Source: Lachnospiraceae bacterium (lineage in GTDB: Bacteria > Bacillota > Clostridia > Lachnospirales > Lachnospiraceae). From it: a DNA stretch of 43,223 bases. The notes beneath the pieces were generated by a model. It was given only the letters and a program-made list of their open reading frames with translations, did no database searches and was not told the origin of the DNA. How positions within the stretch are numbered: position 1 is the first letter of the stretch; each line of letters starts with the position of its first letter. The stretch is from NCBI GenBank assembly GCA_024680595.1, contig JAILCB010000042.1, forward strand, positions 1-43,223, given 5' to 3'. Positions 1 to 43,223 of this stretch are shown here, in pieces. Both the position numbers and the translations under genes were made by a program.

Positions 1-1
1 T

Positions 2-2266
2 AGTGCAGCGGTAGCGGGGACTGCAGCAGGTTCAGCCATAGCCGGGGCTGCGGCAGGTTCAGCCATAGCCGGGGCTATGGTTACTTCGGATGGGACTGAG
101 GAGGTCCTAAAACCCCGGGACTCCGTTCAGACTGAGTCCCCCAATGCCCTTGCAGTTACAGGAGACACATCTCTTTCAGAGGCGAAGGCTAGGAGGCCGA
201 TTCCCGGTGTCCGTTTTTTGAAGCGACGCTGGAAAAGGCTTCTTTTTTTGGCTATTCTAGCCTATGTTGTCTATGTGGGAATCCGTGTTTACGGTATAAT
301 GAACCGGGCCTCGGAACAGAGTGATGCATCTGCACAGACCTTTGGAACTGTTTCTCAGATGGACATTAGTAATTCCATCGCCGTTACAGGAACCATTGTC
401 TCCAATGAAAGCCGAAATGTGACGACTCTGGTTTCCAAAAAGAAGGTGACGGATGTAAATGTTGAGGTTGGAGATTATGTAAACAAGGGAGACCTTATCT
501 GTACCTTTGACACCACGGATACCAATGAGAAAATTGAGAAGCTGAAGCGTCAGATGACGGTGAATTCGGCTAAGGCGGAATTTAATCTCTATAAAGCCAA
601 TCTTCAATTGGCCTGGGCCGTGGAGGATGCCGCCCGGGCGGTGCAAGAGCAGCAGTTGGACGAGACATCCGCAGTTAGAAGTTACAACGAACAGGAAATC
701 ACGGTCGGTTACCGGGAGCAGGATTTGGCGGATGCCATTCAGGACTTGGAAGACGCAGAGGACGATTATGATGAGGCCAAGGAGGAGCTGAGCTGGGCCA
801 GCCCCTCGGATTCCGATTATGACAGCCTAAAGAGTGCCAAGGAAAGTGCCAAAAAGGCGGTGGAGAGTGCGGAGGACGCAGTAGAAACCGCCCGTAGGAA
901 TGTTCAGTCTGCCAAGAATTCCCTGCAGGATAAGGTGGACTCTTATTACAAGACCATGAACAGTTCCCAGGACAGTAATACCAAGAATAACCGAACTATT
1001 TCAGAGAATATGAATTCTATACGTGAGCTGGAAATTTCCAATCAGACTCTGAATGAAGATGAGAAGGTGGAGCTGGAGGAACTCTACGACGAACTTTCGG
1101 ATTGTAAAGTTGTTTCCCCTATTACCGGACTGGTTACCAGTGTTTCTGTGGAGGAAGGGGATGCCTATGAGGAAAAGAGCTCCATTTGCGTGATTCAGGA
1201 TGATTCTGGCTATAAGGTCTCTGGAACAGTAGATCAATATGATATTGCTTCCTTAGAAGAAGGCATGGAGGTAGTAATAAAGACGGATGCCACGGGGGAT
1301 GAGGAGATGCATGGAACAGTCACCTTCGTTTCGCCTGTGCCATCTTCCTCTGCAAGCTCTACCACTACCGGCAGTAGTTCTGGCAGCTCAGGAAGCTCTA
1401 GCAGCTCCAGTACATCCTATCCAATTGAGATTACCATTAAGGAAAGGGATGATAGGGTGCGAATCGGTATGACGGCGGAGACTTCTGTATTGACGGAATC
1501 TAGGACCGGGGTTCTGGCGGTTCCCTATGATGCCATAGAAGAGGATTCGGACGGTACTCTTTTTGTCAATGTGGCAGTCCGGGAAGGAACCGGTTCAGAT
1601 AATAAAAATAATTTGGGATATACACTTTCTGCGGGAGAGGGAAAGGTGGCCTATATTCAGGGCTTTTCCGGTCAAATAAGCCAGAGGCCGGGAGCCGGTG
1701 TGTCAGGCAATGGTCCTGATGGAGTTTCCGGGAATCGCCCTGGCAAGAGCCGGGAGGCCGGCATAGGAACAGGTCAGAAGGGTGGTTTTGAAGGGCCTCC
1801 CAATGGGAGAGCGGGAACCACCGGTGGAGCGATGGCAGCTGCTACAGGGGAAACTCAGGCAGCTACTGAGGAAGTGGCAGGACAGGAGTCGGCGGACCAG
1901 TCGGCAGATAGTTCGAAAGATGGGAACAGTTCATCCGGTGAGAAATCCGTCTTTTCCGTTATTCTGGATGTAATTCTATTCAGGGACACGTCCAGTGAAG
2001 AAGATGAGCAGAATAAGGAGATTCAGACCCGGAAAGTGAAGGTGACAACCGGGCTAGAGACTGATTATTATACAGAAATTACCTCAGGGGATCTGAATGC
2101 CGGGGATCAGGTTTTGATCCCTAACTCCATTACAAATAAGACAAGCGATGGTTCCTCCGATTCCGAGGAAAACGATATGAATGAAATGGGCGGCGGCCCC
2201 GGTGGCGGCGGCGGTGATAGAGGAGGCGGTCCCGGTGGCGGCGGCCCCGGTCCCGGAGGATTCTAG
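2..2266 (+). CDS. HlyD/MacA-like efflux periplasmic adaptor; frame stays open to the window's left edge (ORF track start is 77)
   Basis: Single N-terminal TM (RLLFLAILAYVVYVGIRVY), lipoyl/barrel-type segment (VTDVNVEVGDYVNKGDLICTFDT), long coiled coil, second half-motif CKVVSPITGLVTSVSVEEGD, Gly-rich C-terminus; followed by ABC ATPase and FtsX-type permease. No in-frame stop from base 2 to 77. Confidence 0.85.
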   Translation, partial: SAAVAGTAAGSAIAGAAAGSAIAGAMVTSDGTEEVLKPRDSVQTESPNALAVTGDTSLSEAKARRPIPGVRFLKRRWKRLLFLAILAYVVYVGIRVYGIMNRASEQSDASAQTFGTVSQMDISNSIAVTGTIVSNESRNVTTLVSKKKVTDVNVEVGDYVNKGDLICTFDTTDTNEKIEKLKRQMTVNSAKAEFNLYKANLQLAWAVEDAARAVQEQQLDETSAVRSYNEQEITVGYREQDLADAIQDLEDAEDDYDEAKEELSWASPSDSDYDSLKSAKESAKKAVESAEDAVETARRNVQSAKNSLQDKVDSYYKTMNSSQDSNTKNNRTISENMNSIRELEISNQTLNEDEKVELEELYDELSDCKVVSPITGLVTSVSVEEGDAYEEKSSICVIQDDSGYKVSGTVDQYDIASLEEGMEVVIKTDATGDEEMHGTVTFVSPVPSSSASSTTTGSSSGSSGSSSSSSTSYPIEITIKERDDRVRIGMTAETSVLTESRTGVLAVPYDAIEEDSDGTLFVNVAVREGTGSDNKNNLGYTLSAGEGKVAYIQGFSGQISQRPGAGVSGNGPDGVSGNRPGKSREAGIGTGQKGGFEGPPNGRAGTTGGAMAAATGETQAATEEVAGQESADQSADSSKDGNSSSGEKSVFSVILDVILFRDTSSEEDEQNKEIQTRKVKVTTGLETDYYTEITSGDLNAGDQVLIPNSITNKTSDGSSDSEENDMNEMGGGPGGGGGDRGGGPGGGGPGPGGF
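23..76 (+). repeat. Two tandem 27-bp in-frame units encoding AAGSAIAGA
   Basis: gca gca ggt tca gcc ata gcc ggg gct / gcg gca ggt tca gcc ata gcc ggg gct; read directly. Confidence 0.9.
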
Positions 2267-2272
2267 GATAAT

Positions 2273-2986
2273 ATGAAGGGCGATATTATTATAGATGCAA
2301 AAAACATCATTAAAAGGTATTATATTGGCCAGCCCAATGAGCTGGAAATTCTCCACGGAATTGATCTGACGGTCCGGGAAGGGGAGTTTGTAGCTATTGT
2401 AGGTGCGTCTGGTTCTGGCAAGTCCACCCTTATGAATATCATAGGGGTTTTGGATAAGCCAACAGAAGGGCGTTATATGCTGGACGGTGTGGATGTGGTT
2501 GCTGCTAAGGACAAGGAGCTCTCTGAAATTCGAAATCAAAAAATTGGTTTTGTTTTTCAGACCTATAATCTGGTGTCTAGAACCTCTGCCCTGAAGAATG
2601 TGGAGCTGCCAATGCTCTATGCGGGAATGAAGTCAGGGGCCAGGCGAAGGAGGGCTAAGCAGCTCATGGAAATCGTGGGAATGGGTGAGAGGATGCATCA
2701 CAACCCCGACGAGCTCTCCGGAGGTCAGAAGCAGAGGGTGGCCATTGCCAGGGCTATGGCCAATAATCCCTCTATCATTCTGGCCGACGAGCCTACGGGA
2801 GCTTTGGATACCAAAACAGGCCGTATGGTTATGGATCTTTTTCACGGACTTCATTTGGAACAGGGCAAAACCATTGTCCTCATTACTCACTCGCCTGAAC
2901 TGGCAGAGGAGACAGAGCGGATTCTGACCCTGTCAGACGGAATGATTATAGGAGAAAGGAGGGGGTTAGGGCATGCTCCTCTTTGA
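2273..2986 (+). CDS. ABC transporter ATP-binding protein (MacB/LolD-type)
   Basis: Walker A GASGSGKST, signature [14 protein letters not shown], Walker B IILADEPTGALD. Confidence 0.95.
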   Translation: MKGDIIIDAKNIIKRYYIGQPNELEILHGIDLTVREGEFVAIVGASGSGKSTLMNIIGVLDKPTEGRYMLDGVDVVAAKDKELSEIRNQKIGFVFQTYNLVSRTSALKNVELPMLYAGMKSGARRRRAKQLMEIVGMGERMHHNPDELSGGQKQRVAIARAMANNPSIILADEPTGALDTKTGRMVMDLFHGLHLEQGKTIVLITHSPELAEETERILTLSDGMIIGERRGLGHAPL

Positions 2987-4262
2987 AAACTTTCTGCTGG
3001 CCCTTAGCGGGCTTCGGGCTAATAAAATGAGATCCATCCTGACTATGCTGGGCATCATTATCGGAATCGCCTCTGTTATTGCCATTATGACTGTGGGTAG
3101 TTCCATGAGCGGCTCTATTACCGAAACTATGTCTGAAATGGGGGCTTCTAATATTACCGTAGGATTGACCCAGGTAAGCAGCTCTACAGAGGTAACCCGG
3201 TCCGGAATGCGTTTTAACCGGGGCCCCAGGTACACTCAGTACAGCGATGATGACCTGATAACGGAGGAAATGCTAGAAGCTCTTCAAGAGGCTTATCCGG
3301 AGGATGTGACGGGATATATGCTGTCCAAGTCTGTAGGTAGCGCCCAGGCTAAGGATGGACAGCTCTATGCCAATATTTCTATAACAGGGGGTAATCAGAC
3401 TTACATTGAAAATGACCGCCTAACTATTCTGGCAGGCAGGTTCTTTACGGACAGGGACCAGGAGGAGGCTAAGAAGGTCTGTATCGTATCCGATTACTTT
3501 TGCAATAACTTATTTAATGGAGACGTGGATGCGGCTTTGGGATCACAGATTTCCATCCTCTTAAATGGGGCCTACTGTCATTATACTGTGGTAGGGGTTT
3601 ATGAATATGATGCTAGTTCTAATTTCAGCTCTAGCTCGGAAGAGGATACATCCACAACTCTATATATCCCCCTGCTAACCGCTTTTAATCAGGTTCATGA
3701 GGACCCTGCCTATTCTCAGCTGACCTTGATCTCCGCAACGACAACGAATGTGACTAGTTTTATGTCAACTGTTGAGGAATTCTTTAATAGTAAATATTAT
3801 AGGAAAAATGAAAGCTTTGAAGTGAGCTGCTCCAGTCTTACCTCATTAATGGAAGAGATGACATCTATGACAGGCACTATTTCGCTGGCCATTTCCTTTA
3901 TTGCCGGCATTTCCCTCTTGGTGGGCGGCATCGGTGTCATGAATATCATGCTGGTGTCTATTCAGGAAAGGACAAAGGAGATTGGAACCAGAAAGGCTCT
4001 TGGGGCTACCAACGCCTCCATCCGTACCCAGTTCATAGTAGAGGCTATCGTTCTCTGCCTTGTGGGCGGTTTTCTGGGTATAGTTATTGGCTGCACAATA
4101 GGTGTTATCGCAGCCCATCAAATGGGCTATTATGTTTATCCTTCTATAGGGGGAATTATCTTTTCTGTTGCGTTTTCCATGGCAATTGGCGTCTTCTTTG
4201 GATATTATCCCGCCAATAAGGCAGCCAAAATGAATCCTGTGGAAGCGCTTAGATATGAATAA
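2973..4262 (+). CDS. ABC transporter permease (MacB/FtsX family)
   Basis: N-terminal LRANKMRSILTMLGIIIGIASVIAIM, C-terminal GGIGVMNIMLVSIQERTKEIGTRKALGA and PANKAAKMNPVEALRYE; overlaps the upstream ATPase gene. Confidence 0.95.
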   Translation: MLLFENFLLALSGLRANKMRSILTMLGIIIGIASVIAIMTVGSSMSGSITETMSEMGASNITVGLTQVSSSTEVTRSGMRFNRGPRYTQYSDDDLITEEMLEALQEAYPEDVTGYMLSKSVGSAQAKDGQLYANISITGGNQTYIENDRLTILAGRFFTDRDQEEAKKVCIVSDYFCNNLFNGDVDAALGSQISILLNGAYCHYTVVGVYEYDASSNFSSSSEEDTSTTLYIPLLTAFNQVHEDPAYSQLTLISATTTNVTSFMSTVEEFFNSKYYRKNESFEVSCSSLTSLMEEMTSMTGTISLAISFIAGISLLVGGIGVMNIMLVSIQERTKEIGTRKALGATNASIRTQFIVEAIVLCLVGGFLGIVIGCTIGVIAAHQMGYYVYPSIGGIIFSVAFSMAIGVFFGYYPANKAAKMNPVEALRYE

Positions 4263-4358
4263 GGCGATTAAAAAATGACAATAAAAAGAATAATGATATG
4301 ATTCTACTGGTATAATTATACTGAAAAAAATGCCTGATAAGGAATAATTGTGTATATC

Positions 4359-4387
4359 TTGACACAAGTTTTCAAATAGCATAATAT
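4359..4387 (+). promoter_or_regulatory. Sigma-A-type promoter upstream of rny: TTGACA-17-TAATAT
   Basis: TTGACA 4359-4364, TAATAT 4382-4387, 17-bp spacer. Confidence 0.7.
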
Positions 4388-4429
4388 ATATAGGATCTGA
4401 ATTTAAGCGAAGGAGGTGTTTCCGTACAG

Positions 4430-5977
4430 ATGGTGGGCATTATTATTGCCGTCTTGGTTACACTGGTCGTCGCGGCACCGCTTTCCGCCATATTGGCGAC
4501 AAATCTCCATGAGCAGAAGATAAGGAGAGTGATTGGGGATGCTAATGCTAAGGCAAAAGAGATTACAGACAAGGCTTCAAAAGCCGCAGATGAACTGAAG
4601 CGCGAAAAACTCCTGGAGGTCAAGGAGGAGTCCATCAAGCAAAGGAATGAGCTTGAGAAGGAGTCTAAGGAGCGCAGGGCAGAAATCCAGCGGATGGAGA
4701 GGCGTACTCAGCAGAAAGAGGAGTCTGTAGAGAAAAAAGCCGAGGCACTGGAGCGAAGAGAGCAGAGCTGTAAGGCCAGAGAAGAGGAACTGAGCCGGCA
4801 AAAGGAGAAGATTTCGAGGCTCAATGAGGATCGTGTACGGGAACTGGAGAGGATCTCCGGACTGACTTCTGAACAGGCAAAGGAATATCTTTTAAAACTA
4901 GTTGAGGATGACGTAAAGCACGAGTCCGCCCTGATGATTAAGGAATATGAATCACGTGCCAAGGAAGAGGCGGACAAAAAGGCGAAGGAATATGTTGTAA
5001 ATGCAATCCAGCGGTGTGCCGCGGATCATGTATCAGAGACGACTATTTCTGTCGTTCAGCTTCCAAATGACGAGATGAAGGGGCGCATTATCGGGCGTGA
5101 GGGGAGAAATATCAGGACCCTTGAGACCATGACCGGTGTGGATTTGATTATTGATGACACTCCGGAGGCGGTTATTCTGTCGGGCTTTGATCCGGTGAGA
5201 AGGGAGATTGCCAGAATTGCCCTGGAGAAACTGATTGTTGATGGGCGGATTCATCCCGCAAAGATTGAGGAGATGGTGGAAAAGGCCAAACGGGAGGTCG
5301 AGACAATGATTCGGGAGGAAGGTGAGGCGGCGGCCCTGGAGGTCGGTGTTCCCAATATTCACCCCGAGCTCATTAAGCTCCTGGGCCGAATGAAATTCAG
5401 AACCAGTTATGGTCAGAATGCCTTAAAGCATTCCATTGAAGTGGCCGAATTGTCGGGACTTCTGGCTTCCGAAATTGGACTGGATGTCAGGATGGCAAAA
5501 AGGGCAGGTTTATTGCATGATATTGGAAAAGCAGTAGACCACGAGATGGAGGGATCCCATATACAGTTGGGATCGGATCTCTGCCGCAAGTACAAGGAAT
5601 CTCCTATTGTCATCAATGCGGTTGAGTCCCATCATGGGGATGTGGAGCCCACATCGCTTATTTCCTGTATTGTGCAGGCGGCGGATACAATTTCCGCAGC
5701 CCGTCCGGGCGCCAGAAGAGAGACTCTGGATGCCTATACCAACAGATTGAAGCAGTTAGAAGATATTACAAATTCCTTTAAGGGAGTGGATAAATCCTTT
5801 GCCATTCAAGCAGGACGTGAGGTTCGCGTAATGGTAGTTCCCGAACAGATCAATGATGCAGATATGGTTTTAATGGCTCGAGATATTGCCAAGAGAATCG
5901 AGGCCGAGATGGAATATCCCGGTCAGATCAAGGTCAATATTATTCGAGAAAGCAGAGTAACAGATTACGCAAAGTAA
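4430..5977 (+). CDS. rny: Ribonuclease Y
   Basis: N-terminal TM, long coiled coil, KH domain ([17 protein letters not shown]), HD domain ([17 protein letters not shown]); full-length. Confidence 0.97.
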
Positions 5978-6057
5978 TGGATTTTGAAATAGATTCGTAT
6001 TATGACTTGGGTAATCAGGGCTGCGGCGGTTAAAAGCCGGCGGCTTGGAAAATGGGG

Positions 6058-6085
6058 CGCCCCGTTGCCGATTGGCAGCGGGGCG
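6058..6085 (+). other. GC-rich 12-bp hairpin between rny and the dehydrogenase gene
   Basis: CGCCCCGTTGCC-gatt-GGCAGCGGGGCG; no strong T-run, so terminator status is uncertain. Confidence 0.6.
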
Positions 6086-6109
6086 TTGCAGTTATAAGGA
6101 GAAATAGAT

Positions 6110-7183
6110 ATGACAGATTATACAATCGATATTCCCTCTTATACCGTAGGCGTCAATGCCTACAAGGAAATTCCAAAGTACTGCCGCCCCTACGGCAGGA
6201 AGGCGGTGGTCATTGGGGGCCGGAAGGCTATGGCTGCGGCAAGGGAAAAACTTGTCCGGGCCTGTGAGGGTTCAGATATAGAAATTCTGGACTTTGTTCT
6301 CTATGGGAACGAGGCCTCCTATGAAGCGGCAGAGGCTTTGGAGGAGATGGAGCCTGTTCAGAAGGCGGACTTTATCTTTGCTGTGGGCGGCGGAAAGGCT
6401 GTGGATACCACAAAGCTGGTGGCTATCGCCTTAGAAAAGCCCTTTTTCACTTTTCCCACTTTGGCTTCCAATTGTGCCGCCGCCTCTTCTTTGGCCATTG
6501 TCTATCATCCGGACGGCAGCTTTCGGGATTTCGTTCATTACGTGGATACAACAAAGCATGTTTTTATTGATACGGATATTATTGCCCATGCACCGGATGA
6601 GTATCTCTGGGCCGGAATCGGGGACACCTGCGCCAAGTATTTTGAGGTTACCACTTCGGCCAAGGGTGAGAAGCTGCCCCATTATATTCGGACCGGGGTC
6701 AATATGAGCCGCCTTTGCATGGAGATATTGGTGGATTATGGGGAGCAGGCCCTTAGGGATAACCGGCAGGGATTGGCTTCAGAGGCCATGGAGGAGTGCG
6801 CCCTGGCCATCATTATGACCACCGGCTGGGTTTCCATGCTGGTGGCGAGAGAGCATAATATGGACTATAACGGGGGCATTGCCCATGCCCTATTCTATAG
6901 CCTCTGTGAGATACCGGGCTTTGAGGCCGACCATATTCACGGCGTGGTTGTGGGATTTGGCATTCTCATGCAGCTCCTTATGAATGGGGAAGAGGAAGAG
7001 TGTGAGAGGATGAAAGAGTTTAATAGGAGAATTGGGCTTCCCACCAGTCTAAGGGATATGGGCGTGACAGTGGAGGATGTGGCAAAAGTGGCGGAGCGCA
7101 TTATCCGGGACGAGGACCTGGAGCATTTTCCCTATAAACCTACTGTGGACCAGATTATGGCGGCTGCGGAAAGGCTGAAGTAG
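6110..7183 (+). CDS. Iron-containing alcohol dehydrogenase family (glycerol-dehydrogenase-like)
   Basis: VGGGKAVDTTKLVA nucleotide motif, FPTLASNCAAASSLAIVY, conserved HALFYSL...HGVVVGFG metal-binding region. Confidence 0.9.
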   Translation: MTDYTIDIPSYTVGVNAYKEIPKYCRPYGRKAVVIGGRKAMAAAREKLVRACEGSDIEILDFVLYGNEASYEAAEALEEMEPVQKADFIFAVGGGKAVDTTKLVAIALEKPFFTFPTLASNCAAASSLAIVYHPDGSFRDFVHYVDTTKHVFIDTDIIAHAPDEYLWAGIGDTCAKYFEVTTSAKGEKLPHYIRTGVNMSRLCMEILVDYGEQALRDNRQGLASEAMEECALAIIMTTGWVSMLVAREHNMDYNGGIAHALFYSLCEIPGFEADHIHGVVVGFGILMQLLMNGEEEECERMKEFNRRIGLPTSLRDMGVTVEDVAKVAERIIRDEDLEHFPYKPTVDQIMAAAERLK

Positions 7184-7331
7184 GGAGATGGATGCGGGAT
7201 AAATGCGGTGGAAGGCATTATAGATAATATCTGAAGTGGAAGGGCCGATGAGCCCCTACAGGGGCTTTTGGCCAGAAGACTTTGTTATTTCGAATTTAGG
7301 GGTTTTACGGGAGTCTCTCGATAAATGAAAT

Positions 7332-7388
7332 CCGTCTTTGAAGGTCGTTGGCAGAATAGGATTTGTCAGGCCTTCAAAGACGGTTTTT
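7332..7388 (+). terminator. Intrinsic terminator, 13-bp stem with 26-nt loop
   Basis: CCGTCTTTGAAGG (7332-7344) pairs with CCTTCAAAGACGG (7371-7383), followed by TTTTT. Confidence 0.75.
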
Positions 7389-7403
7389 AATTATTCATAA
7401 GAA

Positions 7404-8585
7404 TTATGTATTTTCTATTAGCTCCCGGAATAGGGGCAGGCTTTTCGTGACCCTTTCGGTGGGCACGCAATAGGCAATGCGGAAAAAGCCCGGAGCGCCA
7501 AAGCTGCTGCCCGGCACCAGCATCAGGTTTAATTCCATAGCCCTTCGGCAAAAAGCCGTGTCATCAGGCTCTGGGGAGGCGGGAAACATGTAGAAGGTGC
7601 CTCCGGGACGCACCAGGGAATATCCGTACTCCTTTAGGGCCCGGTAGAGTAGCCGGCTATTGTCCTCATAGATGGAAAGGTCTGAGGTGGTTCCGGAAAG
7701 CTCAGCTACCACCCGCTGCAGAATGGCGGGAGCCCCGTTGTGGCCGGTGGTCCTAGAAACCTGGGGCAGAATTTCCAGGATTCCGTCTGCATCGACAGCA
7801 TGGGGGTTCACTGCCACATAGCCAATCCTTTCGCCCGGAAGGGACAGGGACTTACTGAAGGAATAGCAGGTTATGGTATTTGCGTAGAAATTGGCGATAT
7901 AGGGACTGTCTGCATGAGAAAAAATAATATCCCGGTAGGGCTCATCGGAGATGAGGTAGATGGGATGGTGATAGGCCTCAGATTTCCTTTGCAGGAGACT
8001 TGAGAGCTCCTTTATGGTCTCTGTAGAATAGACGGCTCCGGATGGGTTATTGGGGGAGTTTAGGAGAACTGCCGCCACATCCTCTGTCAGCATGGCTTCC
8101 ATTGCGGAGAGATTAATTTGAAAGGAGCCGGTCTCTGCAGGGACCATGGAGAGCTTACAGAGGGCCCCCTTTACATAGGGAATATATTCCGGAAAACAGG
8201 GGGCCTGTGTCAGTACGGTATCACCCGGATTAGTAAGGGCGCGGAGGGCATGGGATAGGGCCGCTGCGGCCCCGCAGGTCATGAAGATGTGCCGCCCCTC
8301 ATAATGGCTTCCGTAGCGCTCATTTAAATCACGGGCTATGGAAGAGCGTACAAAGGGGACGCCTCCTGCGGGACTGTAGCTATGGAGCTCTAAGGGGTCC
8401 GTCTCTTCTATAATACGGGTAAAGGTCTGTTTCACGGCCTCCGGGGCGGGAACCGAGGGATTGCCCAGGCTGAAATTAAAGATATTATCATCCCCAAAAC
8501 GAAGGGCTCTCTTTCTGGCCTCTCCGGCAATCTCGAAAATCACGTCCTTGGAGGAAAGCATTTCCTTATATTCACGATTAATCAT
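7404..8585 (-). CDS. Pyridoxal-phosphate-dependent aminotransferase, class I/II fold
   Basis: LNSPNNPSGAVYS, SDEPYRDI, CYSFSKSLSLPGERIGYVAV (PLP lysine motif). Confidence 0.95.
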   Translation of the reverse strand: MINREYKEMLSSKDVIFEIAGEARKRALRFGDDNIFNFSLGNPSVPAPEAVKQTFTRIIEETDPLELHSYSPAGGVPFVRSSIARDLNERYGSHYEGRHIFMTCGAAAALSHALRALTNPGDTVLTQAPCFPEYIPYVKGALCKLSMVPAETGSFQINLSAMEAMLTEDVAAVLLNSPNNPSGAVYSTETIKELSSLLQRKSEAYHHPIYLISDEPYRDIIFSHADSPYIANFYANTITCYSFSKSLSLPGERIGYVAVNPHAVDADGILEILPQVSRTTGHNGAPAILQRVVAELSGTTSDLSIYEDNSRLLYRALKEYGYSLVRPGGTFYMFPASPEPDDTAFCRRAMELNLMLVPGSSFGAPGFFRIAYCVPTERVTKSLPLFRELIENT

Positions 8586-8706
8586 TCCCGTCTCCTTATT
8601 ATAGGTGAAAGATTGACTCCCTCATGGGCATTTTCCCCTTCGCGGGGGCCTGGTCCGGTACGTATTTTGCATGCCTTGCCCAATTCATATCCCGCCGGCC
8701 GGGGCC

Positions 8707-9495
8707 TTATTTCTCCTCGAAATAGCGCTGAAGGAACTGCTTTGTGCGCTCCTCCGTGGGGTGCTCGAAGACCTGTTCCGGAGTACCTCTCTCCACGATG
8801 ACCCCCTGATCCATGAATAGGACCTGATCCGATACATCCTTAGCGAATTTCATCTCATGGGTCACAATGACCATGGTGGTATGGCTTTCCGCCAGTCCCC
8901 GAATGACCTTTAGCACTTCTCCTGTGAGCTCCGGGTCTAGGGCGGAGGTGGGTTCATCAAAACAGAGGATATCCGGGTGCAGCATTAGGGCCCTTGCAAT
9001 GGCCACTCGCTGCTGCTGGCCTCCTGAGAGCTGGTGGGGATAGTCATCCAGCTTTTGGCTTAAACCCACCTTATCCAGAATTTCTTTTCCTTCTTCCCGG
9101 ATTCTATCAAGTACCTGCTTTTTGTTCTTTTTGTAATCCTCTGTGTCCTTTTCCAGGAGTTCCTTGGCCAGAGTCACATTCTGCAGTGTTGTATATTGAG
9201 GGAAGAGATTGAAGGACTGAAAAACCAGACCAAAGTGCAGACGGTTTTTCCGAATCTCATTCTCATTTAAGGTCTTCTGGGATGATACGTCCAGAATCAC
9301 ATTATCATTTACAATAATTTGGCCTCCGGTGGGCCGCTCCAGGAAATTCAGACAGCGTAAAAGTGTGGTTTTCCCGCTGCCGGAGGCCCCGATTAAAGCC
9401 ATGGACTCGCCTTTTTCCAGGGAAAAATCAATTCCCTTCAGTACTTCCAGACTGCCAAACTGTTTCTCCAATCCCTTTACTTCCAGAATTGCCAT
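8707..9495 (-). CDS. Polar amino-acid ABC transporter ATP-binding protein
   Basis: [54 protein letters not shown]. Confidence 0.96.
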
Positions 9496-9507
9496 ATTAT
9501 CCTCCCT

Positions 9508-10155
9508 TTATGCCCTGAAATAATCCATCTTTTTCTCCAGCCGCTTGAGCACGATTGTCAGGATTCCATTCATGATGAGGAAATAGATTCCTGTAGAGAA
9601 GAGTGGCCAGATAAGACCCTTTTTGGTAAAGCGCTCTGCACACATGATGATTTCTGTGAGACCGATGACACGGGCCAGTGAGGTGTCCTTTGTCAGGGTA
9701 ATGACCTCATTTCCCATGGCAGGGGTGATGCGCTTTATGACCTGCAGGAGAATGACCTTGAAAAAGATTTGTGACCTTGTCATGCCCAGAACCTCGCCGG
9801 CTTCGTACTGTCCTTTGGGAATGCTCTCGATTCCGCCCCGGTAGATTTCGGAGAAATAGCAGGCGTAGTTTATGACAAAGGCGATTTCTGCCGCCAGAAA
9901 GCGGTTGGACATGGGAATGTCAAAAATCAGACCCGGGGCATAGAGAACCACAAATAGCTGCAGCATGAGCGGTGTTCCCCGGATAATCCAGACGAATATT
10001 TGGGTCAGCCATTTGATGGGACGGAACTTGGACATAGAGCCAAGGGTAATTACCAGTCCCAGAGGAATGGCCAATAGAAGAGTGGTGAAAAATAGCTGGA
10101 GATTAATGAGAATTCCTCCATTTAAGGAGGATACAACTGCGGAAAAGTTATCCAT
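9508..10155 (-). CDS. Amino-acid ABC transporter permease (HisM/GlnP type)
   Basis: IRGTPLMLQLFVVLYAPGL, EIYRGGIESIPKGQYEAGEVLGMTRSQIFFKVILLQ. Confidence 0.96.
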   Translation of the reverse strand: MDNFSAVVSSLNGGILINLQLFFTTLLLAIPLGLVITLGSMSKFRPIKWLTQIFVWIIRGTPLMLQLFVVLYAPGLIFDIPMSNRFLAAEIAFVINYACYFSEIYRGGIESIPKGQYEAGEVLGMTRSQIFFKVILLQVIKRITPAMGNEVITLTKDTSLARVIGLTEIIMCAERFTKKGLIWPLFSTGIYFLIMNGILTIVLKRLEKKMDYFRA

Positions 10156-10209
10156 AAAAGCCCCTAACCTGTATTCGGAATCTGCGATAGGATTCCTTTC
10201 TCAAGAATA

Positions 10210-10237
10210 GGGCAGAGAAGGTATTCCCCCTCTGCCC
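10210..10237 (-). promoter_or_regulatory. Intercistronic hairpin between binding-protein and permease genes
   Basis: GGGCAGAG (10210-10217) / CTCTGCCC (10230-10237). Confidence 0.6.
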
Positions 10238-10303
10238 GACTTCAATCAGTGTTTTATAGCAGTACGGCCCGGTAAAGCCTGCCGTTTCTAGTGTTTATGA
10301 ACC

Positions 10304-11308
10304 TTAGCGAATCAGAATGTCGGATAAGCCGTATTTCTTTGCGATTTCCTCAACCTTACCCTCATCGTAGAGCTCGTTAATGGCTTCATTAATCTTTTCT
10401 GTGGCATCAGAGCCCTTGCGGAAAGCGATGCCATATTCCTGCTGGCCAAAGTTATTGTCCAGATTTACAACCATATCTGCATAATCTGTGCCTTCACCGA
10501 CCATGGCCAATGCGCAGACGCTGTCTACCAGCGCCAGATCCGCGGTTCCGGATTTGACCTCCATAAGGGCCTTTGCCATGGAATCCACAGGGGTGTAATT
10601 TACGCCGGCAAAGAATTCAGAAGGGGAAACCTCGACGGTCTCGTCATCGGGAATGCTGCCGTCCAGCTTGCCCTCTCCGGTGGAACCCTGCTCGGCAACT
10701 ACATTGAGGCCGGAAACATTCTTCATAATCTCCGCCTCTCTGTCTTTTTTCACCACAATAGCCTGGGTGTTGTAGAGATAGGGGGTGGTCATGCTCATAT
10801 TCTGCTTCCGCTCTTCGGTGATGCACATACCATTCCAGATGCAGTCAATATTCTTGGAATTGAGCTCGATTTCCTTGGAATCCCAGTTGATTTCGATGAA
10901 ATTGGGTTTGACACCCAGTTTTTCGCAGACAGCCTTGGTGAGCTCGGTATCAAAGCCGATGAGCTCTCCCTTTTCATCCTCGTAATTCATAGGGGCAAAC
11001 ATGGTGATTCCAACCACCATCTCTCCCTTGTCCTTGATATAGGCCCAATCGGAATCCTCTGCAGATGCGCTTTCGCTTGCTGCAGCCGCAGTGGATGCCG
11101 TTTCGGCGGAAGCCTTTGTATCCGCTGCAGGAGCCGCCTCGGATGCCGCGGGAGCCGCCTCGGATGCTGCGGGAGCCGCTTCGGATGCCGCGGGCTTGGC
11201 TTCAGATGCTGCCGCAGCCCCGGATGAAGAAGCGGCGGAACCGCATCCTGCCAGGGCGGTCAGGCTCAATATTGCTGCTGCCAGAATCGTAATTATCTTT
11301 TTCATCAT
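10304..11308 (-). CDS. Amino-acid ABC transporter substrate-binding lipoprotein with PAASEA repeat linker
   Basis: Lipobox LTALAGCGS, (AAPAASE)n linker, SBP family 3 core MVVGITMFAPMNYEDEKGELIGFDTELTKAVCEKLGV. Confidence 0.95.
   Translation of the reverse strand: MMKKIITILAAAILSLTALAGCGSAASSSGAAAASEAKPAASEAAPAASEAAPAASEAAPAADTKASAETASTAAAASESASAEDSDWAYIKDKGEMVVGITMFAPMNYEDEKGELIGFDTELTKAVCEKLGVKPNFIEINWDSKEIELNSKNIDCIWNGMCITEERKQNMSMTTPYLYNTQAIVVKKDREAEIMKNVSGLNVVAEQGSTGEGKLDGSIPDDETVEVSPSEFFAGVNYTPVDSMAKALMEVKSGTADLALVDSVCALAMVGEGTDYADMVVNLDNNFGQQEYGIAFRKGSDATEKINEAINELYDEGKVEEIAKKYGLSDILIR
11127..11215 (-). repeat. Tandem ~21-bp units encoding (A)APAASE linker
   Basis: Repeated gccgcctcggatgccgcggga units on + strand with minor variation. 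Confidence 0.85.
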
Positions 11309-11546
11309 ATCCTCCTTACAATAAATACCGTTACTCTATGATAACTTCCTCCCTGCCACAAGATGGATAACCCTTTGAAAATAGTCTTTGCCGAGGACAA
11401 AGAACCGGGAACTGTCTGAGTCCGTTCATTGGGCTTTTTCACAAGGTATCCACGGGCATTTCATTGACCCATTCCTATTTTCTCTGTGAGAACCGGGTCA
11501 GGTTTGAATTCCGGCATCGTGATGAAATCCGGAATCCTTAGTTTTT

Positions 11547-11660
11547 CCGAATGCGAAAAGGAGACGCATTTGGAAATCCCGCACTTCGTGCGGACCAGCC
11601 CATCGCTTCGCATGGGCTGGTAGTGTTCGGATTACGAATTTCCGATGAAATTCGTAATCC
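11547..11660 (+). repeat. Structured interspersed element, copy A (4 hairpins); a related hairpin at 11506-11540 may belong to it
   Basis: Aligns to copies B and C; ends in perfect 14-bp stem GGATTACGAATTTC-cgat-GAAATTCGTAATCC. Confidence 0.85.
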
Positions 11661-11696
11661 TATGACTTTTACAATTTAGCAAAGTACAGTGATAAC

Positions 11697-11724
11697 AGAA
11701 TAATACGATAAAAGATTTTGTCAA
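11697..11724 (-). promoter_or_regulatory. Putative promoter of the amino-acid ABC operon: TTGACA-16-TATTCT
   Basis: Minus-strand TTGACA = 11724-11719, TATTCT = 11702-11697; places copy A in the leader. Confidence 0.45.
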
Positions 11725-11751
11725 GTGGATAAATTGTACAAAATAAATACA

Positions 11752-11783
11752 AATCCCGCATGGAAGTGAGTCCATGCGGGATT
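11752..11783 (-). terminator. Perfect 13-bp hairpin, probable terminator of the thiT unit
   Basis: AATCCCGCATGGA-agtgag-TCCATGCGGGATT; T-rich tail (ttgtatttatttt) on the minus strand. Confidence 0.55.
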
Positions 11784-11870
11784 ATAACAAGTGCGGTCCC
11801 ATATTGTAGTTATCGGCACAGATATTCAGGGCAGGAATCTATACGGGAATACAGTCTGTCCTATGGTATA

Positions 11871-11987
11871 GTATTGCGAATTTCATCGGAAATTCGTAAT
11901 ACGTACCCGACCGGGTCCCTGCGAAGCAGGGCGTGTGTCCCGCGCGGAGCGCGGGATTTCCGAATGCGGTTCCTTGTCGCTTTCGGA
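11871..11987 (-). repeat. Structured interspersed element, copy B
   Basis: Reverse complement shares ATTACGAATTTCCGATGAAATTCG (24 nt identical) with copy A and CCGCATTCGGAAATCCCGC with copy C. Confidence 0.85.
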
Positions 11988-12059
11988 AAGTCATACTGTG
12001 TGACAAATATGGATTTTTCCGGCTAGGAATTGATAAAGGCTCCTATCCCGGCGCACAAG

Positions 12060-12758
12060 TTATCTATAGGATTCTGCTATACGGTTTATGGCATCCTTTA
12101 CAGGCGGTATGGCAATAATGATTAGGGTTATTACCATTTCGATAAGGATATAGCTGTAGTTATAGACGATTGGATATATGGCGGAGAGGGATGCCGGGAA
12201 ATTCTCCGGCATATATGACATCCAATAGAGATATCCGCCAATGGTGTGGAAAAGCCCCCTCGCCAGGCAGGCTACCACATATCCGATGACAAGGCCGTGC
12301 TTTTTCTTGAACCAAATCCCTGCTAAACCCAGGGCGGTGAAGGCGAAGAAATAGTCACAGCAGGTTTGGAAGGGGGTCAGGAAGTATTTGCCGCCGCTTT
12401 GCAGGAATTGCAGCAGACTGTATGAGAAGGCCGTGAGAATACCCACTTTGATACCGAATACGTAACCTACAAAGCAGATGAAGAACATGGAGAATAGGGT
12501 GACCTTGCCTCCGTAGGGGAGCTCGTAGCCGATGTAGGACGTGACATAGGCAACGGCCAGGGAGATGCCCGCAAAGGCTAGCTGTTTTGCTCCGATTTTT
12601 ATACCGCCCTGCTTTTTGTCTACAATGAATGCGATGAGCAGCATGGCTATGACGGCTATGACAGCTATCGCAATGTAGCCGACACTGGTGAGGGAGTAAC
12701 TGACGCTAACCGCACCGTCCTCGGCGACTTCGGTGGCTTCGTTGATGAAAGTTGACAT
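12060..12758 (-). CDS. thiT: Energy-coupled thiamine transporter ThiT
   Basis: Multi-TM S-component protein downstream of a TPP riboswitch; start moved to MSTFINEA behind AAAGGAGGAATTATT (ORF-track start 12818 lacks a convincing RBS). Confidence 0.9.
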   Translation of the reverse strand: MSTFINEATEVAEDGAVSVSYSLTSVGYIAIAVIAVIAMLLIAFIVDKKQGGIKIGAKQLAFAGISLAVAYVTSYIGYELPYGGKVTLFSMFFICFVGYVFGIKVGILTAFSYSLLQFLQSGGKYFLTPFQTCCDYFFAFTALGLAGIWFKKKHGLVIGYVVACLARGLFHTIGGYLYWMSYMPENFPASLSAIYPIVYNYSYILIEMVITLIIIAIPPVKDAINRIAESYR

Positions 12759-12890
12759 AATAATTCCTCCTTTTTGAGATGCTTGTGGTCTGGCGGCGGA
12801 AAACTGCCCTCCACACATGCTTTGAATCCGGTGGATTCTGCTTCCGTGGCTTTATGAGCCCTGGCTGCATACAAAAAAGAGGATGTTTTG

Positions 12891-13017
12891 CCTTCCCACG
12901 CTGGTATTATCCGGTTCGGGTCCGAGGGTTTACTGGGACGCTTTTATAAGGGCCCCTGTTCTCAGCCATTTGAACTGGGGCGGATTGGTGTCCGCCTCAG
13001 CCCTCCAGCTCCCCTGG
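12891..13017 (-). ncRNA. TPP (THI-element) riboswitch
   Basis: Minus strand: CAGGGGAGC ... GGCTGAGA ... ACCCGAACCGGATAATACCAGCGTGGGAA, matching the THI-box core; sits upstream of thiT. Confidence 0.93.
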
Positions 13018-13036
13018 CATCAATATTATTTGTGTC

Positions 13037-13066
13037 ATAATACTCCCTCCGGTTTAGGACTGTCAA
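13037..13066 (-). promoter_or_regulatory. Promoter of TPP riboswitch-thiT: TTGACA-18-TATTAT
   Basis: Minus-strand TTGACA (13066-13061) and TATTAT (13042-13037). Confidence 0.6.
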
Positions 13067-13116
13067 GCATGCGCCCCTTGATTATGAAAAATCCGTCACC
13101 GGGGGTCCTATGTCAG

Positions 13117-13320
13117 CCGCCCATACAGTATAGAAGAGTGTTAACCTCCTGCAGCGGCCAAGAAGAACCTGTTCACCCGCCCATATATCATAGAAGAGTC
13201 TGCCCGCACGGCCCCTTATCCGTTTCAACAATGAACCGCCCATATAGTTATAGAAGAGCGGCGACACGCGCCCTGGCCGCGGCCGTCAGTACGGAACCGC
13301 CCATATAGTATAGAAGAGCG
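13117..13320. repeat. Four 24-25 bp direct repeats in 60-bp phase, with 35-36 bp unique intervals (CRISPR-like or tandem-operator array; no cas genes in window)
   Basis: Repeats at 13117-13140, 13177-13200, 13236-13260, 13297-13320; consensus CCGCCCATAYAGTATAGAAGAGYG. Confidence 0.9.
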
Positions 13321-13347
13321 GGAGGTTTTGCAAAATGGCAAATAGGT

Positions 13348-13376
13348 TTGTAAAATAGCATAAAAAATGATAAAAT
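13348..13376 (+). promoter_or_regulatory. Putative promoter of the MBL nuclease gene: TTGTAA-17-TAAAAT
   Basis: TTGTAA 13348-13353, TAAAAT 13371-13376, directly after the last direct repeat. Confidence 0.5.
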
Positions 13377-13435
13377 GAATCGTACATTCTAAATCATAAG
13401 CGGACTGTCAGTTGAATAGATAAGGAGCGCTCATC

Positions 13436-15043
13436 ATGAAGCTAAACTTTATCGGAGCCTGTCATGAGGTGACGGGAAGCTGTCACTTCCTGGAGGCCTG
13501 CGGCAAGCATATGCTAGTAGACTACGGAATGGAACAGGGACAGCAGCGGTACGAGAATGCCCCTCTGCCAGTACCATATTCTGACATTGACTATATTTTC
13601 CTGACCCATGCCCATATTGATCACTCCGGGCTCCTGCCCCTGGCCTACGCCAAAGGCTTCCGGGGCACCATTTTTTCAACAGAACCCACGGCAAAGCTTT
13701 CCAGCATAATGCTGAGAGACAGTGCCCATATACAGATGTCCGAGGCCGAATGGAGAAACCGCAAGGCCAAAAGGGGGGCGGACTTTGAACATTATGAGCC
13801 GCTTTATACCATGGAGGACGCCGACGGGGCCATTAAGCTTTTCAAGAGCGTGCGCTATGGAGAAAAGGTCACAATCGATAAGGGGATCGAGGTCAGATTC
13901 ACCGATGTCGGCCATCTTTTGGGCTCTGCGGCAGTGGAGCTCTTCCTCACCGAAGGGGAAGTCACCAAAAAAATCGTCTTTTCCGGAGATGTGGGCAACC
14001 TCAATCAGCCTATCATCAAGGATCCGGAGCTGGTGAAGGAAGCGGACTACGTACTCATCGAGTCCACCTATGGAGAAAGGCTTCATTCCGACAGAAAAAT
14101 AGACTACATAGGAGATTTGACAAAGGTTCTGCAGAAGACCCTGGACCGGGGCGGAAATGTGGTCATTCCCTCCTTTGCGGTGGGCAGAACCCAGGAGCTT
14201 TTATATTTCCTGCGTGAGATTAAGGAAAAGGGACTGGTTCACGGGCATGACGACTTCCCGGTATATGTGGACTCACCCCTGGCGGTGGAGGCCACCAGTA
14301 TCTTTGTCAGGACATCCAGGGAATGCTATGACGATGATGCATTGGCATTGATTCATAGGGGGATTAATCCCATTTCCTGTCCTGATTTGAATCTCTCCAT
14401 TACCCCGGAGGATTCTAAAGCCATTAATTTTGATGATGAGCCCAAGGTCATTATCTCTGCTTCAGGCATGTGCGATGCCGGGCGTATTCGCCATCACCTC
14501 AAGCATAATCTGTGGCGGCCGGAATGTACCATCCTCTTTGTGGGATATCAATCCGTGGGAACCCTGGGCCGGGCCATCGTAGAGGGAGCGTCTGCTGTAA
14601 AGCTTTTTGGAGAGGACATCTCGATACGGGCAGAAGTGGAAACTCTGATAGGACTCAGCGGCCATGCGGACAAAAACGGCCTGCTCTCCTGGATGAAGGG
14701 CTTTGAAAAGAAGCCCTCCCAGGTTTTTGTAGTCCATGGCGATGATATGGTGACAGAGCACTTTGCGGAGACCCTGCAAAGCGAACTGGGACTCAAGGCC
14801 TACGCCCCCTTCAGCGGGACCAAATATAATCTATTGACCGGTGAGTTTGAATATATTGCTGAGGGAGTGCCGGTCGCCAAGAAGTCCAGGGCTGTCGGCA
14901 AGGCTGCCATGATCTTCGAGAAGCTCCTGAAAGCCGGGGAAAGGCTCCTTTCCATTATTCGGCACTATGAGCACGGCGCCAATAAGGATATTGCAAAGAT
15001 GACTAGAGAAATTAATTCCCTGGCAGATAAGTGGGACAAGTAA
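13436..15043 (+). CDS. MBL-fold metallo-hydrolase with beta-CASP / RNA-specificity domain
   Basis: THAHIDHSGLLP, SGDVGNLNQPI, ESTYGERLH, VIPSFAVGRTQELL, SASGMCDAGRIRHHLKHNL, LSGHADKNGLLSW. Confidence 0.95.
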   Translation: MKLNFIGACHEVTGSCHFLEACGKHMLVDYGMEQGQQRYENAPLPVPYSDIDYIFLTHAHIDHSGLLPLAYAKGFRGTIFSTEPTAKLSSIMLRDSAHIQMSEAEWRNRKAKRGADFEHYEPLYTMEDADGAIKLFKSVRYGEKVTIDKGIEVRFTDVGHLLGSAAVELFLTEGEVTKKIVFSGDVGNLNQPIIKDPELVKEADYVLIESTYGERLHSDRKIDYIGDLTKVLQKTLDRGGNVVIPSFAVGRTQELLYFLREIKEKGLVHGHDDFPVYVDSPLAVEATSIFVRTSRECYDDDALALIHRGINPISCPDLNLSITPEDSKAINFDDEPKVIISASGMCDAGRIRHHLKHNLWRPECTILFVGYQSVGTLGRAIVEGASAVKLFGEDISIRAEVETLIGLSGHADKNGLLSWMKGFEKKPSQVFVVHGDDMVTEHFAETLQSELGLKAYAPFSGTKYNLLTGEFEYIAEGVPVAKKSRAVGKAAMIFEKLLKAGERLLSIIRHYEHGANKDIAKMTREINSLADKWDK

Positions 15044-15056
15044 CAGGAGGGTATTT

Positions 15057-15557
15057 ATGAAGGTGATTGCTGCAGTAGATCAGAACTGGGCAATAGGCTT
15101 GGGAAATCAGCTTTTGGTCCGGATTCCTGCGGATCAGAAGTTTTTCCGCAAGGAAACCACCGGGAAAGTGGTGGTTATGGGGCGCAGGACCTTTGAGAGT
15201 TTTCCCAACGGCCAGGCGCTAAAGAATAGGACCAACATCGTGCTTTCCCAGAGGCTGGATTTCCATCCGGAGGGGGTTATTGTAGTTCGTAATCTATCCG
15301 AGCTGGAGAAGCTCCTGGGCAGATATGAAGATGATTCCGTATATTGCATTGGGGGCGCCCAGGTCTATAAGAGCCTCTTGCCTTATTGTGACACGGCTTT
15401 GATTACAAAGATTCAAAGAAAGTACGATGCAGACACTTACTTTCCCAACCTGGACCATATGCCGGAGGAATGGGTACTGACCGCCAAAAGTGACGAGCAG
15501 ACATATTTTGATTTGGAGTACTATTTTCTTCGATATGAGAGAAGAAAGGACGCATAA
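15057..15557 (+). CDS. folA: Dihydrofolate reductase
   Basis: MKVIAAVDQNWAIGLGNQLLVRIPADQKFFRKETTGKVVVMGRRTFESFP; YCIGGAQVYKSLLPYCDTALITKI. Confidence 0.96.
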   Translation: MKVIAAVDQNWAIGLGNQLLVRIPADQKFFRKETTGKVVVMGRRTFESFPNGQALKNRTNIVLSQRLDFHPEGVIVVRNLSELEKLLGRYEDDSVYCIGGAQVYKSLLPYCDTALITKIQRKYDADTYFPNLDHMPEEWVLTAKSDEQTYFDLEYYFLRYERRKDA

Positions 15558-15563
15558 GGCGGA

Positions 15564-17342
15564 ATGGAGAAATCTTATAGCAGGATAACTCTGCGTGAAA
15601 TATTGCATACAATAGGAGGTCAGGTGAAGGAATTCAAAAAGGATTCCTTTCTGACTCCTTTTTGTATGATTTTGGAGGTTATTCTGGAGATGGTGATTCC
15701 CCTTCTCATGGCCTCTATTATTGATGATGGCGTTATGAAGGGGGATATGGGGCATATCCTCATGGTGGGCGGATTTATGCTGGTTGCCGCCCTTTTGGGC
15801 CTTCTGGCAGGGATAATGGGCGGTGTCTTTGGCGCAAGGGCCTCTGCCGGACTGGCTAGGAACCTGCGCAGCGCTATGTTTGGTAATATTCAGAAATTCA
15901 GCTTTTCTAATATTGACAAGTATTCCACGGCAGGGCTTATTACCAGGCTTACTACAGACGTAACTAATGTCCAGAATGCCTATCAGATGATACTAAGGAT
16001 GTGCATGAGGGCGCCCATGTCCATCATTGTGGCCATGACCATGGCCTTTATCATTAGCCCCAGGCTGGCCCTTATTTACCTGGGGGCCGTGATTTTCCTG
16101 GGCATTTTTATTTTCTTCCTGATTAGCCGGGTCATGAAGTACTTTCAGGAGGTTTTCGAGCGGTATGATGACCTCAATGCCAGCGTTCAGGAGAATGTAT
16201 CCGGTATCCGGGTGGTTAAGGCCTATGTGAGGGAGGATTTTGAAAAGGACAAGTTTCGCAAGGCCTCCGAGAATATTTACCGTATGTTTGTGAAGGCGGA
16301 GAGGATGATTGTCCTTAATATGCCGGTTATGCAATTCACGGTATATGCGGTCATCCTCCTAATTAGCTGGTTTGGGGCCAGGATGATTGTCTACGGGGAT
16401 TTGACCACAGGCCAGATGATGAGCCTTTTGGCCTATTGCATGAATATTCTCATGAGTCTCATGATGCTGTCCATGATCTTTGTCATGGTTTCCATGTCCT
16501 CAGCCAGTGCCAAGAGGATTACGGAGGTGATTGAGGAGGAGTCGGCCTTGAAGAATCCGGCGATTCCGGTTATGGACGTGACGGATGGCAGTGTTCAGTT
16601 TGACCATGTCTGGTTCTCCTATAATGAGGATATAGAGAAGTCGGTATTAAAGGATATCTGTCTAGATATTCATTCGGGAGAGACCATTGGCGTCATTGGC
16701 GGCACCGGCAGCTCCAAGTCTTCCCTTGTGAATTTGATAAGCCGTCTCTATGACGTGACCCGGGGCTCGGTCCGGGTGGGAAATGTGGATGTGAGAGACT
16801 ATGATATGGAGGTGCTCCGGAATCAGGTGGCTGTAGTATTGCAAAAGAATGAGCTCTTCAGCGGTACCATTCTCGATAATCTGCGCTGGGGCAATGAAGA
16901 GGCCAGTGAAGAGGAGTGCCGGAGAGCCGCAGAGATCGCCTGTGCGGACGAATTCATTGAGCGGATGCCCGACAAGTATGAGACCCATATTGAGCAGGGG
17001 GGAACTAATGTTTCCGGCGGTCAGAAGCAGAGGCTGTGTATTGCCAGGGCCCTTTTAAAGAAACCCAAGATTCTTATCCTGGATGACTCTACCTCGGCTG
17101 TGGATACGGCAACGGACAAGAAGATTAGAGAAGGGCTTTCCAGGGAGCTGCCCCATATGACAAGGTTTATCATTGCCCAGAGGATTTCCAGCGTAGAAAA
17201 TGCCGACCGTATCATTGTCATGGAGGATGGACGGGTGAAGGGCTTTGATACCCATGAGAATTTGCTCCGGAATAATGAGCTTTACAGGGATGTCTACGAG
17301 TCTCAGAATAAGGGGACCGGGGATTTCGACGAGAAGAAATAA
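15564..17342 (+). CDS. ABC exporter half-transporter A (TMD-NBD, degenerate catalytic motifs)
   Basis: ABC membrane domain; Walker A variant GGTGSSKSS, signature VSGGQKQRLCIARA, Walker B ILILDDSTSAVD (D for E). Confidence 0.95.
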   Translation: MEKSYSRITLREILHTIGGQVKEFKKDSFLTPFCMILEVILEMVIPLLMASIIDDGVMKGDMGHILMVGGFMLVAALLGLLAGIMGGVFGARASAGLARNLRSAMFGNIQKFSFSNIDKYSTAGLITRLTTDVTNVQNAYQMILRMCMRAPMSIIVAMTMAFIISPRLALIYLGAVIFLGIFIFFLISRVMKYFQEVFERYDDLNASVQENVSGIRVVKAYVREDFEKDKFRKASENIYRMFVKAERMIVLNMPVMQFTVYAVILLISWFGARMIVYGDLTTGQMMSLLAYCMNILMSLMMLSMIFVMVSMSSASAKRITEVIEEESALKNPAIPVMDVTDGSVQFDHVWFSYNEDIEKSVLKDICLDIHSGETIGVIGGTGSSKSSLVNLISRLYDVTRGSVRVGNVDVRDYDMEVLRNQVAVVLQKNELFSGTILDNLRWGNEEASEEECRRAAEIACADEFIERMPDKYETHIEQGGTNVSGGQKQRLCIARALLKKPKILILDDSTSAVDTATDKKIREGLSRELPHMTRFIIAQRISSVENADRIIVMEDGRVKGFDTHENLLRNNELYRDVYESQNKGTGDFDEKK

Positions 17343-17361
17343 GATATAAAAAGGTAGACTT

Positions 17362-19287
17362 ATGGCGGAAGAAAAGGTAAAGGAAGTAAAGTTCGGCAGG
17401 CGGAATGCGGGCATGCCCAAGGCAAAGATTGAGAATCCGGGTAAGATTTTCAAACGTATTATGGGATATGTCATGAAGTATTATGCCCCTCATATCATAG
17501 TGGTAATTATCTGTATTTTTGTGGGAGTTTTGGCTAATGTCCAGGGAACCCTATTTATGCAGACCCTGATTGATGACTATATTCTGCCTATGGTCAATAG
17601 TGCGGATCACGATTTCGGCCCCCTTGCCGGAGCCATGATCAGGGTGGCGGTCTTTTACCTAATTGGTGTGGCGGCCGCATTTATACACCAGAGAATTATG
17701 ATTCGGGTATCCCAGGGTACGCTTTTAAGGCTTAGGAAGGAACTATTTGAGAAGATGGAGAGCCTTCCTATCCGCTATTTCGATACCCATGCCCACGGGG
17801 ACATCATGTCCATTTATACCAATGATATCGATACCCTGAGGCAGATGATAAGCCAGTCCCTGCCCCAGTTTCTAAATAGTATTGTCACTGTGGCCAGCGT
17901 GCTTATTAGTATGTTTGTCCTCAATGTACCTCTGACCCTAATATCACTTCTCATGGTGGCTATCATGCTTTTTGCCTCCAAAAAGTGCGCCGGTCTCTCC
18001 GGCCGCTACTTTACGGCCCAGCAGGCGGATTTGGGAAAATTAAACGGTTTCATAGAGGAAATGGTGAACGGGCAGAAGGTGGTAAAGGTTTTCTGTCATG
18101 AGGAAAAGGCGGTTGAGGAATTTGAGGAGAAGAATGAACAGCTCTTTCAAAGCGCCTACAATGCCAACCGTTTTGCCAATGTGCTGGGACCTATTAATGC
18201 CCAGCTGGGAAATGTGAATTATGTGGTCTGTGCCATTTCAGGCGGTATTTTGGCCTTATCCGGAGTGGCAGGGCTTACTCTGGGAAAGCTGGCTTCTTTC
18301 CTGACCTTTAATAAGAGCTTTAGCATGCCCATTAATCAAATCAGTATGCAGCTGAATTCCGTAGTCATGGCCCTGGCCGGGGGCAAGAGGGTTTTTGCCC
18401 TTCTGGATGAGGATGCTGAGAGTGATAATGGTTATGTGACCCTGGTCAATGCAGACTATGGGGAGGACGGCAGGCTCCATGAGAGTCAGGACCGTACCCA
18501 TATCTGGGCCTGGAAGCATTTCCACAAGGCGGACGGCACCACGGATTATGTGGAGGTCAGGGGCAATGTGGAGTTTCTGGGGGTGGATTTCGGCTATAAT
18601 GATGATGTTATGGTGCTTCACGATGTAAAGCTCTATGCCAAACCCGGGCAGAAAATTGCTTTTGTGGGCTCTACGGGAGCGGGTAAAACTACCATTACCA
18701 ATCTGATTAACCGCTTCTATGATATTCAGGACGGAAAGATCCGCTATGACGGCATTAATATTAATAAAATTAAAAAGGGTGATTTGAGACGGTCTCTTGG
18801 CATGGTTTTGCAGGATACGCACCTCTTTACCGGGACTATTCGGGAGAATATCCGCTTTGGCCGGCTGGATGCCACGGATGAAGAGGTGGAGGCGGCCGCC
18901 AGGCTGGTCAGTGCGGACGGATTTATCCAAAAACTGCCCAAGGGATATGATACAGTGATTTCAGGAGACGGGGCTGCCCTAAGTCAGGGGCAGAGGCAGC
19001 TCTTGTCCATTGCCAGGGCGGCGGTGGCAGACCCTCCGGTATTGATTCTGGACGAGGCTACCAGCTCCATTGATACCAGGACGGAACGGATTGTCCAGGC
19101 CGGTATGGATTCCTTAATGAAGGGCAGGACTACCTTTGTCATTGCCCACCGCCTTTCCACGGTCCGTAATAGCGACTGTATCATGGTTTTGGAACAGGGA
19201 CGAATCATTGAGCGGGGAACCCATGATGAGCTAATTGAGGAAAAAGGTAAGTATTACCAGCTTTATACGGGTTTGGCCGCCGGCTGA
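17362..19287 (+). CDS. ABC exporter half-transporter B (TMD-NBD, canonical Walker motifs)
   Basis: Walker A GSTGAGKTT, signature LSQGQRQLLSIARA, Walker B VLILDEATSSIDTRTE; adjacent to its partner. Confidence 0.95.
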   Translation: MAEEKVKEVKFGRRNAGMPKAKIENPGKIFKRIMGYVMKYYAPHIIVVIICIFVGVLANVQGTLFMQTLIDDYILPMVNSADHDFGPLAGAMIRVAVFYLIGVAAAFIHQRIMIRVSQGTLLRLRKELFEKMESLPIRYFDTHAHGDIMSIYTNDIDTLRQMISQSLPQFLNSIVTVASVLISMFVLNVPLTLISLLMVAIMLFASKKCAGLSGRYFTAQQADLGKLNGFIEEMVNGQKVVKVFCHEEKAVEEFEEKNEQLFQSAYNANRFANVLGPINAQLGNVNYVVCAISGGILALSGVAGLTLGKLASFLTFNKSFSMPINQISMQLNSVVMALAGGKRVFALLDEDAESDNGYVTLVNADYGEDGRLHESQDRTHIWAWKHFHKADGTTDYVEVRGNVEFLGVDFGYNDDVMVLHDVKLYAKPGQKIAFVGSTGAGKTTITNLINRFYDIQDGKIRYDGININKIKKGDLRRSLGMVLQDTHLFTGTIRENIRFGRLDATDEEVEAAARLVSADGFIQKLPKGYDTVISGDGAALSQGQRQLLSIARAAVADPPVLILDEATSSIDTRTERIVQAGMDSLMKGRTTFVIAHRLSTVRNSDCIMVLEQGRIIERGTHDELIEEKGKYYQLYTGLAAG

Positions 19288-19791
19288 GGACATAATAATT
19301 GGACATTTTTCCTATAAAAATACGCTTTTGTCATTATAAATTTAGAGAGATTTTCGGTAAAAAAATTCAAAAATTATAAAACCTTTTTGCTCCCTGTCGG
19401 TACTTATATATAGCCGACAGAAAGGGGTGCGCAGAAACAGAAGCCGCAGAAAGGGTATATTTCAAGTAGAATCTTTGGTAGTCTGATTCTAATTCCACTT
19501 AATGAATCATGAGGAGCTGTTCTTGAATTATTCCGATTTGCAGTGAGTTTTAGCAAAGCCTTTTCGGTGGTTTTTCAGAGCATAATGCTGTAATGTGCCT
19601 TACAGTAGTTTTGTTTTGGAATTCCGCTAACACTGCAGCATCGGCAGCAGTCGAACGGAAGGGCTCATTTGTCCTAAGGATAGTACATTTCAGTGTCCGG
19701 GAAACGCTAAATGTCACATCCTGTCCGTAACGGCATAAGACCGGTGCTGCGGGCATAGGGAGCAGAAGGGATTGGGCAGGAGAGCTTATCC

Positions 19792-21939
19792 ATGGAATTT
19801 GAAAAAAAGCTCCTATCGGCTATTAAAAAGATGAAGAATGGTGAGGAAGAAGGCTTTAATCAGGTCTATTCCGATACATATAATTACGTTTATTTCCGTG
19901 CGCGTCAAATCATGCGGAATGAAGAGGATGCCCTGGATCTGCTTCAGGTCGTCTACATGGAGGCCTTTCGGTCTATTCAGACTCTGGAGGATCCGGAAAG
20001 TCTTTTTTCATGGCTTGGCGCAATCACATATAGGCAGGGTATGAAATTATTCAGAAAGAAAACTGAATTATTGCTGGATGAGGAGGCCCAGAGCTTCTTT
20101 GACAGCCTGGAGAGTGCGGATCCAGACACCATGCCTGAGAGATCCGCAGAGCAAAAGGAGCAGCAGGAGCTGCTTTCTTCGCTTATAGAGGAGCTTCCCG
20201 AGGCGCAAAGGGCTACGGTTGTTGCTTTCTACTATGACAATATCAGGATTAATGATATTGCCGAGGTTATGGACTGCTCGGTGGGTACGGTGAAAAGCCG
20301 TCTGGCCTATGCCAGGAAGTTCCTGAAAAAGCGTCTGGCGGAGGAGAGCTCTCAAAAGAAGCATTTGAAATCTGGCCTATTGGCTCTCTCTGTTCCGGCC
20401 ATTTATTATGCGGTTCAGCACTTGTCTCAGGAGACGGTTCTGGCGGCTCCAAAGGCCCAAATGCTTTATTCCGGTATCTGTAAGGGAATAGGGCTGACGG
20501 CAGGAACCATTGGAGCGGCGGCAGCGGCTGGAGGAACAGCGGCTTCAGCAGGTGCCACGGCGGCGGGAACAGCGGCTTCAGCCGGCACAGGGGCAACGGC
20601 CGCCGGTGCCGCAGCAGCTTCGGGGGCAGGCGTATCCAGTGCCGCAGGGGCCGGGACAGGCGCCTCTGCATTGGCTACAGCGGCGGGTACCGGGGCATCG
20701 CTTTCTCTTACCGGAACAGCTGCCGCAACTACGGTGGCAGTGGGTGGTGCAGGAATAGCGGGAGGCGTTGCTGCAGCCACAGGTTCCGGAAGCGTGGCAG
20801 TGACGGCAGGTACAGTCACGGCAGCGGCAACCGGAACGGCGGCGGGCAGTGCGGCGGCTGCAGGTACAGCTGCGGCGGCTGCAGGGAGTGCGGCAGCGAC
20901 CACGGCGGCGGTGGCTGCAGGAGGCTCTGCAGTTAAGGGAGTTGCTATTGCGGTGGCAGTGGCGGTGGCAGGAACAGGAACCGCTACAGCAATCCACTAT
21001 AATGAGACCGTGTCGGGACCCAAGGCAAAGTCAGTATCGGAAGCGGGTCTTGTCAGCGGGGATGAGGCTTTAGTTTCTGAGGCAGCGACAGATTATGCCC
21101 CTTCTGATGAGGATATTGTTTCTGAGAATATAGTTCCGGAGGAGCTTCCGGAGATTCCGGAAGCCGCTATTGGGCCGGAACTGCCGGTAGAGGAGACTCT
21201 TCCTGAGGAAGGAAAGGATATCGGGGAGGAGGTCCGGCCGGAGAAGGAAAAGACGGTTTCGGACAATAAGCCTGAAGAATCCGAAAAGGAGAAGTCTGTT
21301 TCTCAGAATGAAAAGGAGTCTGTATCCCATAATACTAGCCGCAGTAAGTTCAGGATTCGAAAGGCAGAGTCTAAACGTCTTTCGGAGGCGGTAGCCTCAT
21401 TCCTTTTCGTCATGGGAGGCAGCTCCTATGATGGCAGTGCGGATAACGCCATGCTGGAGTCCGCCTATATTATAGGGAAGACCAATTTGAACGGAGTGGA
21501 CGGCCTGTCTGTTTCAGGAAATGAAGTATATATAGATTCTCCCCATATCTCTGAGGCTTATAAGGAGGATGACAGGGTTATTATCACCGGAGGCTTCTTA
21601 ATGGGGCAAAACAGTCCTGTTTATGGAAGATCATCCGCTCTCTACTCTTTCATTATTTCTGCCGGTGAATCGTCAGAAAAGGGAGATTTTGGACATTTGT
21701 CTATAGAAAAATTGGTTATAAGTCAGAATAAGGTTTTGGAGTCCGGGAACCCTGTTGAATCGGAGAAACCGGTTCCCAGAGAAGAAAAGCCGGATAAGAA
21801 GGATGAAGTCAGAGAGAAAACCGGTCAGGATAGTGTCAGTAAGAATCAGGCGGATCAGGAAACAGGGAATGTGCCCGGGAATGTTCATGAGATAGAGAGT
21901 ATGTCCGGAGCCATCGGGGATTATGCGGAGGAATATTAG
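19792..21939 (+). CDS. ECF-like sigma-70 family factor fused to Ala/Gly-rich tract and C-terminal domain
   Basis: Region 2 (YNYVYFRARQIMRNEEDALDLLQVVYMEAFRSI) and region 4 (LPEAQRATVVAFYYDNIRINDIAEVMDCSVGTVKSRLAYARKFLKKRL); then about 160 aa Ala/Gly, acidic linker, unique C-terminal domain. Confidence 0.9.
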   Translation: MEFEKKLLSAIKKMKNGEEEGFNQVYSDTYNYVYFRARQIMRNEEDALDLLQVVYMEAFRSIQTLEDPESLFSWLGAITYRQGMKLFRKKTELLLDEEAQSFFDSLESADPDTMPERSAEQKEQQELLSSLIEELPEAQRATVVAFYYDNIRINDIAEVMDCSVGTVKSRLAYARKFLKKRLAEESSQKKHLKSGLLALSVPAIYYAVQHLSQETVLAAPKAQMLYSGICKGIGLTAGTIGAAAAAGGTAASAGATAAGTAASAGTGATAAGAAAASGAGVSSAAGAGTGASALATAAGTGASLSLTGTAAATTVAVGGAGIAGGVAAATGSGSVAVTAGTVTAAATGTAAGSAAAAGTAAAAAGSAAATTAAVAAGGSAVKGVAIAVAVAVAGTGTATAIHYNETVSGPKAKSVSEAGLVSGDEALVSEAATDYAPSDEDIVSENIVPEELPEIPEAAIGPELPVEETLPEEGKDIGEEVRPEKEKTVSDNKPEESEKEKSVSQNEKESVSHNTSRSKFRIRKAESKRLSEAVASFLFVMGGSSYDGSADNAMLESAYIIGKTNLNGVDGLSVSGNEVYIDSPHISEAYKEDDRVIITGGFLMGQNSPVYGRSSALYSFIISAGESSEKGDFGHLSIEKLVISQNKVLESGNPVESEKPVPREEKPDKKDEVREKTGQDSVSKNQADQETGNVPGNVHEIESMSGAIGDYAEEY

Positions 21940-22008
21940 AATTTTGGTGAATATTGAAATAGAGATGCTTTGATGGTCCATAGGACCTGAAAGGGATAGT
22001 GCAGACGA

Positions 22009-22045
22009 ATCGAGTAGGGGACGGAATTCCTCTGCTCGATTTTTT
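22009..22045 (+). terminator. Intrinsic terminator after the sigma-factor gene, ATCGAG...CTCGAT-T5
   Basis: AATCGAGtAGGGGacggaattcCTCTgCTCGATTTTTT. Confidence 0.8.
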
Positions 22046-22150
22046 AGGTTCTTCCTTTCGATTTATTATAGTGTTATAATAAGACGATATTGTCTTTTTC
22101 AACAACCTGAGAACCGGGTTCATGTATAATTAACGGGGGTAAGACCTTCC

Positions 22151-25100
22151 ATGCAGGGAAATCTCGATAGAATACTTAATGGTGAATTTAAATATGAGAC
22201 GGGAACGCTTTTCTTTTCTGAGGATGATATTTCTTTCACAAGTTATCCGGGAGAGACTCCGGAAGGAAGCTTCCGAATCTGGTCCGATCAGGGTCTGCCT
22301 GTAGAGGGGGAGATTTTTTCCTCCAATCCCAGATTTATCTGCAGGAATCCCAAGTTTAATGCTATTAATGAGGAGATATTCTACTCTATAGATACCTTGG
22401 GACTAAAGAATGATGACAGGATAGAGGGATCGCTAACGATTATATCTAATGCGGGAGAATATATTCTTCCTTTTGACATACAGATCGTGAGGCGTTATCC
22501 CAAAAGCTCTTTGGGGGAGATTCGGAATCTTTTTCATTTTACAAATTTGGCCAGGAAGGATTTTGACGAGGCCGTTAAACTTTTCTACTCTCCGGGATTT
22601 ATAGAGATCTTTAATGGACCGGACTCCCGATTTAGGAGCAGATACCGGATATTTTCTGGTAATTTCGGAAATCCGGGCAATGTGGAGGAATTTCTCATTT
22701 CTATTCACAAAAAGACCCCCATCCGTTTTTCATATGATGCCGATGAATTGGATATTTCGGATATTCCTGAGAAGAAGAGCTTTGAAATCCAGCTAAAAAA
22801 GATTGGTTGGGGTTATATCAGGCTTTCCCTTGAGTCAGATGCTGAATTTCTCGTCCCCCTAAAGGAAGAGGTCTATGAAAGGGATTTCCTGGGAAATACG
22901 GCTAGGCTTTTCTTTCAGATCCTTCCGGAAAAGCTGCATGCCGGGAAGAACTATGCAACGATTTCTATCCGCTCAGCTTATACGGATCTGAAAATACCTG
23001 TATTGATTCGCAGGCGGTCTTTTGATTCGGATAAGCAGCAGGTCCATTTGGAAGGGCAGAGGCTTCTCTCGGAGCTCATGAAGCAGTATATTCAGTTCCG
23101 TTTTCATGAAATAGACGGACGGGAGTGGTGCCGCCTGTCCTATGAGACGGTGGAGAAGCTGCAGCTGCTGGATGGTAAGGATCCGGAGATTAGACTGTAT
23201 ATGGTCCAGGTGCTTATTGCGGAGAACAGGCGCAAGGAGGCCAGGTACATTCTGGATCATGTAAGGAATATGCTTTCTCTGGGAGGCGCCACTCCTGAAC
23301 TGTCGGGCTACTATGCTTATCTGGATGCCCTTTGTGAGCAGCAGGAGGATGTGACTGGGAAGAGTGTGGAGCTGGTTAGAAAGCTGCATCAGGATAATCC
23401 TAATTCCTTCCGTCTCTTGTGGCTTTTGATATATCTCGACGAGACTCTGGGCAAGGATCCCGTGAGAAAGATGAAGCTCTTAAAGGAGCATTTTGAAGGG
23501 GGCTGCAGGAGTCCTTTGATTTATATAGAGGCCCTGGAGGCTGTTCGGGAGAAGCCGGAGGCCATGAGGGCTGCGGATGCTTTTGAGATATCTGTCCTGC
23601 GCTGGGGGGTCCGGCGGGGATTATTCTATGAAGGTGTTTCCCAAAGGCTGCCCTATTTTGCCTATAGGATGCAGGGCTATTCACAGGGGTTTTGTGATTT
23701 GCTCTTAGCCTACTATAAGGTCTATCCCAATGATGAGCTTTTGAGCTGTATTATAATGCAGCTGATTCGGGGAGAGAGGTCGGACAGGGAAGCCTTTCTA
23801 AAGTATTCCGAGGGAATTCAGAAGGAAATGAAGATTACAAGGCTTTATGAGTCCTATCTTTTTTCCGTACCACAGGATTACCGCCCCCTCCTGCCCCAAT
23901 CCGTCCTTTTATATTTTGGCATGAAATCGGATGTACCGGATGATAGAATGGCTCTGCTTTATGCCAATATGATACGGCATGAGCAGGATATTCCCAAGCT
24001 TCTATATTCCTATGAGGAGAGAATTCTGTCTTTCGCGGCTAAATGTGCCGCTTTAGGGAGGATTGATGATAATTATGGCGAGGTTTACCGCTATGCCGCC
24101 TCTGCCCGGGATTGCAAGGAGAAGAGTGAATTCCTGAAAGCAATCTGTCCCTTTGTCTTTATGCACCACATTACGGTGACAGATGACAGGGTACGCTATA
24201 TCTGCGGTGCGGAGGATGGTTTTGTGGAAGTGCGCCGTAAAAGCGTGACAGACGGGAATGCCTATATTAGCTTTTATGGCGGTGATTACGAAATTGCCTA
24301 TGAGGATGGCTATGGGCGGAGGACCATGGACATGGCCGGGGTCAGGGACAGGACCATGTTTCTGCCTTCTGAATTTGTGAATGCCCTTAAGGGAAGTCTT
24401 TCCAGTGATATTGGTCTGGCCTTCTATCTCTGTGGATCCGGGAGGAAGTTTCCCTCTGTGAATTCTGTAAATGAGGGCTGTGCGCGGCTGCTCATTGACT
24501 CGGAGGAAGTGGAGGGGGATTTCAGGGATGAGTATAGGCGCTGTCTCCTGAATTTCTACTACGATCAGGAAATGCTGACGGAGCTGGACAATCTCATGGC
24601 CTCTTCCAATCCGGGTGACCTGTCCCGGGAGACTAGGGCGGAGCTCATCCGTTTAATGGTGATGAGGGGGATGCAGAAGGATGCTTATGACTGTATTCTC
24701 CGTTATGGCACAGAAGGACTGGATCCCAAGATGCTGGTAAAGCTGGCCAGCCGTATGATAAGGGAAGAGATTCATACGGAGGATCCCAGGTTTTTGAGCC
24801 TTGTTCATGCGGTATTTCTAAAGGGCAAATACGATGAGACGGTGCTCCACTATCTGAATGAGGCTTTTCAGGGCACAGCCAGGGATATGAGGGATATCTG
24901 GAGATCCTGCAAGGCTTTTGACGTGGATACGGAGGCCATTGAAGAGCGGATCCTGACACAGATGATGTATTCGGATTCCTTTGTGGGAGAGAAGGCGGAT
25001 ATTTTCCGGAGTTATGTGGAAAAGGGCGGGAGAGAGAAGGTTATTCAGGCCTATTTGGAGATGAACGCCTATGAATATCTCGTGAAGGAAAAGATTACGG

Positions 25101-25714
25101 AGGATTTCGTTTTCGAGGAGCTTCTGCGAAGGCACCGGGAAGGGGATGGCATGGGAGATGCCGCCGCCCTGGCGCTTACCTATTATTATGCCTCAAAGGA
25201 GGAAAAGGACCCTAAGGTGCTTTCAGATATATCGGATCTGGTGAAGAGGCTTTTATATCAGGGTTATGTGATGAATTATTTCCTCCTGTTCCGGGATTAT
25301 GTGCCGGAAGTGGATTTGTTTGTGGATCGGTCCTTCATTCAATACCGGTCTAATCCGGATGCGGATGTGGTTTTGCATTCCCTTTTGTCCGTGGGCGCTG
25401 AGGAGAGGACCGGCTACCGGAAGGAGAGACTGCAGAATGTTTATCAGGGGCTGTTTTCAAAAAACTATGTGCTCTTTTTCGGGGAGACCATGCAGTACTA
25501 TATTACGGAGGAGAACGGAGGCAAGTCCAATCTCACTTTTTCGGAGATTCAGGAGCTTTCTGATACCGATTCCGTGCGAAATGATTCCCGGTATAGTCTA
25601 TTAAATGAAATGGTGCTTATGCATATGGTTCAGGATGAGAATAGCCTGAAAACAGCCATGGAGGAATATATAGAGAAGTCAGAGATTGTATCTGAGTTAT
25701 TTAGGTTGAAGTGA
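22151..25714 (+). CDS. Large (1187 aa) uncharacterised protein, alpha-helical/TPR-like in its C-terminal two thirds; resembles DUF5717-type proteins from memory
   Basis: Single long ORF with beta-rich N-terminus and helical repeats; family name not verified. Confidence 0.7.
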   Translation: MQGNLDRILNGEFKYETGTLFFSEDDISFTSYPGETPEGSFRIWSDQGLPVEGEIFSSNPRFICRNPKFNAINEEIFYSIDTLGLKNDDRIEGSLTIISNAGEYILPFDIQIVRRYPKSSLGEIRNLFHFTNLARKDFDEAVKLFYSPGFIEIFNGPDSRFRSRYRIFSGNFGNPGNVEEFLISIHKKTPIRFSYDADELDISDIPEKKSFEIQLKKIGWGYIRLSLESDAEFLVPLKEEVYERDFLGNTARLFFQILPEKLHAGKNYATISIRSAYTDLKIPVLIRRRSFDSDKQQVHLEGQRLLSELMKQYIQFRFHEIDGREWCRLSYETVEKLQLLDGKDPEIRLYMVQVLIAENRRKEARYILDHVRNMLSLGGATPELSGYYAYLDALCEQQEDVTGKSVELVRKLHQDNPNSFRLLWLLIYLDETLGKDPVRKMKLLKEHFEGGCRSPLIYIEALEAVREKPEAMRAADAFEISVLRWGVRRGLFYEGVSQRLPYFAYRMQGYSQGFCDLLLAYYKVYPNDELLSCIIMQLIRGERSDREAFLKYSEGIQKEMKITRLYESYLFSVPQDYRPLLPQSVLLYFGMKSDVPDDRMALLYANMIRHEQDIPKLLYSYEERILSFAAKCAALGRIDDNYGEVYRYAASARDCKEKSEFLKAICPFVFMHHITVTDDRVRYICGAEDGFVEVRRKSVTDGNAYISFYGGDYEIAYEDGYGRRTMDMAGVRDRTMFLPSEFVNALKGSLSSDIGLAFYLCGSGRKFPSVNSVNEGCARLLIDSEEVEGDFRDEYRRCLLNFYYDQEMLTELDNLMASSNPGDLSRETRAELIRLMVMRGMQKDAYDCILRYGTEGLDPKMLVKLASRMIREEIHTEDPRFLSLVHAVFLKGKYDETVLHYLNEAFQGTARDMRDIWRSCKAFDVDTEAIEERILTQMMYSDSFVGEKADIFRSYVEKGGREKVIQAYLEMNAYEYLVKEKITEDFVFEELLRRHREGDGMGDAAALALTYYYASKEEKDPKVLSDISDLVKRLLYQGYVMNYFLLFRDYVPEVDLFVDRSFIQYRSNPDADVVLHSLLSVGAEERTGYRKERLQNVYQGLFSKNYVLFFGETMQYYITEENGGKSNLTFSEIQELSDTDSVRNDSRYSLLNEMVLMHMVQDENSLKTAMEEYIEKSEIVSELFRLK

Positions 25715-25740
25715 CAGCGTGCGCTGCGATTGAGGTTGGA

Positions 25741-26976
25741 ATGGAAGAGAAATGGGTTGTCATAGGGATAGATTTGGGGGAGAGAGGGGCTCAGATTTCC
25801 TACTGTCTCAATGGGGAGAGAGAGGTGAAGACTTACTCCCTGTCCCGGGAAGAGGATCAGTTCCTGATTCCCCTGGAGGCCTATCAGAATCCGGAGAATA
25901 AGGCTAAAAGCTTTGGTTTTGAGGCACAGGCTGCCGCTGAAAAAGGGAAAGGGGAGACCGAAAAGGATCTGCTCAAGGGTGCCATGGAATCGGAGGATGG
26001 GGTGAGACTTCTGGGGCTTTATTTCTCATACCTCCTGCATTTGCCCAAAGAGATATTGGGGACAGAGGTCAGGGCTCTTGTTTTCAGCCTGCGGGAAGTG
26101 GACCAGCGCGTGTGTCAGGTCCTGGAGAGGGCTGTGGAGTCGGCCGGCATCCAAATTCCTGTAATCCGTTATGTCAGTTATGGAGAGAGCTTTTTCTTCT
26201 ATGCCCTGAGTCAGAAAATAGAGCTCTGGCGGTATGGGGTTGTCTTGTTTGAATATGATGACAGCCGGTTTGAGGTCCGCCGTCTTACGGTGGATCAGCA
26301 TTTGGAGCCTGCCTTTGTCACGGTGGAGGAGAAGTCCTATCCCATTATGCTGCCCTTTACCGGTCAGGATAAGGAAAAGCTGGATAGAAGCTTTCTCTCT
26401 ATTGCAGAGGGGGTGACAGGGACAGGGGCACTTTCGGGAGTATATTTGACAGGTTCTGCCTTCGAGGAGAGGTGGGAGAACGGGACATTGAAGTTTCTCT
26501 GCAGCAGGGCCCGGGTTTTTCAGGGACAGAATCTCTATTCTAAGGGGGCCTGCTATGCGGCCACGGATGTGGTTTCCTGGAGCCGTCTGTCGGGCAAATT
26601 TGTTTTTTTGGATAAGAATTCCCTCCGTCAGAATATTAGCATTAGGGCGATTTCAAAGGGGAAGGAGGAGCTTCTTTCTGTGATGGATGCGGGGCTTAGC
26701 TGGTATAATGCATCTGCGGAAAAGGAGGTTCTGCTGGGTCAGGATAAGGAAATTGTGGTGGTTTTGAATGGAATGATGGATGAGAATGAGAGGAATGTGG
26801 TCCTCCGTTTGAGCCGTTTTCCGGACAGGCCGGATAGGGCCAGCCGGGTCCTGCTCAGGTTTTATTTCGAGGAAAGGGACATTCTTGTGGTAGAAATTCA
26901 GGACCTGGGTTTTGGGGACCTGTTTCCCTCATCGGGAATGGTACAGACAGAGCGAATAAGGCTTCAGGAGGGATAA
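25741..26976 (+). CDS. Uncharacterised protein with Hsp70/actin-like N-terminal nucleotide-binding motif (DUF5716-like from memory)
   Basis: VVIGIDLGERGAQISYCL resembles the phosphate-1 loop of the actin/Hsp70 fold; alternative start at 25711 (GTG) overlaps the upstream gene. Confidence 0.65.
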   Translation: MEEKWVVIGIDLGERGAQISYCLNGEREVKTYSLSREEDQFLIPLEAYQNPENKAKSFGFEAQAAAEKGKGETEKDLLKGAMESEDGVRLLGLYFSYLLHLPKEILGTEVRALVFSLREVDQRVCQVLERAVESAGIQIPVIRYVSYGESFFFYALSQKIELWRYGVVLFEYDDSRFEVRRLTVDQHLEPAFVTVEEKSYPIMLPFTGQDKEKLDRSFLSIAEGVTGTGALSGVYLTGSAFEERWENGTLKFLCSRARVFQGQNLYSKGACYAATDVVSWSRLSGKFVFLDKNSLRQNISIRAISKGKEELLSVMDAGLSWYNASAEKEVLLGQDKEIVVVLNGMMDENERNVVLRLSRFPDRPDRASRVLLRFYFEERDILVVEIQDLGFGDLFPSSGMVQTERIRLQEG

Positions 26977-27010
26977 GTCTCTATAGAGCCTATGGGTTAG
27001 GAAGGTAATT

Positions 27011-27865
27011 ATGGTATACAGGTGTGTGGGTCAGAGAGCCTCTGTTCCCTATCTCATAAAAGATGCCGGCATTGGAATCTATTCTGCGGAAGAGCTGTGC
27101 TATTATATCCGGGAGAATATTTTCATGCTGGACAGGGATTTTTTTACAGACGATCTTCTGTCCTTTATGCGAAAAGAACTGATTCTGCCGGAGCTGGAGG
27201 ATAAACTCAGCCATATTATTCAATATGGGGGCTCCTTTTCCGACTTAGTTGAGGAACTATTTAATACGGTATCCTTTGTTTCCAGGAGTGAGCTGGGAAC
27301 CATCCAGAGGGCTTTAAGCGTCAGTGACAAGCTGGGAGCCTATGAGAAATTGCGGATAAAGGGGGATTTCCTCATGAAATGCGGCCGTCCTGCCGCTGCC
27401 GTGCTCTCTTACAGGAAGGCTATTGACGGTATGGATGAGAAAAAGATGCCGAGGGAGACTGCCCGCATCTATCATAATATAGGTGTGGCCTTCGCGTCCC
27501 TATTCCTTTTTGACTTGTCGGCCTGCAATTTTGAGAAAGCCTTCTCACTCTGTCCTGATACAGAGGATTATAGAATTGCCTTTCTGGCGGCCAAGCGTCT
27601 TTTCCTGTCAGACAAGGATTTCAAATCTTATACGGACAGGGAGGCGGTGGCTAAGGCTGAGCTGGATGAGGTGGAAGCCCTGTTCGGGGCAGGGAAAAAG
27701 GCGGTTGAAAAAAGGAAGGATGAAAGAGCTTACAGAAGTGCGCTGAAGCTCTTGGATAAGGGGGATAAAGAGGCTTTCTTTAAGGAGGCGGAGAAAATCC
27801 TAATTGACTGGAAGAATGAATACCGGGGAAGCAGTGCAAAGGAGATCTGGGACAAAAAGACCTGA
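27011..27865 (+). CDS. Uncharacterised TPR-like helical protein
   Basis: GRPAAAVLSYRKAIDGM...ARIYHNIGVAFASLFLFDLSACNFEKAFSLCP reads as TPR pairs; co-directional in the cluster. Confidence 0.65.
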   Translation: MVYRCVGQRASVPYLIKDAGIGIYSAEELCYYIRENIFMLDRDFFTDDLLSFMRKELILPELEDKLSHIIQYGGSFSDLVEELFNTVSFVSRSELGTIQRALSVSDKLGAYEKLRIKGDFLMKCGRPAAAVLSYRKAIDGMDEKKMPRETARIYHNIGVAFASLFLFDLSACNFEKAFSLCPDTEDYRIAFLAAKRLFLSDKDFKSYTDREAVAKAELDEVEALFGAGKKAVEKRKDERAYRSALKLLDKGDKEAFFKEAEKILIDWKNEYRGSSAKEIWDKKT

Positions 27866-27914
27866 CGCTGGATAATGGGTTTTTGTAAATCCCTGGGTCT
27901 GAAAGGATGTGTAG

Positions 27915-29120
27915 ATGTTCGGCTGGTTAAAAAAAATTTGGAAAGGCTTTTTTCAAGATGAGGAAGACCTGGACGATTACCTGACAACGGAGGTGCTGGA
28001 AAAGTCTTCCCTGCCTGTCCGACTTTCATCCATTAATGTCAGAAATCAGGATCAAAGGGAGAAATTCGTTCAAAGCTGCTGTAATCAGTTGGTGGAAATG
28101 AATAATGAAATCGACAGGGCCACCATGGAATACCGTCTGGTTACGGAGTATCTGACGGATATGGAGCTAATAGACAGGCTTTCCCCTGATATCCGGAAAT
28201 CGATGAAGCTGTCTGCGGACAGGATTGTCAGGCTGGAAAGGGAAAGCCATAATAGTTCTGAAAGCCTGGGAAAGATATCCGAAGAGGTCTATAACATTAT
28301 GGCGGTGAACGAGTCCAGTGTATCCCGTGATATCCGTCAGATGAAGGAGAATGAGGATTACCGGGAACTGGTCCGGCAGGATATGCAGAAGCTGGAGAGT
28401 GAAAAGGCGGTCAGTAATTTCCGGTCGAGAGAGCTGGCCGTTACCATCCATAATATGAAGAATATGGCCATTATCACTGTTGTATTTGGTGTTCTGGTAA
28501 TGGTACTCCTGAGCATTATGCAGATTTTTTTCAAGATGGATGCCACCCTGGGCTATATTGTGGCCGCCGCCCTCATAGCCATTGCCTTTACAACGGAGTA
28601 TCTAAGGTATACCAAGGCAACCCATGAGCTCAGAAAGACAAGCAGATACCTGAAAGCGGTGATCGAGCAGCAGAATAAGGTGAAAATCCGCTATGTGAAT
28701 GTCACCAATGTCCTGGATTACGAATACCGCAAGTACCGGGTCAATGTTTCAGATGAGCTGGCCTACTTCTGGGAGGCCTATCTGGAAGAGAAGAAGGCCC
28801 GGGAATATATGGAGAGGGCGAATTCTGATATTATAGCTGAGAGGACGAAGCTCTTGCGCCTCCTGCGGGGTTCAAAGCTCAAGGATCCCGCTATTTGGCT
28901 GAATCAATGCATTGCCCTGACGGATCCCAGGGAAATGGTGGAAATCCGTCACAATCTCATTGGCCGGCGCCAGGCTTTGAGAAAGCGGATTGAATATAAT
29001 ACGGAGAATAAGAATCAAACCAAGGAGGAGATAGATTCCCTGGTAAGGGAATATCCGGAATATGGACAGGAAATCCTGAATTTGATTTCCACTTATGATA
29101 GGTCAGGAGGGTTTGCCTAG
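27915..29120 (+). CDS. Uncharacterised coiled-coil protein with central TM hairpin
   Basis: MAIITVVFGVLVMVLLSIMQIFF...LGYIVAAALIAIAFTTEYL flanked by charged coiled-coil sequence. Confidence 0.7.
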   Translation: MFGWLKKIWKGFFQDEEDLDDYLTTEVLEKSSLPVRLSSINVRNQDQREKFVQSCCNQLVEMNNEIDRATMEYRLVTEYLTDMELIDRLSPDIRKSMKLSADRIVRLERESHNSSESLGKISEEVYNIMAVNESSVSRDIRQMKENEDYRELVRQDMQKLESEKAVSNFRSRELAVTIHNMKNMAIITVVFGVLVMVLLSIMQIFFKMDATLGYIVAAALIAIAFTTEYLRYTKATHELRKTSRYLKAVIEQQNKVKIRYVNVTNVLDYEYRKYRVNVSDELAYFWEAYLEEKKAREYMERANSDIIAERTKLLRLLRGSKLKDPAIWLNQCIALTDPREMVEIRHNLIGRRQALRKRIEYNTENKNQTKEEIDSLVREYPEYGQEILNLISTYDRSGGFA

Positions 29121-29164
29121 GACAGACTTGGTTTATGGTTTAGTTAGGACAAAGGAGGTAGAAA

Positions 29165-29806
29165 ATGAAGTTATCAGACATTGAGGTTCTAACCCACAGT
29201 AGCATTCGCATAAGGACAGTTCAGGGAGTGGTCTATTTCGATCCTTATCAGATCAAGGGGAGCCCTCACGATGGGGACTTTATTCTAATTACCCACGATC
29301 ACTTCGATCACTTCTCTCCGGAGGATATTCAGAAGGTGAGTAAGAGCGGAACCCTTCTCCTTGTACCTAAGAATATGGCTGCAAAGGCCGGGAATGTGGC
29401 TAAGTATGTTGGAGAAACCAAGGCCGTGGAGGCCGGGGAAGTACTGGAGCTGGAGGAATTAAGGGTGGAGGTGGTTGCTGCCTATAATAATAATAAAAGC
29501 TTCCACCCCAAGAGTGCCGGCTGGGTAGGCTATATCCTGGAAACAGAGGCCAGACGCATATATGTGGCGGGAGATACAGATGTGACCAGGGATAATCTGT
29601 CGATTCATTGCGATATTGCCCTGGTGCCGATTGGAGGCACCTATACCATGAATGCTTTTGAGGCGGCAGAACTGGTGAATTCCATTCGCCCGGAAATTGC
29701 CATACCCACTCATTATGGCAGCGTGGCAGGAAAGAAGGGGGATGCGGAGGTCTTTCAGAGGGAGGTTAAAGCCCCGGTTAAAGTAGAAATCATGATGCAA
29801 TATTGA
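29165..29806 (+). CDS. MBL-fold metal-dependent hydrolase
   Basis: ITHDHFDHFSPEDIQ, YVAGDTDVTRDN, IPTHYGSVAGKKGDAEVF. Confidence 0.93.
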   Translation: MKLSDIEVLTHSSIRIRTVQGVVYFDPYQIKGSPHDGDFILITHDHFDHFSPEDIQKVSKSGTLLLVPKNMAAKAGNVAKYVGETKAVEAGEVLELEELRVEVVAAYNNNKSFHPKSAGWVGYILETEARRIYVAGDTDVTRDNLSIHCDIALVPIGGTYTMNAFEAAELVNSIRPEIAIPTHYGSVAGKKGDAEVFQREVKAPVKVEIMMQY

Positions 29807-29867
29807 AAGGCGGGATTTGACCCCGGCGGAGCATTTAACGCAGGGAGGCTTTTCACATTGAAATATA

Positions 29868-29900
29868 AGGGGGGATGACAATATAGTCATCCCTCTTTTT
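29868..29900 (+). terminator. Intrinsic terminator
   Basis: GGGATGAC-aatata-GTCATCCC then TCTTTTT. Confidence 0.8.
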
Positions 29901-30004
29901 CTATCGCAGAGCCGCCGAGATGAAATTTGTCGGCTAAAGCCGACCGGAGGCCCGCGGAAGGCCCTGTTATCATGAACTAACTAATAATTCAATTTTTCCA
30001 TACA

Positions 30005-30025
30005 TGTAGAAAATGAGTTTCTACA
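30005..30025. promoter_or_regulatory. 21-bp palindromic putative operator TGTAGAAA-atgag-TTTCTACA
   Basis: Perfect 8-bp inverted repeat about 40 bp upstream of TTGACA. Confidence 0.55.
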
Positions 30026-30066
30026 GGTAAAATATGAAACTTCTTTTGTAGAATACCGTTTTACAG

Positions 30067-30095
30067 TTGACATAGACAATAAAACATGATAATTT
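30067..30095 (+). promoter_or_regulatory. Promoter of peptide-type ABC operon: TTGACA-17-TAATTT
   Basis: TTGACA 30067-30072, TAATTT 30090-30095. Confidence 0.6.
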
Positions 30096-30123
30096 TTGAA
30101 ACACGCCACATTTCGTGACTTTG

Positions 30124-30236
30124 TGAATGCAGCAGGGAACCGCATTCGGAAATCCCGCATTTTGTGTGGGACACGCCCATCACTTCGCGGGGGCTGGTCG
30201 TGTACTTATACCGAATTTCCGAAGAAATTCGGTATT
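30124..30236 (+). repeat. Structured interspersed element, copy C, in the 5' leader of the ABC operon
   Basis: GAATGC...GCATTCGGAAATCCCGC...ATACCGAATTTC-cgaa-GAAATTCGGTAT; aligns to copies A and B. Confidence 0.85.
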
Positions 30237-30274
30237 CTGTCCATTTCAAAAATGAGAGACTGGGGGAAGAGGCT

Positions 30275-31213
30275 TTGAGCGCAAAACAGATTCTGCAACG
30301 ATTTCTGCAGATTATTGTGGTCCTTTTGGGCATTAGCTTTTTGACATTTATGCTGACATATTTGGCACCCGGCGATCCGGTCCGAACCATGTATTCGGCA
30401 GCCGGCACCATTCCCACCGAGGAAGTATTGAATGAGCGGAGGGAAGAGCTGGGGTTAAATGATCCAATTCTGGTTCAATATGGCAGATGGCTGGGCAATT
30501 GTCTGCAGGGGGATTTTGGTACCTCCTATTCAACCAAAAAGCCGGTGGGACAGCTTTTGTCTGCCAGGCTCTGGCCTACTGTCAAGCTAGCCCTTCTTTC
30601 GCTAGTACTTATGCTGATCGTATCGGTTCCCTTAGGGATGCTATCCGCTGTCTATCAAAATAAACCAATTGACTATATAGTGAGAGGTTTCACTTTTATT
30701 GGCGTCTCTATGCCAAACTTTTGGGTGGGCCTCCTCTTACTCTATGTGGTTTGTCTGCAATGGGGCCTGCTGCCTGTGGTTTCCACGGGAACGGGCTTCC
30801 AGAAAATCATTCTGCCGGCCATTACCCTAGCCTTTGCCATGGCTTCCAAATATACCAGACAGGTCCGTACGGCTGTTCTGGAGGAGCTGCATCAGGATTA
30901 TGTCATTGGGGCCAGGGCCAGAGGCAGTAATGAAAGGGAAATTCTCTGGAAACAGGTATTCCCCAATTCTCTGCTGCCCCTCATCACCATGCTGGGCCTG
31001 TCCCTAGGGTCTCTTCTGGGCGGAACCGCAGTGGTGGAGGTTATTTTTGGCTATCAGGGTCTTGGAAACCTGGCCGTCTCCGCTATTACCAAGTATGACT
31101 ACAATCTGATACAGGGTTATGTGCTTTGGGTTGCTTTGATTTACATGGTCCTAAATCTTCTGGTGGATTTGTCTTATTATTTCGTGGATCCCAGAATTCG
31201 GCTGAAGAAGTGA
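30275..31213 (+). CDS. Peptide/nickel-type ABC transporter permease (DppB-like)
   Basis: SAKQILQRFLQIIVVLLGISFLTFMLTYLAPGDPV...; TTG start after GGGGGAAGAGGC is more likely than ATG 30164, which lies inside repeat copy C. Confidence 0.93.
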   Translation: MSAKQILQRFLQIIVVLLGISFLTFMLTYLAPGDPVRTMYSAAGTIPTEEVLNERREELGLNDPILVQYGRWLGNCLQGDFGTSYSTKKPVGQLLSARLWPTVKLALLSLVLMLIVSVPLGMLSAVYQNKPIDYIVRGFTFIGVSMPNFWVGLLLLYVVCLQWGLLPVVSTGTGFQKIILPAITLAFAMASKYTRQVRTAVLEELHQDYVIGARARGSNEREILWKQVFPNSLLPLITMLGLSLGSLLGGTAVVEVIFGYQGLGNLAVSAITKYDYNLIQGYVLWVALIYMVLNLLVDLSYYFVDPRIRLKK

Positions 31214-31302
31214 TTCTATATAGAATGGGATTATAGATGGTTTTTAGTGGAAGTGGCGGAGTGTTTTTCCCTCCGGATTAGCATCTTGTATGGAGTAATC
31301 TT

Positions 31303-32130
31303 ATGCAAAAGTTTATGGGATTTGTAAAGAAGAATAAGCAGTTCACGATATTTGCCTTTCTTGCCTTGATTCTGGTCTTGATAGCCATTCTGGCCCCTGT
31401 TATTACGAGTCAGGACCCCTATGCCACAAGTCTGGGGGATGCCCTGCAGGCTCCCAGTGCGGAGCATTGGTTTGGCACCGACAAGCTGGGACGGGATATA
31501 TTTACCAGAATTATATATGGCAGCCGGCTCTCCCTGACATCCTCCCTTATCCTGGTGGCTATTATTTTTGTCATAGGCAGTCTCCTGGGGGTTTTGGCAG
31601 GATATTTCGGAGGCATTGTAGATACCGTTATTATGCGGATTTCCGATATGATGATTTCCTTCCCGGGCATGGTTCTGGCCATTGCGGTTGCCGGAATTCT
31701 GGGGGCCAGCATTATAAATGCCGTTATCGCCATCGCCATTGTTTCCTGGACCAAATATGCCAGAATGGCCCGAAGCCTGGTGCTAAAGATTCGGCATGTG
31801 GACTATGTATATGCGGCAGTGGTTACCGGCTCCAAGGATGTATCTATTCTAAGAAAATATATGATTCCTAATATTCTGCCTACCATGGTTATTACGGCGG
31901 CAACGGATATTGGAAGCATGATGCTGGAGCTGGCAGGCCTTTCCTTCCTGGGATTCGGCGCTCAGCCGCCTGCACCGGAGTGGGGCCTTATGCTGAATGA
32001 GGGCAGGTCCTATATGCAATATGCCCCCTGGATGATGCTTTTCCCGGGACTTGCCATCCTGATTACAGTGGTCATCTTCAATCTATTGGGGGACAGCCTG
32101 CGGGATGTATTGGATGTGCGTGAGGAATAA
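31303..32130 (+). CDS. Peptide/nickel-type ABC transporter permease (DppC-like)
   Basis: HWFGTDKLGRDIFTRIIYGSRLSL; EAA-loop-type region; GLSFLGFGAQPPAPEWGLMLNEG. Confidence 0.95.
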   Translation: MQKFMGFVKKNKQFTIFAFLALILVLIAILAPVITSQDPYATSLGDALQAPSAEHWFGTDKLGRDIFTRIIYGSRLSLTSSLILVAIIFVIGSLLGVLAGYFGGIVDTVIMRISDMMISFPGMVLAIAVAGILGASIINAVIAIAIVSWTKYARMARSLVLKIRHVDYVYAAVVTGSKDVSILRKYMIPNILPTMVITAATDIGSMMLELAGLSFLGFGAQPPAPEWGLMLNEGRSYMQYAPWMMLFPGLAILITVVIFNLLGDSLRDVLDVREE

Positions 32131-32186
32131 GGCTTTCTGTTATATAGGATTTTGGAAATCCGGCTTATTTCATTAAGGATGAGAAA

Positions 32187-32975
32187 ATGCTTGATATTAA
32201 GGATATTACCGTTAAATATGGGAAGAATACAAAGGCCACGATAGAGCACTTTTCCCTGCATATGGATTCCGGGGAGATTGTCAGCATTGTGGGAGAGAGC
32301 GGCAGCGGAAAGACTACAGTTATCCGGGCTGTGCTGGGACTTCTGCCCGGAGGCGGAGAGGTGACAGAGGGGGATATCGTTTTTGAAGGAAAGTCCCTTC
32401 TGGCAAACTCCAAAAAAGAATGGCTGGATCTGCGGGGGAGTCAGATTTCCATGATTTTCCAGGATTCAGGGGCTATGATCAATCCTATCCGGAAAATCGG
32501 GGGCCAGTATACAGACTATATTCGGACCCACAAGAAAATGTCCAAGCAGGAAGCCTGGAATTTGGCCTGCAGGATGCTGGAGAGAATGAGGCTGCCCAGT
32601 GCCGAGAACGTGATGAAGAGCTATCCCTTTCAGTTATCAGGAGGTATGCGTCAGAGGGTGGGGATTGCAATGGCTATGACCTTTGAGCCAAAGCTGCTCC
32701 TGGCGGACGAGCCCACCAGCGCCCTGGATGTGACCACCCAGGCCCAGATTGTAAGGCAGATGATGGAGCTAAGGGACGAGTTCAAGACCAGTATTATCAT
32801 TGTTACCCATAATATTGGTGTTGCGGCCTATATGGGGGACAAGATTATTGTTATGCAGAATGGAGCCGTTGTGGATGCAGGAGACAGGGACAAGATCCTC
32901 CACCATGCGGATTCGGAATATACAAAGAAGTTGATTGCTGCAGTGCCTACTTTGGAGGGATTCCGCTATGTCTGA
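32187..32975 (+). CDS. Peptide/nickel-type ABC ATPase (DppD-like)
   Basis: [52 protein letters not shown]. Confidence 0.95.
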   Translation: MLDIKDITVKYGKNTKATIEHFSLHMDSGEIVSIVGESGSGKTTVIRAVLGLLPGGGEVTEGDIVFEGKSLLANSKKEWLDLRGSQISMIFQDSGAMINPIRKIGGQYTDYIRTHKKMSKQEAWNLACRMLERMRLPSAENVMKSYPFQLSGGMRQRVGIAMAMTFEPKLLLADEPTSALDVTTQAQIVRQMMELRDEFKTSIIIVTHNIGVAAYMGDKIIVMQNGAVVDAGDRDKILHHADSEYTKKLIAAVPTLEGFRYV

Positions 32976-33927
32976 TATGGAAAAGCCGGTTTTGGAAGTC
33001 AAGAATGTCACGCGGAAGTTTCCGGCCTCTGAGGGCCGATTCCTACTGGCTAATAATAATATTTCCTTGAATTTCTACAGGGGCAAGACCCTGGGAATTG
33101 TGGGAGAGAGCGGCTGCGGCAAGAGTACCCTGCTCCGCATGATTTTGTCTTTGGACAAGCCCACAGAAGGGCAAATCCTATTTAATGGGAAGGACATTGG
33201 AGTCCTAAAAGGGGAAGAGCTGCGCCGGCACCGCCGTCATGTCCAGATGGTCTTTCAGGATCCTTCCCTGGCCTTCAATCCCAAAATGAAGATAAAGGAC
33301 ATTATTTGTGAGCCCTTACTGAATTTTGGCCTAATTAAGAGTAGCGAGAAGGAAGAGACGGCAAAGAAGTATCTGGAAATGGTGGAGCTGCCGGGGGAAT
33401 TTGCCAACCGCTATCCCCATAATATGAGCGGAGGCCAGCGCCAGAGAGTGGGTATTGCCAGGGCTATTGCCCTAAAGCCCGAGGTCATCATGTGCGACGA
33501 GGCCACCAGTGCCCTGGATGTTTCCGTCCAGCAGACCGTTGTAGAGCTTTTGGTGCGGCTGCAGAAAGAGAATAATATTGCCTTTGGCTTTGTCTGTCAT
33601 GATATGGCTCTTGTGACCCAGCTGTCCCATAGGGTAGCCGTTATGTATCTGGGCAATATTGTGGAGGTGATTCCGGCGGAACAGGTTCATACCGGGGCTA
33701 AGCATCCCTATACCAGGGCTCTCCTAGGGGCAATTTTTGACCTCAATATGGACTTTTCAAAGAAGATTGAGAGCATCGAAAGTGAGGCGCCAAGTCCCCT
33801 GGATGTTCCGGTGGGATGCCCTTTCCAGAACCGCTGTGACCACTGTACTGAGAAATGTATGAAGGAAAATCCCGTTTTGAAGGAATTGGAGCCCGGGCAC
33901 TTTGTAGCCTGTCATCTGTATGAGTAA
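32968..33927 (+). CDS. Peptide/nickel-type ABC ATPase (DppF-like)
   Basis: GESGCGKSTLLRMILSLDKPTEG, MSGGQRQRVGIARAIALKPEVIMCDEATSALDVSVQ, C-terminal GCPFQNRCDHCTEKC. Confidence 0.95.
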   Translation: MSDMEKPVLEVKNVTRKFPASEGRFLLANNNISLNFYRGKTLGIVGESGCGKSTLLRMILSLDKPTEGQILFNGKDIGVLKGEELRRHRRHVQMVFQDPSLAFNPKMKIKDIICEPLLNFGLIKSSEKEETAKKYLEMVELPGEFANRYPHNMSGGQRQRVGIARAIALKPEVIMCDEATSALDVSVQQTVVELLVRLQKENNIAFGFVCHDMALVTQLSHRVAVMYLGNIVEVIPAEQVHTGAKHPYTRALLGAIFDLNMDFSKKIESIESEAPSPLDVPVGCPFQNRCDHCTEKCMKENPVLKELEPGHFVACHLYE

Positions 33928-33958
33928 ATCCGGTTTTCAGGGGGATGGGGGTTCTTTT

Positions 33959-35266
33959 ATGAAAATGAAATTCAGGCTATTTATGTGTACTTGTCTGGCG
34001 GTCATTCTATCCATAGGACTGATTGGCTGTGGCGGCAAGGCGGGAGGCAGTGGCGGTCAGACTGACGGAAAGGCCTCCGTTGATAATAGCGGAAACGGCG
34101 GCCAGTCCGGGGCTCAAGAGGCCAAAGCGGATTTGCCGGAGGATTTGACCATCGGTGTTTCTGTCTATAATACGGAGGATGCTGAGGTTGAAGCCTTCCG
34201 GAACTACTTTCAGGGGTATCTGGGACCGGCCTTTGACGTGAAATTCCTCTATTCTGACTCAATTCTAGAGGCGGAGGAAGAGATAAATTTCATAGAGAGT
34301 CTGCATGAGCAGGGGGTTACCGGCATTATCTCTTTCCTGAGTACAGATCTGGAGAAGGTTTTGCCCAAGTGCGATGAGCTGGGAATGGTCTATATGCGGG
34401 GGTCCGGGTCTATTAGTAACGAGGCCTTTCAGAAGGCATCCGCCCACAATAGCTTCCTGGGAATTATCGGTCCGGATGTGACTCTGGAGCAGAAGGCCGG
34501 ATACGACATGGCCGGTTTTTTTGCAGAGGAGAGTGAGGGAGAAAGCCTCCATTATCTCATTCTGTCGGGAGGCGGCTGCATAGGGAATGAAATGCATGCA
34601 GAACGGGCTGCCGGTATGTTGAAGGCCCTGGCTGACAAATATGGACTCACCTATTCCAGGGGGGCCAGTGAATTAGCCCGGTCATCCGTGGTTCAAACCC
34701 TTGGAGAAGAAGGGGATTCCGTGCGGATCACCCTTGTTCCCGGCTATATCAGGGGTAATACTCTGGACCGTTTTAATGAGGTTCTGGAACAGAACGATTT
34801 CGATGTGACCATGGGGGTCTTAGCCCTGAATACTCTGATGCCGGAACTTGAGGCCGCTGAGAAGAGGGCCGGAAAGAATATGAGAATCGGCATGGTAGAT
34901 TCCTTTACGGAGCAGAATTATGAATGGTTTCATACCAAGGATAATTTCGGGAATCCAACCATTGATTATGTGACAGGCAAGTACAGCGCCACAGTGGGAC
35001 CTTCCTTTGCCGCCATGTACAATGCCTGTACCGGACAGGGAGACTTTCTAAAGGTAGATGGAAAGCCCTTCCGGCTTGTACAGAATTTCTGGACGGCCAG
35101 TGATGGTCAGACCTTTGAAAAGTTCTATAACCGGTCCATTAATGTTTATGACAATACCTATAGCACTAAGGATTTGAGAAAGGTGATTCGTCTTTATACT
35201 CCGGCTGCTACCTTTGAGGAGTTTAAGGAACTTACAGAACGGGACAATACCTTGGATTTCAAATAG
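33959..35266 (+). CDS. Periplasmic-binding-type-1-like (sugar/LacI-fold) substrate-binding lipoprotein
   Basis: Lipobox LSIGLIGCGG; LTIGVSVYNTEDAEVEAFRNYFQGYLG...EQGVTGIISF; start at internal ATG 33959. Confidence 0.75.
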   Translation: MKMKFRLFMCTCLAVILSIGLIGCGGKAGGSGGQTDGKASVDNSGNGGQSGAQEAKADLPEDLTIGVSVYNTEDAEVEAFRNYFQGYLGPAFDVKFLYSDSILEAEEEINFIESLHEQGVTGIISFLSTDLEKVLPKCDELGMVYMRGSGSISNEAFQKASAHNSFLGIIGPDVTLEQKAGYDMAGFFAEESEGESLHYLILSGGGCIGNEMHAERAAGMLKALADKYGLTYSRGASELARSSVVQTLGEEGDSVRITLVPGYIRGNTLDRFNEVLEQNDFDVTMGVLALNTLMPELEAAEKRAGKNMRIGMVDSFTEQNYEWFHTKDNFGNPTIDYVTGKYSATVGPSFAAMYNACTGQGDFLKVDGKPFRLVQNFWTASDGQTFEKFYNRSINVYDNTYSTKDLRKVIRLYTPAATFEEFKELTERDNTLDFK

Positions 35267-35342
35267 AATGGAGTCCGGGTTGAGTGGCCTGGGCCAGACA
35301 ATAAAGCCTGGTAAGGTCTAAGCTGAAAGGAGGCAAAATTTT

Positions 35343-36989
35343 ATGAAAAAGAAACTATTGTCTGTTTTATTAGTGGGGGCACTGTCAGTTTCTCTTCTGG
35401 CGGGCTGCGGCGGATCCGGCGGAGCGGCTAGTTCCGGGGGCGATGCGGCAGCTGCAAGCGGAGCGGCAGCGGATACCGGTGCAAGTGCCGCGGCCCAGGG
35501 CGGCGGAGAGACTGCTGACGCATCAGGCTCCAAGACCCTGAAGTTTGGCTGCTTTGGATATGCGGAAACTCTGGATCCCGGCGATCAAATCAATGCCGCC
35601 TGGGATAACAGCCGTCTGAATATTGGTGAGTGTCTCTTCAAATTCAATGATGACATGACCGTGGACTACCTCCTGGCCGATGATTATTCCACCGAGGATA
35701 ATAAGACCTGGGTTTTCCACATCAGGGACGGGCTGAAATTCTCCAATGGCAATGATGTTACTGCTTCTGCTGTTAAAGCCAGCTGGGAGAATGTCTATGC
35801 CAATACGGAAGGCTCCTCTACGCCTACTAAGTACATGGATTATGAGTCCATTACAGCCGATGATGACAAGAGAGAGGTTACCGTTGTCTTAAAGGAGCCC
35901 CAGTTCGATTTGAGAAACAATCTGGCTTATCCTGTATTTATGATTCTGGATACCAGCGAGGGATTTGACTGGGATACCAATCCTATTGGAACCGGCGCCT
36001 ATATGCTGACTGCCTATGAGCCCAAGGTTTCTGCTACTCTGGTAAAGAATCCCAATTACTGGAATGGGGAAGTACCTTTTGACAATCTTGAGGTCTACTA
36101 TATTTCTGATGATACCAAGACCATGTCCCTGCAGAGCGGTGACGTAAACCTGGTTGAGAATATCACCAATACTGCGGATTTGGATGCCCTTAAGGCTGAC
36201 GACAACTATAATGTATCTATAGCCCAGGGCGTGCGTTGCGGATTTGCCTACATCAACTGGGCGGGAATCCTCAAGGACGATACCCTGCGTCAGGCGGTTC
36301 AGATGGCAATTGATGATGATACCCTCTGTAATGTGACCGTGGGTGGCCTCTATACACCCGGTATGTCCGTGCTTCCCTCCGGTTTGGCCTATGGCTATGA
36401 CAAGCTCAAGGATCCCTTTGCCTATGATGCGGCGGGAGCGGCTAAGCTCTTAGATGATGCCGGCTATGTGGATACAGACGGAGACGGCATCCGTGAGATG
36501 AATGGAAAGAAGATTTCCCTGAATTACATCACCTATCCCAGCAGAAGACTTTCTGATTTCGCAGAGGCCGTTCAGGCTACCCTGACAGAGCTGGGTCTTG
36601 AGGTTAATGTAAATACCACCGATTCCGATACAGAGTGGAATCTGATGGTGAACGGCGAGTATGACCTGTGCGACTCCAACTGGACTACCGTGGGTAACGG
36701 CGATCCCACCGAATATCTGGCTAACTGGTACAGCAAGGGCGATGCCAACTACTGCAATTACAAGAATGATGAATTTGATAAGCTCTATGAGGATCTGAAG
36801 GCTGAATTCGATCTGACCAAGAGAGCAGAGATTCTGCAGAAGATGCAGCAGATTCTGATTGATGACGCAGCCGTATTGGTACATGGCTATTACAACAGCT
36901 CCTTTGAGTCCGACAAGACTATCACCGGAGCAAATATCCACACGGCTGACTACTATTGGATTACCACTGAGATTAAGCCTGCTTCATAA
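35343..36989 (+). CDS. ABC transporter substrate-binding protein, family 5 (peptide/nickel)
   Basis: Lipobox SLLAGCGG, low-complexity linker, TWVFHIRDGLKFSNGNDVTASAVKASWE, GTGAYMLTAYEP. Confidence 0.95.
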   Translation: MKKKLLSVLLVGALSVSLLAGCGGSGGAASSGGDAAAASGAAADTGASAAAQGGGETADASGSKTLKFGCFGYAETLDPGDQINAAWDNSRLNIGECLFKFNDDMTVDYLLADDYSTEDNKTWVFHIRDGLKFSNGNDVTASAVKASWENVYANTEGSSTPTKYMDYESITADDDKREVTVVLKEPQFDLRNNLAYPVFMILDTSEGFDWDTNPIGTGAYMLTAYEPKVSATLVKNPNYWNGEVPFDNLEVYYISDDTKTMSLQSGDVNLVENITNTADLDALKADDNYNVSIAQGVRCGFAYINWAGILKDDTLRQAVQMAIDDDTLCNVTVGGLYTPGMSVLPSGLAYGYDKLKDPFAYDAAGAAKLLDDAGYVDTDGDGIREMNGKKISLNYITYPSRRLSDFAEAVQATLTELGLEVNVNTTDSDTEWNLMVNGEYDLCDSNWTTVGNGDPTEYLANWYSKGDANYCNYKNDEFDKLYEDLKAEFDLTKRAEILQKMQQILIDDAAVLVHGYYNSSFESDKTITGANIHTADYYWITTEIKPAS

Positions 36990-37041
36990 ATTTTTGGGAA
37001 AATGAAGTAACCGGCATTTGGGTTTCATATTCTAAAAAATG

Positions 37042-37127
37042 AGGCTCTGTCAGATTACGGTTCCCGCCTTCGCATGGAACTTCTTCTATAATACGTTGGC
37101 AGGATACCGCCACTGGCAGAGCCTTTT
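37042..37127 (+). other. Structured ~83-nt element closed by a 12-bp stem with T-run (terminator-like or MITE-like)
   Basis: AGGCTCTGTCAG (37042-37053) pairs with CTGGCAGAGCCT (37113-37124), then TTTTG; inner hairpin GGTTCC...GGAACT. Confidence 0.6.
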
Positions 37128-37146
37128 GTGTAGGCTAGGAGCCAAA

Positions 37147-37264
37147 GCCTCATGGGACGCCTGCGTCCCGATGAGGCACAAGGCGCATCCCATCATCGAA
37201 GGCCCGAGGGGCCTGAGACGTGGGCGAAGCCGGAATCGAGCAGAGGGGCTTTCCTCCCCTCGAT
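37147..37264 (+). repeat. Hairpin cluster E ending in ATCGAG...CTCGAT stem
   Basis: GCCTCATgGGACGC-ct-GCGTCCcgATGAGGC; AGGCCC/GGGCCT-type hairpin; CGGAATCGAGcaGAGGGGCTTTCCTCCCCTCGAT. Confidence 0.7.
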
Positions 37265-37330
37265 TGTCTCCGGTTAGACTTGAATATGAATTAGGTTTGA
37301 GAAATTTTTTGGAAAAGCAGTCGATAGTGC

Positions 37331-37358
37331 TTGACAGGTCATAATACTGTGCTATAAT
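37331..37358 (+). promoter_or_regulatory. Promoter TTGACA-16-TATAAT for the metal-transport operon
   Basis: Both consensus hexamers exact. Confidence 0.8.
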
Positions 37359-37368
37359 AAACTTACAA

Positions 37369-37405
37369 TATATGAATGATTGTTCATTTGTTCATATATT
37401 CAAAT
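37369..37405. promoter_or_regulatory. Putative ArsR/SmtB-family metal-sensor operator
   Basis: ATATATGAATGATTGTTCATTTGTTCATATATTCAAAT: nested ATGAA/TTCAT half-sites downstream of -10. Confidence 0.55.
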
Positions 37406-37468
37406 GTACCCAAGGTCCAATTTACCGGGCCATGATAATTTATTATTAATCTAAGGAGGAAAAGAAAA

Positions 37469-37687
37469 ATGAAGAAGACTTACAAGATTGATGTGGATTG
37501 CGCAAACTGTGCCAATAACATGGAAGAAGCCGCAAAGAAGACGGAGGGTGTCAAGGATTGCACCGTTAGCTTCATGACCCTGAAAATGAAGGTGGAATTT
37601 GAGGACGGGGCCGATGTAGATACCGTTATGAAGAACGTCCGTGATAACTGCAAGAAGGTTGAGGATGACTGCGAGGTATTTCTGTAA
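37469..37687 (+). CDS. Stand-alone heavy-metal-associated (HMA) domain protein
   Basis: 71-72 aa, MKKTYKIDVDCANCANNMEEAAKKTEGV with CxxC metal site. Confidence 0.93.
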   Translation: MKKTYKIDVDCANCANNMEEAAKKTEGVKDCTVSFMTLKMKVEFEDGADVDTVMKNVRDNCKKVEDDCEVFL

Positions 37688-37783
37688 GAACTGACTGTTC
37701 GCTCCTTACGGATGAAAGCGACGCGGAGGAAAAGGAACGAGCTTAGAATAAGCATTGTATGCGGGATTTGAGAATAGATTATT

Positions 37784-39694
37784 ATGAATAAAAAACAAAA
37801 GAGTTTATTAATAAGAATTATCATTGCCACGATTTTCTTTGTGCCGCTTTATCTGATCTCAGAGGAAATTGTCAAGGTCGATATTCCTCAAGTTGCCCTT
37901 ATTGTCCTGTTTTTGATCCCCTATCTGCTGGTGGGTTATGATATTTTGCGCAAGGCCTTCCTGGGAATTAAGAACGGCCAGGTTTTCGATGAGAATTTCC
38001 TGATGACAGTTGCTACAATCGGCGCCATTGTCCTGGGTGAATACGGGGAGGGCGTGGCGGTTATGCTGCTCTACCAGGTGGGAGAGCTCTTTCAGAGCTA
38101 TGCCGTGGGCAAGAGCCGGAGAAACATTAGCGAGCTCATGGATATCCGTCCCGATTATGCCAATATCGAGGAGGACGGCAGCCTAAAGCAGGTGGATCCG
38201 GATGAGGTCGAGGTTGGCACTATAATCGTGATTCAGCCAGGGGAGAAGATTCCTCTGGACGGCATTATTGTAGAAGGCAGTTCGGCCCTGAATACCAGCG
38301 CCCTGACCGGGGAGAGTAAGCCTAGGGAAGTGGAGCCGGATGACGAGGTTCTGAGCGGCAGCATCAATATGACCGGTGTTTTGAAGGTGAGGACTACTAC
38401 GGAGTTTGACGAGTCCACCGCCTCCAAGATTCTGGATTTGGTTGAGAATGCTGCCTCCAGAAAGTCAAAATCTGAGAATTTCATTTCCAAGTTTGCTAAG
38501 TTCTATACACCTATTGTTTGCTACTGTGCCCTGGCACTGGCAATTCTCCCTCCCATTTTCTGTATGGTGACAGGAGTGGGTATGGCAGGATACGAGAGTA
38601 ATGGGGCCCTTTGGGGGGACTGGATTCTGAGAGCCTGTACCTTCCTGGTCATTAGCTGTCCCTGTGCCGTTGTTATCAGTATACCGCTTAGCTTTTTCGC
38701 GGGACTGGGCGGAGCCAGCAATCAGGGTATCCTGATTAAGGGGTCTAATTATCTGGAGACCCTGTCAGAGGTCAAGATTATTGCCTTTGATAAGACGGGT
38801 ACCATTACCAAGGGTAATTTTGCGGTGACAGATGTTCACCATAGCCCCATTGATGCAAAGAAGCTGCAGGAGTATGCGGCCCTGGCGGAATGTCATTCAT
38901 CCCATCCCATCAGTAAGAGTCTTCAGACCGCCTATGGTAAGAGGATTGACCAGAACAGGGTAACGGATGTGGAGGAAATCAGCGGACATGGGGTGATTGC
39001 CAAGGTGGATGGAATACCTGTAGCAGTTGGCAATGAGAAGCTGATGACTAGAATTGGGGTGGAATACCGTCCCTGCCATCATGTGGGCACTATCATCCAT
39101 GTGGCTGTGGATGGAGCCTACTCAGGCCACATTGTTATTTCTGATGAATTGAAGGAGAACTCCAGGGAGGCCATGAAGCAGCTGAAAGAGGCCGGAGTCC
39201 GGAAGACAGTTATGTTAACCGGAGATGCCAAGTCTGTGGCCGAGAAGGTTGCCTCCGAGGTGGGTCTCACGGACTACCGGGCAGAGCTTTTGCCTCAGGA
39301 CAAGGTTAGCTGTGTGGAGGATCTTCTCAAGGAGTGCACAGGAAACGACCGCCTGGCCTTTGTGGGTGACGGAATCAATGATGCCCCTGTTTTGTCCAGG
39401 GCGGATATCGGTATCGCCATGGGCGCCCTGGGTTCCGATGCCGCTATTGAGGCCGCTGACGTGGTGCTGATGGATGACGATCCATTGAAGATTTCAAAGG
39501 CTATCAAGATTTCCAGAAAGTGCCTGGGAATCGTGAAGCAGAATATTATATTTGCCATTGGCATAAAGATTGCCTGCCTGATTCTGGCGGCCTTCGGAAT
39601 TGCCAATATGTGGATTGCTATTATTGCCGATGTGGGTGTCATGATCCTGGCGGTATTGAATGCTATCCGCTGCCTATTTGTGAAGAATCTGTAG
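37784..39694 (+). CDS. Heavy-metal P1B-type ATPase (Zn/Cd/Co-type likely), no N-terminal HMA
   Basis: CPC motif SCPCAVVISIPLSF, phosphorylation DKTGTITKG, SSHPIS, GDGINDAPVLSRADIGIAMG. Confidence 0.95.
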   Translation: MNKKQKSLLIRIIIATIFFVPLYLISEEIVKVDIPQVALIVLFLIPYLLVGYDILRKAFLGIKNGQVFDENFLMTVATIGAIVLGEYGEGVAVMLLYQVGELFQSYAVGKSRRNISELMDIRPDYANIEEDGSLKQVDPDEVEVGTIIVIQPGEKIPLDGIIVEGSSALNTSALTGESKPREVEPDDEVLSGSINMTGVLKVRTTTEFDESTASKILDLVENAASRKSKSENFISKFAKFYTPIVCYCALALAILPPIFCMVTGVGMAGYESNGALWGDWILRACTFLVISCPCAVVISIPLSFFAGLGGASNQGILIKGSNYLETLSEVKIIAFDKTGTITKGNFAVTDVHHSPIDAKKLQEYAALAECHSSHPISKSLQTAYGKRIDQNRVTDVEEISGHGVIAKVDGIPVAVGNEKLMTRIGVEYRPCHHVGTIIHVAVDGAYSGHIVISDELKENSREAMKQLKEAGVRKTVMLTGDAKSVAEKVASEVGLTDYRAELLPQDKVSCVEDLLKECTGNDRLAFVGDGINDAPVLSRADIGIAMGALGSDAAIEAADVVLMDDDPLKISKAIKISRKCLGIVKQNIIFAIGIKIACLILAAFGIANMWIAIIADVGVMILAVLNAIRCLFVKNL

Positions 39695-39710
39695 ATAATA
39701 TAGTTTTGGG

Positions 39711-39792
39711 GGCCTGCCGTGACACGCGGGAAAGCAGGGGAGATAAGGATAGCTTTATTATTCCGAATTGACTCTGGTGTCACAGGCAGGCC
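39711..39792 (+). other. 82-bp element bounded by 15-bp inverted repeat
   Basis: GGCCTGCCGTGACAC (39711-39725) pairs with GTGTCACaGGCAGGCC (39777-39792). Confidence 0.6.
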
Positions 39793-39822
39793 AATTTCTT
39801 AACCCCTGATAAGATTCAATAT

Positions 39823-41229
39823 TTGAGAAAAATGAAAATGAAATCCATCGCAAAACGACAGTCCATAGATATGACCGGGGGACCCATGCTTGGGCCTCTT
39901 TTTGCATTTATTCTGCCCCTGATTGGAAGCAGTATTTTTCAGCAGCTCTATAATACAGTGGATTTTCTTTTCGTGGGGAATCTGCTCAATAAGACCTCTG
40001 CGGCGGCAGTGGGGGCGGGGAGCACCCTGATTACCTGCACCATAGGGCTTTTCTCCGGTATTTCGGTGGGAACCAGCGTGGTCATGTCCCAGGCCATTGG
40101 GGCCGGAAATACGGAACGGGCCAGAAAGGCCATGCACTCTTCTGTGGCTTTTGGAATCCTTGGAGGCCTTATAATGATGGCCCTGGGTATATTCTTTGCC
40201 CCGGATATATTAAGGGTTTTGAATACGCCGGAAAAGGTATTGCCGGAGGCAACAGTCTATATTAGAATCTATCTTTTGAGCCTGCCCACCTTCATTCTCT
40301 ATAATATGATTTCGGGGGCCATGCGGTCCTATGGGGACTCTCAGACACCCTTTCGGATTCTGGTGATTTGCGGCATATTTAATGTGGCGGCAGATGCCTT
40401 TTTCATGATAGTCATTCCCTTAGGGGTAGCGGGCGTGGCAATTGCCACCACCGTGTCCCAGGCCCTATCCGCCCTGTTAGCTGTGATTTTTGCCATGGCT
40501 AAGGAGGCAAAGATTCGCTTAAACCTGAAGGAAATCCGCATAGATGGGGATACCTTGAAGAGAATCCTTTTAATTGGGCTGCCGGCAGGATTTCAGACCA
40601 TTATTATTACTTTCTCCAATGTGATGGTCCAGTACTATATTAATGGCTTTGGGGAAACCGCAGTGGCTGCCTTTGCTACCTATTATAAGGTGGAGAACTT
40701 CATTTATCTGCCCATTATGGCCTTTAGCCAGGCCTCCACTACCTTTGCGGGCCAGAATTACGGGGCCGGCCAATATAGGCGGATTTGGAAGGGCACCATG
40801 CTCATGAATGGAATCGGGGCGGGGCTGATTTTCTGCCTGGCGGGAATTATACTCTTATTCCCGACCACCGTATTTACCTGGTTTATGAAGGATGCGGGCG
40901 TGGTGGAGGATGCCTTAAAGATAGCCTTTGTTTCCTTCCCTTTCTATTGGATCTATCCCCTCCTGGAGGTGACGGGAGGAGCTTTGAGGGGAATGGGCTA
41001 TGCCATCCGATCTATGATAATTGTCATAGCCAATATGTGTGTACTGAGGATATTCCTTTTGCATGTATTCTCGGAAACCTTCCATACCATAGAGTCTCTG
41101 GCATCCGTATATCCCATTACCTGGGCCGGGGCCGCCATTTGTTTCCTATTAATGTTTGTAGTTGTCATGGCAAAGAAAATCAGGCTGGATAAAGGGGATG
41201 GACAGGCATTGCAGGGTCAGGGGGGATGA
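39823..41229 (+). CDS. MATE family efflux transporter (ATG at 39832 or 39838 also possible)
   Basis: FIAFILPLIGSSIFQQLYNTVDFLFVGNLL-type N-terminus, 12-TM pattern, FAGQNYGAGQYRRIWKG repeat. Confidence 0.95.
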   Translation: MRKMKMKSIAKRQSIDMTGGPMLGPLFAFILPLIGSSIFQQLYNTVDFLFVGNLLNKTSAAAVGAGSTLITCTIGLFSGISVGTSVVMSQAIGAGNTERARKAMHSSVAFGILGGLIMMALGIFFAPDILRVLNTPEKVLPEATVYIRIYLLSLPTFILYNMISGAMRSYGDSQTPFRILVICGIFNVAADAFFMIVIPLGVAGVAIATTVSQALSALLAVIFAMAKEAKIRLNLKEIRIDGDTLKRILLIGLPAGFQTIIITFSNVMVQYYINGFGETAVAAFATYYKVENFIYLPIMAFSQASTTFAGQNYGAGQYRRIWKGTMLMNGIGAGLIFCLAGIILLFPTTVFTWFMKDAGVVEDALKIAFVSFPFYWIYPLLEVTGGALRGMGYAIRSMIIVIANMCVLRIFLLHVFSETFHTIESLASVYPITWAGAAICFLLMFVVVMAKKIRLDKGDGQALQGQGG

Positions 41230-41286
41230 GCTTGCGGGGATAGCTACTTATTGATGTGTTTTATGAATGGATTATAATAACAGACT

Positions 41287-43002
41287 ATGAAAAATCAGAA
41301 TGAATTAAAAAGTTTACTAATTTCTATCAATCACCGGGGCTATCCTGCCTATAAGGATACTAAGGGAGCCTATCAGTTTAATGGCTATATTCTCTCCATT
41401 GATCATGTGCAGGGGGATCCTTTTGCCGCCCCGTCCCATATTAGCATTCATGTTTCGGGCAAGAGTGCAGGTTTTCCGGAGGACTTCTATAGGGACAGGC
41501 ACCGCAGGGTGGCCATTGCCGATTATTTAACCAGGGCTTTTCACAGAGAGGCGGAGAGCTTTAACCATAAGGCTAAGGGATCCGGCAAGAGCGGTTTAAT
41601 CTCTACCTGCAGACCGGGACAGGAGGTTCTCGAGCGCAGCGCCTGCGTCATTGACGGGAAGAGCGGGGGCCTGGTATTCCGCCTGGATGTGGGCTTTCCC
41701 GCCAATGGCAGAAGCATTAATTCCACGGAACTCATAAAGATTCTCTATGATTTCCTGCCTATATGCGTGAAAAATGCCCTTTTCTATCATCCGGAGCGGA
41801 AGGCGGTCTATGAATCGGTACTGCAGCTATCGGATGATCAAAGGGCAATAAGATCTCTGCTGCCGGAATTGGGGCTCTGCGCTTTTGTGGCAGACGGTTC
41901 GGTTCTGCCCAGGAAGAGCGGGGTATCGGAGCTTCCCATGGATAATGCTACGGTTTTTGCCAGTCCTGAAAGCGTCCGGGTAACCCTGGATCTGCCCCAT
42001 AGGGGCAAGGTCACCGGAATGGGCATAGCAAGGGGAGTGACACTCATTGTGGGCGGAGGCTATCATGGCAAATCCACTCTTTTGAAGGCCTTGGAATTAG
42101 GGGTTTATAACCATATTAAGGGAGACGGACGGGAGCTGGTCATTACTGAGAACAGTGCGGTCAAGATCCGGGCGGAGGACGGCAGGTGCGTCCACAGCGA
42201 TGATATCTCCCTCTTCATTAATGAACTGCCCAATGGAAAGGATACCAAAGCCTTTTCTACCGAGGACGCCAGCGGCAGCACCTCCCAGGCCGCCAATGTG
42301 GTGGAGGCCCTGGAGAGCGGCACTCAGACTCTATTAATTGATGAGGATACCTGCGCCACCAACTTCATGGTTAGGGATGAGCTCATGCAGTCCGTTATTC
42401 ATAAGTCCCAGGAGCCTATTACTCCCTTCATTGAGCGGATCGGGGGCCTATACCGGGATTTGGGGGTTTCCTGTATTCTCGTAGCGGGCAGCTCCGGAGC
42501 CTTCTTCCACGTCTCCGATACGATTATTCAAATGGACAGGTATGTGCCCTATGATATTACGGCCAAGGCTAAGGAAGCGGCGAAGGATTATCCTGCCCCG
42601 GTTTTGAAGGCCCTGGGGGAGGAAAAGGTGACGGCGCCCTCCTTCCAAAGGATTCCCCTGGCCGGCCGGGATTTTCGGGAGGGGGAGCGGATAAAGATGA
42701 AGACTCTGGGAAAGGATGCTTTCTCAGTGAACCACGAGACCGTGGACCTCAGGTCGGTGGAGCAGCTTTGCGACAGTGAGCAGACGGCGGCTTTAGCCCA
42801 GATCCTAAAGTATGCGGAACAGAATCTCATGGATGGAAAGCGGTCCCTGCAGACGGTGGCGGGACTTCTGGCGGAGCTTCTGGAAAAGGAGGGACTGGAT
42901 CTCTTGTTTAAGAGGTCTACGGCATACAGCGGTCTGGCCATGCCCAGGAAGCAGGAAATCTGTGCCTGCCTGAACCGCTGCCGGTTTTTGAAGATAAAGT
43001 GA
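41287..43002 (+). CDS. ABC-class ATPase of unknown function (ABC_ATPase/COG3044-like)
   Basis: VGGGYHGKSTLLKALELGVYNH, DASGSTSQAANVVEALESGTQTLLIDEDTCATNFMVRD. Confidence 0.9.
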   Translation: MKNQNELKSLLISINHRGYPAYKDTKGAYQFNGYILSIDHVQGDPFAAPSHISIHVSGKSAGFPEDFYRDRHRRVAIADYLTRAFHREAESFNHKAKGSGKSGLISTCRPGQEVLERSACVIDGKSGGLVFRLDVGFPANGRSINSTELIKILYDFLPICVKNALFYHPERKAVYESVLQLSDDQRAIRSLLPELGLCAFVADGSVLPRKSGVSELPMDNATVFASPESVRVTLDLPHRGKVTGMGIARGVTLIVGGGYHGKSTLLKALELGVYNHIKGDGRELVITENSAVKIRAEDGRCVHSDDISLFINELPNGKDTKAFSTEDASGSTSQAANVVEALESGTQTLLIDEDTCATNFMVRDELMQSVIHKSQEPITPFIERIGGLYRDLGVSCILVAGSSGAFFHVSDTIIQMDRYVPYDITAKAKEAAKDYPAPVLKALGEEKVTAPSFQRIPLAGRDFREGERIKMKTLGKDAFSVNHETVDLRSVEQLCDSEQTAALAQILKYAEQNLMDGKRSLQTVAGLLAELLEKEGLDLLFKRSTAYSGLAMPRKQEICACLNRCRFLKIK

Positions 43003-43030
43003 TAAAATCTATCAACAAGCCTTGTTTGTA

Positions 43031-43060
43031 TTGACAAAGACTGGGAGAGGGATCTAGAAT
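43031..43060 (+). promoter_or_regulatory. Promoter TTGACA-18-TAGAAT for a gene beyond the window
   Basis: TTGACA 43031-43036, TAGAAT 43055-43060. Confidence 0.55.
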
Positions 43061-43078
43061 GTTAGCGTTAGCTAACAT
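43059..43078. promoter_or_regulatory. Palindromic operator ATGTTAGC-GTTA-GCTAACAT (DtxR/MntR-like)
   Basis: Perfect 8-bp inverted repeat overlapping the -10. Confidence 0.6.
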
Positions 43079-43089
43079 AATAAACTCGA

Positions 43090-43221
43090 TCATTTGTAGC
43101 ACAAGACCGGCAAGCGAATGCATGCTTGCATGCAAATTCATTTGCCGGTCGCAAGAACATGGAGCACGAAGTGCGGAATGTTCGCGTGCGGAATCGAGAG
43201 GGGGGCTTTCCTCCCCTCGAT
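43090..43221 (+). repeat. Hairpin cluster D, three consecutive hairpins ending in ATCGAG...CTCGAT; may continue past the window
   Basis: GACCGGCAA...TTGCCGGTC; GAACATggaGCACgaaGTGCggaATGTTC; GGAATCGAGaggggggctttcctcccCTCGAT. Confidence 0.75.
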
Positions 43222-43223
43222 GC

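What the first reader, a model, noticed from the sequence alone, without database searches (positions are those of the whole stretch)
11547..11660. Family of ~115-bp structured interspersed elements (copies A, B, C) with compensatory base changes
Seen: three copies (11547-11660 +, 11871-11987 -, 30124-30236 +) share hairpin 1 (CCGAATGCG/CGCATTCGG, loop with AGGA or AGGGA), GGAAATCCCGC linker, hairpin 2, hairpin 3 with CTTCGC loop, and a terminal palindrome. Terminal stem: A ATTACGAATTTC/GAAATTCGTAAT, C ATACCGAATTTC/GAAATTCGGTAT, so both arms changed together. Hairpin 2: A CCGCAC/GTGCGG, B CCCGCGC/GCGCGGG, C CCCGCAT/GTGTGGG. Inference: selection on RNA or ssDNA folding; possibly a REP-like or non-autonomous element, or a recurrent regulatory RNA.
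Basis: partly seen in the sequence, partly recalled or inferred. Interest (0 to 1): 0.75.

Follow-up and report, generated by a model that had tools for sequence, protein, structure and literature searches.

The report
Folded 125-base jumping repeats, no transposase
The three look-alike hairpin-rich stretches belong to a large, unnamed family of about 125-base mobile DNA elements that carry no gene, have jumped recently in relatives of this bacterium, and keep their folded shape while changing nearly all their letters, so an unknown enzyme that reads folded single-stranded DNA probably moves them.

Summary
Copies A, B and C belong to a family with 137 CM matches in this genome, present in 26 of 48 genomes of the genus and 3 of 249 genera sampled in the family. 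No Rfam family reaches threshold. The unit is GACTT-H1-H2-H3-GTC-nnn-TACG-H4-CTAT (115-129 nt, no ORF); its 5' GAC pairs with GTC (P1), closing a junction of three hairpins. Across lineages nearly every stem sequence is replaced while pairing is kept: 96% of cells paired, 277 double-changed cells against 85 shuffled, including the middle hairpins. Young, near-identical copies sit at unrelated loci. Four filled/empty comparisons show clean insertion right after (T/C)AT, with no terminal inverted repeats and no target duplication longer than the AT that target and element end share. A near-complete 4.2-Mb genome holds 14 copies and no autonomous version. TnpB and IS110 do not track the element; Y1 transposases are absent from 9 of 13 carriers tested. 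G-T and A-C mismatches are equally rare, pointing to DNA-level rather than one-strand RNA selection. Best reading: a non-autonomous element moved in trans by an unidentified enzyme that reads folded single-stranded DNA. It is not REP/RAYT, a MITE, or any Rfam RNA.

The parts
11541..11663 (+). Element copy A, GTTTT...CTAT, intergenic between an SBP_bac_3 gene and a thiamine-transporter-like gene
   Evidence: CM R1 hit 11538-11664, 120 bits; RNA fold z -7.8; Pfam of neighbours
11868..11992 (-). Element copy B, GACTT...CTAT, convergent with A (3' ends facing)
   Evidence: CM R1 hit 11867-11995, 149 bits; z -5.4
30117..30240 (+). Element copy C, GACTT...CTGT, upstream of a BPD_transp_1 ABC permease gene; 5' flank CGT and 3' end TGT both deviate from TAT
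   Evidence: CM R1 hit 30114-30241, 117 bits; z -2.7; Pfam
11479..11537 (+). 3' half of an older, decayed copy ending where A begins (tandem junction ...GGAATCCTTA|GTTTT)
   Evidence: nhmmer 24 bits, E 4e-6
8635..8673 (+). Fragment of a copy (H3, TGGTCCGGTACG)
   Evidence: nhmmer 17.8 bits, E 4e-4; sequence

Best explanation
The three copies belong to a family of ORF-less, non-autonomous mobile elements of about 125 bp. SHOWN: the family is dispersed and recently mobile, its unit runs from GACTT to CTAT, the net insertion lies immediately 3' of (T/C)AT without terminal inverted repeats, and the whole unit keeps five helices (P1 closing H1-H2-H3, then H4) through wholesale compensatory change. 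INFERRED: one DNA strand of the element becomes single-stranded, folds, and is recognised by shape plus short motifs (GACTT, loop GGAA, TACG before H4, loop YYGAT, CTAT) by an enzyme supplied in trans. The enzyme cuts 3' of YAT-like sites at both ends (flank YAT on the left, the element's own CTAT on the right) and pastes the folded strand after another YAT, as IS200/IS605 and REP transposases do. Because the element ends in CTAT, its own 3' end is a target, which explains the head-to-tail chains ...CTAT|GACTT.... The enzyme was not identified.
For: Copy number and spread. Near-identical young copies at different loci. Empty sites: L185 AAAG-CAT|GACTT..CTAT|GATAA versus AAAGCATGATAA in two species; L184 in two species; L182 and L183 in one each; L046 locus also consistent. 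Target consensus (not A)-Y-A-T|R in 39 young copies, element 3' end CTA(T). Same-element copies have 5' CAT or TAT but nearly always 3' CTAT. Structure: A1; A3, 28/36 pairs double-changed, 304 vs 82 cells; A4, aligned by sequence only, 96.2% vs 74.7% paired, 277 vs 85 cells. P1 changes register or sequence in other lineages (GAC:GTC to GCC:GGC; GG:CC). DNA-level selection: G-T 11 vs A-C 15 in A4 excluding the loop-closing pair, 26 vs 35 in A1. No autonomous copy in near-complete G050: 11 full and 3 partial matches, none an LE-ORF-RE arrangement.
Against: No mobilising enzyme found. Y1 transposases are missing from 9 of 13 carriers tested, although 3 of the 4 tested carriers at least 95% complete have one. 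The middle hairpins H2/H3 are as constrained as the ends, more than a standard IS200/IS605 end model needs. The cleavage site is only 4-5 nt from H1, too close for an IS608-type guide fold. A 2-bp AT core or duplication cannot be separated from no duplication. The G-T/A-C test mixes post-insertion decay with source-lineage evolution; its tRNA control is tiny and partly misregistered.
Confidence: 0.5

Rival explanations
1. RNA-level element: the transcript folds into a P1-closed junction RNA plus H4 and is bound by a protein, either for RNA-mediated (reverse-transcriptase) spread or as a mobile regulatory/insulator RNA.
For: All hairpins, including internal H2/H3 with UUCG-type loops, covary; stable RNA folds, z -5 to -9 in most copies; P1 closes a junction; several young copies lie 15-25 nt upstream of a start codon in sense.
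Against: G-U pairs only about 1% of cells in A4 outside the loop-closing pair, and no more frequent than A-C; no orientation or gene preference; 3'-truncated copies at least as common as 5'-truncated ones; no Rfam match.
Confidence: 0.25
2. Double-strand site-specific recombination with a 2-bp AT core (IS110-like, serine recombinase or bcr1-like): an excised circle with a CT-AT-GACTT junction recombines into Y-AT-R targets, leaving AT on both sides.
For: The youngest copies have AT at both junctions; empty sites have a single AT; 5'/3' dinucleotides match in 37 of 72 copies versus 30.4 expected, p=0.005, including GT/GT in window copy C; tandem junction equals the expected circle junction.
Against: IS110 over the cut-off is absent from most carriers including 98-99% complete G004 and G006; the non-AT-only match is not significant (3 vs 0.9, p=0.06); does not explain why a single-strand fold is under selection.
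Confidence: 0.2
3. TnpB/IscB-type guide-RNA (omegaRNA) elements without ORF, kept by the nuclease acting in trans.
For: ORF-less structured element with a fixed 5' target motif and flank-abutting 3' end.
Against: TnpB C-terminal domain (PF07282) absent from G004, G017-G020, G045, G056, G058, G209 and G199 although they carry the element; no HEARO/omegaRNA family hit.
Confidence: 0.03

Closest known systems
bcr1-bcr3 repeats of the Bacillus cereus group (PMC6542083, PMC3446304)
   Same: ORF-less repeats of 100-400 bp in tens to 130 copies, mobile, restricted to one group, proposed site-specific-recombination-like movement with a TTTAT motif
   Different: Other lineage; the original bcr1 papers and consensus were not held, so sequence or structure homology was not tested; this element ends in CTAT after a YAT target and keeps a P1-H1-H2-H3-H4 fold
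REP/REPIN elements with RAYT (TnpA-REP) (PMC8266576, PMC2817692)
   Same: Intergenic, structured, trans-mobilised; stems vary and compensate; hairpin preceded by a short conserved tetranucleotide; chains
   Different: REPs are single 20-40 nt palindromes tagged GTAG and linked to a RAYT gene flanked by REPs; here four hairpins plus P1, TACG/GAC motifs, no flanked transposase
CGTC-tagged REPs (PMC3733652)
   Same: Palindromic repeats that lack a dedicated transposase
   Different: Single short palindromes with a CGTC tag, not reported from Firmicutes there
IS200/IS605-derived non-autonomous elements
   Same: Subterminal hairpins, no terminal inverted repeats, no long duplication, insertion 3' of a short fixed target, end similar to target
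   Different: No autonomous partner with these ends; IS200/IS605 elements seen in the same genomes have different ends

Membership tests
REP/RAYT | GTAG tetranucleotide 5' of the palindrome | tested here: not met
   Conserved motifs are GAC 5' of H1 and TACG 5' of H4
REP/RAYT | Y1 transposase gene flanked by the repeats | tested here: not met
   No copy within the fetched flanks (up to 1.5 kb) of any Y1 gene found in 25 genus genomes
REP/RAYT | Cleavage at CT next to the hairpin | not testable with these tools
   Element ends in CTAT; biochemistry needed
IS200/IS605 non-autonomous element | Subterminal hairpins, no terminal inverted repeats, insertion 3' of a fixed short target without duplication | tested here: met
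   an AT core or duplication remains possible
IS200/IS605 non-autonomous element | Autonomous relative sharing the ends / Y1 gene in carriers | tested here: not met
   9 of 13 carriers lack Y1; no autonomous copy in G050. Incomplete assemblies limit this
MITE (DDE transposon) | Terminal inverted repeats | tested here: not met
   5' GACTT-stem1 and 3' stem4-CTAT are not complementary in relatives
MITE (DDE transposon) | Target-site duplication | tested here: inconclusive
   Nothing longer than 2 bp AT; AT cannot be assigned
Any Rfam 15 RNA family (incl. HEARO) | Score at or above gathering threshold | tested here: not met
   Window and 9 relative loci: 0 hits; sub-threshold scans show only chance-level hits
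TnpB-associated guide RNA | TnpB present in carriers | tested here: not met
IS110 (bridge RNA) | IS110 transposase present in carriers | tested here: not met
   Over cut-off only in G050, G209, G199 and weakly G020 among carriers
bcr1-bcr18 | Sequence/structure homology, TTTAT motif | not tested
   No bcr1 consensus available to me; no plasmid match by blastn

The most novel reading that the evidence does not exclude
A new class of bacterial mobile element in which the entire 125-nt single-stranded DNA fold (multi-helix junction plus terminal hairpin), not just its ends, is the substrate of an as yet unknown transposase or host enzyme, spreading in trans after YAT without target duplication.
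Probability: 0.3. Interest if true: 0.85.

Novelty: new variant of a known kind. Interest (0 to 1): 0.62.

Why it matters
It is a recently active, structure-defined mobile element with mapped ends, target, empty sites and dozens of lineages, so two open questions become testable: what moves the many bacterial structured repeats that lack a dedicated transposase (bcr1, CGTC REPs), and whether whole-fold recognition of single-stranded DNA or RNA can drive transposition.

Tried and rejected
Autonomous copy: searched by CM, by own-element BLAST in near-complete G050, and near the Y1 matches; none. IS605-type ends in G000 and G050 compared directly: different hairpins. TnpB and IS110 association: no. 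Phage/plasmid carriage: no match in IMG/VR patterns, plasmids or phages (108-111). GTDB r220 pattern scan gave 3 chance hits that the CM does not accept. H1-H4 kissing loop (ATCGG/CCGAT) holds in relatives but not in this genome, dropped. Outer ACACG:CGTGT helix in own copies: not conserved, replaced by P1. L268 second 3' end in G050 is a solo H4 hairpin after upp, not an autonomous element. L019 pair is a tandem gene duplication. The organism's name could not be settled with these tools.

Full report
1. What is there. The window is contig C164 of a 3.2-Mb, 318-contig, 85% complete assembly. Copies A, B and C are present as described. BLAST with A finds 44 matches, and a covariance model from 24 copies finds 137 at E<=0.01. 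Copies range from about 80% identical and intact to heavily decayed. Many are chained head to tail with the junction ...GGAATCCTAT|GACTTTCCG.

2. Anatomy. Consensus: (Y)AT | GACTT - H1 (loop with GGAA) - H2 - CACGCC - H3 - TGGTC - nnn - TACG - H4 (loop YYGAT) - CTAT. RNA folding of relatives suggested that the 5' GAC pairs with the GTC of TGGTC (P1), closing a junction around H1-H3. The pair holds in 27-29 of 30 lineages and changes to GCC:GGC in another genus (G199) and to GG:CC in L056, L050 and L250.

3. Structure is under selection. Own copies: 11 pairs and 36 cells with changes on both sides versus 5.7 and 14.2 shuffled. Relatives in the genus keep the architecture with almost every stem replaced. 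Own plus relatives: 304 double-changed cells versus 82, 93% paired (this alignment was fitted to the model). In an alignment of 30 sequences, nearly all relatives, made by sequence alone, with helices derived from the own-genome copies and redrawn on L231: 96.2% paired versus 74.7%, 277 versus 85 cells, 32 of 41 pairs, all five helices; partners slid by 1-3 columns give at most 54% paired. R-scape itself was not available.

4. It moves. Near-identical copies sit at unrelated loci in G004, G006, G019, G045 and G050. Related genomes hold the unoccupied site: L185 in G057 and G042, L184 in G057 and G042, L182 in G042, L183 in G045, and the L046 locus in G042/G057/G045. The net insertion is GACTT...CTAT directly after YAT. 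Over 39 young copies the left flank is (not A)-Y-A-T and the next base after the element is a purine in 34. Within one lineage the left flank can be CAT or TAT but the right end stays CTAT, so no 3-bp duplication. A 2-bp AT core or duplication cannot be separated, because target and element end share AT. Dinucleotide matching over 72 copies is weakly above chance overall (p=0.005) and not significant for non-AT alone (p=0.06).

5. Distribution. 26 of 48 genus genomes; 3 other genera among 249 sampled in the family; 0 of 16 genomes from other families of the order (with the own-genome-tuned model). No match in plasmids, phages or IMG/VR. Copy number within the genus is patchy, 0 to over 70 under strict filters.

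6. What moves it. G050 is nearly complete (3 contigs). It has 11 full and 3 clear partial BLAST matches and no arrangement of left end, ORF and right end, so the enzyme acts in trans or has been lost. Y1 transposases: 9 of 13 carriers have none and G013 has five without any element, but of the four tested carriers at least 95% complete three (G004, G006, G019) have one, so Y1 is not excluded. No Y1 locus is flanked by the element, and the IS200/IS605 ends inspected differ. TnpB and IS110 do not track it.

7. DNA or RNA. If one strand's RNA were selected, G-U should be tolerated and A-C should not. Outside the loop-closing pair of H1, relatives show 11 G-T versus 15 A-C cells and own copies 26 versus 35. 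G-U is about 1% of cells in relatives. A tiny tRNA control, partly misregistered, shows more G-U. This favours selection on DNA (single-stranded or extruded), but decay after insertion also produces symmetric mismatches, so it is suggestive only.

8. Known relatives. Rfam: none. REP/RAYT features are not met: GTAG tag, single short palindrome, flanked RAYT (definitions from PMC8266576 and PMC2817692). CGTC REPs also lack a dedicated transposase (PMC3733652). bcr1-bcr3 of B. cereus look most alike in habit: 100-400 bp, up to 130 copies, TTTAT motif, recombination-like movement (PMC6542083); homology not tested. HEARO was considered from my own knowledge and not matched.

9. Verdict. A genuine, apparently undescribed family of structured non-autonomous mobile elements. 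That it is mobile and fold-constrained is well supported; how it moves is inferred, and the mobilising enzyme is missing.

Noticed in passing
L056 upstream (G004:C6), L173 (G018), L174 (G015), L067 (G007): A second structured repeat family (TTTTGTACCTTGCCGCAGGCAAG..CATCGGTGACGTGCC..GGCACCGATG..TTTGAAA..TTTCAAA), seen directly upstream of start codons (apparently of argB and rpsQ) and next to insertion points of the present element.
   Followed up: partly
G199: L249, L252, L255, L257, L259, L329, L330: Most copies in genome G199 sit exactly at the ends of another repeat with terminal inverted repeats (TAGTGGGTGTTCCANAAAT|YAT); whether this is target preference or joint movement is open.
   Followed up: partly
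L017 639-813, L003 4365-4600, L018 6393-6566, L031 2875-3048, L028 2865-3070: Composite copies repeat the H2 module with unique spacers of about 30 nt in place of H3/H4/H1; L003 repeats the same spacer twice. Spacer origin unknown.
   Followed up: partly
L268 345-385 (G050): A solo H4 hairpin flanked by CTATA right after upp, identical to the 3' end of the nearby full element.
   Followed up: partly
L044 (G004:C24): Head-to-head pair joined as GGAAACC-TATA-GGTTTCC, making a long perfect palindrome.
   Followed up: no
L020 114-452 (own genome C192): Four tandem short units of about 88 bp lacking H4, joined at GGATTCCGA.
   Followed up: no
G006 and G045 (L182-L189, L334-L336): Identical element sequence at different loci in two species, suggesting recent transfer or very recent shared activity.
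   Followed up: no
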